A DNA stretch of 64,000 bases from Elusimicrobiaceae bacterium (GTDB lineage: Bacteria; Elusimicrobiota; Elusimicrobia; Elusimicrobiales; Elusimicrobiaceae), in contig JAFVFN010000026.1 of assembly GCA_017475405.1 (NCBI GenBank), positions 1-64,000 of the forward strand, given 5' to 3'. Within the stretch, counting starts at the first letter, position 1; the number at the start of each line of letters is the position of its first letter. A program made the position numbers and the translations under genes. Below the pieces are notes generated by a model. It made no database searches, was not told the DNA's origin, and was given only the letters and a program-made list of their open reading frames with translations. Shown here piece after piece: positions 1-64,000 of this stretch.

Positions 1-99
1 CAAGACTTTAGCGATGTGAGCTTTGGAGTAACCCTGCTTAAACAGGCGTTCGATGGTAAATCGCTCGCCACTACTTAACTGCTGGTACATACCTTTCAT
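1..99 (-). CDS. IS30-family transposase, N-terminal fragment (partial)
   Basis: The 33 visible residues (MKGMYQQLSSGERF...GYSKAHIAKVL) match the N-terminal helix-turn-helix of IS30-family transposases, whose usual form is a Y-x-Q-L-x-x-x-E-R segment followed by G-x-S-x-x-x-I-A. A GGAGG ribosome site lies at 107-112, upstream of the ATG at 99. A TATAAT overlaps the start codon region. The rest of the gene, including the DDE catalytic core, is outside the window, so integrity cannot be judged. Confidence 0.8.
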   Translation of the reverse strand, partial: MKGMYQQLSSGERFTIERLFKQGYSKAHIAKVL

Positions 100-141
100 T
101 ATACAACCTCCGGGGTTGCACTAGCAGGTTGAACTGTGGTG
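1..141 (-). mobile_element. IS30-type insertion element, 5' end only
   Basis: The element runs off the left edge of the window and only its transposase-proximal end is visible. The segment between the transposase start and the interrupted pilin gene (about 100-141) contains a TTGCACTAGCAGGTTGAA-like end, which resembles IS30-family termini as I remember them. The exact boundary and any target duplication cannot be fixed from one end. The element reads leftward, away from the pilin gene it has cut. Confidence 0.55.
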
Positions 142-381
142 ATATGCAGGAGTATTGACATCAAGTTCTTCCCAATTAGAAGTATATTCCCCATTGGCTA
201 AATAATAAACTTCTTGGGCTTGAGCAATGGCCTTGACTAAGGATTTCATGGTGGTATAACGACTTCTGATAATAGCTTTTTGATATTGCGGTACGGCCAC
301 AGCGGCTAGGATACCTATTATCAGTACAACAACCAATAATTCAATTAACGTGAAACCTTTCCAATAATTTTTATAATTCAT
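121..381 (-). pseudogene. type IV pilin, truncated by the insertion element
   Basis: The reading frame starts with a short basic leader (MNYKNYWKG) and the class III signal FTLIELL, with cleavage expected after Gly9 and Glu at mature position 5. It then has the hydrophobic helix and the [13 protein letters not shown] block shared by the other pilins here. It stops after about 86 residues, while intact siblings have 163-188. The last residues are probably encoded by the insertion element terminus. The start at 381 is preferred over the GTG at 390 because GAGGTG at 388-393 is the ribosome site. A structured leader (382-624) precedes it. It probably no longer yields a functional pilin. Confidence 0.8.
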
Positions 382-624
382 TTTATACACCTCGCTATTT
401 TTCTATTTTTGAGGTATAAAATGACGGCTGCTACATCAGACCTCCAGGAAGATAGCCCAACATAACAGCCGTAGTTTGTCACCTTTACAGGTAACAAACA
501 CTTGAACAAATAGACTGCGCAAGTCTATTTGTTCTCTATCGGCTATTTTTGACTTCCTGGAGTGTCGTCAAGACACATCCCGTATTCTGCATACGGCTCA
601 AAAATAGATTAAATTTTATACTAC
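382..624 (-). ncRNA. structured pilin leader RNA, copy 1
   Basis: Extended -10 TGTTATAAT (hexamer at 631-636) precedes the leader. Reading 5' to 3' on the minus strand: P1 5' strand S1 (598-607), two small hairpins, pairing strand K1 (553-562), P1 3' strand S2 (543-552), two hairpins, then a terminator-like stem whose loop holds K2 (442-451). K1 and K2 are perfectly complementary over 10 bp. S3 (402-413), just before the ribosome site, is also a perfect complement of the S1 region. This copy has a broken T-run after the terminator-like stem. No Rfam family was recognised. Confidence 0.8.
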
Positions 625-642
625 TCTTTCATTATAACATAA

Positions 643-680
643 TTGGTAAATGATAGATTTAAAAATCGTATAATATAAAT
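643..680 (+). promoter_or_regulatory. promoter of the znu operon, probably leaderless
   Basis: A perfect TATAAT at 669-674 ends 6 nt before the znuA ATG at 681, so transcription should start at or next to the A of the start codon. There is no Shine-Dalgarno sequence. A weak TTGGTA at 643-648 is the only -35 candidate, with long spacing. It is divergent from the pilin leader promoter at 631-636. Confidence 0.55.
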
Positions 681-1580
681 ATGCGTAAGCATCTATTTTC
701 TATTCTTTTTCTGTTAATTGCTGCTGCCATTTGGTGGGCTTCTATTTCTTCTACGGTACGTAACCCAGTTGTAGATAATGATAAACCCGTCATGGTTACA
801 TCGGGTTATGTTCCTTATACTATTATCAAACAACTGGTTGCTGATAACGTCAATGTCCTGATGCTGCTTCCTCCCAACGCAGAACCGCATGCTTTTGAGC
901 CTACGCCGGGTGCCCTGATTATGCTAAAACATGCCAATGCCTTTATTTATATGTCTGATGAGTTGGAGCCGTGGGCCGCTGATTTATCTAAAGTAACCGA
1001 TGAAAAGGCACCGGTTGTTAAATTGGCAGATATGATTCCCGATAGCACTGATCCGCATGTGTGGATGAACCCACACAACGCCAAGTTCTTGGCCGCAGCA
1101 ATTGTCAAAATTTTAGTGCAGATCGATCCGGTGCATGAACCAATATACGAAGCAAATTTGGCTAAATTTGATGCTGAGATTGATGCCTTAGAACAAGCAT
1201 TTTCAACTGCATTGGCTCATTGTCAGTCACGCGAAGTAGTACATGTTGGACATTTGGCTTTTAAGAATTTAACAGATACGTATAATCTGCAATTAACGGC
1301 ACTAGCTGGTACCAGTCATGACGGAGAACATTCAGCTAAAAAATTAGCAGCCCTCACTAAAGAGATCAAGGATAAACAGATTACTACTATTTTTACGGAA
1401 GATACCTTATCTCCACGGCTCGCGCAGGCCGTAGCCCAGGAAACAGGTTCCCGGATTTTACCCTTATATCCGATTGAACATATTTCTAAACAAGACTTTC
1501 ATAACAATATAACGTATGCGGAGCTTATGCACCGCAATTTACAAAGTTTGACAGAGGGATTACAATGCCAAGTGTCCTAA
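681..1580 (+). CDS. znuA: metal ABC transporter substrate-binding protein (ZnuA/TroA family)
   Basis: The product captures Zn2+ or Mn2+ outside the inner membrane and hands it to the ZnuB permease. The N-terminus is a signal peptide or anchor (residues 1-25). Candidate metal ligands of the family are visible: His in PHAFEPTP, His in DPHVWMNP, His in VGHLAF and the acidic FTEDTL near the C-terminus. Length (299 residues) is normal. The loop between the first two His motifs is not the long His-rich type of many ZnuA proteins. It overlaps znuC by 16 nt and shares the operon znuACB-nth. Zn versus Mn specificity cannot be settled from sequence alone. Confidence 0.85.
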   Translation: MRKHLFSILFLLIAAAIWWASISSTVRNPVVDNDKPVMVTSGYVPYTIIKQLVADNVNVLMLLPPNAEPHAFEPTPGALIMLKHANAFIYMSDELEPWAADLSKVTDEKAPVVKLADMIPDSTDPHVWMNPHNAKFLAAAIVKILVQIDPVHEPIYEANLAKFDAEIDALEQAFSTALAHCQSREVVHVGHLAFKNLTDTYNLQLTALAGTSHDGEHSAKKLAALTKEIKDKQITTIFTEDTLSPRLAQAVAQETGSRILPLYPIEHISKQDFHNNITYAELMHRNLQSLTEGLQCQVS

Positions 1581-2389
1581 AAGCCCAAGATGTACATTTT
1601 GCGTATACCCGAGTGCCGGTACTGGAGCACGTAAGTTTTGACGTGCAGGCCGGCGATTATGTAGGGATTATCGGTCCCAACGGCGGGGGAAAAACCACGC
1701 TGCTTAAAGTCATTTTGGGACTGGAAAAAGGTAGCGGGGATATTGCTTTATTTGGTACACCTCTAGCCCAATTTAAAGACTGGCAGAAGATTGGTTATCT
1801 GGCGCAGAAAAGTCCGGTATCCCAATCGCGTTTCCCTATTTCGGCGGAAGAGGTAGTTCTGATGGGCCTTTCGCATCAATTGGGTAGCGGGGTAAGTGTA
1901 AGCGAACTTAAACAAGTGCATGAGGCCATGCAAAAAACCCGTACACGTCAGTACGCCGGAACGATTTTTCATGATTTGTCTATCGGGCAACAGCAGCGGG
2001 TATTGTTGGCCCGCGCCATTGTCAGTAACCCGGAAGTTCTTATCTTAGATGAACCCTCTACAGCATTGGATGCGCAGTCCCGAGAAATGTTTTTTGACTT
2101 ATTAGGCGAACTGAACAAACAACAGGGTGTTACTATTTTATTAATTACCCATGATACGGGCGAAGTGGGCAAACATATTTCCAAATTTATGTATGTGGAT
2201 AAAACGGTCGTTTTCTTTGGTACCAAACGTGAGTTTTGCCATTCTGAAGCCGTTGCCAAACAGTTAGGTCCGTTTGCCCAACATACCATTGACCATTTAC
2301 ATAATCATCACGGACATTGTCCGTTAGGGGAAAATTGCGCGCAGTGCGGTCATCATCACGCGTATTCTGTAGAGGGGAACCATGCTTGA
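1565..2389 (+). CDS. znuC: metal ABC transporter ATP-binding protein
   Basis: Cytoplasmic ATPase of the metal importer. All ABC motifs are present: Walker A GPNGGGKTT near residue 38, signature LSIGQQQR, Walker B LILDEPST and the switch His in LLITHD. After about residue 235 there is an extra His/Cys-rich tail with clusters HLHNHHGHC, C-x-x-C and GHHH, which is not part of the catalytic core and could bind the transported metal. It overlaps znuA upstream and znuB downstream (8 nt), indicating translational coupling. Confidence 0.9.
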   Translation: MPSVLKAQDVHFAYTRVPVLEHVSFDVQAGDYVGIIGPNGGGKTTLLKVILGLEKGSGDIALFGTPLAQFKDWQKIGYLAQKSPVSQSRFPISAEEVVLMGLSHQLGSGVSVSELKQVHEAMQKTRTRQYAGTIFHDLSIGQQQRVLLARAIVSNPEVLILDEPSTALDAQSREMFFDLLGELNKQQGVTILLITHDTGEVGKHISKFMYVDKTVVFFGTKREFCHSEAVAKQLGPFAQHTIDHLHNHHGHCPLGENCAQCGHHHAYSVEGNHA

Positions 2390-3188
2390 GTTTTTAAGTT
2401 ATGGTTTTGTGCAGCGTGGATTAATAGCGGGCAGCTTAGTAGCCGCGGCTTGTGCGCTCTTGGGGGTGTTTTTGGTCCTTAAACGACTGTCCCTTATCGG
2501 AGATGGTATGAGCCATGTGTGTTTAACAGGGGTGGCTGTAGCACTGCTGACTTCGACCAGTCCGGTATATATGTCTGTGCCAATTGTCATGGCGGCCAGC
2601 GCGGGGATTTTAAAGATTACTGAAAAATTTAAAATCTACGGGGATGCGGCGATCGGGATTGTCAGTGCGGTTGGTTTATCAGTGGGTCTTTTGATTACGG
2701 CCTTGGCCGGCGGGTTTAATACAGATTTACTCGGATACCTGTTTGGCAGTATTTTAACAGTTTCTGCTTCTGAAACCATTTTATGTGCGGTGTTGCTTTT
2801 AATTGTACTGGTTGGACTTAAACTGTTTTACCGGTATTTGGTGTCCGCTTGTTTTGACGAGCCGTTTGCCCATACACGCGCAGTACCCGTGCAAACGGTG
2901 AATTTAATTTTGGTCATGATTACCTCGGTAGCAGTAGTGTTGGCATTTAAGGTAGTGGGTATCTTTTTAATTTCTGCGATGCTTATTATCCCGCCTGTAG
3001 CGGCTTTGCTTATTTCACGAACCTTTAAGCAGGTATTATGGCTGGCGTCTTTATTCGGAGTGGTCAGTGTATGGGCGGGGATTTATTTATCGTTTGTGTT
3101 TAATATCCCGTCAGGGGCTACGATCATCCTCGTTAATTTAGCTATTTTATTAGGTGCGTTTATGTGGAGTAAATGTTATGTCCGCTAA
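2382..3188 (+). CDS. znuB: metal ABC transporter permease (ABC-3 family)
   Basis: Integral membrane subunit of the importer. The 268-residue protein is almost entirely hydrophobic, with about eight predicted membrane segments, and has the ABC-3 family hallmarks RLSLIGDGMSHVCLTGVA near the N-terminus and VVGIFLISAMLIIPPVAALL near the C-terminus. It lies directly after the ATPase gene and its 3' end overlaps nth by 11 nt. Confidence 0.9.
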   Translation: MLEFLSYGFVQRGLIAGSLVAAACALLGVFLVLKRLSLIGDGMSHVCLTGVAVALLTSTSPVYMSVPIVMAASAGILKITEKFKIYGDAAIGIVSAVGLSVGLLITALAGGFNTDLLGYLFGSILTVSASETILCAVLLLIVLVGLKLFYRYLVSACFDEPFAHTRAVPVQTVNLILVMITSVAVVLAFKVVGIFLISAMLIIPPVAALLISRTFKQVLWLASLFGVVSVWAGIYLSFVFNIPSGATIILVNLAILLGAFMWSKCYVR

Positions 3189-3813
3189 GAAAAATGTACT
3201 GCCGTTACTGAAAGAACTTAAAAAATTGTACCCGGAACATGTTATCCCGTTGCACCACGGCAGTGCCTGGGAACTGTTATGCGCAGTCATTTTATCAGCG
3301 CAGTGTACCGATGCGCGCGTCAATACCATTACCCCGCATTTATTTAAAAAATATCCGACCGTGCAAGACTTGGCAAAGGCTAACCTCAAAGATGTAGAAA
3401 AAATTATTCACTCTGCTGGATTTTATCACAGCAAGGCTTTATCTTTAATTGAAATGTCTAAACGGATTTGCGAAGTGTATGGCGGTGAAGTGCCACAAAA
3501 TATGGATGATTTACTCACGCTTCGCGGTGTAGCACGTAAAACAGCCAATGTGATGTTAGGTGACTATTTTAAGAAACCGGCCGGCATTGTGGTGGACACC
3601 CATGTAAAACGCTTGGCTTTTCGGTTGGGGCTGACAAAAAATACAGATCCTGTAAAAATAGAAAAAGATTTAACCAAAATCATTCCCTATGAATACTGGG
3701 GCTGGATAGCGATTGCACTTATTTTGCATGGGCGTAGTATCTGTCCGGCGCGCAAACCCCAATGTGAGGTCTGCACACTCGGTAAATTTTGCCCGCAATA
3801 CGGGGTAAAATAG
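3178..3813 (+). CDS. nth: endonuclease III (DNA glycosylase/AP lyase)
   Basis: Removes oxidised pyrimidines from DNA and nicks the abasic site. The helix-hairpin-helix and catalytic Lys are in LRGVARKTANVML, the catalytic Asp in VVDTHVKR, and the 4Fe-4S ligands at the C-terminus follow C-x6-C-x2-C-x5-C. I start it at 3178 (MSAKKN) rather than 3154 because GGAG at 3165-3168 is correctly spaced, giving 211 residues, the family norm. It overlaps the znuB stop, so it is translated with the transporter operon although unrelated in function. Confidence 0.92.
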   Translation: MSAKKNVLPLLKELKKLYPEHVIPLHHGSAWELLCAVILSAQCTDARVNTITPHLFKKYPTVQDLAKANLKDVEKIIHSAGFYHSKALSLIEMSKRICEVYGGEVPQNMDDLLTLRGVARKTANVMLGDYFKKPAGIVVDTHVKRLAFRLGLTKNTDPVKIEKDLTKIIPYEYWGWIAIALILHGRSICPARKPQCEVCTLGKFCPQYGVK

Positions 3814-3838
3814 ACGCTCTTTTCAATTGGCCCATTAA

Positions 3839-3871
3839 AACAGAGGCAAAACAATTTGTTTTGCCTCTGTT
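3839..3871. terminator. terminator between convergent nth and oadB
   Basis: A perfect 15-bp stem (3839-3853 with 3857-3871) and a 3-nt loop sit between two converging operons. The minus strand has the better T-run after the stem, so it terminates oadB most clearly and may serve nth too. Confidence 0.8.
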
Positions 3872-3892
3872 CTATTGCAACACTACTAAATA

Positions 3893-5059
3893 CTATTTAC
3901 TTAAGATAGCTAATAGTACACCGGCGGCTACCGCACTGCCGATTACACCGGCTACGTTAGGACCCATTGCATGCATTAATAGATAGTTTTGTTTATCGTA
4001 TTCCAAACCTACCTTATTAGACACACGGGCAGCCATCGGCACGGCAGATACCCCTGCAGATCCGATAAGCGGATTGATTTTTTCTTTGGAGAACACGTTC
4101 ATCAGTTTGGCCAGTAACACACCGGAAGCGGTAGCTACGGAGAACGCGATAATCCCCAATACCAAAATACCCAGGGTTTCAGTCACGAGGAAGTGATCGG
4201 CCTGTAATTTGGAACCTACAGATAAACCGAGCAGAATGGTGACAATGTTACAAAATTCGTTTTGCAGGGTTTTGGACAACCGGTCCGCGACGCCGGATTC
4301 TTTGACCAGGTTACCAAACGTCAAGGCACCGATTAACGGGGCAGCAGACGGTAGTAACAAAGCACACAAAATCAAGATCACCAACGGGAACAAGATTTTT
4401 TCGCGTTTAGAGACCGGGCGTAATTGTGTCATACGGATTTTGCGTTCTTCATCAGTGGTCAGGAGTTTCATGATGGGCGGTTGGATAATCGGTACCAATG
4501 CCATATAGGAATAAGCCGCTACGGCAATAGCGCCTAACAAGTCCGGAGCCAACCGGGACGTCAGGTAAATAGACGTCGGCCCATCCGCCCCGCCGATAAT
4601 ACCAATTGAGGCTGCTTCCTTTAAGCCAAAGGCAAACGGATGAGCATCACCAAAGGTCACATAGGACAACCCGATAGCACCGATCAATGTGGCAAAAATA
4701 CCAAACTGAGCAGCACCGCCTAGCAGTGCCATTTTTGGGTTGGCAATGAGCGGCCCGAAGTCCGTCATGGCACCTACGGCCATAAAGATGAATAACGGGA
4801 ATAACCCCGAGTTGATCCCGGCGTTAAATACAATCCCCAAGAATCCGTTGGGTCCGGCAATCGCTTCACCGGGCGGCATGGGAATGTTGGCGAGTAGTCC
4901 GCCAAAGGCAATCGGGATAAGCAAAAGCGGTTCAAACTGCTTTTTAATCCCCAGCCATAACAGGAAACAGCACACGGCAATCATCACACCTTGTTGCCAC
5001 GTAATGGTGTAAAGGCCAGTGGTTTGCCAAATTTGCGTAAAAGCTTGTACAAAGTCCAT
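3893..5059 (-). CDS. oadB: Na+-translocating decarboxylase beta subunit
   Basis: Membrane subunit that decarboxylates carboxybiotin and couples this to Na+ export, as in oxaloacetate, methylmalonyl-CoA or glutaconyl-CoA decarboxylases. The 388-residue protein has about ten hydrophobic segments and the family motif [20 protein letters not shown], with the Na+/proton-relay Asp at residue 159. It ends the operon birA-oadG-oadA-oadB, 8 nt after oadA. The oadA partner argues for oxaloacetate (or a related 2-oxoacid) as the substrate. Confidence 0.92.
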
Positions 5060-5067
5060 ACTGCCTC

Positions 5068-6861
5068 CTATTTAATTTCCGCCAAGGTGTGTCCCGTTTG
5101 TACTTGGTCGCCTTGTTTAACAGTAAAGTGGATGGTACCGGCAGCCGGAGCAGAAACCGGGGTTTCCATTTTCATGGCTTCCAGGACGATAATTTCCTGA
5201 CCTTCAGAGACGCGGTCACCGTCTTTGACGCTAAAGCGCAGTACTGCACCCGGTACGGGAGCTTTAACGGTCGCGCCATTGCCGTTGGAGGCAGCTGGAG
5301 CAGCAGCTTTGGCATCCGAAGCGGCCGTGGCGATATCATAGCGTTTGCCGTTTACAGTAGCGGCGTTGTCACCGTCAAATATGACTTCATAGGCTTGCCC
5401 GTTGACGGTTACTTTGACAGCACCGGTATCAGCAGCGGCTTTTTTGGCATCGGCAGCCCAGCGAATACCGTTTACTTTGGCCTCGCCTTTGAGGTACAAA
5501 ATACCTTTGTCCGCGCAGGTAGCCACGATGAATTTATTTTCATCGGTTACTGGCAGACCGGCTTCTTTGAGTTTGGCCTCGGCCACTTTTAAACCTTTCT
5601 TGGGGTCGGCGTTATTGAGTTCCAACACGGTTTTCTTGGTCGGCTCTAAACCCAGTTGTTCACTGGCAATTTTGACGACTGTCGGATCCGGTTCTACCGG
5701 GGTTTTGCCAAAATAGCCGAGTACCATTTTACCGTAACCAGGGGTAATTTTTTTCCACGGACCGGCCATCACGTTGGAATAGGCTTGTTGGAAATAGAAC
5801 TGAGAAACCGGGGTTACGGAGGTACCGAAACCGCCCCGTTTTACACATTCACCCATGGCTTCGACGACTTCCGGGAATTTGTCAAACGTGCCGTTATCGC
5901 GCATCATTTGGGTGTTGGCCGTTAAGGCACCGCCGGGCAGCGGAGAGAACGGAATAATCGGGTTCACAGAGGTGGCCTCGGGCGGTAAGAAGTATTTGGA
6001 CATGCAGTCTTTAAATACGTTCTCGGCTTCCTGGATTTTTTGCGGATCAATATCTAAGGTGTATTCCGTACCGCGCAAAGCATGCCACATGGTCAAAATA
6101 TCGGGTTGGCAGGTCCCGCCGGATACGGGCTGCATGGAAAGATCCAAACTATCCGCACCGTTTTCAATAGCGGCTAAGCAGCAGGCAATGGCGTTGCCGG
6201 CTGTTTCGTGGGTGTGGAAAACAATCTTGGTTCCTTTGGGCAGCAGCTTGCGTGCCATGGCCATGGTTTTGCCCACGGTATGCGGAGTGGAAGTACCGGA
6301 AGCGTCTTTGAAGCAGACAGAATCAAACGGTACACCGGAGTCTAAAATCTGGCGCAGGATTTTTTCATAGAAAATCTCATTGTGGATCTGACCTGTGCTG
6401 TCCCAACCCGGAGCTAGGGACATCATGGTTACACAGACTTCATGTTTGAGGCCGGCGTCATGGATGCATTGTCCGGAATAGATTAAGTTGTTTACATCGT
6501 TTAACGCATCAAAGTTACGAATGGTGGTGGTTCCGTGTTTTTTAAATAATTGAGCGTGAGCCTTAATAACATCGGAAGATTGGCTGTCTAATCCTACCAC
6601 GTTTACACCGCGGGCCAAGGTTTGCAGGTTGGCATCCGGACCGGCGGTTTTGCGGAAAGTATCCATCATATCAAAAGCGTTTTCGTTGCAGTAGAAGAAC
6701 AACGCTTGAAAGCGTGCTCCGCCGCCAAATTCCATGTGGTTGATACCGGCATGTTTGGCTGCTTCTACGGCAGGCATAAAGTCTTTGGTTAATACGCGCG
6801 CTCCATAAACGGATTGAAATCCGTCACGAAACGCAGTCAACATAAAGTTAATTTTTTTCAT
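5068..6861 (-). CDS. oadA: oxaloacetate decarboxylase alpha / pyruvate-carboxylase-B-type subunit with biotin domain
   Basis: Carboxyltransferase that moves CO2 from oxaloacetate to biotin. The N-terminal TIM barrel (about 1-300) has the metal-binding HTHETAGNA and the Lys in VCFKDASG. A conserved PYC/OadA domain follows to about 460, then an Ala-rich linker and a C-terminal biotinyl domain with the canonical EAMKMETP motif, biotin Lys564. The usual RDxHQS at the barrel start reads FRDGFQS, so the His is Phe. It sits between oadG and oadB with biotin ligase in the same operon. Pyruvate carboxylase subunit B is the alternative, but the neighbours favour the Na+ pump. Confidence 0.92.
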
Positions 6862-6870
6862 GTAAGTCTC

Positions 6871-7086
6871 CTATTTTCCTTGAAATTTTCGGGCGGCGGC
6901 GATGGCCACGGCGATCAGCGCATTGTCTTGCGCGGCGGGTACGGTCTGTGGGAAATATTTTTCCATGGCTTGGACCGTAACGCCTAATAATTTCATCATA
7001 GCGATGAGAATTACTAAGAATACAAATACCACTAACATACCGATAATGGTGATATTAATGGATTGTGCAAACAAACTTTCACTCAT
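6871..7086 (-). CDS. oadG: Na+-translocating decarboxylase gamma subunit
   Basis: Small membrane-anchor subunit of the pump, 71 residues. One N-terminal membrane helix (IIGMLVVFVFLVILIAMM) is followed by a short cytoplasmic tail, the standard OadG/MmdC shape. Sequence similarity is low, as is usual for this subunit, so the call leans on position between birA and oadA. Its start overlaps the birA stop by 4 nt. Confidence 0.8.
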   Translation of the reverse strand: MSESLFAQSINITIIGMLVVFVFLVILIAMMKLLGVTVQAMEKYFPQTVPAAQDNALIAVAIAAARKFQGK

Positions 7087-7787
7087 ACAATCAGGTCTCC
7101 TATTAAAATTTCCTGTGCGCCGCGCTGCGTATGCAGCAGTAAAGTACCTTCCGGCGATAAATCTTGTGCAATGCCCGTCACAGCGGCCGTACCGTTTTTA
7201 ACGGCAATTTGTTTTCCCAAGAACGGGAATCGTTCTTTGTAAGCCGGGCGAATGACAGAAAACCCTTCGGCCAGTACCGCCCTGTAACTGTCAAAAAACA
7301 AGTCCAACACGGTTTGTAAAAAATCTTGTTTGTCTATATTTACGCCCAGTTCCCGTAAGGATACGGCCGGTTGGCCTACTTTAGATAAATCTTTTTGGGC
7401 AATATTTACACCGGCTCCGATAACGAGCCCGGCAATTTTATCACCCTGAGTAATGGCTTCGCTTAAAATGCCGCACAGTTTTTTGCCGGCTACCTGTACG
7501 TCATTGGGCCACTTTAAATTAGGCTGAATGGCGTACTTCTCGGCAGCTTGGCAGACACACAGGGCTAAAAGTTGTGTTAAATTGGCTAAAAAATCAGTTT
7601 TTTGGGGTTTTAATAGAATAGAAAAATATAGTCCGCCCGGTTGGGAAACCCACTGACGATCGAAACGACCGCGTCCGGCGGTTTGTTCTTCGGTTACCAC
7701 GACGGTTTTATCGTTTAGTTCATTAAAGTGTTGTTTGAGGTACGTCTGCGTAGAGTCTAACGTCTCAAAATACAAAATATTACTCAT
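7083..7787 (-). CDS. birA: biotin-[carboxyl carrier] protein ligase
   Basis: Activates biotin with ATP and attaches it to the Lys of biotin domains, here most obviously that of OadA in the same operon. Motifs: TAGRGRFDRQW (biotinyl-AMP loop), GGLYFSILL, KWPNDVQVAGKKLCGILSE and VIGAGVNI. The N-terminal helix-turn-helix of E. coli BirA is absent, so this is a catalytic-only enzyme that should not repress biotin genes. A -10 TATAAT lies at 7806-7811 on the minus strand, with an AGGATAGG ribosome site. Confidence 0.93.
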   Translation of the reverse strand: MSNILYFETLDSTQTYLKQHFNELNDKTVVVTEEQTAGRGRFDRQWVSQPGGLYFSILLKPQKTDFLANLTQLLALCVCQAAEKYAIQPNLKWPNDVQVAGKKLCGILSEAITQGDKIAGLVIGAGVNIAQKDLSKVGQPAVSLRELGVNIDKQDFLQTVLDLFFDSYRAVLAEGFSVIRPAYKERFPFLGKQIAVKNGTAAVTGIAQDLSPEGTLLLHTQRGAQEILIGDLIV

Positions 7788-7845
7788 AAAAAACCTATCC
7801 TTTACATTATATAAAATTAGAGGGAAATTATGTTATAATGAAAGT

Positions 7846-8100
7846 GTAGTAAAAATTAAAAATTTATCTGTTTTTGGAATCCTACGTAGAATAGGAAGTC
7901 ACTGAATATAGTGTGCTAATCCCGTCCAAAGACAGCTGTTTTAGGCAGAGGGTATGAAAGGTAGCTCCCGTAGTATCTCCTGTCGAGTGTATCGCATTTA
8001 TATGCGGTGCCACGGCTGTTTGATGACTGGGACTGGGATTAGCCCCGGTGCTTACAGCCGTTTTATTATGGGTTCATAAACAGAAAAGAAAGGAGATATT
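7846..8100 (+). ncRNA. structured pilin leader RNA, copy 2
   Basis: Extended -10 with TATAAT at 7834-7839. S1 (7868-7878) pairs with S2 (7925-7935). K1 (7915-7923) is a perfect 9-bp complement of K2 (8035-8043), which lies in the loop of a terminator-like stem (5' arm in 8011-8020, 3' arm near 8054-8061) followed by TTTT. Two hairpins lie between S2 and the terminator-like stem, one long (about 7940-7985) and one short. S3 (about 8076-8086) repeats the S2 sequence just before the AAAGGAG ribosome site. Confidence 0.85.
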
Positions 8101-8640
8101 ATGAAACATAATAAACGAGCGTTTACGCTCATTGAACTTTTGGTTGTAGTCTTGATTATAGGCATTTTGGCGGCAGTAGCTTTGCCACAGTATCAAAAGG
8201 CCGTAGAAAAAAGTAAGGCTATGCAAGTGCTTAGTTTATTAAAGAGTATTTGGCAAACACAAGAAATTTATTATTTAAATAATGGGACATATGCAACTAA
8301 GTTTAGTCAATTAGATAACCAAATTTCATGGACTGGTTCTTCCAAATGGAGAACAGACTCGGTAAGTGATACATTATCATCTAAAGATTGGTCATTACAA
8401 ATTTATAATGACGGTACATATTCTTCTATGTCTTTAGGTCTTTTGCAAGGGCCCTATAAAGGGGCGGGTTTTGTAATATATATGCAACCTAGACCTTTAG
8501 TAGAAAAAGGGAAAATTTATTGTGTTGAGAGAGATATGAATGGAGTGGTTTTTGAGCGGCAACGAGGGGATTATTGTACTAAATTATGGAATGGCCAAGT
8601 GATTTACTCTGCCAACCCTGTTATATTTTCAATGCCTTAA
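8101..8640 (+). CDS. type IV pilin (PilE-like)
   Basis: Structural pilin subunit or pseudopilin of 179 residues. The leader MKHNKRA is followed by FTLIELL, so cleavage would be after Ala7 (not Gly), with Glu at mature position 5. The hydrophobic assembly helix runs to about residue 30. A variable globular domain follows, with two Cys in its last third that could form the family's C-terminal disulfide. It stands alone, with its own leader RNA upstream and a terminator downstream, and no pilus machinery genes adjoin it. Confidence 0.9.
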   Translation: MKHNKRAFTLIELLVVVLIIGILAAVALPQYQKAVEKSKAMQVLSLLKSIWQTQEIYYLNNGTYATKFSQLDNQISWTGSSKWRTDSVSDTLSSKDWSLQIYNDGTYSSMSLGLLQGPYKGAGFVIYMQPRPLVEKGKIYCVERDMNGVVFERQRGDYCTKLWNGQVIYSANPVIFSMP

Positions 8641-8712
8641 AATTACTTATCTATGAGACGTACTATTTGGTTCAATCATTCTGACTCCCAGAGAAAAACA
8701 GAATGTTGGGGG

Positions 8713-8745
8713 CCGATTAATGGCTTTTGCATGAGTCGGGTTTTT
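8713..8745 (+). terminator. terminator of pilin gene 8101-8640
   Basis: Stem 8713-8722 with 8730-8739 (one mismatch, one G-U), a 7-nt loop, then a T-rich tail from 8741. It overlaps the end of the convergent pdxA gene. Confidence 0.75.
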
Positions 8746-9658
8746 AATTTTTATTTGCAAACAATATAGCCGATATCATGCTTTGCGGATCAGCTTTATA
8801 TTGTCCGGCAATATCAAAAGCTGTGCCGTGCGCTGGGGAAACCCGTAAAAACGGCAGTCCGGCTGTAATATGCACGGCTGGTTCTTGGGAAGCCAGTTTA
8901 AGTCCTAAGAGTGCTTGATCGTGATACATACACAATAGTCCGTCATATTCTCCGTGGATATGGGCCAGCCAAGCGGCATCGGTAGGAACAGGTCCTGTTA
9001 CTAAATACCCTTGTGTTTGCAGGGCACGGATAACCGGAGTGAGTACTTTGTTTTCTTCGTATCCAAACTGTCCGTTGTCACTGGCATGCGGGTTTACCGC
9101 GCACAGAGCAATGTGAGGTTTGTGAATACCTTGTTTTTGCAGGGCCTCAATAAAATGTAAAGTAGCTTGCTGCACACGTTTTTTGGTAAGCAGTTTGGGC
9201 AACTCAGCTATAGCAAAATGTTCGGTGACCAGTGCGCAGCGAATACGTCCGGACACAAACATCATAAGCCCGTCTGCGTGTGCGCGTGCGCGCAGCAGTT
9301 CGGTATGTCCGGTAAATGACACGCCTGCCAAATGCCAACTTTGCTTGTTAATAGGTGCTGTGACCAAGGGAAGTCCAGTTTTTAAGGCCAGTTTAATACC
9401 GGTTTCAACAGCCTGGAACGAAACCCTTCCTCCCAATGCGGTAGGCCGTGGTTTGCCGGACAATTTAGACGGAGTATTGATGGGGATCAGTTGGGCTAAT
9501 TGCTCGGTAAAGCCGGCTTTTTCCAAAGAGTAGGGTTCCCCGATTACCACCGCATTGCATGCGCGTTGTATGCGTTTGTCCTGCAAGGCTTTGACGACGA
9601 TTTCCGGTCCGATACCTAAGGGGTCTCCGGCAGTAATTAATATGGTGGGTTTGGTCAT
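8744..9658 (-). CDS. pdxA: 4-hydroxythreonine-4-phosphate dehydrogenase
   Basis: NAD-dependent oxidation step of the DXP-dependent pyridoxal phosphate pathway. Motifs: GDPLGIGPEIV at the N-terminus, FTGHTELL (substrate and metal His), CMYHDQALLGLKL (metal His and Asp) and SPAHGTAFDIAG near the C-terminus. At 304 residues it is slightly shorter than the usual 320-330 but all core motifs are intact. Its probable ribosome site GGGGGA lies inside the terminator hairpin of the upstream gene. Confidence 0.93.
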   Translation of the reverse strand: MTKPTILITAGDPLGIGPEIVVKALQDKRIQRACNAVVIGEPYSLEKAGFTEQLAQLIPINTPSKLSGKPRPTALGGRVSFQAVETGIKLALKTGLPLVTAPINKQSWHLAGVSFTGHTELLRARAHADGLMMFVSGRIRCALVTEHFAIAELPKLLTKKRVQQATLHFIEALQKQGIHKPHIALCAVNPHASDNGQFGYEENKVLTPVIRALQTQGYLVTGPVPTDAAWLAHIHGEYDGLLCMYHDQALLGLKLASQEPAVHITAGLPFLRVSPAHGTAFDIAGQYKADPQSMISAILFANKN

Positions 9659-9667
9659 ATAAAAAGG

Positions 9668-9688
9668 TCCCCCGCAGTAAGCGGGGGA
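9668..9688 (-). terminator. terminator after the PpiC gene, overlapping the pdxA ribosome site
   Basis: Perfect 8-bp stem (9668-9675 with 9681-9688), 5-nt loop, then ACCTTTTTAT on the minus strand. The 3' arm supplies GGGGGA about 9 nt before the pdxA ATG (9658), so the same hairpin could both stop transcription and mask the pdxA ribosome site in read-through RNA. Confidence 0.7.
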
Positions 9689-9697
9689 TAATTAAAT

Positions 9698-10876
9698 TTA
9701 TTTCTTGGTTTCTTTTTGGGGTTCGGCTTTAACCGTTTCCTGTTTGGCCTCTTCGGCCGCTAGGGCTTTGTCCATTTCAAACTCTTTGGTAATTTTGATA
9801 TCAGCCTTATTGGCCAAGCTTTCTAAGTATTTGGCTTGGGCTTCCAAGATACGGGTTTGGGCAATGTATTGCCCCAGGTCGTTTTTAATTTCGTCAAACC
9901 CGATGTTACGTTCGGCACGTTTTTCTTTTACTTTAATGATATGGTAACCCACATCTGTTTTAATCGGATCGCTGACTTTACCTACCGCCAAGGTAAACGC
10001 TTTGGCATCAATTTCTTTGGGGGCCATTCCTTTGATTAAAATCATATCCCCGCCGGCTGCCAGAGCTTGCTTGTCTTCTGTATAGTTTTTAACTGCCGTG
10101 GAAAAATCCATACCGCCGTCGAGTTCTTTTTTAATTTGTTGGGCCAGTTGAGCTTTTTTAGCTACTTCAGCTGCAGGCATATCTTTGGTAGTAGCCAAAT
10201 AAATATGACCAATGCGTACCTGTTCGGCAGAAAGCTGTTTTAATTTAGCGGCAATAGCTTGTACTTCTTGCAGGTGCTGCGGATCCTGCTTTTCCATTTC
10301 TTTGATTTTTTTGGTATTGTTTTTGAGGACCACCTGTACTTCATCAAATAAAGCCTTGGCGTCTGCTTCTTCTACCGGTTTAATGGTTTTTTGTAGTTCC
10401 TGTTCCATAAGCTTGCGAGACGCAATCTCTTTGGAGAGTTTGGCTTTATAAGTTTTAAGTGTCATGCCTTGTTTTTTAAGCGCTTCGCTAAAACGTTTTT
10501 CAGCTCCTTTTTGATCCGGCTGACCGGTTTTTTCGTCAATTACGAAACGGGATTTAATTTCATTGAGCCCTTCGTCCAGTTCAGAATCCTTGACCGTAAT
10601 TTTGGCTTCTTGAGAGGCCTGGTATACAAGTTCCTTGGAAATCAGTTCTTTGAGCACTTCTTTACCCAGTACGTCTTTGGCATACGGACGGGTCAGTACC
10701 TGCGGGGCACTGGCCTGATATTGTTCTACTACGCTTTCCAAAAAAGAATCATATTCTGAAGCCAAAATAGGTTGTCCGTTAACGGTTGCTACGGAAGATT
10801 CCATGACCTTGGCCTGTACACCGGTGCTTAAGGCCACTGCAAATAGTACTGCTAAAATTTTATTCGTTTTTATCAT
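9698..10876 (-). CDS. SurA/PrsA-like periplasmic peptidyl-prolyl isomerase
   Basis: Probable periplasmic chaperone for outer-membrane or secreted proteins. Signal peptide 1-23 (cleavage near VQA-KV), then a SurA_N-type chaperone domain starting VATVNGQPI, a Lys/Gln-rich helical segment, a parvulin rotamase domain (about 215-325, motifs IGHIYL, GGDMILIKG, DVGYHIIKV) and a Glu/Lys-rich tail. The gene overlaps the upstream lipoprotein PPIase by 17 nt, so the two foldases are made together. Confidence 0.85.
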   Translation of the reverse strand: MIKTNKILAVLFAVALSTGVQAKVMESSVATVNGQPILASEYDSFLESVVEQYQASAPQVLTRPYAKDVLGKEVLKELISKELVYQASQEAKITVKDSELDEGLNEIKSRFVIDEKTGQPDQKGAEKRFSEALKKQGMTLKTYKAKLSKEIASRKLMEQELQKTIKPVEEADAKALFDEVQVVLKNNTKKIKEMEKQDPQHLQEVQAIAAKLKQLSAEQVRIGHIYLATTKDMPAAEVAKKAQLAQQIKKELDGGMDFSTAVKNYTEDKQALAAGGDMILIKGMAPKEIDAKAFTLAVGKVSDPIKTDVGYHIIKVKEKRAERNIGFDEIKNDLGQYIAQTRILEAQAKYLESLANKADIKITKEFEMDKALAAEEAKQETVKAEPQKETKK

Positions 10877-11675
10877 AAATGATCACCTCATAGGTGGTTT
10901 TTAAGGTATCTAACAATTCATCTAAACGCTGTTGTTGTAATACCTGCTTAATGCGGGGGGCAGCTTGTTCTAGCGTAAGCCGCTTTTCCCCTGTCTTCAT
11001 TATTATATGAAATCCTTGCGGGGTTTTAAAGAACCCTTGTACGGACCCCACGGCCGAATTGGCCGCAATCACTTCCAAAGCAGACAAATATTCTCCCGGC
11101 ATAACGGTCACAGTTTGCAGCTGTTCCGGTGCCACGGAATACTGTTTGGCCATAGTATTCCAACGGCTGGGCGAAGATTTTAACGTACGCAGTACCTGAT
11201 CAGCCGTTTGCGCGTTATCTACAATAATTTGCCGAATGGTCATTTCATAGGGATATTGATCGTAATAGGCCTTGATTTCTTTATCGGATGGGCCTAGTTT
11301 TTCTCCGTTCTTTTCATACCAAATCCGAACGAGTGCATCCTGGGCAAATTGTTCATAGGTACGGTCCAATTCTGCTCGCTTTTGAGCGAGAGCTTGTTGG
11401 TAATCTTCTTCCTGTTCCATGCCGGTTGTTCGGGCATCTTCCAAGATCAGTTTTTCGCGGGTTAAAACCTGCAGCAGATTCTGACGTCCTATGGGTGTAT
11501 CCGCGAATTTTCGGTCTTTTTGGTCCAGTAAATCAAGGGATCGAGCAACATCTTGCTGAGTAATCACTACCGAGCCGATACGTGCCGCTGCTTCATTGGA
11601 AACAGATTTTTCTTCCTGTTTGTGGCAGGCTCCTAAACACAGACACAGTACTAACAGATAAACCGTGTATTTCAT
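10860..11675 (-). CDS. lipoprotein peptidyl-prolyl isomerase (PpiC-like)
   Basis: Membrane-anchored foldase. The signal ends in a lipobox (LCLCLGAC), with Cys16 as the lipidated residue. The rest resembles the SurA/PrsA architecture: a chaperone-like N-terminal helix region (IGSVVITQQDV) followed by a divergent parvulin domain ending in TPQGFHIIMKTGEKR. At 271 residues it has one isomerase domain. A TATAGT 8 nt before the ATG suggests a leaderless transcript starting inside the end of mfd. Confidence 0.8.
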   Translation of the reverse strand: MKYTVYLLVLCLCLGACHKQEEKSVSNEAAARIGSVVITQQDVARSLDLLDQKDRKFADTPIGRQNLLQVLTREKLILEDARTTGMEQEEDYQQALAQKRAELDRTYEQFAQDALVRIWYEKNGEKLGPSDKEIKAYYDQYPYEMTIRQIIVDNAQTADQVLRTLKSSPSRWNTMAKQYSVAPEQLQTVTVMPGEYLSALEVIAANSAVGSVQGFFKTPQGFHIIMKTGEKRLTLEQAAPRIKQVLQQQRLDELLDTLKTTYEVIIYDKNE

Positions 11676-11683
11676 ATACTTAT

Positions 11684-11689
11684 ACTATA
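11684..11689 (-). promoter_or_regulatory. -10 element of the foldase pair, near-leaderless
   Basis: TATAGT on the minus strand, 8 nt before the start codon at 11675 and without a Shine-Dalgarno sequence between them. It lies between the mfd stop codon and the lipoprotein gene. Confidence 0.4.
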
Positions 11690-14600
11690 TCATTTTTGGG
11701 GTGTTAACACGCGCTCTAAAAATAAAAGTGTTTGTTGAATAAATGCCAACGGATCTTCCTGTTCCGCACAGAGCAGTCGGATCCCGTAACCGTTTTTGGA
11801 CTGTAAAAACTGTACCTGCTCGGGACCATATTTAAACAGTAATTGTTCCGGCAGCTCCGCAGGTAAGGCCGTGTGCCGGGTAAACGAGAGCTCGAGCCCC
11901 GGATGGATCCAGTCTGCCTGATAGATTCCCAACGCACCGGCTCGGTTGGACAGGTCGATGATTTCTATCAGATGAGAGATTTCTGGCGGGACAGGGCCGC
12001 ATTGATCGGTCAGCCGGGCGATAATGGCAGCTGTTTGGGCACGGTCCGCGCCCATAAGTTCCTTATAGGTTTTTAAACGCTCAGCCTCGTCGGGTAAATA
12101 ATCGGGCGGTATAAACGCAGCAAGCGGCAGGTTAATTTTAGCCTGCAGTTTGCGTGCGGGTGCTTGTCCCTTGAGTTTACGCACCTCTGCTGCTACCAAA
12201 TCACAATATAGAGAAAGCCCTACTTCATTAACATATCCGTGTTGCTTGATTCCCAAAAGCTCGCCCGCACCGCGAATTTCCATATCCCGCAACGCCAGTC
12301 GAAACCCACTGCCCAGTTCGCCAAATTCCATCAGAGCCGACAAGCGTTCCTTAGCCTCAGCAGTCGGATCTTTGGCTGGTTTGGGGTTCCAATAGACCGC
12401 TGAAAGTTCGGCGTAGGTATTGTCTTCCTGCGGAGCCTTTTTAAACAACCAATCCGGGTGGAATAAATAACAATAGGCTTTTTGGTCTCCGCGGCCGATG
12501 CGGCCGCGCAGCTGATAAAGCTGCGCCAGTCCGAAATTATGGGCGTCCTCGACAATCAGTGTATTGGCGTTGGTGATATCAATGCCCGACTCAATAATGG
12601 TAGAGGCCAGCAATACATCATATTTGCCCTGGTTAAAGTCCCACAACGTTTGCTCCAGTTCTTTTTCATCCATTTGGCCGTGTGCCATACAAATACGTGC
12701 TTGCGGAACCAGTTTGCGCAAAAAGTCTAGCCGCTCCTGCATGTCCCGCACTGAATTATATACATAATATACTTGCCCGTTTCGCGCCAGTTCCTGATTA
12801 ATGGCGGCAGCTGCTAGCTCATCGTTCCAGGCTGTTACCACGGTTTTGATGGGAGTGCGTCCGCGTGGCGGCGTATCAATCAGTGAAATATCCCGCAGGG
12901 AAGAGAGCGACTGGTTCAGGGTACGCGGGATCGGTGTGGCACTTAACATAAGACAATGTACACCCGCGCTAATGGAGCGGATTTTTTCTTTTTGTTTGAC
13001 GCCAAAACGGTGCTCTTCATCAATAATGACCAGTCCCAACTCTTTAAAAGCAATATCTTTGCTAAGCAACCGGTGGGTACCGATGATGATATCGCACAGC
13101 CCATTTTTAAGTTCGGCAATGACTGCTTTTTGCTGTGCTTTGGTTTGGAACCGACACAGCATTCGTACTTCTACCGGGAACCCGGCCATGCGTTTAGTAA
13201 ATGTTTTGTAGTGCTGGTCTGCCAAAATAGTAGTAGGTACCAGTACCATGACTTGTTTACCGGATAAGGCTACTTTTAAGGCAGCGCGCATGGCGACTTC
13301 CGTTTTACCAAAACCCACGTCTCCCACCAGTACGCGGTCCATGGGTTTAGGCAAATCCAGATCACGAAGTGTATCGGTAATCGCCTGTTGCTGTCCGGTC
13401 GTCAGTACATATGGGAATGAATCGGCAAACTCCTGCTCCATGCGTGCGTCTCCCAAAATAACCGGCGCGCCGGCTACCTGACGCTGAGCCTCGATTTTAA
13501 GGATCTCTTTGGCCGCTTTTTGGGCTTCTTCTTTGACGCGTTGTTTGGCTTCTTTCCAGGTGGTCCCGCCCAGTACCGCCAGAGTCGGACGTTTGCCGCC
13601 CGCGGAAATATATTTTTGTACTTTTTTAAAATCGTACATCGGTACATACAGACGGCTGCCGCGGCGGTATTCAATCATCAGACAATCAGTCGGATTTTCG
13701 GACTCATTCATGACTTCCAACCCCAAATAGCGTCCGATCCCATAATCTTGGTGTACTACAAAATCACCGCCCTGCAGTTCTTTGAATCGTACCCGTTTGG
13801 CCTGCTGTACATCAAAACGCTTAAGTACCCGGGTGGCACTAAAACGACGATTTAAGATTTCGTTCGATGTAATATAGGCAAACTTTTTGTCTTCGTTTAT
13901 AAAGCCCTGTGTGAGCGGGGAGATTTTAAATTCCACATGCTTAAAAACCGGGAACGTGTCTAATAGTTCGGTTAACCGGTCCAGTTCTCCGCGGTTTAAA
14001 CAGGTAATGATCACATGGATCTGTTCTTGTAAGAGTCGTTGGGTTTCTCGAGCCAGTAACTCGGTATTGGCTCCAAAGGTCAAATTAGATTTTAGGTTAC
14101 AATTTATAGCGTCTACTGCGGGTAAGCGCGTCATAACAGCACAGCCGGGATAGTCAGGTAACTCAAACTCGCGGTCCGGCTCGTCAAAAATATAAAATGC
14201 CTGCGGGATAAAATCAGCCAACGTGCAGGGTTTTTCTTCAAAGGCCAGGGGTAAGATTAGCACCTCGTCTACGGCACTTTGAGTATTATGGGTGTCTACA
14301 TCAAAAGCACTGATAGAGTCCAGTCGGTTCCCCGAAAAATACAACCGAAGCGGTTCGGGACGGTGCAAACAAAAAATATCTACCACACTGCCGCGCGCCG
14401 CATATTGGCCGGGTGTTTCGGCATAGTCATCGCGCGTATATCCGGCGGTTTCCAGGATATCTAGAACTTCCTGACGTCGCAGTGTATCCCCGCGCCGAAA
14501 GATATGCGTGCGTGCGTGAAAATCACTCAAATCGGGAAGCGGCATATACAGGGCCTCGTAGGAAGCGCTGATTAAGACAGGTACTTGTGGACGACTGAGT

Positions 14601-14830
14601 AGTTGGTGTAAAAAGTGCATTTGTCCTGTATCGGTAGCCGGGAAAGTAAGTAAATGGGTATTATCCGGGGCAAACTCGTGTGCGGCATGATCAAAGTCAT
14701 CCAGATCCTGCGCACTGACAAACACGGCGGGCCGGTTTTTTCCCAAAAAATGATTACATACAAAATACGCTTGGGCCGCCCCGTTGGGCAGCCCGTAATA
14801 ACGCGTAAAAGAGAGAGAAGCCGTGCTCAT
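11690..14830 (-). CDS. mfd: transcription-repair coupling factor
   Basis: ATP-driven translocase that removes RNA polymerase stalled at DNA lesions and recruits UvrA. Order: UvrB-like N-terminal domains (about 1-330), RNA-polymerase-interacting region with GDFVVHQDYGIGRYLG (about 365), helicase domain with Walker A GDVGFGKTE and DEEHRFG box, helicase C domain with IIESGIDI and QLYQLRGRIGR, and a C-terminal TRCF domain. At 1046 residues it is slightly compact but complete. It lies 12 nt after the PBP1A gene and the two are probably co-transcribed. Confidence 0.95.
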   Translation of the reverse strand: MSTASLSFTRYYGLPNGAAQAYFVCNHFLGKNRPAVFVSAQDLDDFDHAAHEFAPDNTHLLTFPATDTGQMHFLHQLLSRPQVPVLISASYEALYMPLPDLSDFHARTHIFRRGDTLRRQEVLDILETAGYTRDDYAETPGQYAARGSVVDIFCLHRPEPLRLYFSGNRLDSISAFDVDTHNTQSAVDEVLILPLAFEEKPCTLADFIPQAFYIFDEPDREFELPDYPGCAVMTRLPAVDAINCNLKSNLTFGANTELLARETQRLLQEQIHVIITCLNRGELDRLTELLDTFPVFKHVEFKISPLTQGFINEDKKFAYITSNEILNRRFSATRVLKRFDVQQAKRVRFKELQGGDFVVHQDYGIGRYLGLEVMNESENPTDCLMIEYRRGSRLYVPMYDFKKVQKYISAGGKRPTLAVLGGTTWKEAKQRVKEEAQKAAKEILKIEAQRQVAGAPVILGDARMEQEFADSFPYVLTTGQQQAITDTLRDLDLPKPMDRVLVGDVGFGKTEVAMRAALKVALSGKQVMVLVPTTILADQHYKTFTKRMAGFPVEVRMLCRFQTKAQQKAVIAELKNGLCDIIIGTHRLLSKDIAFKELGLVIIDEEHRFGVKQKEKIRSISAGVHCLMLSATPIPRTLNQSLSSLRDISLIDTPPRGRTPIKTVVTAWNDELAAAAINQELARNGQVYYVYNSVRDMQERLDFLRKLVPQARICMAHGQMDEKELEQTLWDFNQGKYDVLLASTIIESGIDITNANTLIVEDAHNFGLAQLYQLRGRIGRGDQKAYCYLFHPDWLFKKAPQEDNTYAELSAVYWNPKPAKDPTAEAKERLSALMEFGELGSGFRLALRDMEIRGAGELLGIKQHGYVNEVGLSLYCDLVAAEVRKLKGQAPARKLQAKINLPLAAFIPPDYLPDEAERLKTYKELMGADRAQTAAIIARLTDQCGPVPPEISHLIEIIDLSNRAGALGIYQADWIHPGLELSFTRHTALPAELPEQLLFKYGPEQVQFLQSKNGYGIRLLCAEQEDPLAFIQQTLLFLERVLTPQK

Positions 14831-14842
14831 ATAAGATATCGA

Positions 14843-16987
14843 TTAAAAACTTTGCGGTTCCGTGCCGGAAATAAAAGCTTCCAAAAGTTTGTTGCGTTCG
14901 GCCGGAGTGGCCAGTTTGCCGGTAGAGGGATTAATATAGGCAAAGGAAATCCCTTCCGGTACAGCGAAATCTTCGTTGGGCTCTTCCTTTAAAATCTGTT
15001 CCATGATGGCGGTCCACCACCGCGCCGTGGTGCTTCCCGTAAACTTGGCGGCGTTTTCATAAGAAGCGTCATCGTCATAACCCATCCACGCGGCCGCAGC
15101 CGTACGCGGGGTCATTCCCACAAACCACATATCGCGATGACTTTGGGTTGTACCTGTTTTGCCGGCAATGGAGCGGCCCAAGCGATTGACATATGCACCG
15201 CTTCCGCGCTGTACCACTCCTTTCATCATGTTAATAAGCAGGTAAGAGTTTTGCGGGGTAAACTGGGCTTGTTCTACGGGGATATGTTCTTCCAAAATAC
15301 GGCCGTTGGAATCTTCCACGCGCTCAATATAATAGTTATCCGTGTGGATCCCGCCGTTGGCAAATGTGGTAAGCGCGGCCAAATGTTCATCCATTTGCAG
15401 TACGCTTACCCCTAAGGCCAAAGCTGGTACACGCGGCAAGTTGGCCGTAATGCCTGCTTTGCGTGCTACGCGGATCACATCCATAATCCCTACGGCATCA
15501 ATGAGGTTGACGGCCACGAGGTTCTTGGATTTTTCCAGTCCTTTGCGAAGCGTAATCCATCCCTCGCTTTTACCGCCGTAGTTTTGTGGTACCCATACAT
15601 TAAAATCTTTACTGGCAATAAAGGATTGTTTGGCCAAATCCAGGGAGTATAAATCGGAGTTTTCATCAAACGCTTTCCAGTTCTTACCGTCATAGTAAAA
15701 CATCGTGGATAAATCTTTAACGAGAGTAGCCGGCGTGTATCCTTTTTGAAGGGCTGCCATCCATACATAGGGCTTGAATGAAGAGCCGGGTTGGCGTTTG
15801 GCCTGCGTAGCGCGGTTAAATTTACTTTGGTCGTATTCCCGGCCACCGATCATGACTCGCACGGCACCTGATTTGACGTCACGCACCATAAACGCTCCCT
15901 GTAAACGCGGAGCTTCCTGCGAAGGATCTTTGGGAGTCGTTTCTTCCTCATCGGTGATTTCTTTGACGGCTTCTGCCTCGGTATCGTTGGGGTCAAACTC
16001 AATACCTAAGCCCTTGGCAACCTGCTCATCAAAATCGTTAAGCCATTTGTTCATGGTTTCTTCAGCCATTTTTTGTTGCTTGATATCCAGGGTTGTGTAA
16101 ATATTGAGTCCGGCTTTCCACAACACGTCCATTCCGTACTTGGGTTCCAAAATACGGCGGATATGTTCGATAAAATAACGGCCGGGTTTTTCTTCATCGG
16201 TTTGCGGCGGTTTTACTGGCATGGGCTCGGCCTTAGCGGCCTGTAGTTCTTCGTCTGTAATAAAATCTTGTTCGTGCATGACGTCAAGCACAAGGTTGCG
16301 GCGCTGGCGTGCCAAGTCCGGATTGGCAAACGGATTATAACGTCCCGGTGCCGGGATTAGTCCCACAAGAAGGGCAGCCTCACCGGTAGTAAGTTCATCA
16401 AGCTCTTTATTAAAGTATTTTTTTGTAGCCGCTTTGACCCCATAAGATCCGCTGCCCAAATAGATTTGGTTTAAATAGAGCTGCAAGATTTCACGTTTGC
16501 TGAACTGATGCTCAATCTGAATAGCTAAGATAATTTCACGGATTTTACGAATCAGTTTTTTCTCTTGGGTTAAAAATACACCGCGTGAGAGCTGCTGGGT
16601 GAGCGTGGAAGCACCCTGTTTAGCGCGCCCTGTTACCATATCGTTTAGTAACGCGCGTCCGATACCGCGTAACGAAAACCCGGGATGTGAGAAGAAGTTG
16701 CGGTCTTCCATGGCTACCACGGCGTTTTGCAGGTCCACGGGGATTTCTTCCAGAGGAACCATCATACGTTTTTCAATGGAAAACTCGTGAATCAGTTCGT
16801 TGTTGCGGTCATATACCTTGGTGGTCAAAGAGGGGGTGTATTCTTCCATCTCATACACGGGAGGTAGACCGGACAAAATATAGCGCATAAATACGGCAAA
16901 GGCCAATATAAGTACCGCCAGTGCCGCCAAGGCAGCGGTAATAAACAGGGGAGACTTATATAAGGGTGTGCGCTTACATTTTACCAT
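14843..16987 (-). CDS. mrcA: bifunctional penicillin-binding protein 1A
   Basis: Polymerises and cross-links peptidoglycan. One N-terminal membrane anchor (about 13-38) precedes a GT51 transglycosylase domain with catalytic Glu94 in EDRNFFSHPG and the GASTLTQQL motif. The transpeptidase domain has the active-site SxxK in PGSSFKP (about residue 400), SxN in EKSKN and KTG in AGKTGTTQSHRD. An acidic insert rich in Glu and Asp (EAEAVKEITDEEE) lies between the two domains. Length is in the family range. Confidence 0.93.
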   Translation of the reverse strand: MVKCKRTPLYKSPLFITAALAALAVLILAFAVFMRYILSGLPPVYEMEEYTPSLTTKVYDRNNELIHEFSIEKRMMVPLEEIPVDLQNAVVAMEDRNFFSHPGFSLRGIGRALLNDMVTGRAKQGASTLTQQLSRGVFLTQEKKLIRKIREIILAIQIEHQFSKREILQLYLNQIYLGSGSYGVKAATKKYFNKELDELTTGEAALLVGLIPAPGRYNPFANPDLARQRRNLVLDVMHEQDFITDEELQAAKAEPMPVKPPQTDEEKPGRYFIEHIRRILEPKYGMDVLWKAGLNIYTTLDIKQQKMAEETMNKWLNDFDEQVAKGLGIEFDPNDTEAEAVKEITDEEETTPKDPSQEAPRLQGAFMVRDVKSGAVRVMIGGREYDQSKFNRATQAKRQPGSSFKPYVWMAALQKGYTPATLVKDLSTMFYYDGKNWKAFDENSDLYSLDLAKQSFIASKDFNVWVPQNYGGKSEGWITLRKGLEKSKNLVAVNLIDAVGIMDVIRVARKAGITANLPRVPALALGVSVLQMDEHLAALTTFANGGIHTDNYYIERVEDSNGRILEEHIPVEQAQFTPQNSYLLINMMKGVVQRGSGAYVNRLGRSIAGKTGTTQSHRDMWFVGMTPRTAAAAWMGYDDDASYENAAKFTGSTTARWWTAIMEQILKEEPNEDFAVPEGISFAYINPSTGKLATPAERNKLLEAFISGTEPQSF

Positions 16988-16994
16988 ATACTTT

Positions 16995-17000
16995 ATTATA
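16995..17000 (-). promoter_or_regulatory. -10 element of the PBP1A-mfd operon, near-leaderless
   Basis: A perfect TATAAT on the minus strand ends 7 nt before the PBP1A start codon at 16987, with no Shine-Dalgarno site in the gap. Confidence 0.5.
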
Positions 17001-17044
17001 TCAAATAACTAATGGAAGAGCGGACACGCTGTTGCAATTTGGAA

Positions 17045-17557
17045 CTATTGATTTATAATGAAATAACCCGAATTAGAATTCCCTGGCCAACTTGTGGTAT
17101 CAAGTTGTCCAAGACTTTGGCAAATATTTTTGGCGATAGTTGATTTGTCGGCGGCTATGCACCATTTTTTACCATTGTACTGTGGACGTGTGGTAGAATG
17201 TAAGGAATGGAACTCAAAAGTAGGCATACTCCGGTTATTAACCGTAGCAACACAGGTACGTTTTCCTCCGCAAAAAAATGAATATTTGTCTTCATATTTA
17301 GGAGGTTCCTCTTCATCTAGTATTAGGTTGGACTCTATATCTATGTCTAATTCGCTAATATCATCCGTATATTCACCATTGGCTAAGAAGTATACTTCTT
17401 GTGCATCGTTAATAGCTTTAAGCAAAGTCATAGCTTCAACAGCACGTGCTTTGTAAACTGCTTTTTGGTATTGTGGCAGTGCCACAGCTGTCAGAATACC
17501 TATTATTAGCACAACGACTAGAAGTTCAATGAGGGTAAATGCTTGAGTTGATTTCAT
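17045..17557 (-). CDS. type IV pilin (PilE-like)
   Basis: Pilin of 170 residues with leader MKSTQA and FTLIELL, so cleavage is predicted after Ala6. Four Cys in the globular domain include FFCGGKRTC and the common C-terminal ICQSLG block. Its body is clearly the sibling of the pilin at 23230-23730 (shared KARAVEA, NGEYTDDISELDID and TVNNRSMPTFEF segments), yet the two have different upstream control regions. It is a single gene with a structured leader (17558-17811), downstream of and divergent from the PBP1A promoter. Confidence 0.9.
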   Translation of the reverse strand: MKSTQAFTLIELLVVVLIIGILTAVALPQYQKAVYKARAVEAMTLLKAINDAQEVYFLANGEYTDDISELDIDIESNLILDEEEPPKYEDKYSFFCGGKRTCVATVNNRSMPTFEFHSLHSTTRPQYNGKKWCIAADKSTIAKNICQSLGQLDTTSWPGNSNSGYFIINQ

Positions 17558-17811
17558 AAGTTTCTCCTTATTTATCTATATTTTTGAAACCATGAAAAAA
17601 CGGCTGTTATCATTGAGTTGCTTTCACCCTTCCCAACAATAACAGCCGTGGCTTACCGCAATGCGGTAAACGCTCGGCACAAGTAAGACTGCAGGACTCA
17701 CTTGTACCTAAATCGGCTGTTTTTGGAGTGAAAGCAAACTTCTGATTTTTCAAAAGTAAGCCGTATTCTCTATACGGTTCCAAAAACAGATAAAATTTTG
17801 ATTTTAACTAC
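17558..17811 (-). ncRNA. structured pilin leader RNA, copy 3
   Basis: TATAAT at 17818-17823. S1 (17779-17789) pairs perfectly with S2 (17717-17727). K1 (17728-17737), abutting S2, is a perfect 10-bp complement of K2 (17618-17627) in the loop of the ACGGCTGTT/AACAGCCGT terminator-like stem, which is followed by six T. Two further hairpins lie between them. S3 (17573-17591) next to the ribosome site can also pair with the S1 region. Confidence 0.87.
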
Positions 17812-17921
17812 TCTTTCATTATAACATAATTCTTTCTGATGAGCACTCAATTTAAGTATCGTTAAGTATCTAGTCAAAACTAATTAAATTATAGTACAAT
17901 AACATAATAAGAGAGGTAATC

Positions 17922-18566
17922 ATGACGACTAAGATTATATTAGCAGATGACCATACCTTTGTACGCCACGGTGTACGGGCAATTTTGGAAGCTGCTGACG
18001 ACAAATTTAAAGTAGTGGGGGAAGCCTCCAACGGGAAAGAACTCTTGGAATTGGCTCAAAAGACTCCCGCAGACATTTATATTGTAGATATTTCCATGCC
18101 GGTGTTAAATGGGATAGAAGCAACTGCCAAATTAGTCAAACAAGACCCGCAGGCCAAGGTACTTATTTTAAGTATGCATGATGACCGTGCTTCTGTGGAA
18201 AAAGCCCTCAAGGCAGGAGCCAAGGGATTTATGGTAAAAGTCTCCCGGGCTGCAGAACTCATAGAAGCTGTGCGGGAAGTATCGGCCGGTCGGTTGTTTT
18301 TAGGAGAGCATATTTCTAAGTTTTTAATGCAGGGGTTTTTGGATAAAAAAGCCTCTAAAAAAGGCAGCATGCATTTAACCGCCAAAGAAAAAGAAGTACT
18401 TCAGCTGATAGCCGAAGGGTACAGCAGCAAACAAATTGCCAAGCATTTCACGCTTTCGTTAAATACCATTCACGTGCATCGAAATAATATCATGCGCAAA
18501 CTCGGCATCCATAAACAGGCCGAGTTGGTGCGCTATGCACTCAAAGAAGGGATTGCCCAATTATAA
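17922..18566 (+). CDS. NarL/FixJ-type response regulator
   Basis: Two-component transcription regulator. Receiver domain 1-120 with acidic pair D9/D10, phospho-acceptor Asp56 in YIVDISMP and conserved Lys106. A LuxR-type helix-turn-helix is at about 145-210 (LTAKEKEVLQLIAEGYSSKQIA, then TIHVHRNNIMRKLGI). AGAGAGG supplies the ribosome site. No histidine kinase is adjacent, so it is an orphan here and its targets are unknown. It starts a run of plus-strand genes ending in proC. Confidence 0.9.
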   Translation: MTTKIILADDHTFVRHGVRAILEAADDKFKVVGEASNGKELLELAQKTPADIYIVDISMPVLNGIEATAKLVKQDPQAKVLILSMHDDRASVEKALKAGAKGFMVKVSRAAELIEAVREVSAGRLFLGEHISKFLMQGFLDKKASKKGSMHLTAKEKEVLQLIAEGYSSKQIAKHFTLSLNTIHVHRNNIMRKLGIHKQAELVRYALKEGIAQL

Positions 18567-18575
18567 GGAGTTTTT

Positions 18576-19172
18576 ATGCGTATTATTGCAGGTACGGCAC
18601 GGGGACGTCGGATATTTTCGGTATCTAAAAATTTGCCCGTTAAACCTATTTCGGACCGGATGAAACAGTCCTTGTTTGATATCCTGCGTCCGCGTATTAC
18701 CGGGTCTAAGTTTTTAGACTTATTTGCCGGCACGGGCAATGTGTCTTTAGAGGCACTAAGCCGCGGAGCACTTAAAGCTGTCATGGTAGAAAAAGAACCC
18801 GCCTGTATTAAAAATATACACCGCAACTTGGTACATTTAGGCTTTGAAGAACGTGCCAAAGTGCTGCGCGGGGATATCCTAAAACCGCTAGACTGGCTGT
18901 TAGCTTACAGCGATAATGACGGGTATGATATTATTTTTATGGGACCGCCTTACCGCGATATTAACAATAAAATGTTGGCATTTTCAGAACCGTCTTTGAA
19001 AAATGTGGCAGAGGCCCGGCTATTAGCTCCCAACGGACTACTGGTAATTCAAACCCATAAAACAGAGGTGTTTGCCATCCCGCAGGGATTAGAAGTATTT
19101 CGTACTGAAAAATACGGAGATACGTTAGTACGTTTTTTACGTTACGCGCAGGAGACGTCCCATGCTCAGTGA
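18576..19172 (+). CDS. rsmD: 16S rRNA (guanine966-N2)-methyltransferase family protein
   Basis: SAM-dependent methyltransferase of the RsmD family, 198 residues. The family start MRIIAGTARGR, the RPISDRMKQSLFDIL-like segment (here VKPISDRMKQ) and the SAM-binding FLDLFAGTGN are clear. The catalytic motif IV, normally D-P-P-F/Y, reads G-P-P-Y with Gly123, so the acidic or polar residue is missing. Activity is therefore uncertain unless this is a sequencing error. An AAGGAG ribosome site precedes it. The 3' end overlaps the next gene by 11 nt. Confidence 0.85.
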   Translation: MRIIAGTARGRRIFSVSKNLPVKPISDRMKQSLFDILRPRITGSKFLDLFAGTGNVSLEALSRGALKAVMVEKEPACIKNIHRNLVHLGFEERAKVLRGDILKPLDWLLAYSDNDGYDIIFMGPPYRDINNKMLAFSEPSLKNVAEARLLAPNGLLVIQTHKTEVFAIPQGLEVFRTEKYGDTLVRFLRYAQETSHAQ

Positions 19173-19893
19173 AGGACATGAACTGAACTATTCTAAAATC
19201 AAGACATACCAAGCGTGTCCGTTACTTTATAAATACAAGTATTTGGAAGACAAACGTGAACGGTTGACGCCCGCGTCCTCGCTTGGGGTCTCCATCCATC
19301 ATACGCTAGAAGCCTACCATGCTAACAGCAACGATCCTTCCGAGCTGCTGGCCTATTATGATGACTGTTGGTTAGGTGCCGGGTACAGCAGTGCCGGGGA
19401 ACAAATGGAGTGGTATCTCAAAGGTAAAAAAATGATGGAAGATTATGCCGAGGCGGAATACCAACGCAAAACCACGGTAGACAGTACCGAACGTGAATTT
19501 ATTTTTGAGGAGCGGGGCTGGACGATTCGCGGCAAAATTGACCGGGTTGATAAACATCCGGACGGTTCTTGGGAGATTGTAGACTATAAAACCGGGGTGG
19601 ATGTGGACCTGACTCTTCCCATCACAGAGTCTTTACAGTTGGGGATTTATTCCATCGGGGCGCGTCGTGCCTGGAACCTGCAAAAAGGGATCGTAACTTA
19701 TTATTTCACCGCATTTAACCAGACTCAAAGTGCTCCGTTTGAAGCGTTTGACGAGAAGCGTATTTTAGATACCTTTGTAGAAATCGGTCAAAAAATTGAA
19801 GCAGAAGCTTTTACGCCCAATACGCAGTATTGCGCACATTGCGGATTTAAAGACTGGTGTGCATCTTCTTCCTTTAAAGAGGAAACTTTATGA
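19162..19893 (+). CDS. PD-(D/E)XK nuclease family protein (RecB/Cas4-like)
   Basis: A stand-alone RecB-type nuclease domain of 243 residues. Visible motifs: GKIDRVD (Asp), EIVDYKTG (Asp and Lys of the catalytic core) and QLGIYS (the QxxxY motif). One Cys in KTYQACPLLY plus three in CAHCGFKDWC near the C-terminus look like the 4Fe-4S ligands of AddB/Cas4-type nucleases. No cas or addA genes adjoin it. It is coupled to proB by a 4-nt overlap. Its biological role is unknown. Confidence 0.8.
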   Translation: MLSEGHELNYSKIKTYQACPLLYKYKYLEDKRERLTPASSLGVSIHHTLEAYHANSNDPSELLAYYDDCWLGAGYSSAGEQMEWYLKGKKMMEDYAEAEYQRKTTVDSTEREFIFEERGWTIRGKIDRVDKHPDGSWEIVDYKTGVDVDLTLPITESLQLGIYSIGARRAWNLQKGIVTYYFTAFNQTQSAPFEAFDEKRILDTFVEIGQKIEAEAFTPNTQYCAHCGFKDWCASSSFKEETL

Positions 19894-21035
19894 CGCCTGC
19901 TCAACTGATTAAAAAGGCAAAACGTATTGTATTTAAGTTTGGTACCAATGCACTAAGCACCGATTCGGGTGAACTGGCACTATCTCGTTTGTATTCGTTT
20001 ATGGAAGATTTAGCCGCTCTTCGTGCCCAGGGTAAAGAAATCATTGTCGTTACTTCCGGGGCTGTAGGGATGGGCAAGCGTGTATTGGGACTCACTGAAG
20101 CAGACGGAGTGTCTATTAAACAGGCGTGCGCCGCGGTAGGTCAAATCGGTCTTATGAAGTTTTATGAACGCGGATTTAAAGAACTGGGGGTAGTTTGCGC
20201 GCAGATACTTTTGACTGAGGATGATTTTGCCCATCGGGACCGTTACCTGAGTTTACGTGATACCTTAAACCGATTATTGGAACTGGGATGTATCCCCGTG
20301 ATCAACCAAAACGATACGGTTTCTACGAACGAACTGCGCGGTTATAAAGACAAGGGCATCAAAGTATGTTTTAGTGATAATGATAAACTTGCAGCATTAG
20401 TGACTGCGGGGATGGACAGTGATTTGTTATGCATTATGAGTGATGTGGACGGCCTGTACAATGCCGATCCGCGCAAAGATAAAAATGCCCAGCGCTTAGA
20501 GGTAGTCAAAGAAATTACTCCTCAAATTGAAGCACTTGGGTTTTGTGCTTCTTCCCGCGGCCGCGGCGGTATGAAAACCAAATTAGAGGCCGCTAAAATT
20601 GTAACACGTGCCGGTGCGTCCATGATCATTAGCTACGGCAAACGCACGGGAGCCATCGGCTCTTTGTGGGGACCGGATTATAAGGGAACACTCTTTTTGC
20701 CGACGGCTCATTTACCGAGCAAAAAATTATGGCTCGCTTATGCCACTAACGTATTCGGGGCCATACATATTAATGCAGGCGCTGTGAAAGCATTACGCGA
20801 AAAAGGGTCTTCGCTATTGCCTATCGGGGTAACAGGGATTGCCGGTACGTTTGAGCGAGGAGATGCTGTGCTCATAGTAGATGAGCGCGGTCTTGAAGTG
20901 GCACGCGGGCTGACGAATTATTCCAGTGAAGAGTGCAGCAAGTTAGCCGGGTGTGCTTCCGGGGAAATCGCCAAAAAAATCGGTTCTAAAAATTACGATG
21001 AAGTCGTGCACCGAGATAATATTGTTTTATTATGA
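19890..21035 (+). CDS. proB: glutamate 5-kinase
   Basis: First step of proline synthesis, ATP-dependent phosphorylation of glutamate. Kinase domain to about residue 260 with KFGTNAL, VTSGAVGMGKRVLG, NQNDTVST, FSDNDKLAALV and SDVDGLYNADPR. A C-terminal PUA domain follows (about 280-375). Length of 381 is standard. It overlaps both neighbours by 4 nt in the operon proBAC. Confidence 0.95.
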   Translation: MTPAQLIKKAKRIVFKFGTNALSTDSGELALSRLYSFMEDLAALRAQGKEIIVVTSGAVGMGKRVLGLTEADGVSIKQACAAVGQIGLMKFYERGFKELGVVCAQILLTEDDFAHRDRYLSLRDTLNRLLELGCIPVINQNDTVSTNELRGYKDKGIKVCFSDNDKLAALVTAGMDSDLLCIMSDVDGLYNADPRKDKNAQRLEVVKEITPQIEALGFCASSRGRGGMKTKLEAAKIVTRAGASMIISYGKRTGAIGSLWGPDYKGTLFLPTAHLPSKKLWLAYATNVFGAIHINAGAVKALREKGSSLLPIGVTGIAGTFERGDAVLIVDERGLEVARGLTNYSSEECSKLAGCASGEIAKKIGSKNYDEVVHRDNIVLL

Positions 21036-22336
21036 ATGTAACACAGTTAGCTAAACAAGCCAAAGAATCTTCTTTTTTATTAGCCGCTTTACCCAGTGAG
21101 ATAAAAGACCGGTCACTACGCGCCATGGCTGCTGCCTTGCGGTCTCACACGCAAGAAATATTACAGGCCAATGCACAAGATTTGCAGACCGCGCAGACAG
21201 AAGTAGCGGCCGGTCGTATGAAACAGGCTTTGTATGAGCGGCTTAAGCTCATACCTGAGAAGTTAGAAACTACCGTACGCGGTATGGAAGAGCTTCTAAG
21301 ACTGCCCGATCCGGTAGGAACTGTGTTATCTGAAACCGAACTGGACGAAGGGCTTGTGTTGCAGCAGATTTCCTGTCCGATCGGGGTATTGGGAATTATT
21401 TTTGAGGCCAGACCAGATGTGATCCCGCAGATTTGTGCCCTGGCAGTCAAATCGGGAAACTCCGCTTTACTAAAAGGCGGTAAAGAAGCCCTGCATACCA
21501 ACCAAGTCTTGATGGATACTATTACGCAGGCACTGGCACAAGTGCCGGGGTATCCGCCGGATACATTTGCCCTGCTGACCTCTCGCGAAGAGTCTGCCCA
21601 AATGTTACAGGAAGACCGATTTATTGATTTGATTATCCCACGCGGCGGCAATGCGTTGCTGGCGTATGTCAAAGCTAATACGCGTATCCCGGTGCTAGGA
21701 CATGCCGACGGAGTATGTCATATGTATATTTCCCGTACCGCTGATTTGGACATGGCGTGCAAACTGGCGGTAGATGCTAAGACGCAATATCCGGCTGCCT
21801 GCAATGCACTGGAGACATTACTCATAGACGCCCGTTGGTCCCAAGAGAACCAACAAAAGTTACTGACTGCACTTGTGCAACACGGGGTTACCTTATATGG
21901 GAATAACCGCGTGGCGGCTTTAGCGCCGGTAGCCGGAGAAGTAACCGATTGGCATACCGAATACGGAGAAAAGAAATTATCTGTTAAACTGGTACAGGAT
22001 ATGCAGGAAGCAATTTTGCATATTAACATGTACGGTTCACACCATACCGATGCCATTGTTACGGAAGATGAGCAGGCAGCAGAGCAGTTTATGCAACAGG
22101 TAGATTCTGCCGGGGTCTATCATAATGCTTCTACGCGTTTTGCAGACGGTTACCGATACGGTTTCGGGGCCGAAGTGGGAATCAGTACCGGAAAAACACA
22201 TGCGCGCGGTCCGGTGGGACTAAATGGATTGACTATTTATAAATATAAGCTACGCGGCAAAGGACAAGTGGTGGCGGATTATACAGGTCCGCAGGCCCGG
22301 CCTTTTACGCATCGCAAACGCGGAGGTAACAAATGA
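21032..22336 (+). CDS. proA: gamma-glutamyl phosphate reductase
   Basis: NADPH-dependent reduction of glutamyl phosphate to the semialdehyde. Family motifs: PIGVLGIIFEARPDVIPQI, SGNSALLKGGKEA, LIIPRGG and the catalytic Cys in YPAACNALETLL. The C-terminal segment RFADGYRYGFGAEVGISTGK is intact. Length of 434 is slightly long. It overlaps proB and proC by 4 nt each. Confidence 0.95.
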   Translation: MNVTQLAKQAKESSFLLAALPSEIKDRSLRAMAAALRSHTQEILQANAQDLQTAQTEVAAGRMKQALYERLKLIPEKLETTVRGMEELLRLPDPVGTVLSETELDEGLVLQQISCPIGVLGIIFEARPDVIPQICALAVKSGNSALLKGGKEALHTNQVLMDTITQALAQVPGYPPDTFALLTSREESAQMLQEDRFIDLIIPRGGNALLAYVKANTRIPVLGHADGVCHMYISRTADLDMACKLAVDAKTQYPAACNALETLLIDARWSQENQQKLLTALVQHGVTLYGNNRVAALAPVAGEVTDWHTEYGEKKLSVKLVQDMQEAILHINMYGSHHTDAIVTEDEQAAEQFMQQVDSAGVYHNASTRFADGYRYGFGAEVGISTGKTHARGPVGLNGLTIYKYKLRGKGQVVADYTGPQARPFTHRKRGGNK

Positions 22337-23130
22337 AACTGGGATTTATCGGTGCCGGCGAAATGGGCGGTGCCATCATTCGCGGATTATTAAAAACAGG
22401 TTGGAAGCCTGAAGAAATTATGGCTTCAGTACGTACGCCGGATTCGGCAAACCGCTTGGCTAATACGTTGGGAATTGCCGCTTATACGGATAACCGCCGT
22501 GTGATTATAGAAGCAGATCGTTTGTTTTTGGCCGTAAAGCCTGCTCAAATGCCGCAGGTGCTATCGGAGATTGCCCAAACACAGGTACCGGCCAAGCCGC
22601 TTATTACCATGGCATTGGGATGGAGTGTAGAGAAAATTGAGAAAGTGCTCCCGAACTGGCCGATTATTCGTATTATGCCCAATACACCGTTAGCACTAGG
22701 AGAAGGAGTTACGCTGTTCCATTTTGCCAAGGCTACTCCGGATCGGGACCGACGCGAAGTGATGGGTATGTTTGAATCCATGGGGAAAACTTTTGAAATA
22801 TCACTTTCGGTTTTTGACGCGGCTACGGCCCTGTCCGGCAGCGGGCCGGCATTTGTTTATCATTTTATAGATGCATTGGCACGCGCCGCAGAGATCCAGG
22901 GACTGGATGAAAAAATGGCTCGCGACTTAGCTGTACAAACAGTAATTGGTGCAGCTAAAATGGTACAGCAGGAAAATGTTTCACCGGCACAGCTGGCTAG
23001 ACAAGTGGCCACCCCTGGTGGCTGTACAGCGGCCGGTATGGAAGTACTTATCACGAGCGATCTACAAGAGGTACTACGCGAAGCGGTAGCCGCTACTACA
23101 CACCGCGCTCAAGAAGTATCCCAAAACTAA
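22333..23130 (+). CDS. proC: pyrroline-5-carboxylate reductase
   Basis: Final step of proline synthesis. Rossmann motif GFIGAGEMGGAIIRGL at the N-terminus, the AVKPAQM segment, IRIMPNTP, and the C-terminal signature ALSGSGPAFVYHFIDAL with TPGGCTAAG. Length of 265 is standard. Last gene of the operon, followed by a T12 terminator that also belongs to the next pilin's upstream unit. Confidence 0.95.
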   Translation: MKLGFIGAGEMGGAIIRGLLKTGWKPEEIMASVRTPDSANRLANTLGIAAYTDNRRVIIEADRLFLAVKPAQMPQVLSEIAQTQVPAKPLITMALGWSVEKIEKVLPNWPIIRIMPNTPLALGEGVTLFHFAKATPDRDRREVMGMFESMGKTFEISLSVFDAATALSGSGPAFVYHFIDALARAAEIQGLDEKMARDLAVQTVIGAAKMVQQENVSPAQLARQVATPGGCTAAGMEVLITSDLQEVLREAVAATTHRAQEVSQN

Positions 23131-23143
23131 AAAGTTTTTTCAT

Positions 23144-23229
23144 AAAACGCGTCGGCACATTTTGCTTGACGCGTTTTTTTTTTTTGATATTCTCTCTTTA
23201 TAAGTAAAAAAATATATAAGGAGAGAAAT
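23144..23229 (+). promoter_or_regulatory. pilin upstream unit type B, copy 1: T12 terminator, promoter, ribosome-site hairpin
   Basis: A stem 23144-23153 with 23168-23177 and a run of 12 T (23174-23185) terminates proC. TTGACG (23166-23171), 16 nt and TATTCT (23188-23193) form a promoter using the T-run as spacer. An inverted repeat whose 5' arm starts at about 23189 can pair with the TATAAGGAGAGAA segment holding the ribosome site. Transcripts from the local promoter start inside or after the 5' arm, so only read-through RNA could form the full hairpin. The unit is nearly identical at 60789 and 63150. Confidence 0.75.
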
Positions 23230-23730
23230 ATGGTTCAACAAAAACAAGCATTTACGCTTATAGAGCTTTTGGTAGTAGTGTTAATTATAGGGATTTTAGC
23301 AGCGGTAGCGGTGCCGCAGTACCAAAAAGCAGTTTACAAAGCACGTGCTGTAGAAGCGATTACTCTGCTAAAATCTATTACTGATGCGCAGGAAGTATAT
23401 TTTCTGGAGAATGGGGAATATACGGATGATATCAGTGAACTAGATATAGATGTGGCTGTTAATTTAATGGGTAGTGCAAAATTCGAAGATAAATATTCAT
23501 TTTTTTGCGGAGGAAAACGTACCTGTTTTGCTACGGTTAATAACCGGAGTATGCCTACTTTTGAGTTTGAACTCTTGCATGATCGTGTATTTCCAATAAA
23601 TGCAGGAAAAAAATACTGTCATATCTATAATGGAAGTAAAGATAATATAGCATTGAGTATTTGTAAAAGTTTGGGGAAGAAGGATACAGATGGTGTAGTA
23701 TCGACTGGTAAATATTTCATTCTTAACTAA
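23230..23730 (+). CDS. type IV pilin (PilE-like)
   Basis: Pilin of 166 residues, leader MVQQKQA then FTLIELL, cleavage predicted after Ala7. Four Cys (FFCGGKRTC, KYCH, ICKSLG). The body is a close relative of the pilin at 17045-17557, while the 5' region and N-terminal codons match the pilins at 60872 and 63230. Ribosome site AAGGAGAG. It lies between proC and the ZIP transporter gene and is functionally unrelated to both. Confidence 0.9.
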   Translation: MVQQKQAFTLIELLVVVLIIGILAAVAVPQYQKAVYKARAVEAITLLKSITDAQEVYFLENGEYTDDISELDIDVAVNLMGSAKFEDKYSFFCGGKRTCFATVNNRSMPTFEFELLHDRVFPINAGKKYCHIYNGSKDNIALSICKSLGKKDTDGVVSTGKYFILN

Positions 23731-23761
23731 TTTTTATCGTTACAAATGTTTGGCAAATTGC

Positions 23762-23767
23762 TATAGT
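23762..23767 (+). promoter_or_regulatory. -10 element of the ZIP transporter gene, near-leaderless
   Basis: TATAGT with an upstream TTGC (extended -10 like) ends 6 nt before the ATG at 23774. No Shine-Dalgarno site is present. A TTTGGCAAATT palindrome lies just upstream at 23749-23759. Confidence 0.45.
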
Positions 23768-23773
23768 ATAGGC

Positions 23774-24544
23774 ATGAGCCATTTTTTGCTTGCCTTTATA
23801 CTGAGTTTTGTGGCTGGAGCTGCCAGTGCGGTGGGGGGACTACTTTCTTTCTTCATTAAAAAAGAAAACTTATCCGCTTTAGCCATAGGACTAGGATTTT
23901 CAGCCGGAGTCATGATCTATGTTTCTTTTATGGAAATCTTACCGCATGCAAATAACGCCCTTTCAGATTTGTACGGCAGTACGCAAGGCCCGTGGTTCGC
24001 GGTAGGATTATTTTTTGTGGGAACGGCCATTGCATGGGGTGTGGACCGTTGTTTACCTCCGTTACACGTCAGAGAAGAATCACTCCAACAATCCGCTAAA
24101 CTGCGCCAAACGGGTTTATTTACCGCGGTAGCTCTAACATTGCATAACTTCCCGGAAGGGCTCGCCACATTTTTCTCAGCACTAGATAGTGTCACATTGG
24201 GGTTTTCTATTGCACTTGCTGTAGCAATTCATAATATCCCGGAAGGCATAGCTGTAGCACTTCCCATATATCACTCAACGGGCAGTCGCAGTAAGGCTTT
24301 TTTGTCCAGTGTCGCCAGCGGTATGGCAGAACCCATAGGAGCAATTGTCGGTTATTTCGTGTTGCATGCTGTGTTACAAGAAGCGGTACTCGGCGTACTT
24401 TTTGCACTGGTCGCTGGGATTATGGTGTATTTAGCACTGGACGAGTTATTGCCCACGGCGCATGATTACGGGCACGGGCACCAAGTGATTAGCGGTGTAA
24501 TTGGCGGTATGGCACTCATGGCCGTGGTATTATTGGTGTTTTAA
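23774..24544 (+). CDS. ZIP family divalent metal transporter (ZupT-like)
   Basis: Inner-membrane importer of Zn2+ and possibly other divalent metals. About eight membrane segments with the ZIP signatures HNFPEGLATF and HNIPEGIAVALP in helices IV and V, whose His, Asn and Glu bind metal. I start at ATG 23774 (MSHFLLAF) rather than the TTG at 23750 because of the -10 sequence in between. 256 residues, normal. The gene converges on a pilin with 2 nt between the stops. Confidence 0.9.
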   Translation: MSHFLLAFILSFVAGAASAVGGLLSFFIKKENLSALAIGLGFSAGVMIYVSFMEILPHANNALSDLYGSTQGPWFAVGLFFVGTAIAWGVDRCLPPLHVREESLQQSAKLRQTGLFTAVALTLHNFPEGLATFFSALDSVTLGFSIALAVAIHNIPEGIAVALPIYHSTGSRSKAFLSSVASGMAEPIGAIVGYFVLHAVLQEAVLGVLFALVAGIMVYLALDELLPTAHDYGHGHQVISGVIGGMALMAVVLLVF

Positions 24545-24546
24545 AC

Positions 24547-25113
24547 TTATTCTACTCCTACCTCGGCACATTTGCTTTTGGCATCATAAGAACGTTCTTC
24601 GTTATCTATCATAGGACCTTTCCACCATTGACAGACTACTTGGCGAGCCGATTTGTCTATAGGGACTATAGTTAAATACCATGTGGCATCGGTGCCAAAC
24701 CGATCAATGGCAATATTTCCACCATTTAGCCAATTATTTCCGGAAGAACCATCACTATTATACCAGGAATGTAATTCAATACCACAATAAGATGTGCCAC
24801 ATCCTACATTCCAGGCACCTGCTTTCTTAAGACAATTACGGCCTACTAGGCAAGGGGTACCAGGTAAGTCAATATCTAGAGAGCCAGAGTTTGTTGTCCC
24901 GGTAAAACGCACAACTTCTTCGGGAAAACCATTAGCCAGTAAATAAGCATCAATCGCCTGCTGAGCCGATTTGGCAACAGCTCCAAATTCACTTAGCCGG
25001 GCTTTTTGTACCGCCTTAGTATATTGCGGCATAGCTACTGCCGCTAAAATTCCTATAATCAATACGACGACTAAAAGCTCAACGAGCGTAAATCCTTTTT
25101 CTGTAAGATTCAT
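24547..25113 (-). CDS. type IV pilin (PilE-like), Cys-rich
   Basis: Pilin of 188 residues, the longest intact one here. Leader MNLTEKG and FTLVELL, cleavage after Gly7. The globular part has about six Cys (PCLVGRNC, VGCGTSYC, VVCQWW, SKCAEV), so two or three disulfides are possible. It follows its leader RNA (25114-25360) and converges with the ZIP transporter gene. Confidence 0.9.
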   Translation of the reverse strand: MNLTEKGFTLVELLVVVLIIGILAAVAMPQYTKAVQKARLSEFGAVAKSAQQAIDAYLLANGFPEEVVRFTGTTNSGSLDIDLPGTPCLVGRNCLKKAGAWNVGCGTSYCGIELHSWYNSDGSSGNNWLNGGNIAIDRFGTDATWYLTIVPIDKSARQVVCQWWKGPMIDNEERSYDAKSKCAEVGVE

Positions 25114-25360
25114 AAATTATTCCTCATAATTTGCCAAATCCGATATACAATAAAAACGGCTGTTGTATCGGATTGCCTCAAAGTAACCCCATAAACAGCC
25201 GTGGTTTACTATTCCAAGAACAGTAAACACTCGGCGCAAGGAATGGTTTTCGACGCCATTGTCTTGTGCCTAAAACGACTATTTTTGACTTTGAGGCGTA
25301 TTGTACTAGACAATACACGCTGTATCTGTATACAGCCCCAAAAACAGTATTAAATTGTGT
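25114..25360 (-). ncRNA. structured pilin leader RNA, copy 4
   Basis: S1 (25338-25347) pairs with S2 (25279-25287, one G-U). K1 (25288-25297) is a perfect 10-bp complement of K2 (25175-25184) in the loop of the terminator-like stem, followed by TTTTTT. Unlike the other copies there is no clear TATAAT upstream and no S3 repeat near the ribosome site. A TTTGCCAAAT lies where S3 should be. It begins about 30 nt after the stop of the upstream minus-strand gene and may depend on read-through. Confidence 0.78.
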
Positions 25361-25393
25361 ATGATGCGCTTACAGCGCGACTTCTTTCCCTCC

Positions 25394-26146
25394 TTACATT
25401 TGTGCCCATATAAAGGACAAAATCATTCCTAATGTGTAACTGGTTACATTAGTCATAATACTTAAAACGGCACTGTCTTTTAAAGAAATATCTTTATAAT
25501 TAATTAAGCGGATCAGAACCGTTTCCAAGATCACGCATAAAATCCACCAAATGGCACTTTGCGCGACGTAATGTACTAAAATCCCCCAGGTAAGAGCCGC
25601 TGTGAATACATTGGCAATAGCTACACCATACAAGATGGTAAAACGTTTTTTAGTGTAGAGAAGCCATCCGGCCGCACAGAGCAGTTCCAATACTAAGATT
25701 AGGGATAATGCTCCCCACGCTTCCGGACGTTTCCACAGATCCTCCTGCGGCGGTGTATCTACGGGTTCCAATGTAAGTGTATCTTCATCCACATACACAT
25801 TAAAAGGGTTAATCAGGTTACCGGGCATGACAAAAACAGCACTGTCACGGGTTTTACCGTCTTCAAAAGTGACAGATAATTTAGCAAAAGGTTCAAACTC
25901 ATAAGCTACTGCGGTGCAGGTACCGCCTCCGCAAGTCATTTTTTGGGAACCGTATACCCCGAGCGGAGCGGCCTCTATACATAATCGGTCTTTGCACAAA
26001 ATAAGTTCAGTGCTAGCCGGAGCAATGAGCGGTTTAGCTTCGGTATTATAGATAAAATGAAAATGTGCTTCCGGCAACGGAGATACTTCTGCCCGTGCGG
26101 TTGTACATAACATGAAAACAGCTATAAAAAATAAAAATTTCTTCAT
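25394..26146 (-). CDS. exported membrane protein of unknown function
   Basis: I do not recognise this family. The 250-residue protein has a signal peptide (1-19, cleavage near ARA-EV), an extracytoplasmic domain of about 130 residues with four Cys (LCKDRLC and MTCGGGTC, so two disulfides are likely) and then about four membrane helices from residue 145 to the end. The layout suggests a periplasmic sensor or binding domain tethered to a membrane bundle. It stands alone, divergent from the M29 aminopeptidase. Confidence 0.75.
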   Translation of the reverse strand: MKKFLFFIAVFMLCTTARAEVSPLPEAHFHFIYNTEAKPLIAPASTELILCKDRLCIEAAPLGVYGSQKMTCGGGTCTAVAYEFEPFAKLSVTFEDGKTRDSAVFVMPGNLINPFNVYVDEDTLTLEPVDTPPQEDLWKRPEAWGALSLILVLELLCAAGWLLYTKKRFTILYGVAIANVFTAALTWGILVHYVAQSAIWWILCVILETVLIRLINYKDISLKDSAVLSIMTNVTSYTLGMILSFIWAQM

Positions 26147-26201
26147 AAAAACCTCTTATTTTAGTATTATAACATTAAATAAGGTTTAGGGGGAAATAAT
26201 T

Positions 26202-27404
26202 ATGTTTACCAATTCACAACTTCAAAAATATGCCGATGTGCTCATTTGGGCACTACGGGCGGCCAAACGTAACGGAACCTTTAAAAAATATGACAGTGTA
26301 CTCTTGCGTACGGACATGGCGGCAGCGCCGCTGGCTAAGGCTGTATATACTAAATTATTAGAACAGCATTATAATGTGCTTTTGCGTTGGAATGCTCCTG
26401 AAGATTTTACGACAGCTTTTTATCAAATAGCCGATAATAAGCAACTTTCCTATTTACCGGTGGGGGAAAAAGAAATCCAAGGCAATATTAACGGACTGAT
26501 TGCCTTGCACGCGCCGCTGGATTTAACACACCTAAAAAAAGTAGATCCGTCCAAACTGGCCAAGAGTGCCGTGGCGCGCAAACCCGTTCGGGAAATCTTA
26601 GATATGCGCGAACAAAAAGGATTATTTTCTTGGACGTTATGTAATTATCCGACCGAGGAGTTGGCCAAACGGGCCGGCTTATCGGTCAAAGAATACGCCA
26701 ATCAAGTCGCCCGGGCATGCTTTTTAAATGAAAAAGATCCGGTTAAAAAATGGCAGGAAGTAACCCAGCAAATTAATGAAATCGGTCAATGGCTTTCTGC
26801 AATGCCGATTAAAACGTTACATGTGAAAACTGCTCATATGGATTTTGAAGTGCTGCTAGGAGAAAAACGCCGTTTTATTGCGGGCGGCGGATGCAATATT
26901 CCTTCTTTTGAAATTTTCACTTCGCCTGACTGGCGCGGCACACGTGGTATCTATTTTGCCGATCTGTCTTCTTACCGAAGCGGTAATTATGTCAAAGGGG
27001 TAAAACTGGAGTTTAAAAACGGACGCGTGATCAAGGCTGATGCCGAACAGGGTGCGGAGTTTGTACGCAAGATGTTGGCGATGGACAAAGGGGCCAGTCA
27101 AATCGGTGAGTTTTCACTCACAGACAGACGGTTTTCCAAGATTACCAAATTCATGGCAGATATTTTGTATGATGAAAACTTTGGCGGTAAATACGGCAAC
27201 TGCCATGTAGCCGTAGGAGCTAGTTATGCCGATACTTTTGCCGGTCCGCAAAGTAAATTAGATAAGAAGATGAAAGAAAAATTAGGATTTAATGATTCTT
27301 CGTTACATTGGGATCTGATTAATACGGAAGACAAAACTGTTACAGCGACCTTAAAAGACGGTTCTAAAAAAGTTATCTACGAAAAAGGACAGTTTAAATA
27401 TTAA
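26202..27404 (+). CDS. M29-family metallo-aminopeptidase
   Basis: Cytoplasmic dinuclear-metal aminopeptidase, 400 residues, the normal length. Candidate metal and catalytic residues sit in NIPSFEIFTSP (Glu), IGEFSL (Glu), YDENFGGKYGNCHVAVG (Glu, His) and LHWDLI (His, Asp), matching the order in this family. GGGGGAAA is the ribosome site. A strong terminator follows. Such peptidases fit an amino-acid-fermenting lifestyle, but that is inference. Confidence 0.88.
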   Translation: MFTNSQLQKYADVLIWALRAAKRNGTFKKYDSVLLRTDMAAAPLAKAVYTKLLEQHYNVLLRWNAPEDFTTAFYQIADNKQLSYLPVGEKEIQGNINGLIALHAPLDLTHLKKVDPSKLAKSAVARKPVREILDMREQKGLFSWTLCNYPTEELAKRAGLSVKEYANQVARACFLNEKDPVKKWQEVTQQINEIGQWLSAMPIKTLHVKTAHMDFEVLLGEKRRFIAGGGCNIPSFEIFTSPDWRGTRGIYFADLSSYRSGNYVKGVKLEFKNGRVIKADAEQGAEFVRKMLAMDKGASQIGEFSLTDRRFSKITKFMADILYDENFGGKYGNCHVAVGASYADTFAGPQSKLDKKMKEKLGFNDSSLHWDLINTEDKTVTATLKDGSKKVIYEKGQFKY

Positions 27405-27428
27405 GTGTTACTGCTGAGACAGTATATC

Positions 27429-27456
27429 AAAAGGCCCACAGGTATGTGGGCCTTTT
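27429..27456 (+). terminator. terminator of the M29 aminopeptidase gene
   Basis: Perfect 12-bp stem (27429-27440 with 27445-27456) with a GGTA tetraloop. The stem ends in TTTT on the plus strand. Confidence 0.88.
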
Positions 27457-27524
27457 GACCTATGGTCTTTTTATGCAAAGTTGCCTATACTATAAATAAG
27501 AAAGCCCCACAAGGAGGGAACCTT

Positions 27525-28145
27525 ATGAAAAAAGTACTAGTGTTGTTAGGTGTAATGTTGTTTTCTGCTTCTGCATTTGCGCTAAATGCCGAAGTGACGA
27601 TGGATAAAAACTGTGCTAGCCAAAAGGCAGAGTTTGAGCAATATGTGGCCAGCCAGAAAAATACATCTTTTATCGTCCAAAATATTCTAATTAATCTCTC
27701 GGATCCGATGGAGACCATGTCGGATGATGAGGCTATGCCCAAAGCACTTTGTTATGCTACTTATCAGGTAAAGGGGCGTCCGTTGGTGGCGTTTGTACGT
27801 GCCAATGCGGAGATTTTCCCGGGGGATATCTCTAAGAAAGAGGCTAAAAAGTTATATAATTTTGCCGATCGTGTAGAAATCCTGAATGAAAAAGCAGAAT
27901 TTGACCGTGTGGTAGCCATGGGCAACGATTCTTATGTGGTGCAGCATATTTTGGGCAATATGGCCGATCCGATGAAACAGATGTCTGATGAACAGGCTCG
28001 TCCCAAAGCAAAAGCCTATGCTGCTTTCAAAGTAAACGGAAAATCCTTTGTAGAATTTGTACGGGATCATTCCAATGATTATACCATGGATGTTGAAATT
28101 GACATGGAAGTTTTTGCCGATCGTGTGGAAAGATTAGCTAAATAG
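27525..28145 (+). CDS. secreted protein with two tandem repeats, unknown function
   Basis: 206 residues with a clear signal peptide (MKKVLVLLGVMLFSASAFA). The mature part is two repeats of about 80 residues, each reading E-F-x-x-x-V, then V-V/I-Q-x-I-L-x-N, D-P-M-x-x-M-S-D, A-x-x-K-A-x-x-Y-A-x-x-V, F-V-R and F-A-D-R-V-E. The match of the two halves is visible by eye and implies an internal duplication. The start at 27525 is chosen over 27462 because AAGGAGGG lies just before it. TATACT at 27486-27491 could be its -10. No family was recognised. Confidence 0.75.
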   Translation: MKKVLVLLGVMLFSASAFALNAEVTMDKNCASQKAEFEQYVASQKNTSFIVQNILINLSDPMETMSDDEAMPKALCYATYQVKGRPLVAFVRANAEIFPGDISKKEAKKLYNFADRVEILNEKAEFDRVVAMGNDSYVVQHILGNMADPMKQMSDEQARPKAKAYAAFKVNGKSFVEFVRDHSNDYTMDVEIDMEVFADRVERLAK

Positions 28146-28167
28146 TTATTTAAGTTCATACAATATG

Positions 28168-28198
28168 TCGCCGCGGGCTTATCCCTCGCGGCGATTTT
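28168..28198 (+). terminator. terminator of the repeat-protein gene
   Basis: Perfect 8-bp GC-rich stem (28168-28175 with 28187-28194) followed by TTTT. Confidence 0.85.
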
Positions 28199-28283
28199 GT
28201 CAAAAAGAGTTCTAAGTTTGCCGGGTTGTTTTTGGGAAGAAAATGCTTATACTAAGAGTAAACCGCGTTAGCAGGAGAACCCT

Positions 28284-28769
28284 ATGAAAAAATTCCTGGC
28301 CGTAATGAGTGTATTAGTACTGACCGTTTCCTTACTGGCAAAACCGACTAATCGGCCCAATCAGCTAGAAAAAAATGTAGAGGAAAAAATCGTCCAGGTT
28401 CAAACAATGCAGTCTGAAAATACGGTATCACCGGAAGCCGTATCACAGGAATTACAGGCCGCCAAGCGAATGATTCAGCAGCAGATGGAGTTCCCGGTAC
28501 ATGTGCAGGACAAGTCCCGGGCCGGAGTTATTTTCGGGCGGCTCATGCCGCTTATGTACAGCTACAATAAGCTTCGCAGGAAAGACAGCGTGCAGTCGCA
28601 AGAAATTGGATCGGTGATTGCTAAAGAAACATTTGTATCCAAGGATGAAAAAGAATTTAAGTTAATACCTTTTATTGAAGAGTACTTGGGAAACGTGACC
28701 ATTCCCAACTTAGCACGGGAATTTGCAGAATTTAAAGAACATATTAGGCAAGATGCTGCTTTGCAATGA
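28284..28769 (+). CDS. small secreted protein of unknown function
   Basis: 161 residues with an N-terminal signal peptide (about 1-19). The mature protein is charged and mostly helical, with no recognised motif and no Cys. GCAGGAG precedes the ATG, and TATACT at about 28248-28253 is a likely -10. It converges on nrdG with a 3-nt gap. Confidence 0.65.
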   Translation: MKKFLAVMSVLVLTVSLLAKPTNRPNQLEKNVEEKIVQVQTMQSENTVSPEAVSQELQAAKRMIQQQMEFPVHVQDKSRAGVIFGRLMPLMYSYNKLRRKDSVQSQEIGSVIAKETFVSKDEKEFKLIPFIEEYLGNVTIPNLAREFAEFKEHIRQDAALQ

Positions 28770-28772
28770 GGC

Positions 28773-29396
28773 TTAGAGCTCTTCGTGCATGACTTTAAGA
28801 GCCGCTTTTTCTTTGGCAACTGGCAAACATTCTTGTACTTTATAATTTTTGCCGTCTACCGCTTGGGAGATCGTGGCAATATCGCTATCACTTAATACTT
28901 CTTTATCGTAGGTGGTGCGGAACTGGTATTCCAGTCCGCTTTGGCGAATTAAATCCATGGATTGACGCAGGATAGTCGAATTGGCTTCCACGCCTGTAAT
29001 GGCGGCGTATTTTTCCAAGGGGGCCTTTAAATCCATGGCAATAAAATCAACAAGTTTTTTATCAATCAATTCTTTGATCACTTCCGGACGGGTCCCGTTG
29101 GTATCCAGTTTGGTTTTGTAACCCAGGGCCTTAATATCCGTCATAAAGCGAACCAAATCTTCCTGCAGGGTGGGTTCTCCACCAGAAACAACAACGCCTT
29201 CCAAGGTGCCTTGGCGGCGTTTTAAAAAGGATATTACTTCCTCTTCGGGCATAGATTCCAGAAACATATGGGGGTACACCAACTCCGGGTTGTGGCAATA
29301 GCGACAACGAAAGTTACACCCCTGTGTAAAGATAATGGCTGCCGGCCGACCGGGAAAGTCGATGAGTGTGAATTTAACAAGTCCACCCAGTTTCAT
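28773..29396 (-). CDS. nrdG: anaerobic ribonucleotide reductase activating protein (radical SAM)
   Basis: Generates the glycyl radical on class III ribonucleotide reductase by reductive SAM cleavage. The radical-SAM cluster motif C-x3-C-x2-C is in TQGCNFRCRYCHNPEL near residue 28, with GGEPTLQ downstream. 207 residues. It is the last gene of the unit nrdD, nrdD-tail, nrdG on the minus strand, 27 nt after the glycyl-radical tail gene. Confidence 0.92.
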   Translation of the reverse strand: MKLGGLVKFTLIDFPGRPAAIIFTQGCNFRCRYCHNPELVYPHMFLESMPEEEVISFLKRRQGTLEGVVVSGGEPTLQEDLVRFMTDIKALGYKTKLDTNGTRPEVIKELIDKKLVDFIAMDLKAPLEKYAAITGVEANSTILRQSMDLIRQSGLEYQFRTTYDKEVLSDSDIATISQAVDGKNYKVQECLPVAKEKAALKVMHEEL

Positions 29397-29423
29397 GGAA
29401 TCTATACTCTAAAAAGGAGAAAG

Positions 29424-29648
29424 TTATCTGTCGCTGGCGCATTCGCAACCGCAAGAGCAGCCACCTTCGACGTTCAAGGTTTTGCGCATGGAATATTCTT
29501 CTTTTTTACCTTTGTTCCAGTTTTGTACCGGGCGCAAATAACCTACTACGCGGGAATACACTTCGCATTTAGAGCCTTGTACTTCGCTTATTTCTTTTTT
29601 AAGATCCGAGATTTTGGTTTCTACAGCTTGTCTTTCTTGTGCAGTCAT
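29424..29648 (-). CDS. separate glycyl-radical tail of the class III ribonucleotide reductase
   Basis: A 74-residue protein with a helical N-terminal half and KCEVYSRVVGYLRPVQNWNKGKKEEY, which is the C-terminal glycyl-radical segment of NrdD proteins (compare RVCGYLG in E. coli). Gly36 would be the radical site. The large NrdD encoded next door stops at its zinc-binding motif and lacks this segment, so the two chains together should make one enzyme. The tail ends in a Cys-rich CSCGCEC. AGGAG ribosome site and possibly its own promoter. Confidence 0.82.
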   Translation of the reverse strand: MTAQERQAVETKISDLKKEISEVQGSKCEVYSRVVGYLRPVQNWNKGKKEEYSMRKTLNVEGGCSCGCECASDR

Positions 29649-29741
29649 GGCTTGTTCTCCTATGTATAATATGCTTAATATGAGGGGGTCCGTGAAAAAC
29701 CCTTTCTTTTATTATGGCAATTTGCCAAATCGGTTTCAATT

Positions 29742-29774
29742 ACTTTTTAGGGTTAGATGTTAACCCTAAAAAGT
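29742..29774. other. perfect inverted repeat between nrdD and its tail gene
   Basis: A 14-bp perfect stem (29742-29755 with 29761-29774) and 5-nt loop lie directly after the nrdD stop. No convincing T-run follows on the minus strand, so it may be a weak terminator or a stabilising 3' end that sets the ratio of the large and small RNR chains. Confidence 0.6.
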
Positions 29775-29776
29775 GT

Positions 29777-31837
29777 TTATTTACTATAGAGCTGTTCTTC
29801 TAACATGGCAATTTTGCGCTGCAGCTCTTGTATGCGTTCGGCTTTACATTTGGGGCATTCAAAATGTTCTCCCGCAATATAACCGCACTTGGGGCATACA
29901 CTAAACGTCGGCGTGATGGAGAAATACGGCAATGTATAGCGTTCGCATACGGTTTTGATAAAGCGCTTCATGGCTTCCAAATCTTTAATACGTTCACCGG
30001 TAAAGATGTGTTGTACGGTTCCGCCGGTGTATTGAGATTGGATGGTACTTTGTAAGTCTAACATCTCAAATACATCATCGGTATAGTTGACCGGTAATTG
30101 TGAAGAGTTGGTGTAAAAAGGCTGATGTCCTTCTTTGTACAACGTTTCGTTGGCACAGATGATTTCCGGATAACGTTCTTTGTCCAGCTTAGCCAAACGG
30201 TAAGAGGTACCTTCCGCCGGGGTAGCTTCTAAGTTATAGTTATTACCGGTTTCTTCTTGGAATTTAACCAATGTTTCGCGCATAAAAGTAAGTACTTTTT
30301 CGGCAAACGCTTTGCCTTTTTCGGTACCGATGTCTTCTCCGATCAGGTTGACGGCGGCTTCGTTTAAACCTACCAGTCCGATGGTGGAGAAGTGGTTCTT
30401 CCAGAACTCACCAAAGCGTTGTCGGATGGAACGCAGGTAAAAACTCATATACGGATAGAGGTTCCCTTTGGTAAAGCGTTCAATGACTTTACGTTTGATT
30501 TCCAAACTGGTTTTGGCTACTTCCATGCGGTCTTTTAAGTTGGCAAAAAATTCATCTTCGTCCTTGGATAAGTACCCCAAGCGTGGCAAGTTAATGGTAA
30601 CTACGCCGATGGAACCAGTCAACGGGGCCGATCCGAATAATCCGCCGCCTCGTTTGCGCAGTTCGCGGTTATCAATACGTAAACGGCAACACATGGAACG
30701 TGCGTCTTCCGGGTTCATATCCGAATTAATGAAGTTGGCAAAGTACGGGATCCCGTATTTGGCAGTCATTTCCCACAGGGGTTCCAGTTTGGGGTTGGAC
30801 CAGTCAAATTCTTTGGTGATATTGTATGTAGGGATCGGGAACGTAAACACGCGGCCTTTGGCGTCACCGGCCAGCATGACTTCGCAGAACGCACGGTTCA
30901 ACATATCCATTTCGTTTTGGAACTCACCGTAGGTTTTGTCTTGCAGTTTACCGCCGATGATTACGGGCTGGTCCTTGTAATAAGAAGGAACCGTTAAGTC
31001 CATGGTCAGGTTGGTAAACGGGGTCTGGAAACCCACACGGGTCGGTACGTTGACGTTAAATAAAAATTCTTGTAAGGCTTGTTTGACTTCCTCGTAAGTC
31101 AGTTTATCATAATAGATAAACGGGGCAAGCAATGTATCAAAATTGCTAAAGGCCTGTGCGCCAGCACTTTCGCCCTGCAGTGTATAGAAAAAGTTGACTA
31201 CCTGCCCTAAAGCGGTACGGAAGTGTTTGGCTGGTTTGGATTCGGCTTTACCGACTACTCCCGTAAAACCGCTGAGCAGCAAATCCTGTAAATCCCAGCC
31301 TACACAGTAGGCTCCCAATAATCCCAAATCGTGCAGATGGAAATCCCCTTCGCTGTGCATGCGGCGTACGTTTTCGGGGTAAATTTTGTTGAGCCAGTAT
31401 ACTTTGCTGATTTCCGAAGAAATATAGTTGTTTAACCCCTGCAACGAGTAACCCATGTTACTGTTTTCATTGACCTGCCAGTCAATTTTTTGCAGGTATT
31501 GGTCTACCAAATCTACGTTAAATTTGGAAGAAATCTCACGCATACGGGCATGCTGATCGCGATATAAAATATAGGCTTTGGCCGTTTTATGGTAATTGGA
31601 AGTTAACAGCACATCTTCCACAATATCCTGTACGTTTTCCACGTTGGGAATGGTATCGGAGTATAATTGTTGGATAATATTAATGGCGCGGATGGTTAGT
31701 TTTTTAGCGGTATTGTCATCAAATTCCCCGGTCGCTTCGGCAGCCTTGGTAATAGCATTGCTAATTTTTTTGGATTCAAAGCGTTGGGTAGTTCCGTCGC
31801 GCTTAACAATGTGCGTGATAACTTCTGCGTTTTCCAT
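29777..31837 (-). CDS. nrdD: anaerobic ribonucleoside-triphosphate reductase, large chain without glycyl-radical tail
   Basis: Reduces ribonucleotides to deoxyribonucleotides without oxygen. An ATP-cone regulatory domain is at the N-terminus (about 7-95, starting HIVKRDGTTQRFE). The barrel follows, and the C-terminus has the zinc motif CPKCGY...CPKCKAERIQELQ and ends at residue 686 in a short coiled segment. The RVxGY glycyl-radical motif is not in this chain but in the next gene. Formate-type or thioredoxin-type reductant use cannot be assigned by eye. Confidence 0.9.
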   Translation of the reverse strand: MENAEVITHIVKRDGTTQRFESKKISNAITKAAEATGEFDDNTAKKLTIRAINIIQQLYSDTIPNVENVQDIVEDVLLTSNYHKTAKAYILYRDQHARMREISSKFNVDLVDQYLQKIDWQVNENSNMGYSLQGLNNYISSEISKVYWLNKIYPENVRRMHSEGDFHLHDLGLLGAYCVGWDLQDLLLSGFTGVVGKAESKPAKHFRTALGQVVNFFYTLQGESAGAQAFSNFDTLLAPFIYYDKLTYEEVKQALQEFLFNVNVPTRVGFQTPFTNLTMDLTVPSYYKDQPVIIGGKLQDKTYGEFQNEMDMLNRAFCEVMLAGDAKGRVFTFPIPTYNITKEFDWSNPKLEPLWEMTAKYGIPYFANFINSDMNPEDARSMCCRLRIDNRELRKRGGGLFGSAPLTGSIGVVTINLPRLGYLSKDEDEFFANLKDRMEVAKTSLEIKRKVIERFTKGNLYPYMSFYLRSIRQRFGEFWKNHFSTIGLVGLNEAAVNLIGEDIGTEKGKAFAEKVLTFMRETLVKFQEETGNNYNLEATPAEGTSYRLAKLDKERYPEIICANETLYKEGHQPFYTNSSQLPVNYTDDVFEMLDLQSTIQSQYTGGTVQHIFTGERIKDLEAMKRFIKTVCERYTLPYFSITPTFSVCPKCGYIAGEHFECPKCKAERIQELQRKIAMLEEQLYSK

Positions 31838-32229
31838 AAATCAAGTTCCTAAGTAAAAAATTGCCGCGTACATGCGGTGAAAAATTAAAACAAAAACAAA
31901 CTAAAATTGCAGATTCCCTCGTAAGCGCGGCACTACTCATGCACTAAAACAGTTGGTATTACGTCTTAAAATGAACTGCTTGGCTTTCTAAGAAAACAGC
32001 GTTCGTAGCCTGTTAATAATAATTATTACTAATAAGCGCGTTTGTGTCAAATTTTTTGAGGACCTATAATTTTTTATATAAAAAATAAGGAAAACGAAAA
32101 AATGATCTAGGCCCTCAAACGGTTTGCGTCTTACCAAAAAACGATTTTTACCGTCTAATATCAGTTTTACCCTTGACGTAAAGGACAAAACTAATTACAA
32201 TGTAAGCAAGCCTAAATAAAGGGGGAGTT
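31838..32229. promoter_or_regulatory. divergent regulatory region between nrdD and a small membrane protein gene
   Basis: 392 nt without a gene. Plus strand: TTGACG (32173-32178), 17 nt, TACAAT (32196-32201), a good promoter for the gene at 32230. Minus strand: TTGACA (32045-32050), about 17 nt, then AATAAT, giving nrdD a 5' leader of about 180 nt. That leader has a GCCGCG/CGCGGC pairing (around 31930 and 31865) close to the nrdD start. No NrdR box or known riboswitch was recognised. Confidence 0.6.
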
Positions 32230-32487
32230 ATGTTAGATTTTTATCAGATATGTGCTTTAATAGCAGTACTTGCATTTGTTGTGCTCGTCGTATTTGTGGT
32301 ACGTGCCGTCCTGCAAATAACTAAAACGGCTGAAGCCGTAGAGTATTTGGCATTAACCACGGCCGAAAAGGTTGATAAAACACAAAGTACCTTTGATTTA
32401 TTAGATAAGGCTTCTAATTTTGTAGACAATGGTGTATATCGTACGGTAGCGATGGGAATTGACCTGTTTAAACGCTTTAGAAAATAA
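32230..32487 (+). CDS. small single-helix membrane protein (DUF948-like)
   Basis: 85 residues: a membrane helix at about 6-30, then an amphipathic region (ITKTAEAVEYLALTTAEKVDKTQSTFDLLDKASNF) and a basic end. This resembles short DUF948-type proteins but the similarity is general. GGGGGAG ribosome site, its own canonical promoter and its own terminator make it a single-gene unit. Function unknown. Confidence 0.7.
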   Translation: MLDFYQICALIAVLAFVVLVVFVVRAVLQITKTAEAVEYLALTTAEKVDKTQSTFDLLDKASNFVDNGVYRTVAMGIDLFKRFRK

Positions 32488-32505
32488 CGTCTAGAGATAT
32501 TGAGC

Positions 32506-32546
32506 TAGCAGGGTAATAACTTTAGGTTATTACCCTGCTATTTTTT
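32506..32546 (+). terminator. terminator of the small membrane protein gene
   Basis: Perfect 14-bp stem (32506-32519 with 32527-32540), 7-nt loop and six T. Confidence 0.9.
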
Positions 32547-32582
32547 GGAAAAAAAGTACTTCGGTTATGTTATAATGTAAAT

Positions 32583-32817
32583 ACAATTTAAAACTATTTT
32601 TGGGCCGTATTACAGGATACGGGAATGCTTCTTATGAAGCACTCGCAGAAGTCAAAAATAGCCGATATTAGGTATGATTGGGGTCAGCTGCCTCAATAAT
32701 ACCGAAGGTTTCCCGCTTGTCAAGCGGGAGACTACGGCTGTTGTATTGGATTTCTTCTGCGAGGTCCGGTATGACAGCCGTTTTGTAATACGCTCCCAAG
32801 AATAAGCGGGAGTAGCT
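32583..32817 (+). ncRNA. structured leader RNA, copy 5, before an ATP-grasp gene instead of a pilin
   Basis: TATAAT at 32571-32576. S1 (32594-32602) pairs with S2 (32653-32661). K1 (32642-32651) is a perfect 10-bp complement of K2 (32754-32763) inside the terminator-like stem, followed by TTTT. S3 (32795-32804) pairs with S1 with one G-U and lies directly before GCGGGAG. It has the same architecture and spacing as the pilin leaders but drives a non-pilin gene. Confidence 0.85.
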
Positions 32818-33774
32818 ATGATACCAAAGATAAGGAGTATATGTCGTAATATTGCCAAAGATCCTAAAAAAATTATTTCATACAGTTTGCTGGTTGTTGG
32901 TCCGGTGTTACCGGATAAATTATATTTACAAGTCAAATGGTGGTCGGTTACCGGCCGGACCTTAAATCTCCGTTCCCCGCAGGGATTTAATGAGAAAATA
33001 CAGTGGCTCAAGCTGTATAACCGTCGTAGCGAATATACAGCGTTAGCCGATAAATATGAGGTAAGAAAATACGTTAAAAAGACGATCGGAGAGGAATATT
33101 TGCTCCCGTTGCTTGGCGTGTGGGAAAGGGCCGAAGATATTGATTTTAAGCAATTACCTGATCAGTTTGTCCTTAAATGTACGCATAATTCGGGCGGGGG
33201 AATGTGTTTATGTAAAGATAAAAAACAATTGAATATTCCCCGCGTGGTTCAAGCATTGAATACAGCTCTTAAAAAGAATTTTTACCGACAGTTTCGGGAA
33301 TGGGTCTATAAGGACATTCCCCCGCGGATTATTGCAGAACCGTTTTTAATAGACCGGGATTCGTCCAATAAACTGGGTACCCTGATAGATTATAAGTTTT
33401 ATTGTTTTAACGGAGAGCCCAAGTTCTTATATGTGGGAGCAGACGATGTTTCTCAAGGCAAAAAAGGAGAGTTGGCATTATCTGTATTGGACCTGGACTG
33501 GAAACCGGCTCCGTTCGGACGCGCCGATCATCAACCGTTGGCGCAAGCGGTTGATAAACCTAAACAGTTTGAACAAATGGTAATGCTGGCTCGCAAGCTT
33601 TCCCGGGGGATTCCGTTTGTCCGGGTAGATTTATATTGGGTAAACGGGCAAATTTTATTTTCCGAAATGACATTTTATCCGGGTGCCGGATACGGGTTGT
33701 TTTCTCCCCTGGAATGGGAACATAAAATCGGGAAATGGCTTGCTCTTCCAACAGGGACTAACCATGAGAGGTAA
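32818..33774 (+). CDS. TupA-like ATP-grasp family protein
   Basis: 318 residues resembling the TupA-like ATP-grasp family found in polysaccharide clusters: FNEKIQWLKLYNR near the N-terminus, ADKYEVRKYVK, LPDQFVLKCTHNSGG (phosphate-binding part), DYKFYCFNGEPKFLYV, VRVDLYWVNGQILFSEMTFYPGAG (metal-binding acidic residues). Such enzymes probably ligate an amino acid or similar group to a surface polymer. No glycan cluster surrounds it. Its only visible link is the pilin-type leader, which suggests shared control with pilins. Confidence 0.82.
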   Translation: MIPKIRSICRNIAKDPKKIISYSLLVVGPVLPDKLYLQVKWWSVTGRTLNLRSPQGFNEKIQWLKLYNRRSEYTALADKYEVRKYVKKTIGEEYLLPLLGVWERAEDIDFKQLPDQFVLKCTHNSGGGMCLCKDKKQLNIPRVVQALNTALKKNFYRQFREWVYKDIPPRIIAEPFLIDRDSSNKLGTLIDYKFYCFNGEPKFLYVGADDVSQGKKGELALSVLDLDWKPAPFGRADHQPLAQAVDKPKQFEQMVMLARKLSRGIPFVRVDLYWVNGQILFSEMTFYPGAGYGLFSPLEWEHKIGKWLALPTGTNHER

Positions 33775-33856
33775 AACTGATTGAGAGTCAATATGTTAGC
33801 ATCACGTATGTTCTGTTGGGGGTAAAATATTTTATCTACTATTATAAAATCAGGAT

Positions 33857-33880
33857 CCCCGCGTGCCATACCACGCGGGG
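33857..33880. terminator. hairpin terminator between the ATP-grasp gene and tspO
   Basis: Perfect 9-bp GC-rich stem (33857-33865 with 33872-33880) with a 6-nt loop between convergent genes. The T-run on the plus side is short (TGTTGT). Confidence 0.7.
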
Positions 33881-33921
33881 TGTTGTCTCCATAATCCTAC
33901 CCTTTCCCCCTTATGCTCAGG

Positions 33922-34395
33922 TTAATTGAGCATCATAAATCCGGCTGTCAGGTACGTGGCAAATAATAGCCACAACCAATAGGGCCACAACAGTGCTGCT
34001 GCCAATCTGCTATGTTTGGCAAATGCCCGGTGCATAAAGAACCCGGTTAAGAGCATCAGTGCTACAACTGCTAAAGCAAGCGGCAGGTTATGCATTCCGA
34101 AAAATACCGGTGTCCAACAGGCATTTAAAATAAGTTGTATTCCGAGCAGCCAGGCCGCAAAGTGCTTTTTCTCATCCACTCCCCGGCAAAAGATCCAGGC
34201 AGCCGAGATACCCAGCAACAGATACAACATCCCCCACATTAGACCAAATACCGAGTCCGGTGGTGTGAGGGGCGGAGATACCAAAGTGTGGTACCATGAC
34301 ATATTGGGTTGCACGAAAGGCATGCTGACCACGGCAGGCAGCTGACACATTAGCAACCATAAGACTATTCTGAGTAAGTAGTTTATTGTTTTCAT
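33922..34395 (-). CDS. tspO: TspO/MBR family membrane protein
   Basis: Five-helix membrane protein related to the tryptophan-rich sensory protein and mitochondrial benzodiazepine receptor, which binds porphyrins and related ligands. Family features: the PPL-TPPDSVFGLMWGMLYLLLG segment, ILNACWTPVFFG and WPYWLWLLFATYL near the C-terminus. 157 residues, normal. Its physiological role in an anaerobe is unclear. Divergent from accB. Confidence 0.9.
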   Translation of the reverse strand: MKTINYLLRIVLWLLMCQLPAVVSMPFVQPNMSWYHTLVSPPLTPPDSVFGLMWGMLYLLLGISAAWIFCRGVDEKKHFAAWLLGIQLILNACWTPVFFGMHNLPLALAVVALMLLTGFFMHRAFAKHSRLAAALLWPYWLWLLFATYLTAGFMMLN

Positions 34396-34521
34396 ACACC
34401 CTTAGTTTGGCAAATCTGCAAATCACTGCCAAGAGGCAAAAATTGATTAGTTGGGTTTGTGTGTTTTGTGCCAAAAATGCTAAAATAATAACAAGTATTT
34501 TTTTAGTCGCATGAGGAATTT

Positions 34522-34896
34522 ATGGATACCAAATTAATTTCCGAAGTTACCAATTGGATGAAGACGACCGATTTAGCCGAATTTTGTTACGAAAAAGACG
34601 GCAACTGTATTGAAATCAAAACTCAAGAAGCACTGCCCGAACCGGCGCAGTTTACCTGCTCACTAACCGCAGTTACTGCTCCTGCCGTAGGTATTTATCA
34701 TTTGGCTGCCAAAGGCAAAAATTTAACTTTGGCTGAAGGTCAAACGGTGCAGGAAGGGGATGCTTTGGGTCTTGTGGAAACCGTTTCCAAAAAACATGCG
34801 GTTACGGCTCCCGTGAGCGGCAAGCTTCGTAAAATCACGGCCCAGGAAGGGGCTGTGGTAGAGTTTGGGTTACCGTTATTTTTTATTGAGAAATAA
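34522..34896 (+). CDS. accB: biotin carboxyl carrier protein-like, without the acceptor lysine
   Basis: 124 residues with the BCCP plan: helical N-terminus, a short linker, and a C-terminal biotinyl-type barrel starting VTAPAVGIYHLA. The biotin hairpin, normally E-A-M-K-M, reads E86-T-V-S89-K-K-H. With no gap on either side (GDALGLVE before, APVSGKL after), Ser89 occupies the biotin-lysine position and the next two residues are Lys. It lies 2 nt before accC, which supports a BCCP origin. Whether it is biotinylated at a shifted Lys, is a non-biotinylated partner, or is dead is open. Confidence 0.82.
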   Translation: MDTKLISEVTNWMKTTDLAEFCYEKDGNCIEIKTQEALPEPAQFTCSLTAVTAPAVGIYHLAAKGKNLTLAEGQTVQEGDALGLVETVSKKHAVTAPVSGKLRKITAQEGAVVEFGLPLFFIEK

Positions 34897-34898
34897 GT

Positions 34899-36278
34899 AT
34901 GGCTGCCACGATCAAAATTACCCCTTTTAAAAAAGTACTCATCGCCAACCGCGGTGAGATTGCCTTGCGTGTAATTCGCACACTCAAAGAAATGAATATC
35001 CGCAGCGTGGCTGTTTATTCCGAGGCGGACCGCAACAGTTTACACGTACGTATGGCCGATGAAGCCGTTTGTATCGGTGCCGCGCCGTCTTCTATGAGCT
35101 ATTTGAATATAGACGCCTTGGTAACGGCTGCCAAAGTGACAGGTGCCGATGCCGTGCATCCGGGATATGGATTTTTATCTGAAAATGCCGATTTTGCCAA
35201 TGCAGTCACCAAAGCAGGGATGACATTCATCGGACCGACGGCACACGCGATTGAAATGTTGGGTGTAAAGTCTACGGCCCGTGAAATCGCCATTAAAGCC
35301 GGAGTGCCGATTACTCCCGGTTCTGACGGAATTGTCGGTAAAAACTATCATGCTGTAGCCAAAAAGATTGGGTTCCCGATTATGATTAAGGCAACCCTGG
35401 GCGGCGGCGGAAAAGGGATGCGCGCGTGCTTAAAAGAAGAAGATTTGGATTTGATGATGAAAACCGCGCAAGGCGAAGCGCGTGCCAACTTTGGTGATGA
35501 CCGCGTGTATTTTGAAAAACTCGTTTTAAATCCGCGTCATATTGAAGTGCAGGTAGCGGCCGATAATTACGGTAACGTAGTAGCATTTGCCGAGCGTGAC
35601 TGCAGTATGCAGCGGCGCCACCAAAAACTGGTAGAAGAATCCCCTTCTCCGTTTGTGGATCCTAAAACACGTCAAAAACTTCAAGAAGCTGCTGCCAAGC
35701 TCATTAAAGCGGCTAATTACCGTGGTGTCGGTACGGTAGAGTTTTTAATGGCTCCTACCAAAGAGTTTTATTTCATGGAAGTTAATACGCGCCTGCAGGT
35801 AGAACATCCAGTAACAGAGGCCGTATGCGGACAGGATTTAGTGAAAATGCAAATCCAGATTGCACAGGGAGAACCGTTACATATTACGCAGACCGAAGCC
35901 GGCAAAGTACGCTGTCATGCCATTGAGCATCGTATTAACGCCGAAGACAGTGAACACAACTTTATGCCGTGTCCCGGTATCTTAACGGAATGGATCCCGG
36001 CCGGCGGATTGGGGGTGCGTGTAGATAGCCACATGTATAACGGTTATACAATTCCCAGTTATTATGACAGTTTGATTGCCAAGTTAATCGTAACGGCACC
36101 GGACCGCGAGAGACTGCTTAAGCGTAGCGAGCGATGTTTAACGGAATTTGCCATTGGCGGTGTCAAAACCACGATTCCGTTCCATCAGAAGATTTTAGCC
36201 AATAATGATTTTAGACAGGGCAATATGGATACGGGGCTTATTGAACGGATGATGAAAGATGATGAAGGCCAAAAATAA
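34899..36278 (+). CDS. accC: biotin carboxylase
   Basis: ATP-dependent carboxylation of biotin on a carrier protein. Motifs: [39 protein letters not shown] (ATP loop), [22 protein letters not shown] and [19 protein letters not shown], all intact. 459 residues, normal. It follows the odd accB and would need a biotinylated acceptor. OadA's biotin domain is the only canonical one in the window. The 3' end overlaps the next gene by 20 nt. Confidence 0.95.
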
Positions 36279-36732
36279 GATTGTAAGCCAGCGCACCTTA
36301 AAAGCCAAGCTTGCAGCGGCGCGCAAAGCGGGTCAAAAAATCGTATTTACCAACGGTTGTTTTGACATTTTGCATGCCGGACATGTAAGCGTGTTGGAGT
36401 TTTCCCGGTCCAAGGGCGATGTGTTGGTGGTAGGTTTGAACAGTGATGAGTCTGTTAAACGTTTAAAAGGGCCTGCTCGTCCGGTAAATAAACAGCAGGA
36501 CCGCGCGCTTGTATTAGCGGCGTTGGAAAGCGTGTCGTATGTATGCATTTTTAATGAAGATACCCCGTACAATCTAATTAAAGCCGTTATGCCCGACGTA
36601 TTGGTAAAAGGTGGGGATTATAAACCCAGTGAGATCGTGGGACGTGAATTTGCCGGTAAAGTGGTACGTTTTGCTCTTTTGAAAGGACGAAGCACTACCG
36701 GAATTATTAAAAAAGTAAGTAAAACGCGTTAA
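36259..36732 (+). CDS. RfaE2/HldE-type nucleotidyltransferase (ADP-heptose synthase domain)
   Basis: Cytidylyltransferase-fold enzyme that likely adenylylates heptose 1-phosphate for LPS core. The HxGH-type motif is in [16 protein letters not shown], followed by [30 protein letters not shown] and GRSTTGII. 157 residues, which is the stand-alone C-terminal domain size without the kinase half. Overlaps accC by 20 nt. The related GmhD-type or glycerol-3-phosphate cytidylyltransferases are less likely. Confidence 0.87.
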
Positions 36733-36757
36733 ACGCAGATTAGTACCCGAGGAAAAT

Positions 36758-37945
36758 ATGTCTGATATTTTTGAGAAGTGTAGAAACTACAAAGATGCCA
36801 AAATAGCCATGCGTATGGGTATTTATGGCTATTTCCAACCGATTGAGACGGCTCAAGGTCCGGAAGTCAAAATAGACGGTAAAACCTATATCATGGCCGG
36901 TTCCAATAACTATTTGGGTTTGGCCAACGATCCGGAAATGAAAAAAGCCGCCTTAGAGGCTGTAGAAAAATACGGGACCGGGGTAGCCGGCAGCCGCTTA
37001 TTAAACGGCAACACCAAACTGGCCGATGAGCTGGAGCAAAAGATTGCCAAGTTTAAAGGTAAACAAGCCGGGTTACTGTTTGCCACGGGATATCAGATGA
37101 ATTTAGGTGTAGTGTCTTCTTTGATTAAAAAAGGAGACTATGCCATTGTTGATAAATTGGACCATGCTAGTATTTTAGATGGAGTACGACTGTCTGACGG
37201 GGAAATGGCGCGTTTTAAACACAACGATCCGGCAGATTTGGAACGCGTAATGGCCAAATTACCGGCCGAAGCTGGTAAGCTGATTATTGTAGACGGTGTA
37301 TTTAGTATGGAAGGGGATATTTGTCCGCTTCCGGAAATCGTCAAAATCGGCAAAAAATACGGCGCCCGCATTATGGTAGATGATGCCCATGCCACGGGGA
37401 TTATCGGTAAAACAGGCCGCGGTACCTGTGAATACTTCGGACTGGAAAACGGTGAAGTGGACCTGATTGTAGGGACCTGCTCCAAAACATTTGCCACGGT
37501 AGGCGGATTTGTCGTGGGGGATGAAGATATTATCCACTATATGCGCCACAATGCCCGCAGCCAGATTTTCTCGGCCTCTATGCCGCCTTCTTGTATTGCA
37601 TCTATTTCCAAGGCCGTGGATATTATTTCCAAAGATACGTCTCGTAGAGATAACCTGTTCCGTTTAACGGCTATGCTTAAAAAAGGGCTGGAGGATTTGG
37701 GCTTTGATTTAGGGACCAGCACCACGCCTATCTTACCAGTACATGTAGGCAGCAACGAAAACTGTTTTAAAATGTGGCGTGCCCTGCATGAGATGGGTAT
37801 TTTTGCCAATCCGGTTATCAGCCCGGCGGTGCCGCCAGGACGCTCGCTCATGCGCCTGACGCTGATGGCTACGCATACTGAAGCCCATGTGCAAAAGATT
37901 ATTGACAGTTTTGCTACAGCGGGCCGTGCGATTGGTCTTATTTAA
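36758..37945 (+). CDS. serine palmitoyltransferase-like PLP enzyme (alpha-oxoamine synthase family)
   Basis: Condenses an acyl-CoA (or acyl-ACP) with an amino acid. The PLP Lys is in VGTCSKTFATVGGFV and the PLP-binding Asp in MVDDAHATG. The N-terminal GIYGYFQPIE, MAGSNNYLGL and the S-K-x-x-A-x-x-G-G-F arrangement around the PLP Lys look like serine palmitoyltransferase rather than KBL or BioF, whose motif is usually GTLGKA. 395 residues. The GNAT-fold gene after it supports a ceramide pathway. KBL (glycine C-acetyltransferase) remains an alternative. Confidence 0.75.
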   Translation: MSDIFEKCRNYKDAKIAMRMGIYGYFQPIETAQGPEVKIDGKTYIMAGSNNYLGLANDPEMKKAALEAVEKYGTGVAGSRLLNGNTKLADELEQKIAKFKGKQAGLLFATGYQMNLGVVSSLIKKGDYAIVDKLDHASILDGVRLSDGEMARFKHNDPADLERVMAKLPAEAGKLIIVDGVFSMEGDICPLPEIVKIGKKYGARIMVDDAHATGIIGKTGRGTCEYFGLENGEVDLIVGTCSKTFATVGGFVVGDEDIIHYMRHNARSQIFSASMPPSCIASISKAVDIISKDTSRRDNLFRLTAMLKKGLEDLGFDLGTSTTPILPVHVGSNENCFKMWRALHEMGIFANPVISPAVPPGRSLMRLTLMATHTEAHVQKIIDSFATAGRAIGLI

Positions 37946-37957
37946 TAGGTTTTCAAG

Positions 37958-37981
37958 GCCCCGCCGTGCGCGGGGCTTTTT
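37958..37981 (+). terminator. terminator between the SPT-like and GNAT-fold genes
   Basis: Perfect 7-bp GC stem (37958-37964 with 37970-37976), 5-nt loop and five T, ending 11 nt before the next start codon. It may act as an attenuator between functionally linked genes. Confidence 0.8.
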
Positions 37982-37992
37982 GTTAGGAGGGT

Positions 37993-39102
37993 ATGATGGT
38001 AGAAATCCGAGAAGTAACCGATAAGGACCTCAACGCTTTTATTAATTTTCCGTTTGAACTCTATAAACAGGACCCCTACTGGGTGGGGGAACTCAAAATG
38101 GATACGCGTGCTCTTTTAAGAGAAAATAACGCATTTTGGAAACACGGGGTTCGTAAATTGTTTATGGCCTATCAAGACGGTAAGGCTGTCGGTCGTATTT
38201 GCGCGCTGGTCAATCACCGTTTTAACGAGTATCATCTCGAGAATATCGGATTTTTCGGGTTTTTTGACTGCGTTAACAACGAAGAAGTATCGGCTGCGCT
38301 GTTTAAAGCGGCTGAGGATTACCTGCGTGGTCAGGGCGTAACGGCTGTGCGTGGACCGGCGAATCCGTCCAGTAATCATATATACGGCTTACTGGTAGAA
38401 GGATTTGATTCCATGCCGGCTATTATGATGCCCTATAATTATCCGTATTATGCAGAGTTAATTGAAAGGGCCGGGTTTACCAAGGCTAAAGATTTACTGG
38501 CCTTTGAGCGCAGTAAAGAGGACCAGTTCTCGGAGCGGTTTTTAAAGGTATGTGCGCGCTGTGAGAAAAAAGGCGGCATTACGCTAAGACGTTTGGATTT
38601 GCATCAACTGACCAAAGAGGCAGAAGTAATTCGAGAGATTTACAACAAAGCTTGGGCAGAAAACTGGGGGTTTGTACCCTTGGACCCGCAGGAGATGAAA
38701 GATATTGTCAGTGAACTCAAATCCATTGTACGTGTGGAAGGTACCTGTATTTTAGAAGAAAACGGGGTACCGGCCGGCTTTTATATTTGTATCCCCAATA
38801 TGAACCATGTACTTAAAATCCTGCGCGGTTCCCTATATAACCCGTGGCGGTTAATAAAGGCCGTTATTGCTTGGAAGAAAATCAAAGATGCGCGCTTGAT
38901 TATGTTAGGAGTACTTCCCGAATTTAGGAAACGCGGGATTGATCTGATTTTAATTAAGCATATTATTACGCATGGGGTAGCCGTATGGGACAGTGCGGAG
39001 CTTTCCTGGGTACTGGAAGATAACGCGGGGATGCTGCGCGGCATAGAAGAATGCGGTTGTCATCCCAGTAAGCGCTATCGCGTATATCAGAAATCACTAT
39101 AA
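37993..39102 (+). CDS. GNAT-fold acyltransferase-like protein, candidate ceramide synthase partner
   Basis: 369 residues with a duplicated GNAT-like fold. Conserved-looking blocks: GFFGFFDC, RGPANPSSNHIYGLLVEGFDS, MMPYNYPYY, ERAGFTKAKDLLAFE and a C-terminal LGVLPEFRKRGID (acyl-CoA loop). Bacterial ceramide synthases are GNAT-related and occur with serine palmitoyltransferase, so N-acylation of a sphingoid base is a reasonable inference, not proof. TTAGGAGGG ribosome site, ATGATG start. Confidence 0.6.
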   Translation: MMVEIREVTDKDLNAFINFPFELYKQDPYWVGELKMDTRALLRENNAFWKHGVRKLFMAYQDGKAVGRICALVNHRFNEYHLENIGFFGFFDCVNNEEVSAALFKAAEDYLRGQGVTAVRGPANPSSNHIYGLLVEGFDSMPAIMMPYNYPYYAELIERAGFTKAKDLLAFERSKEDQFSERFLKVCARCEKKGGITLRRLDLHQLTKEAEVIREIYNKAWAENWGFVPLDPQEMKDIVSELKSIVRVEGTCILEENGVPAGFYICIPNMNHVLKILRGSLYNPWRLIKAVIAWKKIKDARLIMLGVLPEFRKRGIDLILIKHIITHGVAVWDSAELSWVLEDNAGMLRGIEECGCHPSKRYRVYQKSL

Positions 39103-39129
39103 TAAAATAGTTTGAAATAGGTCGCATAC

Positions 39130-39156
39130 AAAAGACTGGTCAAAAGCCAGTCTTTT
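39130..39156 (+). terminator. terminator of the GNAT-fold gene
   Basis: 10-bp perfect stem (39130-39139 with 39147-39156) ending in TTTT. The pilin leader promoter begins only 4 nt later. Confidence 0.85.
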
Positions 39157-39172
39157 GTGCTATACTGTAAGT

Positions 39173-39422
39173 ACAATTTATCTGTTTTTGGAACCGTTTA
39201 AGAAACGGAGATCTTTTAAGGTAATAAAAGAGCTTTGCTCTCCAAAAACAGTCGTTTTAAGGTGCAAAATTTATCAAGTAGCTCTTAGTAGATTTTGTAC
39301 CGAGTGTTTCCCGTATTATTACGGGAGGCCACGGCTGTTGTTTTTGGGTTCTGAGCAAAGCATCCAAAATAAGACAGCCGTTTTATTTGGTTTCATCAAC
39401 AGAATATACAAGGAGAATGTTT
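39173..39422 (+). ncRNA. structured pilin leader RNA, copy 6
   Basis: Extended -10 TGCTATACT (hexamer 39161-39166). S1 (39182-39191) pairs perfectly with S2 (39242-39251). K1 (39232-39240) is a perfect 9-bp complement of K2 (39353-39361) in the loop of the terminator-like stem, followed by TTTT. A CCCGTATTATTACGGG-type hairpin precedes that stem. A shortened S3 (about 39394-39405) lies before AAGGAG. Confidence 0.87.
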
Positions 39423-39914
39423 ATGAAATACCAAAACACCCGGCGGGGTTTCACGTTAATAGAATTACTGGTTGTTGTGTTAATAATAGGTATTTTAGCC
39501 GCAGTGGCACTACCGCAGTATCGCATTGCAGTAGAAAAAAGTCGTATAACACAGTTACTTGTTCGTATGGATGCTCTGTATAAAGCAGGAGCAGCATATT
39601 ATTTGGCGAATGGAGAATATCCGACTGATGTACAAGAGTTAGATATTGATATTGCTTCAAATGCGAAAGAAATTAGACAAATTACAGAGATAACGTCAGC
39701 TCCCCATACCGGGGTAGTTTATGCTGATAATTCAAAGTGTGCTATTGTTCATAAAACAGATGGAAACGTAGGTTGCCTAACCAATAATATTTGGTTATTA
39801 TGGCGACGCCCTGAAAACCGTCGAACGTGCAGAGGTATGTCAACATTAGGTCAGAAAGTTTGTAAAACCCTTAGTACTGGTGAATATATTGAGGATGATG
39901 GGTATCTAATGTAA
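39423..39914 (+). CDS. type IV pilin (PilE-like)
   Basis: 163-residue pilin, leader MKYQNTRRG then FTLIELL, cleavage after Gly9. The start at 39423 is chosen over 39387 because AAGGAG lies just before it and the other pilins have short leaders. Four Cys (SKCAIV, VGCLTN, RTCRGM, KVCKTLS). The globular domain is distinct from the other pilins. It converges on rluD. Confidence 0.9.
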   Translation: MKYQNTRRGFTLIELLVVVLIIGILAAVALPQYRIAVEKSRITQLLVRMDALYKAGAAYYLANGEYPTDVQELDIDIASNAKEIRQITEITSAPHTGVVYADNSKCAIVHKTDGNVGCLTNNIWLLWRRPENRRTCRGMSTLGQKVCKTLSTGEYIEDDGYLM

Positions 39915-39951
39915 AAAATATATGTGATACCAAGATTCAGGTGTTTATAAA

Positions 39952-40863
39952 TTAGTCTTTCAGTGTCGTAACTCGTTCCCATGCCGTCTGGAAATCTTCC
40001 GGTACTGGGGCCTCAAACTTAAGAGCCTTACCCGTTAAGGGATGCTTGAACTCAATGCGCCGGGCGTGCAGCATCAAACGCTCGGCCGTAGCCCCTTTGT
40101 ACAGCCAGTCGCCCAATACAGGGTATCCCAGCCAATTGAGGTGCACGCGCAGTTGGTTGGTGCGTCCGGTACGCGGATATAGTTCAATATAGGTAAATCC
40201 GTTTTTGCGTTCCAGTACTTTATAATCAGTGATGGCTTCGCGTCCGATTTCAGAGGCCTTGATTTTACCACCTGCCACGCGTCCGATGGGCACATCAATC
40301 GTTCCCTTATCGTCAGGTACTTCACCGCAGGCAATGGAGTGATACGTTTTATGTACTTCGCGGTTGGCAAATAAAGCTACCATTTCACTTTGGAACTCGG
40401 GTGTTTTGGCCACGATCATTACTCCGCTAGTTTCCCGGTCTAGACGGTGTACGAGTCCTGCACGCGGAGTTTGTGGGTCGAATCCTTTGGGCGGGTTAGC
40501 CAAAATAATGGATACCAAGGTTTCATCCGAAGAAAACACCGTTTCCGGATGTTCTTCCCAAATAGGACTTTGCGGGTGCACTAAGAGCCCGGCAGGCTTG
40601 ATAACTACAAAAAAATCTTTGGCATTATGCAGAAGCAGTTGTTTAAGAGGCGTTTGGGCACGGGCTTGCGGCAGGGTAATTTCCACAACCTCGCCGCGAG
40701 TTAGCGGCCAAGAGGGTTTGACGTGTTTGCCGTTAACGGTAATATGTCCTTCTTTAATCATCTTTTGTACGAGTGCGCGTGACAAGTCCGGCAGCTCATC
40801 AGCGGCAAATACGTCTAGTCGGCGTGTGTATCCGTCAAAAGTAATGGTTTTTTTATCAGCCAT
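39952..40863 (-). CDS. rluD: ribosomal large-subunit pseudouridine synthase, RluD family
   Basis: Converts specific 23S rRNA uridines to pseudouridine. N-terminal S4 RNA-binding domain (LSRALVQKMIKEGHITVNGKHVK), catalytic Asp in VHRLDRETSGVMIVAKT, then the RTGRTNQLRVHL segment. 303 residues, normal. Overlaps lgt by 8 nt at the end of a minus-strand operon running from pgm. RluC or RluD identity cannot be separated by eye. Confidence 0.92.
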   Translation of the reverse strand: MADKKTITFDGYTRRLDVFAADELPDLSRALVQKMIKEGHITVNGKHVKPSWPLTRGEVVEITLPQARAQTPLKQLLLHNAKDFFVVIKPAGLLVHPQSPIWEEHPETVFSSDETLVSIILANPPKGFDPQTPRAGLVHRLDRETSGVMIVAKTPEFQSEMVALFANREVHKTYHSIACGEVPDDKGTIDVPIGRVAGGKIKASEIGREAITDYKVLERKNGFTYIELYPRTGRTNQLRVHLNWLGYPVLGDWLYKGATAERLMLHARRIEFKHPLTGKALKFEAPVPEDFQTAWERVTTLKD

Positions 40864-41650
40864 GTTGTGGTCCTCTTAAAAATTTTACCCAAATATATAA
40901 AGCGATTGCGGCAATGCCCAGAGAAATCACCTGAGAGGGGGATAATCCCAGTAAAAATCCACCGCGAAAATCTCCGCGGAAAAACTCAACCACAAAGCGC
41001 ATCAGCGCATAGCACCAGATATATTCCACTAAAATTTTACCGTTTTTATGCGGTTTTTTGGAAGCATAGTGCAGCAGCAAAAACAACACCAAATTAAACG
41101 CCGCTTCGTAGAGTTGGGTCGGGTGCAAGGGTACGCCGAGCAGTTGCGGTGCGACCAGGGAATGCGTATCTGTAAAGCGCACCCCCCACGGCAGTGTGGT
41201 CGGTTTGCCGTAGCAGCAGCCTGCCAAAAAACAGCCGATACGTCCCAAAGCGTGTCCCAAGGGTAGTCCGACAATTAAAAAATCAGAGGTTTTCAAAAGC
41301 GGTAAGTGGTGACGTCGCATATACCACACGGCAGCAGTCACGGACACCAATAGACCGCCAAAAAATACAAACCCGTAGCGCAGTTCATGCACAATATTGG
41401 TCAGTTTGTCGGCCAACGTAGCTCCTAGCTGCGGCCAGGATACGATGATAAAGAGCAGTTTGCCTCCGATTAGGGCACCTAAAAATACAATAAATAGTAT
41501 ATTCCAAAACAGGTCTTGCGTCAGTCCCTTAATGTCACTATTTTTAAGACGCGGTGCCAAATATCCGGCAGCCGCTACGTAGCCCAATGCCGTCATCAGA
41601 CCGTAGCTAGCCAGTTCAAAATTACCGATGTGAAAGAGCACGGGATGCAT
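40856..41650 (-). CDS. lgt: prolipoprotein diacylglyceryl transferase
   Basis: Adds diacylglycerol to the lipobox Cys of prolipoproteins at the inner membrane. About seven membrane helices and the signature GHALGRIGCFLAGCCYGKPT (Arg needed for catalysis). The start at 41650 (MHPVLF) overlaps the stop of the previous gene as TGATG, a coupled start, and is preferred over 41665. 264 residues. It would process the lipoproteins at 10860 and 47200. Confidence 0.93.
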   Translation of the reverse strand: MHPVLFHIGNFELASYGLMTALGYVAAAGYLAPRLKNSDIKGLTQDLFWNILFIVFLGALIGGKLLFIIVSWPQLGATLADKLTNIVHELRYGFVFFGGLLVSVTAAVWYMRRHHLPLLKTSDFLIVGLPLGHALGRIGCFLAGCCYGKPTTLPWGVRFTDTHSLVAPQLLGVPLHPTQLYEAAFNLVLFLLLHYASKKPHKNGKILVEYIWCYALMRFVVEFFRGDFRGGFLLGLSPSQVISLGIAAIALYIWVKFLRGPQHG

Positions 41651-42258
41651 CAGCGGTTCTCCCAACGCAGGGCGTTACGCATAAACGGGTTGTGCAGTTT
41701 TTCGTCAGCCACTGTAGAACTGCACCGTCCGCCGTAACTGTGTCCGGCAAAAATACGGATATCCTCCGGCAGCGCGGCAATACGACGAAGACTGGCCAAC
41801 ATGGCACGCGGATCTGAAGAGGGCAAATCAACCCGTCCGCAGGCACCGGGGAACAGCGTGTCTCCCGTAAACAATGCGTCTTCTATTTGGATGCACACGC
41901 ATCCGGCCGTATGTCCGGGCGTGGTTAAAATCTTAATATCAAACGGTCCCAGTTTAAACTGTTGGTCCCCGCAATAGGTATGTAAAAAACCGACCGGTAA
42001 GCCGGCTAATGCTACATCATGGGCTTCCAGATAGGCAGGTGCTTTGTAATGTTCCAATAAGGTTTGCGCATATTTAACATGATCAAAGTGTCCGTGTGTA
42101 AACAGTACGCCGTGAAGCGTTAGTTTTTTGGTTTCTAGGGTATGGATAATAAAGTTCATGTCCCAGGCCGGGTCAATTAACAGTGCATCCGTACCTTTAG
42201 TAACCAAGTAGGTACAGTTATCCATGGGACCCAAGTTAAGGACTTCAATATTAATCAT
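41650..42258 (-). CDS. MBL-fold metallohydrolase, glyoxalase II-like
   Basis: Dinuclear metal hydrolase with the HxHxDH motif THGHFDHV, HTAGCVCI (His), GDTLFPGACGRVDLP (Asp) and FAGHSYGG (His). About 202 residues, shorter than true GloB, typical of the YcbL-type group. ATG 42258 (MINIEV) overlaps the ftsB stop and is preferred over 42279. Thioester hydrolysis is likely but the substrate is unknown. Confidence 0.85.
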   Translation of the reverse strand: MINIEVLNLGPMDNCTYLVTKGTDALLIDPAWDMNFIIHTLETKKLTLHGVLFTHGHFDHVKYAQTLLEHYKAPAYLEAHDVALAGLPVGFLHTYCGDQQFKLGPFDIKILTTPGHTAGCVCIQIEDALFTGDTLFPGACGRVDLPSSDPRAMLASLRRIAALPEDIRIFAGHSYGGRCSSTVADEKLHNPFMRNALRWENR

Positions 42259-42541
42259 GCGGTTTAAACCTAAATTCAATTTCGCCGGGTTTGACCATAT
42301 GGTAGCGCGTTCGCGCCAGCAGCTCCATATATTTACGGTCTTTGTCTTCCAAGAGTTTTTTTTCTTCTAACAGTTTTTGGTATTGTACGTCCAGTTGTGC
42401 ACTCTTCTTGGTTAAGCGGCGCAGCTCCAGTTTGTTGTGCACCAGGTTAAAAATGCTGCCTCCCAAAAAGATCCCGATGGCTGCTACAGTCACAGCAGCC
42501 ATAATGATCAGTTTTTGTTTGGCAGACAAATTTTGCACCAT
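42251..42541 (-). CDS. ftsB: FtsB/DivIC family septum formation initiator
   Basis: 96 residues: one N-terminal membrane helix (about 12-32) and a Leu/Lys-rich coiled coil (LELRRLTKKSAQLDVQYQK), then RTRYHMVKPGEIEF, the typical FtsB tail. Bitopic division protein that bridges FtsL and FtsQ. It follows eno by 2 nt, the same order as in many bacteria, which strengthens the call. Confidence 0.88.
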   Translation of the reverse strand: MVQNLSAKQKLIIMAAVTVAAIGIFLGGSIFNLVHNKLELRRLTKKSAQLDVQYQKLLEEKKLLEDKDRKYMELLARTRYHMVKPGEIEFRFKPHD

Positions 42542-42543
42542 AG

Positions 42544-43815
42544 TTATTTACGAAATACTTTATCCTGTGCGTAGACGGCTTTGGATCCCAACTCTGCTTC
42601 AATTTGTAAAAGCCGGTTATATTTGGCCGTGCGTTCCGTGCGTGCCGGAGCACCGGTTTTAATGGCACCGGCATTAGTAGCTACCGCCAAATCGGCAATG
42701 AAAGTATCTTCCGTTTCACCGGAACGGTGCGAAACGATACTGACGTAACCGTGTTTTTTGGCTAAGTTCATCACATCAATCGTTTCGGTAACAGTACCGA
42801 TTTGGTTTACCTTAATTAAAATAGCATTAGCTGCGTGTTTTTCAATCCCCATTCGCAAGCGTTTGGGGTTGGTTACGAACAAATCATCCCCTACCAAGCG
42901 GATTTTACTGCCTAGCTGCCGGGTAATATGTTCCCAACCGCTCCAATCGTCTTCCTGTAACGGATCTTCAATAGATACAATCGGATATTTCGTGCACCAA
43001 TCAGCGTATACAGCGGAGATTTCATCGGAGGTTAAATTACGACCCTCAAAACGGTATTGCCCGTCTTTAAAAAACTCACTGGCCGCGCAGTCCATGGCAA
43101 GCGATATAGTATCGTGTCCGGCGTTTTTAGCTGCCGTCAGGATCGTTTTAAGTACGTCTTCGTGCTTGGAAATCTTTGGCGCAAATCCGCCCTCATCACC
43201 GACTGCAATAACCATGCCCTGACTTTTTAAAAGAGAGCGCAGGGAGTGATAGGTTTCACTGGCCTGACGTAAGGCCTCTTTAAAAGTAGCGGGCGCCGTG
43301 GGAACAATCATAAATTCCTGTACGTCTAGCCCGGAATCTGCATGCTTTCCGCCGTTAATAATGTTAAGCATCGGAGCAGGCAGGATATACATGTCTTTGC
43401 CCAGCCCATAGACGTTGCGGATATGTTCGTATAACGGAGTTTTGGCACTTAAACTACCTGCTCGCAAAGCAGCCATGGATACGGCCAATGTTGCATTGGC
43501 GCCCAAATTCGTTTTATTTTCCGTGCCGTCTGCTTCTAGCATTTTTTGATCAATGTCGCGTACGTTGTGTATATCCATTCCCTTAAGTAAAGGAGTCAAT
43601 CTTTCTACGTTTGCAACGGCTTTTAATACACCTTTTCCGTTGTAGCGTTCCCCGCCATCACGCAGTTCCAGTGCCTCATGTGAACCCGTAGAAGCACCGC
43701 TGGGTATAGCGGCTGAGCCGACAGTTCCGTCACTTAAGTATACGTCTGCCGATACGGTTGGATAACCGCGGGAATCTAGAATTTCACGGGCAGTAATTTG
43801 GGTAATTTGTGCCAT
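42544..43815 (-). CDS. eno: enolase
   Basis: Interconverts 2-phosphoglycerate and phosphoenolpyruvate. Motifs: SRGYPTVSADV, GASTGSHEALELRD, LPAPMLNIINGGKHADSGLDVQEFMIVP, GDEGGFAP and SHRSGETEDTFIADL. Metal ligands and catalytic Lys region (LIKVNQIGT) are intact. 423 residues, normal. Confidence 0.96.
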   Translation of the reverse strand: MAQITQITAREILDSRGYPTVSADVYLSDGTVGSAAIPSGASTGSHEALELRDGGERYNGKGVLKAVANVERLTPLLKGMDIHNVRDIDQKMLEADGTENKTNLGANATLAVSMAALRAGSLSAKTPLYEHIRNVYGLGKDMYILPAPMLNIINGGKHADSGLDVQEFMIVPTAPATFKEALRQASETYHSLRSLLKSQGMVIAVGDEGGFAPKISKHEDVLKTILTAAKNAGHDTISLAMDCAASEFFKDGQYRFEGRNLTSDEISAVYADWCTKYPIVSIEDPLQEDDWSGWEHITRQLGSKIRLVGDDLFVTNPKRLRMGIEKHAANAILIKVNQIGTVTETIDVMNLAKKHGYVSIVSHRSGETEDTFIADLAVATNAGAIKTGAPARTERTAKYNRLLQIEAELGSKAVYAQDKVFRK

Positions 43816-43823
43816 AAGTACTC

Positions 43824-45311
43824 CTATAACAGGCTGTCTATGATCTTTTTACCTTCTTTAATCAGAACGGCCGGTAGTTTTTCATCGGCAGCTTCGGCAT
43901 ATAAGCGGATTAAGCGCTCGGTACTGGACGGTCGAATGGCCAGCCAACTGCCACCTTTTAGGATAAACTTAAAGCCGTCCGTGGAATCAATACGCCATAC
44001 AGAGGTCTTATTAATGGAAAGCGGCGGTTTAATATCCAGACGCTCCATAATACGATTGATCTCGGTTTCCGTTTTGGCAATACTGACTTTTTGATCAAAG
44101 AGTTGATTATACCGTTTGTAAAACTCTTTTTTAAGTTGTTTAAATGTTTTCTTTTCCGTGGCCAGCATGTCAATAACCAACAGACAGGCGAGTATTCCGT
44201 CTTTGTCGGGGATATGGTTGGCAATGGAGATACCGCCGGATTCTTCCATACCCATGACATATTGTCCGGTAATCATTAAGTCCGTAATATATTTAAATCC
44301 CACAGGTGTATCACGCAGCATCAGACCGTGTGCCTTGGCTACCTGGTCTACCAAATTAGATGTAATTACGCTGCGACACACACGTCCTTTTTGTTTTTTA
44401 TTGCGTACCAAATGGTCTAAGAGCATGGGGGCGATTTCGTTAGCAGAAATCCAGTTCCCCTCGGCATCCACCAGTCCGAATTTATCACAGTCTGGGTTGC
44501 AGGCCAGTCCCACAGCCAATTTTTTGCTGACGACGAGTTTTTTGAGTTCTTGCAAACTGACCGGTCCGGCATTGGGAGTTTTCCCGCTGAAAAGTACGTC
44601 CTCTTCTTCGTGGATCCCTTCTACGGTAATACCGAATTTTTCTAGAAAAGCGCGTAAGTAGTTGAGGGCAGCCCCGTGTAGCGGATCTACGGCTACTTTT
44701 AATTTGGCCGCTTTTAACGCTTTTGTATTGATGAGTTTTTCCATGCGTGCCAAATAGGCCTTGCGAAAATCTCGGGTTATTACCACGGCATCATTTAGCT
44801 CACCAAACTCTGTGGAAGAAGCTTTTAAAATTTGTGCATTGGGGGCAGGGATACGCCGGGCAATATCTTCCATGATTTCGTTATTGGCGATCCCGCCGTA
44901 ATAGGAAATCCATTTGACCCCGTTTACGTAGTATTCCCCTTCGCTGCCTGTAATAACCAAGGCACCGATCGCGCATTCATTAATAACGGACCATTCCGCT
45001 ACTGGGGTGGGCAACGGAAGTTCATCAATTTTAACGGCAATTCCGTTTTGAACAAATGCATTGGCAGCTACATAGGCCAGTTGTTTGGATAAAAAGCGGG
45101 TATCATAACCGACCAATACTAACGGTTTTTTGACTTTTTTACCTTGGGTTTGGCAATGTCGTTTATAACCCTCCCCTTCAAAACCATAGAAAGGATGTTC
45201 CAAAATATGCTCGGAAATCCCGTAAGCTAAACGCTGTACATTTTGGGCGGTTAAACCGCCTGCGGTAACGGCGCGGAACCCGGCCGTGCTAAATTTAATA
45301 TCTTCACTCAT
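43824..45311 (-). CDS. phosphoglucomutase/phosphomannomutase family protein with altered loops
   Basis: 495 residues of the alpha-D-phosphohexomutase superfamily. The active-site serine loop, normally TASHNP, reads TGSEGE in VITGSEGEYYVNGVKW. The metal loop D-x-D-x-D-R is PDCDKFG. The sugar loop MEESGG is preserved. The phosphate loop RPSGTEP reads RPSSTER. The fold is complete and the phospho-Ser is kept, so it may be an active but divergent mutase or have a changed substrate. First gene of the operon pgm-eno-ftsB-MBL-lgt-rluD. -10 TATAAT at 45321-45326. Confidence 0.83.
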   Translation of the reverse strand: MSEDIKFSTAGFRAVTAGGLTAQNVQRLAYGISEHILEHPFYGFEGEGYKRHCQTQGKKVKKPLVLVGYDTRFLSKQLAYVAANAFVQNGIAVKIDELPLPTPVAEWSVINECAIGALVITGSEGEYYVNGVKWISYYGGIANNEIMEDIARRIPAPNAQILKASSTEFGELNDAVVITRDFRKAYLARMEKLINTKALKAAKLKVAVDPLHGAALNYLRAFLEKFGITVEGIHEEEDVLFSGKTPNAGPVSLQELKKLVVSKKLAVGLACNPDCDKFGLVDAEGNWISANEIAPMLLDHLVRNKKQKGRVCRSVITSNLVDQVAKAHGLMLRDTPVGFKYITDLMITGQYVMGMEESGGISIANHIPDKDGILACLLVIDMLATEKKTFKQLKKEFYKRYNQLFDQKVSIAKTETEINRIMERLDIKPPLSINKTSVWRIDSTDGFKFILKGGSWLAIRPSSTERLIRLYAEAADEKLPAVLIKEGKKIIDSLL

Positions 45312-45320
45312 CGTGCCGAT

Positions 45321-45326
45321 ATTATA
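45321..45326 (-). promoter_or_regulatory. -10 element of the pgm-eno operon, near-leaderless
   Basis: A perfect TATAAT on the minus strand lies 9 nt before the ATG at 45311. No clear Shine-Dalgarno sequence lies between them, so the transcript should have almost no 5' leader. Confidence 0.5.
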
Positions 45327-45366
45327 CTAAAAATAACTAAATTTTGCGAATTTTACAGCGTCTATT

Positions 45367-45867
45367 CTACCAATTTAGCATGTTACAAACCATTTGGCCT
45401 AACGTATCGTATGGAACGCAGAGTTTTTCCCACTTCTGTGTTGGATAACGTCTGAAATATAAGTAGTAATGAGAACCTATATCGCTTGCATCTGATTTCA
45501 AAAAGCGTTTTGCACGAACTGTACATATCGTAGAAGTGCAGTATGCGTCATAAGCAAAATATTTTGATAAACACATACCTGGACTAGTGGTGCAATCAAA
45601 ATTAGGATGTGTCACCTCCAATGCATCTATGAACGGATTATTGCCGGAGTTTCCAATAAACTCTATGGTTTGAGTTGGAAAACCATTTTCTAATAAATAG
45701 ACTTCTAAGGCTTTTTGAATGCTACTATTAAAACTTAGTGGCTCTGCTAAACGTGATTTTTCTACGGCTTTTTGGTATTGCGGCAAAGCGACTGCTGCTA
45801 AAATGCCTATTATCAGAACAACCACTAAAAGTTCAATCAGTGTAAATGCTTTTTTATTTGTTTGCAT
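45367..45867 (-). CDS. type IV pilin (PilE-like), Cys-rich
   Basis: 166-residue pilin with leader MQTNKKA and FTLIELL, cleavage predicted after Ala7. The globular domain has six Cys (FDCTTSPGMC, AYCTSTIC, KLCVPY, MVCNML). The ending MVCNMLNW is a variant of the common C-terminal Cys block. It lies just upstream of the pgm promoter on the same strand. Confidence 0.9.
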   Translation of the reverse strand: MQTNKKAFTLIELLVVVLIIGILAAVALPQYQKAVEKSRLAEPLSFNSSIQKALEVYLLENGFPTQTIEFIGNSGNNPFIDALEVTHPNFDCTTSPGMCLSKYFAYDAYCTSTICTVRAKRFLKSDASDIGSHYYLYFRRYPTQKWEKLCVPYDTLGQMVCNMLNW

Positions 45868-46118
45868 ATAATTCTCCTTACAATTTTCTGTTTGGAGTAT
45901 ATGTAAAACGGCTGCTTATATAGGAGCACATAACGAGGAGCTCCATCAAAACAGCCGTGGCTTACTGCAAAGCAGTAAACACTTGACACGCAGTAACAAG
46001 CTCATGACTTCCTATTACCTTGTGTCTAAACCGACTGTTTTTGGCTCGTTATGTTGTCCCTATTTGACTAAGAACATCCCTGTATTCCGTATACAGTTCC
46101 AAAAACAGAAGAAATTGT
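45868..46118 (-). ncRNA. structured pilin leader RNA, copy 7
   Basis: Extended -10 TGCTATAAT (hexamer 46125-46130). S1 (46099-46108) pairs perfectly with S2 (46035-46044). K1 (46045-46054), abutting S2, is a perfect 10-bp complement of K2 (45928-45937) inside the terminator-like stem, followed by TTTT. S3 (45894-45907) can pair with S1 with a bulge and sits before AAGGAG. Confidence 0.87.
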
Positions 46119-46168
46119 AAAGTTATTATAGCATAAAATGATAAAATATATATAATAAAGGTATAACT

Positions 46169-47191
46169 ATGAATTTTGAAACCGTAAAAGAATACATTAA
46201 ACAGGCCGGATTGCCTAACTTTCGTATTAAACAGGTGCAGGAAGCTCTGTTTAAAAAAGGGATTTCTTCGTGGGATGAAGCCACGAACCTGCCGGCTGAT
46301 TTGCGTGAAAATCTTAAAAAGGATTGTCCGATTTTAAGTTTTAAAGTCTCTAAGATTGTAGTTTCACAAAAAGACAAAGTGGCCAAGGCGCTACTGACGT
46401 TAAATGACGGTCTTCAGATTGAAACGGTGCTTTTAAAACCGCAGGATAGCTGGAGCGTATGTGTGTCCAGTCAAGTGGGATGTTCGCTTCATTGTTCGTT
46501 TTGCTCGACGGGCAAGATGGGATTTAAGCGTGATTTAACGCAGGAAGAAATTACCGATCAGGTACTCATGTGGTTTGAGTATCTGCGTAAAGAAAAACTC
46601 GGTGACCGGATTTCCAGTGTCGTATTTATGGGGATGGGAGAACCACTCTTAAATTACTTAAATGTTATTAAGGCTGCCCGGGAGCTTTCTAGCGAAAACC
46701 ATTTAAATATCGGAGCGCGGCATATTTCGATTTCCACCTCCGGGATTGCCGATAAACTGCATAAACTGGCTGTGGATTTACCGCAGGCCAATTTAGCGGT
46801 TTCCCTGCATAATGCCGATAATAAAGAACGCTCTAAAATAATGCCCGTGAACCGAAAATTTGATTTGGATGATCTTAAAAAGGCTCTAGAAGAATATATC
46901 GCCATGACGGGTCGGCAGGTATTTTTGGAGTATTCCGTATTGGAAAATGTGAACAGTCGCCCGGAACATATTCGTAAACTGGCGGATTGGATTTACAGCA
47001 TTAAAGATAATTATTTACTGCATGTGAATTTAATTGCATGTAACTTGGGACGGGGGGAAAAGACCGATGATCGTATTGTACGGGATTTTGCCGCCGGACT
47101 AAAAGGGATGGGGATTGGCGTTACGATCCGCAAAAGTATGGGCAACGACATTTTGGCTGCCTGCGGACAGTTAGCCTCCCAAAAAAGATAG
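46169..47191 (+). CDS. rlmN: dual-specificity RNA methyltransferase RlmN
   Basis: Radical-SAM enzyme that methylates C2 of A2503 in 23S rRNA and A37 in some tRNAs. Cluster motif C-x3-C-x2-C in CSLHCSFCSTGKMGF, GMGEPLLN, HISISTSG, LAVSLHN and the C-terminal catalytic Cys in ILAACGQL. 340 residues, normal. TATAAT at 46151-46156 is divergent from the pilin leader promoter. Confidence 0.95.
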   Translation: MNFETVKEYIKQAGLPNFRIKQVQEALFKKGISSWDEATNLPADLRENLKKDCPILSFKVSKIVVSQKDKVAKALLTLNDGLQIETVLLKPQDSWSVCVSSQVGCSLHCSFCSTGKMGFKRDLTQEEITDQVLMWFEYLRKEKLGDRISSVVFMGMGEPLLNYLNVIKAARELSSENHLNIGARHISISTSGIADKLHKLAVDLPQANLAVSLHNADNKERSKIMPVNRKFDLDDLKKALEEYIAMTGRQVFLEYSVLENVNSRPEHIRKLADWIYSIKDNYLLHVNLIACNLGRGEKTDDRIVRDFAAGLKGMGIGVTIRKSMGNDILAACGQLASQKR

Positions 47192-47199
47192 GAGAACGT

Positions 47200-47634
47200 A
47201 TGAAAAAATTCGCTGCTTTTGCCGCACTTGCATTATTAGTCGGATGTGCCACGTTGGATACCAGTTCGTTAGACTGGATCCCGGTGGGACCGGAGTTTTC
47301 ACCCACCAAGGCGCAAAATATAGAAATTGTAGCCAGTGCCAAAGAAATTAAACATGCTTATGGCAATATCGGGCTATTGCGTATTAAAAATTTAAAACCG
47401 GACCGCGAAGTATTAAAAATGGGTGTGGAGCGTGGTAAGAAGTTTGCTGCCAGCAAAGGTGCTGATGCGATTTTACTCGGACAATATAACAGTGCTTCCG
47501 ACGGAGCACAGGATCCGCGCGTAACGCTTATTATTTATGCAATTAAGTACATGGATACTCTTAATGAAGATGACATTAAAGCCATGGAAGAGTTTGAAGT
47601 TCTCGGTATTTTAAACGAACGGACGGAAGATTAA
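47200..47634 (+). CDS. small lipoprotein of unknown function
   Basis: 144 residues with a lipobox ALLVGC (Cys16). The mature domain has VELGKKFAASKGADAILLGQY-like character (here VERGKKFAASKGADAILLGQYN), which recalls small lipoproteins that sense or bind at the outer membrane, but no family was identified. Between rlmN (8-nt gap) and queC (TAATG overlap), so it is in their operon. Confidence 0.75.
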   Translation: MKKFAAFAALALLVGCATLDTSSLDWIPVGPEFSPTKAQNIEIVASAKEIKHAYGNIGLLRIKNLKPDREVLKMGVERGKKFAASKGADAILLGQYNSASDGAQDPRVTLIIYAIKYMDTLNEDDIKAMEEFEVLGILNERTED

Positions 47635-48347
47635 TGAAAGTAGCCGAACCCTTTACCCTGCAGAAGCATCCTAAATCCCGTAAAAAAGCACTCGTGCTTT
47701 TTTCGGGAGGCCTGGATTCTACAACGTGTCTGTATTGGGCTTTAGCACAAGGGTATGAATGTGACACCTTAACTGTCACTTACGGACAACGTCATGCCCG
47801 GGAAATCAGGTCTGCTCAACAAATTGCCGAGAAAGTTGGTGTTAAAACTCATTTTTTGGATATACAATTGCCCTGGTTGGGCAGTTGTTCATTAACTAAT
47901 CCGACGCAGGAGTTGCCGGACATCCCTGTCGAAAAAATCCCCGAGGGAAATATCCCCTCTACCTATGTACCAGGGCGCAATTTATTGTTTTTGTCGTTAG
48001 CCGGTTCGTTGTTAGACACCATAGATGCCGATACGATTATTGCGGGTCCCAATGCCGTGGATTTTTCTGGATACCCAGATTGCACGCCTGATTTTTATAA
48101 AGCCGCCGCCGAGGCCTTAAACCGCGGTACCAAAAAAGGGGTTACCGAAGGGATTGAAGTGTTGGCACCGTTAATGTACTTGTCTAAGACGGATATTGTA
48201 CGATTGGCCGATCAACTGCATGTTCCATTTGAATTAACCTGGAGCTGTTATGCCGGTGGTGATAAGCCCTGCGGGAAATGTGATTCCTGTAAACTGCGTG
48301 CGCGTGGATTTGCCGAGGCAGGCGTAAAAGATACTTCGATTGGTTAG
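47634..48347 (+). CDS. queC: 7-cyano-7-deazaguanine synthase
   Basis: Makes preQ0 for queuosine tRNA modification. PP-loop motif LFSGGLDSTTCLY at the N-terminus and a C-terminal zinc site CYAGGDKPCGKCDSCKLR. 237 residues, normal. Start overlaps the upstream lipoprotein stop by 1 nt. No other queuosine genes lie in the window, and no preQ1 riboswitch was seen. Confidence 0.94.
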   Translation: MKVAEPFTLQKHPKSRKKALVLFSGGLDSTTCLYWALAQGYECDTLTVTYGQRHAREIRSAQQIAEKVGVKTHFLDIQLPWLGSCSLTNPTQELPDIPVEKIPEGNIPSTYVPGRNLLFLSLAGSLLDTIDADTIIAGPNAVDFSGYPDCTPDFYKAAAEALNRGTKKGVTEGIEVLAPLMYLSKTDIVRLADQLHVPFELTWSCYAGGDKPCGKCDSCKLRARGFAEAGVKDTSIG

Positions 48348-48355
48348 GAGATATT

Positions 48356-48796
48356 ATGAAAAAATTCCTTGTTTTTATTTTGTTCTTGGGAGCACTGACC
48401 CCCGTAGTATGGGCTGGTGATAAGTCGGGCAAGTCAGATGCAAAAGTTGTTTCTGCGGCTGCGGAGAAAGCGCAATTTAAAGCTCGACGCAAGTTGGTTA
48501 AACAACTGATTAAGAAATACAAAAAAGCACCCGAAAGCGAGAAACCGGCTATTAAGGCCGAGCTCATGCAAGTAGTCGGTCGACATGTAGATGCGCAGCT
48601 TGCGTATATGAAAAACCGTATTGCGGCCGAGCGTGTCAATTTGGATAATTGGGAAAAGAAAATAGCGGCCGACGAAAAAGATTTAGATGCCGTAAAAGCC
48701 AAACGTGTGGAAGATCTGCTATCCGGGGAAGCGGCCAAAAAACAAAAAGCCGCCCGTAAAGCGTGGCGTCAACAAATGCGTCAAGTAAAGAAATAA
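48356..48796 (+). CDS. secreted Lys/Ala-rich coiled-coil protein, unknown function
   Basis: 146 residues with a signal peptide (1-20, VVWA-GD) and a strongly basic, helical mature part (many Lys, Ala, Glu, no Cys). The pattern suggests a periplasmic coiled coil, possibly binding peptidoglycan or nucleic acid, but nothing specific was recognised. It lies 8 nt after queC and 1 nt before the aspartokinase-like gene. Confidence 0.65.
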   Translation: MKKFLVFILFLGALTPVVWAGDKSGKSDAKVVSAAAEKAQFKARRKLVKQLIKKYKKAPESEKPAIKAELMQVVGRHVDAQLAYMKNRIAAERVNLDNWEKKIAADEKDLDAVKAKRVEDLLSGEAAKKQKAARKAWRQQMRQVKK

Positions 48797-48797
48797 T

Positions 48798-49526
48798 ATG
48801 TCCAAAGTTTGCATTATGAAATTTGGTGGCAATACGCTGGCCAACAAACAAAAACTTTTAATGGCAGCTCAACTGATTAAATCGCGTTGGGACCAAGGTC
48901 TTGTACCCGTGGTGGTAGCCTCTGCCAATGGTAATTTAACCGATGTACTTTTAGACCACGCTTTCAGCATTGCGTCCAGTCCCGATAAGCGTGAGCTGGA
49001 TATGCTCATTACGACCGGCGAGCGTGTGAGTGTAGCACTTCTGTCCATTGCGCTTCGCGCACAGGGAGTGCCGTCTGTGTCTTTAACGGGTTCCCAAATC
49101 GGGTTAGTGACCACAGCTACGCATAACGGAGCTGATATTTTGACCCTAAAGGGAGACCGTTTGTCCAAAGAAATTGACAACGGACATGTCCCCATAGTAG
49201 CCGGGTTCCAGGGAATTGGCGAAAATAAAGAAATTACCACTTTAAAGCGCGGCGGATCTGATGTATCTGCGGTATTTTTGGCACATAAGTTGGGCGCCGA
49301 TCATGTGGAGATGGTAAAGGATGTGGACGGTGTGTATTCGGATGACCCGAATAAAAACCAAAAAGCCCAGCGCTACGAAGTATTGGATTTTGATGAGATG
49401 TACAAGCTTGCCTTGAACGGAGCCAGCGTCTTACACCCGGATGCCGTACGTTTGGCCAAAGAAAAAGGCGTGGAAATCCGTATTGTGTATTATCAAACGG
49501 GACAAACAGGGACGGTTATCAAATGA
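48798..49526 (+). CDS. aspartokinase-like protein, catalytic domain only
   Basis: 242 residues of the amino-acid kinase fold. Aspartate kinase motifs: MKFGGNTL, VVVASANGNLTD, TTGERVSVALLS, VAGFQGI, LKRGGSDVSAV, KDVDGVYSDDP and NGASVLHPDAVRLA. Both C-terminal ACT domains are missing, so allosteric inhibition by Lys or Thr is not expected. Gly-Gly-Asn replaces the usual Gly-Gly-Thr/Ser in the first motif. It overlaps the next small gene by 4 nt. Aspartyl phosphate synthesis is likely but not certain. Confidence 0.82.
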   Translation: MSKVCIMKFGGNTLANKQKLLMAAQLIKSRWDQGLVPVVVASANGNLTDVLLDHAFSIASSPDKRELDMLITTGERVSVALLSIALRAQGVPSVSLTGSQIGLVTTATHNGADILTLKGDRLSKEIDNGHVPIVAGFQGIGENKEITTLKRGGSDVSAVFLAHKLGADHVEMVKDVDGVYSDDPNKNQKAQRYEVLDFDEMYKLALNGASVLHPDAVRLAKEKGVEIRIVYYQTGQTGTVIK

Positions 49527-49747
49527 AACTGGAATTTAAATTTACTTTAGTCAATTTTATTGCGTTTTTAGCTATGGGCGGACTGTTTTATTGGCTCTGT
49601 CCCCTGCCGGCTTCTCCTGTGGGACGTGCAGTTGTATGCGGACTTGTGGGACTGGTTTTGTTTGGCATGTGTTTTGTAGTGGTCAGTCATCGTTCATTTA
49701 TTCGGCCAGGTGCCAAAGATACAAGTACCACTAATCGGCAGCGATAA
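49523..49747 (+). CDS. small two-helix membrane protein, unknown function
   Basis: 74 residues with two hydrophobic segments (about 8-25 and 36-55) and a polar tail. Translationally coupled to the aspartokinase-like gene by an ATGA overlap. No family recognised. Confidence 0.6.
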   Translation: MKLEFKFTLVNFIAFLAMGGLFYWLCPLPASPVGRAVVCGLVGLVLFGMCFVVVSHRSFIRPGAKDTSTTNRQR

Positions 49748-49749
49748 AC

Positions 49750-50130
49750 ATGAATTTATTCAAGGTAGTTTTTTATCTTCCAATTTTAAATATTCCCTTT
49801 GCTCCAGGAGGAAAAATTGTTATACGAGGAGCTTCCTATAACGGTTTGGGCTTTTTATGCGGGGTTATAATTGTTGTGGGAGTGTTCGGATGGTCTTATT
49901 TTAGGATGTGGTATATTCAACATCCCATTCTAGGCAAACTGATTTTATTGGTTGTGGCTTGGTGGGTACTATGTCAAATAGTGCGATTTTTTCAAGTACT
50001 TTGTGATGACCCGTATACACGGCGTACTCCCTATCGAAATATTGAACCGGTAGAAATCTCGTCAAAACAGGTAGATTTATTAGAAGAGAATAAGATATCC
50101 GAAAGTGAGAAAGATAAAACGCATGCTTAA
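49750..50130 (+). CDS. small membrane protein, unknown function
   Basis: 126 residues. Two or three hydrophobic segments (one near 30-48, one near 60-80) and a charged C-terminal tail rich in Glu and Lys. It starts 2 nt after the preceding stop. The codon use looks more AT-rich than its neighbours. No family recognised. Confidence 0.55.
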   Translation: MNLFKVVFYLPILNIPFAPGGKIVIRGASYNGLGFLCGVIIVVGVFGWSYFRMWYIQHPILGKLILLVVAWWVLCQIVRFFQVLCDDPYTRRTPYRNIEPVEISSKQVDLLEENKISESEKDKTHA

Positions 50131-50150
50131 AAATATGGTAATATAAGACT

Positions 50151-50666
50151 ATGGAAAATATCATTATTTGGCAAATTGTAGGATTTGTAGTTTGTTTTAT
50201 TTTATTGTTTGTCTTTATCGCGAAATATCATGCGGCGTTAGAGACCGAGCAGGATTTGGAAGAAGTGGAAGGGTTAGAAGAAACCACTACCGCTACCGTT
50301 CAGGAACCGGTATTTCAATCGCGTGCGGCGTTGTTGCAAAACGCCCAAGCCCCTGCCGCTTTGGAAATCGCAGATTTAAAAGAACAAGTTAAAACATTGT
50401 ATTACCACTTAGAAGAATTAAAAGTAGCTACCCAAAAGCATGAGGACGATATGGCTAGCCAAATTGCTCGTTTGGAAGCGCGGTTGGGTACTTTTGAGCA
50501 GGAATATGTAAATAAATTGCAGCCTACACTCTTGCGTGTCATTGAAGAGTTGGAACACATCAAAGGTGGCGAGACTCCAGCTGAAGAAGCCCCTGATGAG
50601 GCAACTGTGGGATCTCCTTCTAAATCTCCCGTACCAGAGTTAACGGAAGAAGAGCTTAAATTCTAA
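50151..50666 (+). CDS. single-pass membrane protein with coiled coil, unknown function
   Basis: 171 residues: an N-terminal membrane helix (about 5-24), an acidic linker, a coiled coil at about 70-135 (LKEQVKTLYYHLEELK onward) and an acidic Pro-rich end. The layout suggests a membrane-tethered spacer or scaffold. It follows the previous gene by 20 nt and is closed by a terminator. Confidence 0.65.
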   Translation: MENIIIWQIVGFVVCFILLFVFIAKYHAALETEQDLEEVEGLEETTTATVQEPVFQSRAALLQNAQAPAALEIADLKEQVKTLYYHLEELKVATQKHEDDMASQIARLEARLGTFEQEYVNKLQPTLLRVIEELEHIKGGETPAEEAPDEATVGSPSKSPVPELTEEELKF

Positions 50667-50686
50667 ATAGTTGCGCTTCAATTTTG

Positions 50687-50713
50687 ATCGCCCCTCTTTT
50701 GTAGAGGGGCGAT
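50687..50713 (+). terminator. terminator closing the rlmN-to-50666 gene run
   Basis: Perfect 10-bp stem (50687-50696 with 50704-50713), 7-nt loop, then TGATTTT. It lies between this operon and the convergent pilin gene. Confidence 0.8.
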
Positions 50714-50718
50714 TGATT

Positions 50719-51237
50719 TTAGTTAAGCCAATATGTATTGGTATCTTTTGTATCTTGTATTCCTCCGAATGCTTTACAAATTTTAGTACCGAAATTGGCC
50801 GTGCATTCAGATGCAGCCGGATGTACATAACAAAATATCCGACCGGCATTTGTTTCTGCATGGGCAAGTAGCATGTCATAGTTATTGCAGGCGGTTTTTA
50901 TATTTGTACCTATTACATGGGCATATGAGTTAATTCGTATATAATTATCATGTGGTAGTTTAAAAGCGGGAGTACCCCAAGGTAAAGTGGCCTCAGTAGC
51001 ACCGGGCAGAGAAATATCCAATTCGTCTAGTGTGTCAGCATATTGTCCATTAGCCAAATAATATACTTCTTGGGCATCTTTGATTGCTTTAACGGCAGTC
51101 ATGAGTTCTGTGTAATGTGCTTTGGCTACGGCTATTCTATATTGTGGTAATGCTACGGCTGCTAAAATTCCTATAATTAATACCACTACTAAGAGTTCAA
51201 TTAGCGTGAACCCCGGTGGGATACATCTTTGTTTCAT
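50719..51237 (-). CDS. type IV pilin (PilE-like)
   Basis: 172-residue pilin, leader MKQRCIPPG then FTLIELL, cleavage after Gly9. The leader carries an unusual Cys. The start at 51237 is preferred over 51249 because the GGAG ribosome site overlaps the upstream ATG. Four Cys in the globular domain (TACNNY, IFCYV, SECTAN, KICKAFGG). It converges with the operon before it and is divergent from the synthase gene. Confidence 0.9.
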   Translation of the reverse strand: MKQRCIPPGFTLIELLVVVLIIGILAAVALPQYRIAVAKAHYTELMTAVKAIKDAQEVYYLANGQYADTLDELDISLPGATEATLPWGTPAFKLPHDNYIRINSYAHVIGTNIKTACNNYDMLLAHAETNAGRIFCYVHPAASECTANFGTKICKAFGGIQDTKDTNTYWLN

Positions 51238-51500
51238 AACATTCTCCATAAGTCAGATTCAAATTATCTGTTTTGGGAGAAAAAACGGCCGCTGTCAATG
51301 AGCCGAAATCAGGTCGTCCAATAAACAACAGCCGTGGTCTGCCGCTTACGCGGTAAACACTGGGCACAATATAAATGGGTAATTAGTCCATTATATATTG
51401 CACCTAAAACGACTATTTTTGGCCTGATTTCGGGTATTGTTTGCTTAGTTTGCAAACAAACCGACTGTATTCTTCATACATCCAAAAACAGATAAATTGT
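51238..51500 (-). ncRNA. structured pilin leader RNA, copy 8
   Basis: Extended -10 TGCTATAAT (hexamer 51507-51512). S1 (51482-51491) pairs with S2 (51413-51422, one G-U). K1 (51423-51433), abutting S2, is a perfect 11-bp complement of K2 (51303-51313) inside the terminator-like stem, followed by TTTTTT. A long hairpin (GCAATATATAATGG arm) and a short one lie between. S3 (51264-51277) pairs with S1 over at least 9 bp. Confidence 0.88.
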
Positions 51501-51512
51501 AACTACATTATA

Positions 51513-51803
51513 GCATATGAAAGCAAAAATGAGGTCAAATTTGCAAAATAAAAAATTTAAAAGCAAAGCTCGTTTGGTGTATTTTAAGATCAAAATCGGC
51601 TTGAATTTTGTATTTTCTTATTATGTTCGTATTCTGAATTTCGACGAGAAACGCAAAAACACTGCCTGATTTGCAAAAAAATCTAATAAAGCAAATCAAA
51701 TTTTGTCAAGAATTTTGATGCAAATTTAAAAGGGTCTTTTGCCAAATTTAATAAAATATATACATAGAACTGTGGGACAAAGGGTCCCGCATTAGGAGAC
51801 ACA
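51513..51803 (+). promoter_or_regulatory. AT-rich control region of the lipid synthase gene
   Basis: About 290 nt without a gene. It holds repeated GCAAAT/ATTTGC words, including an 8-bp inverted repeat TGATTTGC (51667-51674) and GCAAATCA (51691-51698), another copy at about 51538, one at 51720-51725, and a TTTGCCAAAT at 51738-51747. A likely -10 (TATATA) lies near 51755-51765. A short GGGAC/GTCCC hairpin sits at about 51773-51788, then the TTAGGAG ribosome site. These look like operator sites for a lipid-responsive regulator, which is inference. Confidence 0.5.
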
Positions 51804-54800
51804 ATGACAAATAAAAACCTAGAACCGATTGCTGTAGTAGGTATCGGTGCTATCATGCCCGGAGCTTTAAACAAAGATGAGTTCTGGAACAACATTCAGA
51901 CTGGTAAATACTGCATTACAGAGATCCCTGCGTCTTACTGGGACTATAAGCTTTTCTATAGCCCAGACCATAAAGCAGAAGATAAACTTTATTCCAAAAT
52001 CGGCGGTTTTATCCCGCAAGAGTTCAAATTTAATTCCTTAAAATACCGCATTCCTCCTCAAATTGCCAAACAGATGGATACGGTGCAGCACTTAGCCATT
52101 GAAACTACCCGCATGGCGTTGGAAGACAGCGGCTATGATAAAAAAGCGTTTGATCATAACCGCACCGCGGTCATTATTGGCAACTCCATGGGCGGTATGA
52201 AAAACGAGATGTCCAATACACGTTTAAATCGTCCTTTTATTTATGAAATCTTAAAAAATACCACTGCTTATAAATCACTCGCTCCGCAAGATGCCCAAAA
52301 AATGATGGATGAAATGGATGCGGGCGTACGTGAAAAATTTACCCCGATTAATGAAGATTCCATGCCGGGGGAACTCGCTAACGTGATCCCGGGTCGTGTG
52401 GCCAACGTGTTTGACCTGCACGGCACAAACTTTGCCGTAGACGCGGCCTGTGCGACATCTTTGGCTGCGATTGACCAGGCTGTAAACGGACTTCGCATGG
52501 GTAATTTTGACATGGCCATTGCCGGCGGTGTAGATCAGATGATGTCTCCCTCTGCCTACATCAAGTTCTGCAAAATCGGTGCCTTGTCTGAAACAGGTTC
52601 TTATCCTTTTGATGCACGTGCCAACGGCTTTGTAATGGCCGAAGGTGCGGGTATGGTTATCTTAAAACGTCTGTCCGATGCCGTCAAAGACGGAGACCGT
52701 GTCTATGCGGTGATCCGTGCCGTAGGTGCTTCTTCTGACGGTAAAGGAAAAGGTATTACCGCTCCGAACCCCAAAGGCCAAAAATTGGCCGTTGAAAAAG
52801 CTTTTGAACAGGTAGAATATACACCTGCCGACGTGGGACTTATTGAAGCGCATGGTACCGGTACACGGGTAGGCGATGCGGTGGAACTTTCCGCGTTAAC
52901 CGAAACTTTCGGTCCGTATGCCAAACCGGGTTCCGTGGGACTAGGAAGTGTCAAAAGCCAAATCGGACATGCCAAAGCGGCAGCCGGTATTGCGGCATTA
53001 ATTAAAACCACCTTGGCCTTATATAATAAGGTATTGCCGCCCTCTGTGAATTTTGAAACCCCGAACCCGAATGTGGATTGGACGACTTGTCCGTTCCGTG
53101 TGATTACCAAAGCAGAAGCTTGGCCGGATGGCAAAATCCGCCGTGCTAACGTGTCTGCTTTCGGGTTTGGCGGCACGAACTTCCACGTGGCTATGGAAGA
53201 AATGAACGATACTTTGTTGCAACAAAAAACCACAACGACTGCACAAGCTGCGGTACCGGTAACGGTGTCTGCCGCTGCGCAAACACCCGCGTACACATTG
53301 CATGTACCGGGTGAAAAAATCCAAAGCGATGTATTGACGTTCTCCGCGGCAACCAAAGAAGAGTTGTATCAGGTATTAGACCGGGCTGCCTTGGCTGCGG
53401 TACTGGATCCGACTTATTTGCCGAGCATTTCGTACCACAATCACATTGCTAAACCGGGTGCTTTTGCTGTAACCATTAACGTGGAAAGCCCCGAAAAACT
53501 AAAAGAAAAAATTGAATTTTTTAAGAAAATTGCCGCTAAACAGGATGTATGGACGACGGAGTCTTTGCACTTGCGCATGAAATCCATCTATCCGTTTACG
53601 CCCAGTGAAATTAAACCCAAAGTCTGTTTTATGTTCCCGGGACAAGGGTCTCAGTATGTGGACATGATGAAAGATTTGGCTTCTAAATATAAGGTAGTAC
53701 AGGATACCTTTGATGAAGCGGATCGCCTATTACTCGGGATTATTGGGCAAACCTTAACGGAAACTTTATGGAGCAAACCCGGCGAGACCAAAGAACAGAT
53801 TGCCGTACGGGAAGCGGCCATTAAGAAAACCGAAATGACCCAGCCTGCGGTACTTACGGCCGATATCGCCATGATGCGCTTGTTGTCCTCGTTTGGTATT
53901 AAACCGGACGTAGTCATGGGGCACAGTTTGGGTGAATACGCCGCTGCCGTGGCAGCCGGTATTTTTGATTTTGAAAACGGTCTTAAAGCCGTATGTACCC
54001 GCGGGAAAGTGATGAGTGAAATTCGCGTGGAAGACAACGGGAAGATGGCCTCTATCGCGGCGCCGGTTGAAAAAGTAGAACCGGAACTGTCTCGTATTTC
54101 GGGATACGTGGCTGTAGCCAATAAAAACTGCCCTACTCAAACGGTTATTGCGGGGGCCAGTAAATCCATTGACGATGCCATTGCCATGTTTACAGCCATG
54201 GGGATCCAGGCTGTGCAAATCCCGGTATCTCATGCATTCCACTCGGCGATTGTACGTCCGGCCATGCCGCAGTACCGTGCGTTCTTGGATACCTTAAAAT
54301 TTAACGCGCCTATTATGCCGATTACCACTAACGTAACGGCTGAGTTTTATCCCAGCGATCCGGAAAAAATCAAGGATTTAATGGTAACGCAGATTTCTCA
54401 TTCCGTGGAATGGATTAAACAACTGCAAACTACCTATGATTCCGGAGTGCGCTTATTTGTAGAGTGCGGACCCAAACGAGTACTTTCCGCACTGGCCACG
54501 AGTACGCTTGCGGATAAAAAAGATATTAAGGTAGTAGCTTCCAACCATCCCAAGAAAGGCGGGATTGTGGAATTTAACGATTTGTTTGCCAACTTTATTT
54601 CTTCGGGTATCCACGTAGACTGGAAAGGAACCGATATGTATGGCGACAACAGCACTTTCAACCCGGCTTTTGTAAACTGGGTAACTTCCAATGCGCCGCA
54701 GGCCGTACAGGCTGCGGGTAAAACTTCTGCCGCATGTGCGTGCAATGAAACAGAGGACGAAGAATCTATGAAACAAAAATCTATTGTAATTAGCGGTATT

Positions 54801-57800
54801 GCTGCCGGCGGTCCCGGTAGCTGGGATAAAATTTTCCGCGAAGGAGTACTTGACGAAATTTTATCGGGCCGCAATATGATTGAGCCGGTCAGCAGTGAAA
54901 TCCAACAAAAACAAATTGATAAACATGTAGAATTTGTCATCAAATCCAAAGACGGGAACCACCGCTTTGAACGCTTAACCTCGCCCACGCAGGCCATTAA
55001 ACTTGCCGCACGCGGCGGTGGTTTTGATTTGGAAAAAGAGTTTGGTTTGCCTGCTAAATGGGTCAAATCCATGGATCGTTCGTTCCAGTTAGCCATTGCA
55101 GCCGGTATGCTTGCTTTGAAAGATGCGGGTATCCCGTTGGTGCTTTACTATAAACCGACTTCCACGGGTGGTTATTTGCCGGACCGTTGGGGTTTGCCGG
55201 CTGATATGATTGATGAAACCGGTGTCATTTTTACTTCTGCGTTCCCGGTAGCCAACAGCATGATGGGTGATCTGACCAAACGCGTGGAAGGGTTATTAAA
55301 TAACAAGACGGCCAAAGAGGTGCGTGCGTTCTGCGATAAGTTTATTGCCCAAATTGCAGATCCGGCACTCAAAGCCGAAATGGAAACCTGGTATCAGCAA
55401 AACTTCAAAGAAAAAGAAATCGAACCCCAGGCTTTTACCTCGGAATTTATCTTAAAAACCATTATTATTGCGCATTCTCATTTCTGCCAATGGATCCGTG
55501 CGCGCGGACCGGCTACGGCCATGAGCGCGGCCTGTGCATCTACCGCACAAGCGATCTCCATTGCACAGGACTGGATTAAACTGGGCCGCTGTAAACGCGT
55601 AATCGTCATCAGTGCTGATGATATTACCAACGATAATGTCAGCGAATGGATTTTAACGGCGTTCTTAGCCAGCGGCGCCGCTACCACCGAAGCCGATGTA
55701 ACTAAAGCGGCGTTGCCGTTTGACCGCCGCCGTAACGGTATGATTGTTGGTATGGGCGCGGTATCGTTGATTGTTGAAGAAGAAACCGAAGTCGCCAAAC
55801 GCGGTATGAAACCGCTTGCCAAACTCTTGGAAACGGAAATCGCCAACAGTGGTTTCCACGTAACCCGCTTGGATGTGGGACACGTAGCCAAGGTAATGAA
55901 CCGTTTGGTCTGCGCTGCTGAAAAAGATTATGGTTTAAACCGCAGTGATATTGCCAAGCAGTTGGTGTTTATTTCCCATGAAACCTATACGCCTGCCCGC
56001 GGCGGTTCTGCCAGTGCCGAGGCGTATGCGTTGAAATCCACCTTTGGAGCAGACGTAAGCAGTGTTATTGTCAGTAACACTAAAGGGTTTACCGGACACT
56101 CTATGGGAGCCGGCTTGGAAGACGCTATTGCCGTACGCTGTTTGAACACCGGACTGGTGCCGCCGATCGCCAACTTTAAGGAAGCCGATCCGGAACTGGA
56201 AGGGATTACCTTAAGTAAAGGCGGACATTATAATTTTAAATATGCCCTGCGCTTAGCCGCCGGGTTTGGAAGTCAATTAGGTATGACACTCTTGGAAAAA
56301 GTCTGGCAAGAAGGGGAGCCTCGTATTGCCGATACGGCCAAACACGACGCATGGCTCAAGGAAATCTCCGGCCAAAGCGCTCCTGTGTTGGAAGTCGTAC
56401 AAAATACGCTGCGCATTAAAGACAACTACCAGCACGGCGTAAAACCGGCACTGGTCATGGAAGGTTCTCAAGCCTTTGTCGATAAGGTCAATGCCATCCC
56501 GACCGTGCAATCTGCCACGCAGACCGTGACCACGCCTGCGGCGCAGCCTGCACCGGCCCCGGTGGCTGCTGCTCCGACAAAAGTATTGGACGAAGCCACG
56601 GTAACCAAAGAAGTAGTACAGATGGTATCTGAAAAAACGGGTTATCCGGAAGACATGTTGGAACTGGATCTGGACATGGAAGCTGACTTGGGTATTGATA
56701 CGGTGAAACAAGCCGAATTGTTTGCCGGGATGCGCGAGCATTACGGGATTGCCCAACAAGACGGTATCCAGCTCAAAGATTATCCGACCATTCGCCATTG
56801 CATTAACTTTGTATTAGCCAATGCCGGTAAACCGACTGCTGCGAGTGCTCAATCGGCACCTGTAACTCCGACCGTTGCACCTGCTCCTGCAGTAACTCCT
56901 GCACCCCAACCGGTACAGGCCGCTTCGGTAAAAGCTGCAGCGTTAGATGAGGCCACGGTCACGAAAGAAGTGGTAACCATGGTCGCAGAAAAAACGGGTT
57001 ATCCGGAAGACATGTTGGAATTAGATTTGGACATGGAAGCCGACTTGGGTATTGATACGGTGAAACAAGCCGAATTGTTTGCCGGGATGCGTGAGCATTA
57101 CGGGATTGCCCAACAAGACGGTATCCAGCTCAAAGATTATCCGACCATTCGCCATTGCATTAACTTTGTATTAGCCAATGCCGGCGGGAATGCTGCGGCA
57201 AGCAGTGCACCTGCAATGCAAGCTGTACAGGCTGCTCCCGCGACGCCGGTCGCAGAAACTCCGGCTCCAACGGTAACTCCTGTAGCTCAACCGACGTCTG
57301 TAGTAACCCCAGTCATTGAATCGACTCAACCGGCAGCGGTAAAAGAAGAAACTGCGGTATTTGAACCCAGTCACGCTTTACCGGAACATAAACTAGTGCA
57401 TCAACCGGAACATATTGTAGCCGAACATATTGATGCGCCCAAAGCCGATGCATTGATTACCAATCCGACGGCTCCGATTGAAAAACGAGAATCGTTAGCG
57501 GAACGCCCGGAACGGGAAGGTTATCAGGGGGAACATTGCCATGAGAAAAAACTGCGCTATGTGACCACGATTGCCGATGCACCGCTTACGCAGCGCGATA
57601 ACCGCCGTTTGTCCAAGGATCGTACGGTACTCATTTTTGCTGACAACTCGCAACTTATTAAAGCCTATCAGGAAGAATGTAAAGAGTTGGGTGTTCCTTA
57701 TCACGTGTTTACCACGCTTAAAACGCGCAGCAAAAACACGACCATTATGAACTGGGAATCCTACGAAGAAACCGAAGCTGCTTTAAAAGCGTATGCACAG

Positions 57801-60143
57801 GAAGACCCCAACATCCAAGGTGTTGTCTACCTCTTGGGTGCTACGGTGAAAAAGTTTGATAAAAAGCTCAGTCCGCACAATGAACTGACCAAATATGTCA
57901 TGCCGTTGTTTATCGCGCTTCGCGTATTTGAAAAAGGCTTGGCTAACCGCACGGACAGTGATACGTTCTTTGCCGTGAATACGAAAATCGATGGTAACTT
58001 CGGTTACTATACCAAAGAAGAGTTTAACCCGATTGTGGGTGCGTTAACTGGTGGTACGACGTGTTTCCGCAAAGATGTCTATGAACGTACGGGTGCAATT
58101 TCCAAACTCATGGACTTTGAACCTACTGCCACGCCCGATGAAATGGCCCAAAAAACCATGGATGAAGTCCTTCACGGAGATATGCGCTTGATGATCGGTA
58201 CCCGCGACGGTGTACGTTCTACCATCTTGGGATTACCGACCCGGTTGGACCGCCGTGTCAAACACTTTGATTTAGCGGGAAAGACCATTATCTTTACCGG
58301 ATCCGGACGCGGTATCGGAGCCATGCTTTCTCAGAAGATTGCCGCCCAGTACCACAGCAAAATCATCGTCTTGGATATTATCGAAATCCAGGAGAAGACA
58401 CCGCTGTGGGCTTCCATGAACGAAGCCGAACTGGCTGCTTTGAAGAAACAAATCTGGGAAGACCTCAAAGCCGATCCGACCCAAAAGGCCACGCCGGTTC
58501 TGTTGGAACGTGCGTTTGGACGTGTGAAAGATTCCATTACGCTCTACAATAACTTACAGAAATTACGTGATTTGGGCAGCGAAGTAGAATACTATCATTG
58601 CGACGTAATGAATGCCGCCATGATGAAAGAAGTCTGCACCAAGATCAAAGCGAAAAACGGTCGTGTGGACGGACTGATCCACTTCGCCGGTTTGGAACGC
58701 TCCAAACTCATTTACGACAAAGACCCGGCCGAATACTACCGCATCTTTGATGTAAAAGCTACCAGTTTCGGTACGTTCCTGGCTAACAATATTGTACGTG
58801 ATGACGGCTTCTTCGCCTTTGCTTCTTCCATTGCCGGTAAATACGGTAACTTAGGACAAAGCGATTACGCCAGTGCCAACGATTATTTAGCCAAGTCTGC
58901 CCTGTCCTTGACTAACCAGGGTTATCGCGCAGTCAGCATTGCCATGAGTGCTTACAAGAATGTAGGTATGGGTGTGCGTGCTGGTGTGGAAACGTTCCTG
59001 CGTTCCAACGGAGTGGACTTCGTGGATCCCGAAGACGGTATGCAGATCTTCTTGGATGAAATCGTATACGGACAAGTACCGGAAATCGTACTGACAGGTT
59101 CCCTGGGTCGTTTGGACTGGGACCATCAGTTGAAATTTGACTGGGACGAAATCGGCTCTGCCGCCGATTTCGCTTCCACGGATAACGGTAACGATACCCC
59201 CAAAGGCGGTGCAGCAGCACCCGCCACAACAGTGAAACCGGCTACCGTCAAACCGGCCGCACGGGCCGAAGTCAAAGGGCCGGATGCTTCCAAAGCCACG
59301 CATTTTTTGGGGGAAGTAAAGTCCCTGGAAAAGGGGGCCGAAATCCACGTAGAAAAAGAGTTTAATTTGAACTCTGATCCGTATTTGGCTGATCACGCCA
59401 TTGAAGGTACTCCGTATGTGCCGGGTGTGATGGGGATTGAAACGTTTTTTGAAACCTCTACGGCATTAACGGGTCGTGTGACCAAGGCACTTCAGGATGT
59501 ACATTTTTACTTGCCTATTAAGCTGCTTCGCAACCGCCCGCAGGCTGTGCGCGTAATTGGTAAGGCGGTCGGTAATGACGTGGATATGGAAATCGAGTCT
59601 GATTTTATTAACAGTAAAGGCGTCAAAATGGGAAATACCCGTCGTCACTTTACGGCTAAGACCCTGGAAGAATTTACTTCTACCTGGGAACAGGTCAAAG
59701 CTGATGCCATGACGGGACTGGAAAGCCCGCTGCAGGTAACTCCGGCAGAGATTTACCAGAAATATTTCCACGGTCCGTCTTTCCAGGTATTGGGTGGTAT
59801 CGTGCGTGTAAATGAAAAAGAATCCTTAGCCATTTACAACACAACTCCGCGTCCGCAATGGTCTGACGCACCGCGCACGTTACTCGCAAACCCGATGCTT
59901 ATTGAAGCAGCTTTTCAATGCTGCGGGTTCCAGGATATGTCTGTAGCCCATAAGATGACCTTACCGGACGGTATTGCCGAAGTAGCGGTACTTAATAACC
60001 AATTGCCTCCGGCCCGGTTATACCTCTATGGGGTAAACAAGGGTGCAACCGTTGACGGAAAAACCTTGCATGATGCTTATGTGTTTGACGCGCAGGGCAA
60101 CGTGTGGGTGGAAATCCACGGTTATCAAGCCATCGGACAATAA
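51804..60143 (+). CDS. multidomain PUFA-synthase/PKS-like lipid synthase (KS-AT-KS-ACP-ACP-KR-DH)
   Basis: A 2779-residue iterative type I synthase. KS1 at about 5-450 with triad Cys216 (DAACATS), His350 (HGTGT) and His389 (GHAK). AT at about 600-930 with GQGSQ and Ser708 in GHSLGEY. KS2 at about 990-1510 with Cys1244, His1392 (in HETYTP instead of HGTGT) and His1432. Two near-identical ACPs have GIDTVKQAE, with Thr1633 and Thr1752 at the pantetheine position. KR follows with GSGRGIG (about 2170) and Tyr2355, then a hotdog DH with His2531 (DHAIEGTPYVPG) and Glu2701. No ER or thioesterase. The product is probably a hydroxy or unsaturated fatty acyl chain. The PPTase gene overlaps the stop codon. 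Confidence 0.9.
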   Translation: MTNKNLEPIAVVGIGAIMPGALNKDEFWNNIQTGKYCITEIPASYWDYKLFYSPDHKAEDKLYSKIGGFIPQEFKFNSLKYRIPPQIAKQMDTVQHLAIETTRMALEDSGYDKKAFDHNRTAVIIGNSMGGMKNEMSNTRLNRPFIYEILKNTTAYKSLAPQDAQKMMDEMDAGVREKFTPINEDSMPGELANVIPGRVANVFDLHGTNFAVDAACATSLAAIDQAVNGLRMGNFDMAIAGGVDQMMSPSAYIKFCKIGALSETGSYPFDARANGFVMAEGAGMVILKRLSDAVKDGDRVYAVIRAVGASSDGKGKGITAPNPKGQKLAVEKAFEQVEYTPADVGLIEAHGTGTRVGDAVELSALTETFGPYAKPGSVGLGSVKSQIGHAKAAAGIAALIKTTLALYNKVLPPSVNFETPNPNVDWTTCPFRVITKAEAWPDGKIRRANVSAFGFGGTNFHVAMEEMNDTLLQQKTTTTAQAAVPVTVSAAAQTPAYTLHVPGEKIQSDVLTFSAATKEELYQVLDRAALAAVLDPTYLPSISYHNHIAKPGAFAVTINVESPEKLKEKIEFFKKIAAKQDVWTTESLHLRMKSIYPFTPSEIKPKVCFMFPGQGSQYVDMMKDLASKYKVVQDTFDEADRLLLGIIGQTLTETLWSKPGETKEQIAVREAAIKKTEMTQPAVLTADIAMMRLLSSFGIKPDVVMGHSLGEYAAAVAAGIFDFENGLKAVCTRGKVMSEIRVEDNGKMASIAAPVEKVEPELSRISGYVAVANKNCPTQTVIAGASKSIDDAIAMFTAMGIQAVQIPVSHAFHSAIVRPAMPQYRAFLDTLKFNAPIMPITTNVTAEFYPSDPEKIKDLMVTQISHSVEWIKQLQTTYDSGVRLFVECGPKRVLSALATSTLADKKDIKVVASNHPKKGGIVEFNDLFANFISSGIHVDWKGTDMYGDNSTFNPAFVNWVTSNAPQAVQAAGKTSAACACNETEDEESMKQKSIVISGIAAGGPGSWDKIFREGVLDEILSGRNMIEPVSSEIQQKQIDKHVEFVIKSKDGNHRFERLTSPTQAIKLAARGGGFDLEKEFGLPAKWVKSMDRSFQLAIAAGMLALKDAGIPLVLYYKPTSTGGYLPDRWGLPADMIDETGVIFTSAFPVANSMMGDLTKRVEGLLNNKTAKEVRAFCDKFIAQIADPALKAEMETWYQQNFKEKEIEPQAFTSEFILKTIIIAHSHFCQWIRARGPATAMSAACASTAQAISIAQDWIKLGRCKRVIVISADDITNDNVSEWILTAFLASGAATTEADVTKAALPFDRRRNGMIVGMGAVSLIVEEETEVAKRGMKPLAKLLETEIANSGFHVTRLDVGHVAKVMNRLVCAAEKDYGLNRSDIAKQLVFISHETYTPARGGSASAEAYALKSTFGADVSSVIVSNTKGFTGHSMGAGLEDAIAVRCLNTGLVPPIANFKEADPELEGITLSKGGHYNFKYALRLAAGFGSQLGMTLLEKVWQEGEPRIADTAKHDAWLKEISGQSAPVLEVVQNTLRIKDNYQHGVKPALVMEGSQAFVDKVNAIPTVQSATQTVTTPAAQPAPAPVAAAPTKVLDEATVTKEVVQMVSEKTGYPEDMLELDLDMEADLGIDTVKQAELFAGMREHYGIAQQDGIQLKDYPTIRHCINFVLANAGKPTAASAQSAPVTPTVAPAPAVTPAPQPVQAASVKAAALDEATVTKEVVTMVAEKTGYPEDMLELDLDMEADLGIDTVKQAELFAGMREHYGIAQQDGIQLKDYPTIRHCINFVLANAGGNAAASSAPAMQAVQAAPATPVAETPAPTVTPVAQPTSVVTPVIESTQPAAVKEETAVFEPSHALPEHKLVHQPEHIVAEHIDAPKADALITNPTAPIEKRESLAERPEREGYQGEHCHEKKLRYVTTIADAPLTQRDNRRLSKDRTVLIFADNSQLIKAYQEECKELGVPYHVFTTLKTRSKNTTIMNWESYEETEAALKAYAQEDPNIQGVVYLLGATVKKFDKKLSPHNELTKYVMPLFIALRVFEKGLANRTDSDTFFAVNTKIDGNFGYYTKEEFNPIVGALTGGTTCFRKDVYERTGAISKLMDFEPTATPDEMAQKTMDEVLHGDMRLMIGTRDGVRSTILGLPTRLDRRVKHFDLAGKTIIFTGSGRGIGAMLSQKIAAQYHSKIIVLDIIEIQEKTPLWASMNEAELAALKKQIWEDLKADPTQKATPVLLERAFGRVKDSITLYNNLQKLRDLGSEVEYYHCDVMNAAMMKEVCTKIKAKNGRVDGLIHFAGLERSKLIYDKDPAEYYRIFDVKATSFGTFLANNIVRDDGFFAFASSIAGKYGNLGQSDYASANDYLAKSALSLTNQGYRAVSIAMSAYKNVGMGVRAGVETFLRSNGVDFVDPEDGMQIFLDEIVYGQVPEIVLTGSLGRLDWDHQLKFDWDEIGSAADFASTDNGNDTPKGGAAAPATTVKPATVKPAARAEVKGPDASKATHFLGEVKSLEKGAEIHVEKEFNLNSDPYLADHAIEGTPYVPGVMGIETFFETSTALTGRVTKALQDVHFYLPIKLLRNRPQAVRVIGKAVGNDVDMEIESDFINSKGVKMGNTRRHFTAKTLEEFTSTWEQVKADAMTGLESPLQVTPAEIYQKYFHGPSFQVLGGIVRVNEKESLAIYNTTPRPQWSDAPRTLLANPMLIEAAFQCCGFQDMSVAHKMTLPDGIAEVAVLNNQLPPARLYLYGVNKGATVDGKTLHDAYVFDAQGNVWVEIHGYQAIGQ
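56632..57183 (+). repeat. tandem duplication of the ACP domain inside the synthase gene
   Basis: Segments 56632-56826 and 56989-57183 are offset by exactly 357 nt (119 codons). They encode the same 65 residues and differ by about five silent bases. This indicates a recent duplication or ongoing gene conversion. Ala/Pro/Val-rich linkers before and after differ more. Confidence 0.88.
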
Positions 60144-60766
60144 TGGCTTATCAGTTAGAAGTAGTTGATTTACACAGTCTGCCCCCGGCCGGCACGGTAC
60201 TGGGCGAACGGGAAACAGCGTTTTATCATACGCTAAAACTTCCCAAGCGCCAAACCGAATGGTTTGGGGGCAGACTGGCATTAAAGAGACTGCTTACTAA
60301 ACATCGAGGCTGTCAACTTCAAGAAATCGAAATTTTAGCTCCCGGAGGTCAGGGAAAACCGGTCGTGACTGTGGGGGAAAACCCGATCAATATCCCGTTT
60401 AGTATTACGCACAGTCAGGGGTTTGCCGTGGCAGCCATTGCGCCAAACAGCAAGTATGTAGGCATTGACTTAGAGAAAATTGAACACCGTATCAGCGCCT
60501 GGAAAGAAGATTTTTTCCGTCCCGATGAATTAACAGATGATACGGACTCGTTTTTAACCATGTTGTGGACGCAAAAAGAGGCACTGGTTAAGATGTTGGG
60601 TACCGGACTGACTGTGAATAGCCGAGAGGTGCGTATTGTTGACGGTGTGCCGCAGTTTTCGGGTCGGGCCTTGGAAATGTATAACTCCTTAGGGAGTCCG
60701 CAAATTACCCTGGAAACGAAGCCTTTGTTAAAAGATTTTCAATTTAGTATAGCTCTAGGGAAATAA
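60143..60766 (+). CDS. 4'-phosphopantetheinyl transferase (Sfp type)
   Basis: Transfers phosphopantetheine from CoA to ACP domains, most likely those of the synthase just upstream. Motifs: VGIDLEKIEHR (metal Asp and Glu) and LWTQKEALVKMLGTGL (W-x-x-K-E-A). 207 residues, start 60143 overlapping the synthase stop as TAATG, preferred over 60104. The pair forms a translationally coupled lipid synthesis unit. Confidence 0.93.
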   Translation: MAYQLEVVDLHSLPPAGTVLGERETAFYHTLKLPKRQTEWFGGRLALKRLLTKHRGCQLQEIEILAPGGQGKPVVTVGENPINIPFSITHSQGFAVAAIAPNSKYVGIDLEKIEHRISAWKEDFFRPDELTDDTDSFLTMLWTQKEALVKMLGTGLTVNSREVRIVDGVPQFSGRALEMYNSLGSPQITLETKPLLKDFQFSIALGK

Positions 60767-60788
60767 CATATATTTTGAGGTTCAACGT

Positions 60789-60871
60789 CGCGCAAGCAAA
60801 ATAACGCTTGACGCGTTTTTTTTTTTTGATATTCTCTCTTTATAAGTAAAAAAATATATAAGGAGAGAATG
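60789..60871 (+). promoter_or_regulatory. pilin upstream unit type B, copy 2
   Basis: Terminator stem within 60789-60815 (with a small internal bulge) followed by 12 T. TTGACG (60808-60813), 16 nt, TATTCT (60830-60835). The inverted repeat ATTCTCTC / GAGAGAAT brackets a TATA-rich loop and covers the GGAGAG ribosome site, as in the copies at 23144 and 63150. It probably terminates the PPTase transcript and starts the pilin transcript. Confidence 0.75.
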
Positions 60872-61378
60872 ATGTTGCAACATAAACAAGCATTTACGCT
60901 TATAGAGCTTTTGGTAGTAGTGTTAATTATAGGAATACTGGCCGCGGTGGCTTTGCCTCAGTATCGTAAGGCCGTTAATAAATCTCGTGCTGTACAAGCT
61001 GTAACAATGCTTAGAGCAATTGTAAATGCTCAGGAAGTATACTATTTGGCTAATGGAGACTATACGAATGATTTAAGTGAATTAGAAGTTCTTCCACCAG
61101 AGAATTTACAACGAACTTCAGATGAGAATGCACCGGAAGATCAACCTAATCAATATGTATTTAAATGTAACTTGAAACAGAGTTGTATGGCCATAGCAAC
61201 CAATTTAGATTTACCTGTTTTTGAGTTTCGACTTCAACATCAGGGAAATGTGGATTTTAGAGGGAGGTATTGGTGCAGGGCAGTAAGCCCCAGAACAGAG
61301 CAGGCTCTATCTATTTGCAAAAGTATGGGACAAGTCGAAAGTATAGTAGGTAATGGGGAATATTATTTAATTAACTGA
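60872..61378 (+). CDS. type IV pilin (PilE-like)
   Basis: 168-residue pilin, leader MLQHKQA then FTLIELL, cleavage predicted after Ala7. The second of two adjacent ATGs (60872) aligns with the start of the sibling genes at 23230 and 63230. Four Cys (FKCNLKQSC, YWCRAV, ICKSMG). The first 60 nt are almost identical to the 23230 gene, after which the sequences diverge. Confidence 0.9.
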   Translation: MLQHKQAFTLIELLVVVLIIGILAAVALPQYRKAVNKSRAVQAVTMLRAIVNAQEVYYLANGDYTNDLSELEVLPPENLQRTSDENAPEDQPNQYVFKCNLKQSCMAIATNLDLPVFEFRLQHQGNVDFRGRYWCRAVSPRTEQALSICKSMGQVESIVGNGEYYLIN

Positions 61379-61409
61379 TTGTTATCAGAAGAGAAAGCAA
61401 TATTCCGCA

Positions 61410-61456
61410 AAGTCCCTCCATATTTAGTAAAATATAATTATACATTGGAGGGACTT
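61410..61456 (+). promoter_or_regulatory. inverted repeat with promoter inside, before the carboxyltransferase gene
   Basis: Perfect 11-bp arms (61410-61420 and 61446-61456) flank 25 nt that contain TATAAT (61433-61438). The 3' arm is the GGAGGG ribosome site and directly abuts the ATG at 61457. RNA started from this promoter would lack the 5' arm and have a free ribosome site, while read-through RNA from the pilin gene would fold and mask it. Confidence 0.7.
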
Positions 61457-63061
61457 ATGATTGAACTGTTTGAAGATCCCCGGTTAGATAAACCGTCTAA
61501 CGAGCCTGCTCCGGCGAGTCTCGTAAAATTCCGCCAAATTTCTCAGGACGCGCAAAAAGGCGCCGGCGAAGAGCGCATTAAAGCCCAACACGATAAGGGC
61601 AAGATGACCGCGCGTGAACGTATTTCTTATTTATTAGACAAAGACAGCTTTATTGAACTTAAGAGCTTGATGGAAAGCTCCTGCAGTGACTTTGGTATCA
61701 AAGATAAACATATTAAAGGTGACGGCGTTATTACGGGTTTTGGCCGTATTAACGGACGGGAAGTAGCCTTATATGCCCAAGATTTTACTCAGTTGGGCGG
61801 CTCATTGGGATTAGCTCATGCCCAAAAAATCGCGGCCCTTATGGACCGTGCACTCGATGCCAAAATCCCCGTAATCGGGCTGTTGGATTCTGGCGGGGCA
61901 CGTATCCAGGAAGGGGTAGACAGTTTAAATGGATTTGGTGAGATTTTCTACCGCAACGTTAAAGCGTCCGGTATCATTCCTCAGATTTCCATTATCTTAG
62001 GTCCTTGTGCGGGCGGTGCAGCGTATTCCCCGGCGTTAACAGATTTTATCTTTATGGTAGAAGGTATCAGCCACATGTTTATTACCGGCCCGGGTGCCGT
62101 AAAAGCTGCTACTGGTGAAGAAGTTGATTTTGATACCTTGGGTGGCAGCCAGCCGCACAGTGAAAAAAGCGGGGTATGTCAGTTTGTGGCCAAATCGGAA
62201 CAGGATTGTTTCCGTCAAGTACGTGAGCTCTTGTCATTCTTACCGCAAAACTGCGAAGAAAACCCGCCTTTGCAAACTACCAGTGATTTAGTCAGCCGTC
62301 AGGTTCCTGTCTTGGAACGCGTGTGTGAAATGGATCCCAAGAAAGCGTTTCGTATCCATCATGTCATTTGGCGTTTGGCCGATGATTTTGGCTTTTTTGA
62401 AATCCACCAGAACTTTGCCAAAAACGTGGTAACGGGCTTCATTCGTTTGGGCGGTCAGGTGGTGGGCGTAGTTGCTAATAACCCGGCCGTTATGGGCGGT
62501 GCACTGGATTGTGATGCCAGTGATAAGGCTGCGCGATTTATCCGCTTTTTAAATGCATTTAATATTCCACTGTTAACCTTGGTAGATACAGGGGGATATT
62601 TACCCGGTGTAGCCCAGGAACATGGCGGTATTATCCGCCACGGAGCCAAACTGTTATATGCGTATTCAGAGGCATCCATCCCCAAAGTAACGTTGGTGCT
62701 TCGCAAAGCGTACGGCGGTGCGTATATTGCCATGGGGTCTAAGTATTTGCGCGGAGACTTTAACTTTGCGTTCCCGTCTGCGGAGATTGCCGTGATGGGA
62801 CCGCGCGGTGCTGTGGAAATTTTGTACTCGCGTGACTTGAAAAAAGAAACTGATGAGTCCAAAAAAGAAGCACTCAAGCAAAAAATGACTCAGGAGTATT
62901 CTGACAAATTCGCCTCACCGTACCAAGCAGCAACGAATGGATCTATTGACGAGGTCATTGAACCGGCTGCTGCACGCCAGAAAATTATCCGTGCCTTCGA
63001 AGTGCTCAAAAAGAAACGCGATCCACGCCGCAATCCGCACAAAGGGAATATCCCGTTGTAG
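61457..63061 (+). CDS. acyl-CoA carboxylase carboxyltransferase (PccB/MmdA type)
   Basis: Carboxyltransferase that moves CO2 between biotin and acetyl- or propionyl-CoA. Crotonase-type halves carry GGARIQEGVDSLNGFGEIF, GPCAGGAAYSPALTDF, and in the second half DTGGYLPGVAQEHGGIIRHGAK and KAYGGAYIAMGSKYLRGD. 534 residues from ATG 61457, chosen over 61379 for its GGAGGG site. With AccC and the odd AccB it could form an acyl-CoA carboxylase making malonyl- or methylmalonyl-CoA for the synthase. Methylmalonyl-CoA decarboxylase alpha is the alternative, given OadB/OadG. Confidence 0.88.
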   Translation: MIELFEDPRLDKPSNEPAPASLVKFRQISQDAQKGAGEERIKAQHDKGKMTARERISYLLDKDSFIELKSLMESSCSDFGIKDKHIKGDGVITGFGRINGREVALYAQDFTQLGGSLGLAHAQKIAALMDRALDAKIPVIGLLDSGGARIQEGVDSLNGFGEIFYRNVKASGIIPQISIILGPCAGGAAYSPALTDFIFMVEGISHMFITGPGAVKAATGEEVDFDTLGGSQPHSEKSGVCQFVAKSEQDCFRQVRELLSFLPQNCEENPPLQTTSDLVSRQVPVLERVCEMDPKKAFRIHHVIWRLADDFGFFEIHQNFAKNVVTGFIRLGGQVVGVVANNPAVMGGALDCDASDKAARFIRFLNAFNIPLLTLVDTGGYLPGVAQEHGGIIRHGAKLLYAYSEASIPKVTLVLRKAYGGAYIAMGSKYLRGDFNFAFPSAEIAVMGPRGAVEILYSRDLKKETDESKKEALKQKMTQEYSDKFASPYQAATNGSIDEVIEPAAARQKIIRAFEVLKKKRDPRRNPHKGNIPL

Positions 63062-63087
63062 TTTGTGGTCCTTTGCAATATGATTAT

Positions 63088-63114
63088 AACCCGCCTTAGA
63101 ATAGGCGGGTTTTT
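63088..63114 (+). terminator. terminator of the carboxyltransferase gene
   Basis: Perfect 9-bp stem (63088-63096 with 63103-63111) and five consecutive T overlapping the 3' arm. Confidence 0.85.
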
Positions 63115-63149
63115 CGCGGTATTCGGACACATGGTAAGGTCAGCTCAGT

Positions 63150-63229
63150 CGCGTCAAAAATAACACTTGACGCGTTTTTTTTTTTTGATATTCTCTCTTT
63201 ATAAGTAAAAAATATATAAGGAGAGAAAT
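63150..63229 (+). promoter_or_regulatory. pilin upstream unit type B, copy 3
   Basis: Perfect 8-bp stem (63150-63157 with 63167-63174) and 12 T. TTGACG (63167-63172), 16 nt, TATTCT (63189-63194), then the TTCTCTC / GAGAGAA inverted repeat over the ribosome site. Here a separate terminator (63088-63114) already closes the upstream gene, so the first stem is not needed for that gene and seems to belong to the unit itself. Confidence 0.77.
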
Positions 63230-63739
63230 ATGGTTCAACAGAAACATGCATTTACGCTCATAGAGCTACTCGTTGTTGTGCTGATTATAGGTATCTTGGC
63301 TGCAATAGCACTGCCTCAGTATAAAATTGCTGTAACGAAGAGTAAATACGCTACACTCAAGAATTTGGTTAAGAGTATTGCTTTGGCTCAAGAAAATTAT
63401 TACTTGGCTAATGGCAAATATTCAACTGATTTTGAGAGTCTTGATCTCAGTTTACCGGCTGATAAAGAAAGTTCGAGTACGACAAAAAAATATGATTATT
63501 CTTGGGGGTACTGTCATTTAAATGATGCATCTCTGATTGCATGTGGAAATTCTAAAATAAAAATGCAGTTTCAGAATAGGTATACTCATATATCTTTATT
63601 TCCTAATCAGCAAACTTGTATTGCTTTATCAGAAAATCTTTCGGATGTAAATAATAAAGTCTGTCAAATAGAAACAGGCCGGAATATCCCTTCTGGAGGA
63701 GGTACAGGATTTTCATCATACAGATATAGTACTGATTGA
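63230..63739 (+). CDS. type IV pilin (PilE-like)
   Basis: 169-residue pilin, leader MVQQKHA then FTLIELL, cleavage predicted after Ala7. Four Cys (GYCHLN, IACGN, QTCIAL, KVCQIE). Leader and upstream unit match the genes at 23230 and 60872, but the globular domain differs. Convergent with the malQ-like gene. Confidence 0.9.
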   Translation: MVQQKHAFTLIELLVVVLIIGILAAIALPQYKIAVTKSKYATLKNLVKSIALAQENYYLANGKYSTDFESLDLSLPADKESSSTTKKYDYSWGYCHLNDASLIACGNSKIKMQFQNRYTHISLFPNQQTCIALSENLSDVNNKVCQIETGRNIPSGGGTGFSSYRYSTD

Positions 63740-63770
63740 GCATACGCAAAGATTTGAGAATAATAAAAAG

Positions 63771-63797
63771 TTCCCCACTATTATGTCATAGTGGGAA
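63771..63797 (-). terminator. terminator of the malQ-like gene
   Basis: 8-bp core stem (63774-63781 with 63788-63795), extended by two A-T pairs across a bulged C. On the minus strand it is followed by AACTTTTTATT. Confidence 0.75.
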
Positions 63798-63818
63798 ACA
63801 ATGAAAACACATCAATTT

Positions 63819-64000
63819 TTATCGACCGCTCGTATTAATCATTTCTTTGAGCTTATCGTTAAACGCAGTAGCTTCTGTCAAGGTTTCCAACGTCATTGGC
63901 ATACGGTAGCGCCAATAATGTCTGGGGTTAGCCGGGATGTTAATGCGTTCTTCATCCGGATTAGCACCGCGCAGGGTTTCATCCATGGCGGTTAAGTCTT
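63819..64000 (-). CDS. malQ: 4-alpha-glucanotransferase, C-terminal fragment (partial)
   Basis: The last 60 or so residues of a gene running off the right edge. The segment ERINIPANPRHYWRYRMPMTLETL matches the C-terminal end of amylomaltases (family GH77, DPE2-like form). These transfer maltosyl or longer glucan units during maltose and glycogen metabolism. Only the end is visible, so domain layout and completeness are unknown. Confidence 0.75.
   Translation of the reverse strand, partial: DLTAMDETLRGANPDEERINIPANPRHYWRYRMPMTLETLTEATAFNDKLKEMINTSGR

Follow-up and report, generated by a model that had tools for sequence, protein, structure and literature searches.

The question raised by this locus is whether the leader of a short pilin-type open reading frame (ORF), in which several strands have more than one possible partner, is organized as a switch, and what such a switch might respond to. 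The window, as the whole stretch of DNA analyzed is called here, consists of bases 1-64000 of contig 8 of a 1.68-Mb Elusimicrobiota genome, a draft assembly of 30 contigs (93% complete) whose nearest named relatives are metagenome-assembled. A covariance model (R1) was constructed from seven leader copies over the core from S2 through P4 and P5 to P6-5', and eight leader copies were identified with the model in the 64-kb window; over the whole genome of 1.68 Mb it identified 127. Copy 1 stands between a TATAAT-like box and the pilin-type ORF, and copies 1-8 of the window are numbered by coordinate, which is consistent with what the preliminary description says of copies 1, 4 and 5. We propose, at a probability of about 0.66 and on the evidence of sequence comparison, that this leader represents a new class of structured 5' leader, acting in cis as a transcription terminator/antiterminator switch.

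The elements are arranged from 5' to 3' in the general order S1 (CUGUUUUUGGA), P2, P3, X, S2 with its extension (CCAAAAACAG plus YYG), P4, P5, P6-5' (ACGGCUGUU), X' within the P6 loop, P6-3' (RCAGCCGU), T-tract, S3 and ribosome site, and the distance from the end of P6 to the start codon is usually 35-55 nt. The positions in the window are listed in Table 1.

Table 1. Leader copies, the parts of copy 1 and the T12-type 5' regions in the window (L4, P4 loop)
Feature	Position	Strand	Sequence, partner or remark
Leader copy 1, S1 through end of terminator-like stem P6	424-607	-	S1 start 607; R1 match 457-561, 81.9 bits
S1 (P1 5' strand)	598-607	-	CTATTTTTGA; partner S2 or S3
P2 hairpin	580-596	-	CCGTAT-GCAGA-ATACGG; from sequence
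P3 hairpin	562-576	-	sequence variable; kept between orthologues
X	553-562	-	CTCCAGGAAG; perfect complement of X' 442-451
S2 with extension	540-552	-	TCAAAAATAGCCG; P1 3' strand, also putative antiterminator strand against P6-5'
P4 hairpin	504-534	-	apical loop 516-522, palindrome TGCGCA, predicted kissing loop
P5 hairpin	474-499	-	GTTTGTTACC..GGTGACAAAC; 9/9 pairs with compensatory changes, 96 copies
P6 5' arm	463-472	-	ACGGCTGTTA; partner P6-3' (terminator) or S2 extension (antiterminator)
X'	442-451	-	CTTCCTGGAG; within P6 apical loop
P6 3' arm	424-432	-	AGCAGCCGT, then T-rich tail CATTTTAT
S3	402-413	-	CTCAAAAATAGA; 12-bp complement of 597-608, directly 5' of ribosome site
Pilin-type ORF downstream of copy 1	124-384	-	87 aa in-frame; Pfam PF07963 (N_methyl), E=3e-7
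Leader copy 2	7868-8061	+	S1 start 7868; X 7915-7924; X' 8034-8043; L4 7961-7968 with AGCT; S3 AAACAG 8078-8083; pilin at 8101
Leader copy 3	17600-17789	-	S1 start 17789; X 17726-17737; X' 17618-17629; L4 17689-17695 CTGCAG; S3 17576-17586; pilin at 17557
Leader copy 4	25156-25347	-	S1 start 25347; X 25288-25297; X' 25175-25184; L4 25246-25256 with TCGA; without clear S3; pilin at 25113
Leader copy 5	32594-32781	+	S1 start 32594; X 32642-32651; X' 32754-32763; L4 32684-32690 CAGCTG; S3-like 32796-32804; TupA-like ATP-grasp gene at 32818, no pilin
Leader copy 6	39182-39381	+	S1 start 39182; X 39232-39240; X' 39353-39361; L4 39278-39284 with AGCT; S3 AACAG 39398-39402; pilin at 39435
Leader copy 7	45908-46108	-	S1 start 46108; X 46045-46054; X' 45928-45937; L4 46000-46011 with TCATGA; S3 TCCAAACAG 45888-45896; pilin at 45867
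Leader copy 8	51285-51491	-	S1 start 51491; X 51423-51433; X' 51303-51313; L4 51378-51388 with TAATTA; S3 CCAAAACAG 51268-51276; pilin at 51249
T12-type 5' regions	23165-23194; 60807-60836; 63166-63195		

The preliminary description had seen in copy 1 a switch-like design, in which S1 is complementary both to S2 and to S3, and S2 continues into a strand that could serve as an antiterminator. The complementarity of S1 to S2 (TCAAAAATAG, 543-552) is present in the sequence, the 12-bp match to S3 is perfect, and S2 continues as AATAGCCG (540-547), which is able to pair with the terminator 5' arm (463-472). The S2 extension, of the form AACAGYCG, is complementary to the terminator-like stem's 5' arm, and compensatory changes preserve this complementarity, in line with the proposed antiterminator strand. 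In an alignment of 96 sequences, 97.5% of the cells of this helix (H, S2 extension with P6-5') were paired and 5 of its 8 pairs showed double changes. For H, P4 and P5 taken together, the figures were 98.3% of cells and 19 of 22 pairs, above all shuffles and slides; these counts are biased toward the model's structure, to which the covariance model had fitted the alignment. All five copies with CUAUU in P6-5' carry AUAG in S2. H and P6 (P6-5' with P6-3') compete for one 5' arm and are therefore mutually exclusive. P1 and H overlap by 5 nt only, so that a shortened P1 could coexist with H.

That P6 may work as a terminator is suggested by its GC-rich stem, after which, ahead of the gene, 218 of 236 copies have 5-7 T among the first 8 nt; the T-tract follows the P6 3' sequence ACAGCCGT, and the T-run of copy 1 is poor (CATTTTAT). 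The switch-like design is sustained by the exclusivity of H and P6, the covariation of S1 and the near-equal energies of the two folds, but two elements had been missed, the X:X' helix and the palindromic P4 loop. The helices, the covariation, the X:X' pairing and the palindromes all come from comparing sequences. The X:X' helix, the strongest of the elements and about 10 bp long, connects X, directly 5' of S2, with X' in the P6 (terminator) loop. A pairing of at least 8 bp was found in 153 of 156 copies, with a mean of 10.4 bp as compared with 5.9 bp for X and X' swapped between copies, and in 236 of 242 copies overall; in a second, non-overlapping set, X:X' holds in 54 of 55 close copies and 29 of 31 distant-family copies. 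The pairs of the host genome are 96% Watson-Crick. The length clusters at 10 ± 1 bp, which would be about one A-form turn and might suit a helix closed inside a loop.

Two folds are predicted from these parts. In fold T, S1 and S2 would form P1 around P2 and P3. P4 and P5 follow, and then P6 as the intrinsic terminator, with the stem ACGGCUGU:ACAGCCGU and a U-rich tail; in this fold X may also pair with X', which lies in the P6 loop, and so form a pseudoknot. In fold A, X:X' and the duplex of the S2 extension with P6-5' would join into a single long helix, nested around P4 and P5, consuming the terminator 5' arm and setting free S1, which in many copies may close on S3 beside the ribosome site. 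In 156 copies, P1 plus terminator was on average about equal in energy to the antiterminator: the difference between T and A averaged -0.6 ± 5.1 kcal/mol (ViennaRNA), with A better in 84 of the 156, where a spread of 5 kcal/mol is large and the energies ignore pseudoknots and tertiary contacts. The mean energies were -24.3 kcal/mol for the P6 hairpin and -25.9 kcal/mol for the antiterminator duplex; the two stabilities correlate (rho 0.36), in part by construction because both use one invariant strand. When the RNA was ended just after X', A won in 155 of 156 copies by about 9 kcal/mol (ViennaRNA). Because X' is transcribed before P6-3' and A wins at that stage, fold A should form first and P6 would have to displace it for termination; the survival of fold A against P6 would decide read-through. 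The balance might be tipped by a ligand, a protein, a second RNA copy or kinetics only.

The outer helix between S1 and S3 fared less well. S3-like segments are seen in copies 2, 3, 5, 6, 7 and 8 as described earlier, and AACAG-type S3 was found in 50% of copies as against 11% in shuffles. S1 changes together with both S2 and S3, and in the host genome G or A at the variable position of S1 tends to be matched by C or U in S3, the counts of S1 G/A against S3 CAG/UAG being 61, 4, 1 and 7 (Fisher p = 1.5e-6, kinship ignored). The match to S3 is, however, usually 5-7 nt (about 6), the 12 bp of copy 1 being exceptional, and outside the host genome S3 is mostly missing (64 of 84). A general outer helix of 10-12 bp was therefore rejected. 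In copies 1, 5, 7 and 8 the ribosome site could be masked by a CUCC of S3, but overall CUCC is only weakly enriched (19% as against 13% in shuffles). In copies 1 (383-418, minus strand) and 5 (32790-32815, plus strand), a part of S3 (CCUC/CUCCC) can pair with the ribosome site (GAGG/GGGAG), so that S1:S3 pairing would free the ribosome site in these two copies.

The strands with two partners, S1, S2 and P6-5', are near-invariant, while X and X', each the other's sole partner, are free to differ, and all 127 X sequences of the host genome are distinct. Among leader pairs with a scaffold identity of at least 0.80, which are not independent of one another, 8 or more of the 9 X positions agreed in 20 of the 24 from the same gene as against 11 of the 113 from different genes. 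Four leaders (L230, L235, L240 and L243) have scaffolds 90-94% identical and X sequences mostly unrelated (3-5 of 9 positions, 7 in one pair); some X codes are common to leaders of different genes in different species. X appears to behave like a per-gene code, kept in orthologues and not in near-identical leaders of other genes. A partner of X in trans or in its own gene is unsupported, since the 464 kb of the host genome searched outside leaders showed no excess of X 10-mers (61 vs 86 shuffled), and X matched its own downstream sequence no better than the downstream sequence of other leaders. Selection against mutual complementarity of X codes was not seen, cross-matches being slightly above random.

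The second missed element is the palindrome of the P4 loop. Of 50 distinct P4 loops, 47 carry one of at least 4 nt, where 2000 shuffles gave a mean of 22 and at most 32, and 32 carry one of at least 6 nt (shuffled mean 5, maximum 13). In the second set, all 19 near loops and 8 of the 13 far ones were palindromic, and interior palindromes are rare in the loops of P5 (10 of 108) and of P2/P3 (14 of 197). The palindromes include TAATTA, TTATAA, TTCGAA, TCATGA, TTGCAA, CTCGAG, CAGCTG, CTGCAG, TCTAGA, TGCGCA, GATC, GGCC, GTAC and AGCT, at least 12 different ones coexisting in one genome, and the palindrome covaries, being kept while the loop sequence changes. Because a mid-loop palindrome of 4 nt is unable to self-pair within one molecule, a kissing homodimer is its natural reading; the P4 loop is thus predicted to carry the signature of such a dimer and should let two leaders kiss.

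As to what tips the balance, a riboswitch, in which the P1-P2-P3 or the P4/P5 junction would bind a metabolite such as a cyclic dinucleotide and stabilize one fold, with X:X' as a freely drifting structural helix, is a possible but somewhat unlikely solution. The conserved unpaired stretches UUUUAGG and GAGU around the three-way junction, the strong conservation of S1 and the near-equal energies of the folds would agree with it, and c-di-GMP is possible in the host because of three GGDEF domains in its genome; c-di-AMP from DisA is unlikely because a search of the host genome for DisA did not find it. The leader, however, matches none of the c-di-GMP-I, c-di-GMP-II and cGAMP riboswitch models nor any other Rfam family, its targets are without a single metabolic theme, and drift alone fails to explain why X is identical in orthologues and different on scaffolds about 90% identical.

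Control by a dedicated RNA-binding protein, which would read S1/P1 (CUGUUUUUGGA) and shift the balance while X:X' sets the strength for each gene, is unlikely. The near-invariance of S1 even where S2 tolerates G-U is consistent with such an attenuator, and gene-specific helices could tune expression, but the invariance of S1 is also explained by its two-partner pairing, and neither CsrA nor a specialized NusG paralogue was found in the host genome, which has one NusG-family gene.

Rather improbable is a self-recognizing leader, in which X:X' and the palindromic L4 would work between a pair of transcripts from one gene. In this way the leader would respond to other copies of itself, or to the terminated leader RNA of its own gene, and give gene-private feedback with independent on/off of each surface gene. 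Each of the 127 leaders would then recognize its own copies, the palindromic loop joining them and the X:X' code checking their kind. The distinctness of all 127 X codes, the retention of X at 8 or more of 9 positions mainly in same-gene pairs, the fit of the L4 palindromes to homodimers, a count of X 10-mers outside leaders that gives no indication of a separate trans partner, and target genes of kinds often phase-variable all speak for it. On the other hand, pairing in cis suits X:X' and would prevail by local concentration, the cross-complementarity of different X codes is not below random, with no active avoidance seen, and some X codes recur in leaders of different genes in different species. 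If true, transcripts of one gene would regulate the terminator of that gene alone, which would constitute an RNA-based, gene-by-gene switch of surface proteins that needs neither DNA inversion nor repeat slippage. Should the private code operate between molecules, RNA self-recognition would be a means of regulating many near-identical genes singly.

A DNA-level element such as a recombination or integration site is very improbable, as the many dispersed copies, the inverted complementarity and the mosaic similarity between parts that recall one are set against a fixed position and orientation between TATAAT-like box and ribosome site, G-U pairs throughout the helices, the U-rich tail after P6 and zero matches in viral contigs.

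The putative cis-acting terminator/antiterminator switch is associated in the host genome mainly with pilin genes, 120 of the 127 copies being located directly upstream of one; the N_methyl (type IV pilin-like) matches scored in this genome number 150. In the window, seven of the eight copies precede pilins. Targets outside the window include glycosyltransferases (GT2, GT8 and GT9), RgpF, polysaccharide pyruvyl transferase, lipoproteins and methylases (EcoRI-type methylase and N6/N4 DNA methylase). Pilins, glycosyltransferases, lipoproteins and DNA methyltransferases are gene kinds often phase-variable in host-associated bacteria. With a matching 10-letter code for each copy, the cell may switch many surface genes individually.

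Using the covariance model, the leader was found in 81 of 295 Elusimicrobiota genomes sampled and in 6 of 90 genera sampled, two in the host's own family and four in one distant family; a second species of the same genus has at least 62 copies, and other genomes typically have 1-12. When 84,980 named species were scanned with a DNA pattern, at least 67 matches were obtained, nearly all in Elusimicrobiota, and the closest named records among the matches listed were gut, rumen and faecal Elusimicrobia metagenome-assembled genomes (MAGs). The alphaproteobacterial and archaeal pattern matches (L182 and L188) were not confirmed by the covariance model. A pattern scan of viral contigs gave zero leader matches, and a mobile or viral element was rejected on this ground. 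Rfam 15 at the gathering threshold gave 0 matches in the 64 kb with its eight leader copies, and at a relaxed threshold copy 1 gave just weak snoRNA/sRNA matches far below the gathering scores, so that a known RNA family was rejected; in the part of the literature covered by our search, no published account of the leader was found. Judged by these searches, the leader is a previously undescribed RNA family, absent from Rfam, and would add an undescribed class of leader RNA to a poorly studied gut phylum.

Several pairs of leaders differ in part only. Two leaders of the host genome (L011 and L030) are 95% identical over the P4/P5 core but differ in promoter, P3, X and gene, a pattern suggestive of gene conversion within the core. 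A P3 plus X module (..TCCAACCACG) is common to L048, L160, L173 and L185 of four species, where it precedes a methylase, pilin or unassigned gene and the promoter and P4/P5 have diverged. In the distant family, variant leaders (L239 1265-1365, L239 1501-1609 and L252) have a different P4 loop and CGGCGGCT as P6-5', and a tandem pair of such variants precedes an EcoRI-type methylase-like ORF.

By mechanism type, the leader belongs with the terminator/antiterminator leaders. Riboswitches and attenuators are the general class with intrinsic terminator/antiterminator expression platforms. The leader is like them in its 5' position, a shared strand, exclusive folds and a co-transcriptional strand order, but differs in being without a known aptamer, in an antiterminator core made of a 10-bp gene-private helix, in having 127 copies per genome, and in a terminator loop that holds an antiterminator strand. 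We know of no counterpart among such leaders for either the gene-private antiterminator core or the multi-allelic palindromic loop and, to our knowledge, the copy number per genome is far above that of any known riboswitch. With their independent 10-bp helices, the 127 natural variants would offer a ready mutation series of antiterminator strength against expression. The c-di-GMP riboswitches (GEMM-I/II) likewise stand ahead of type IV pilin-like genes in several copies per genome, but their architecture is different and the leader has no Rfam match (gathering threshold; relaxed for copy 1).

The dimerization initiation site (DIS) of HIV-1 is a hairpin-loop palindrome of six nucleotides, and the HIV leader swaps partners between monomer and dimer folds (PMC7357161). 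The present leader is alike in the hairpin-loop palindrome, but is a bacterial mRNA with at least 12 palindromes per genome. Multimers through complementary loops are formed by phage phi29 pRNA and bicoid mRNA (PMC7357161), to which the leader is similar in having two different complementary elements per RNA, with cis or head-to-tail pairing possible; its pair differs in being 10 bp, gene-private and tied to a terminator. GOLLD, ROOL (named after its rumen origin) and OLE are ornate homo-oligomeric bacterial RNAs with RNA-only homotypic assembly (PMC12286853). They are, like the leader, natural structured bacterial RNAs, the homotypic contact of the leader being predicted, but are large, unlike the short multi-copy pilin leaders, and have no sequence relation to it in Rfam.

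Three leaderless pilin genes of the window (at 23230, 60869 and 63230) have another common 5' region, CTTGACGCG-T12-GATATTCTC, in which the T12 run sits within the apparent promoter spacer. A run of 12 T in a promoter spacer is a classic arrangement for slippage-driven phase variation. In the genome, CTTGACGCG-T-run-GATATTCTC was found as an exact match 32 times, with T12 in 30 and T13 in 2. The window also includes an ORF of 2779 aa (51804-60143), possibly for a giant surface protein, with an internal direct repeat of 242 nt at 56586 and 56943 that is 93% identical.
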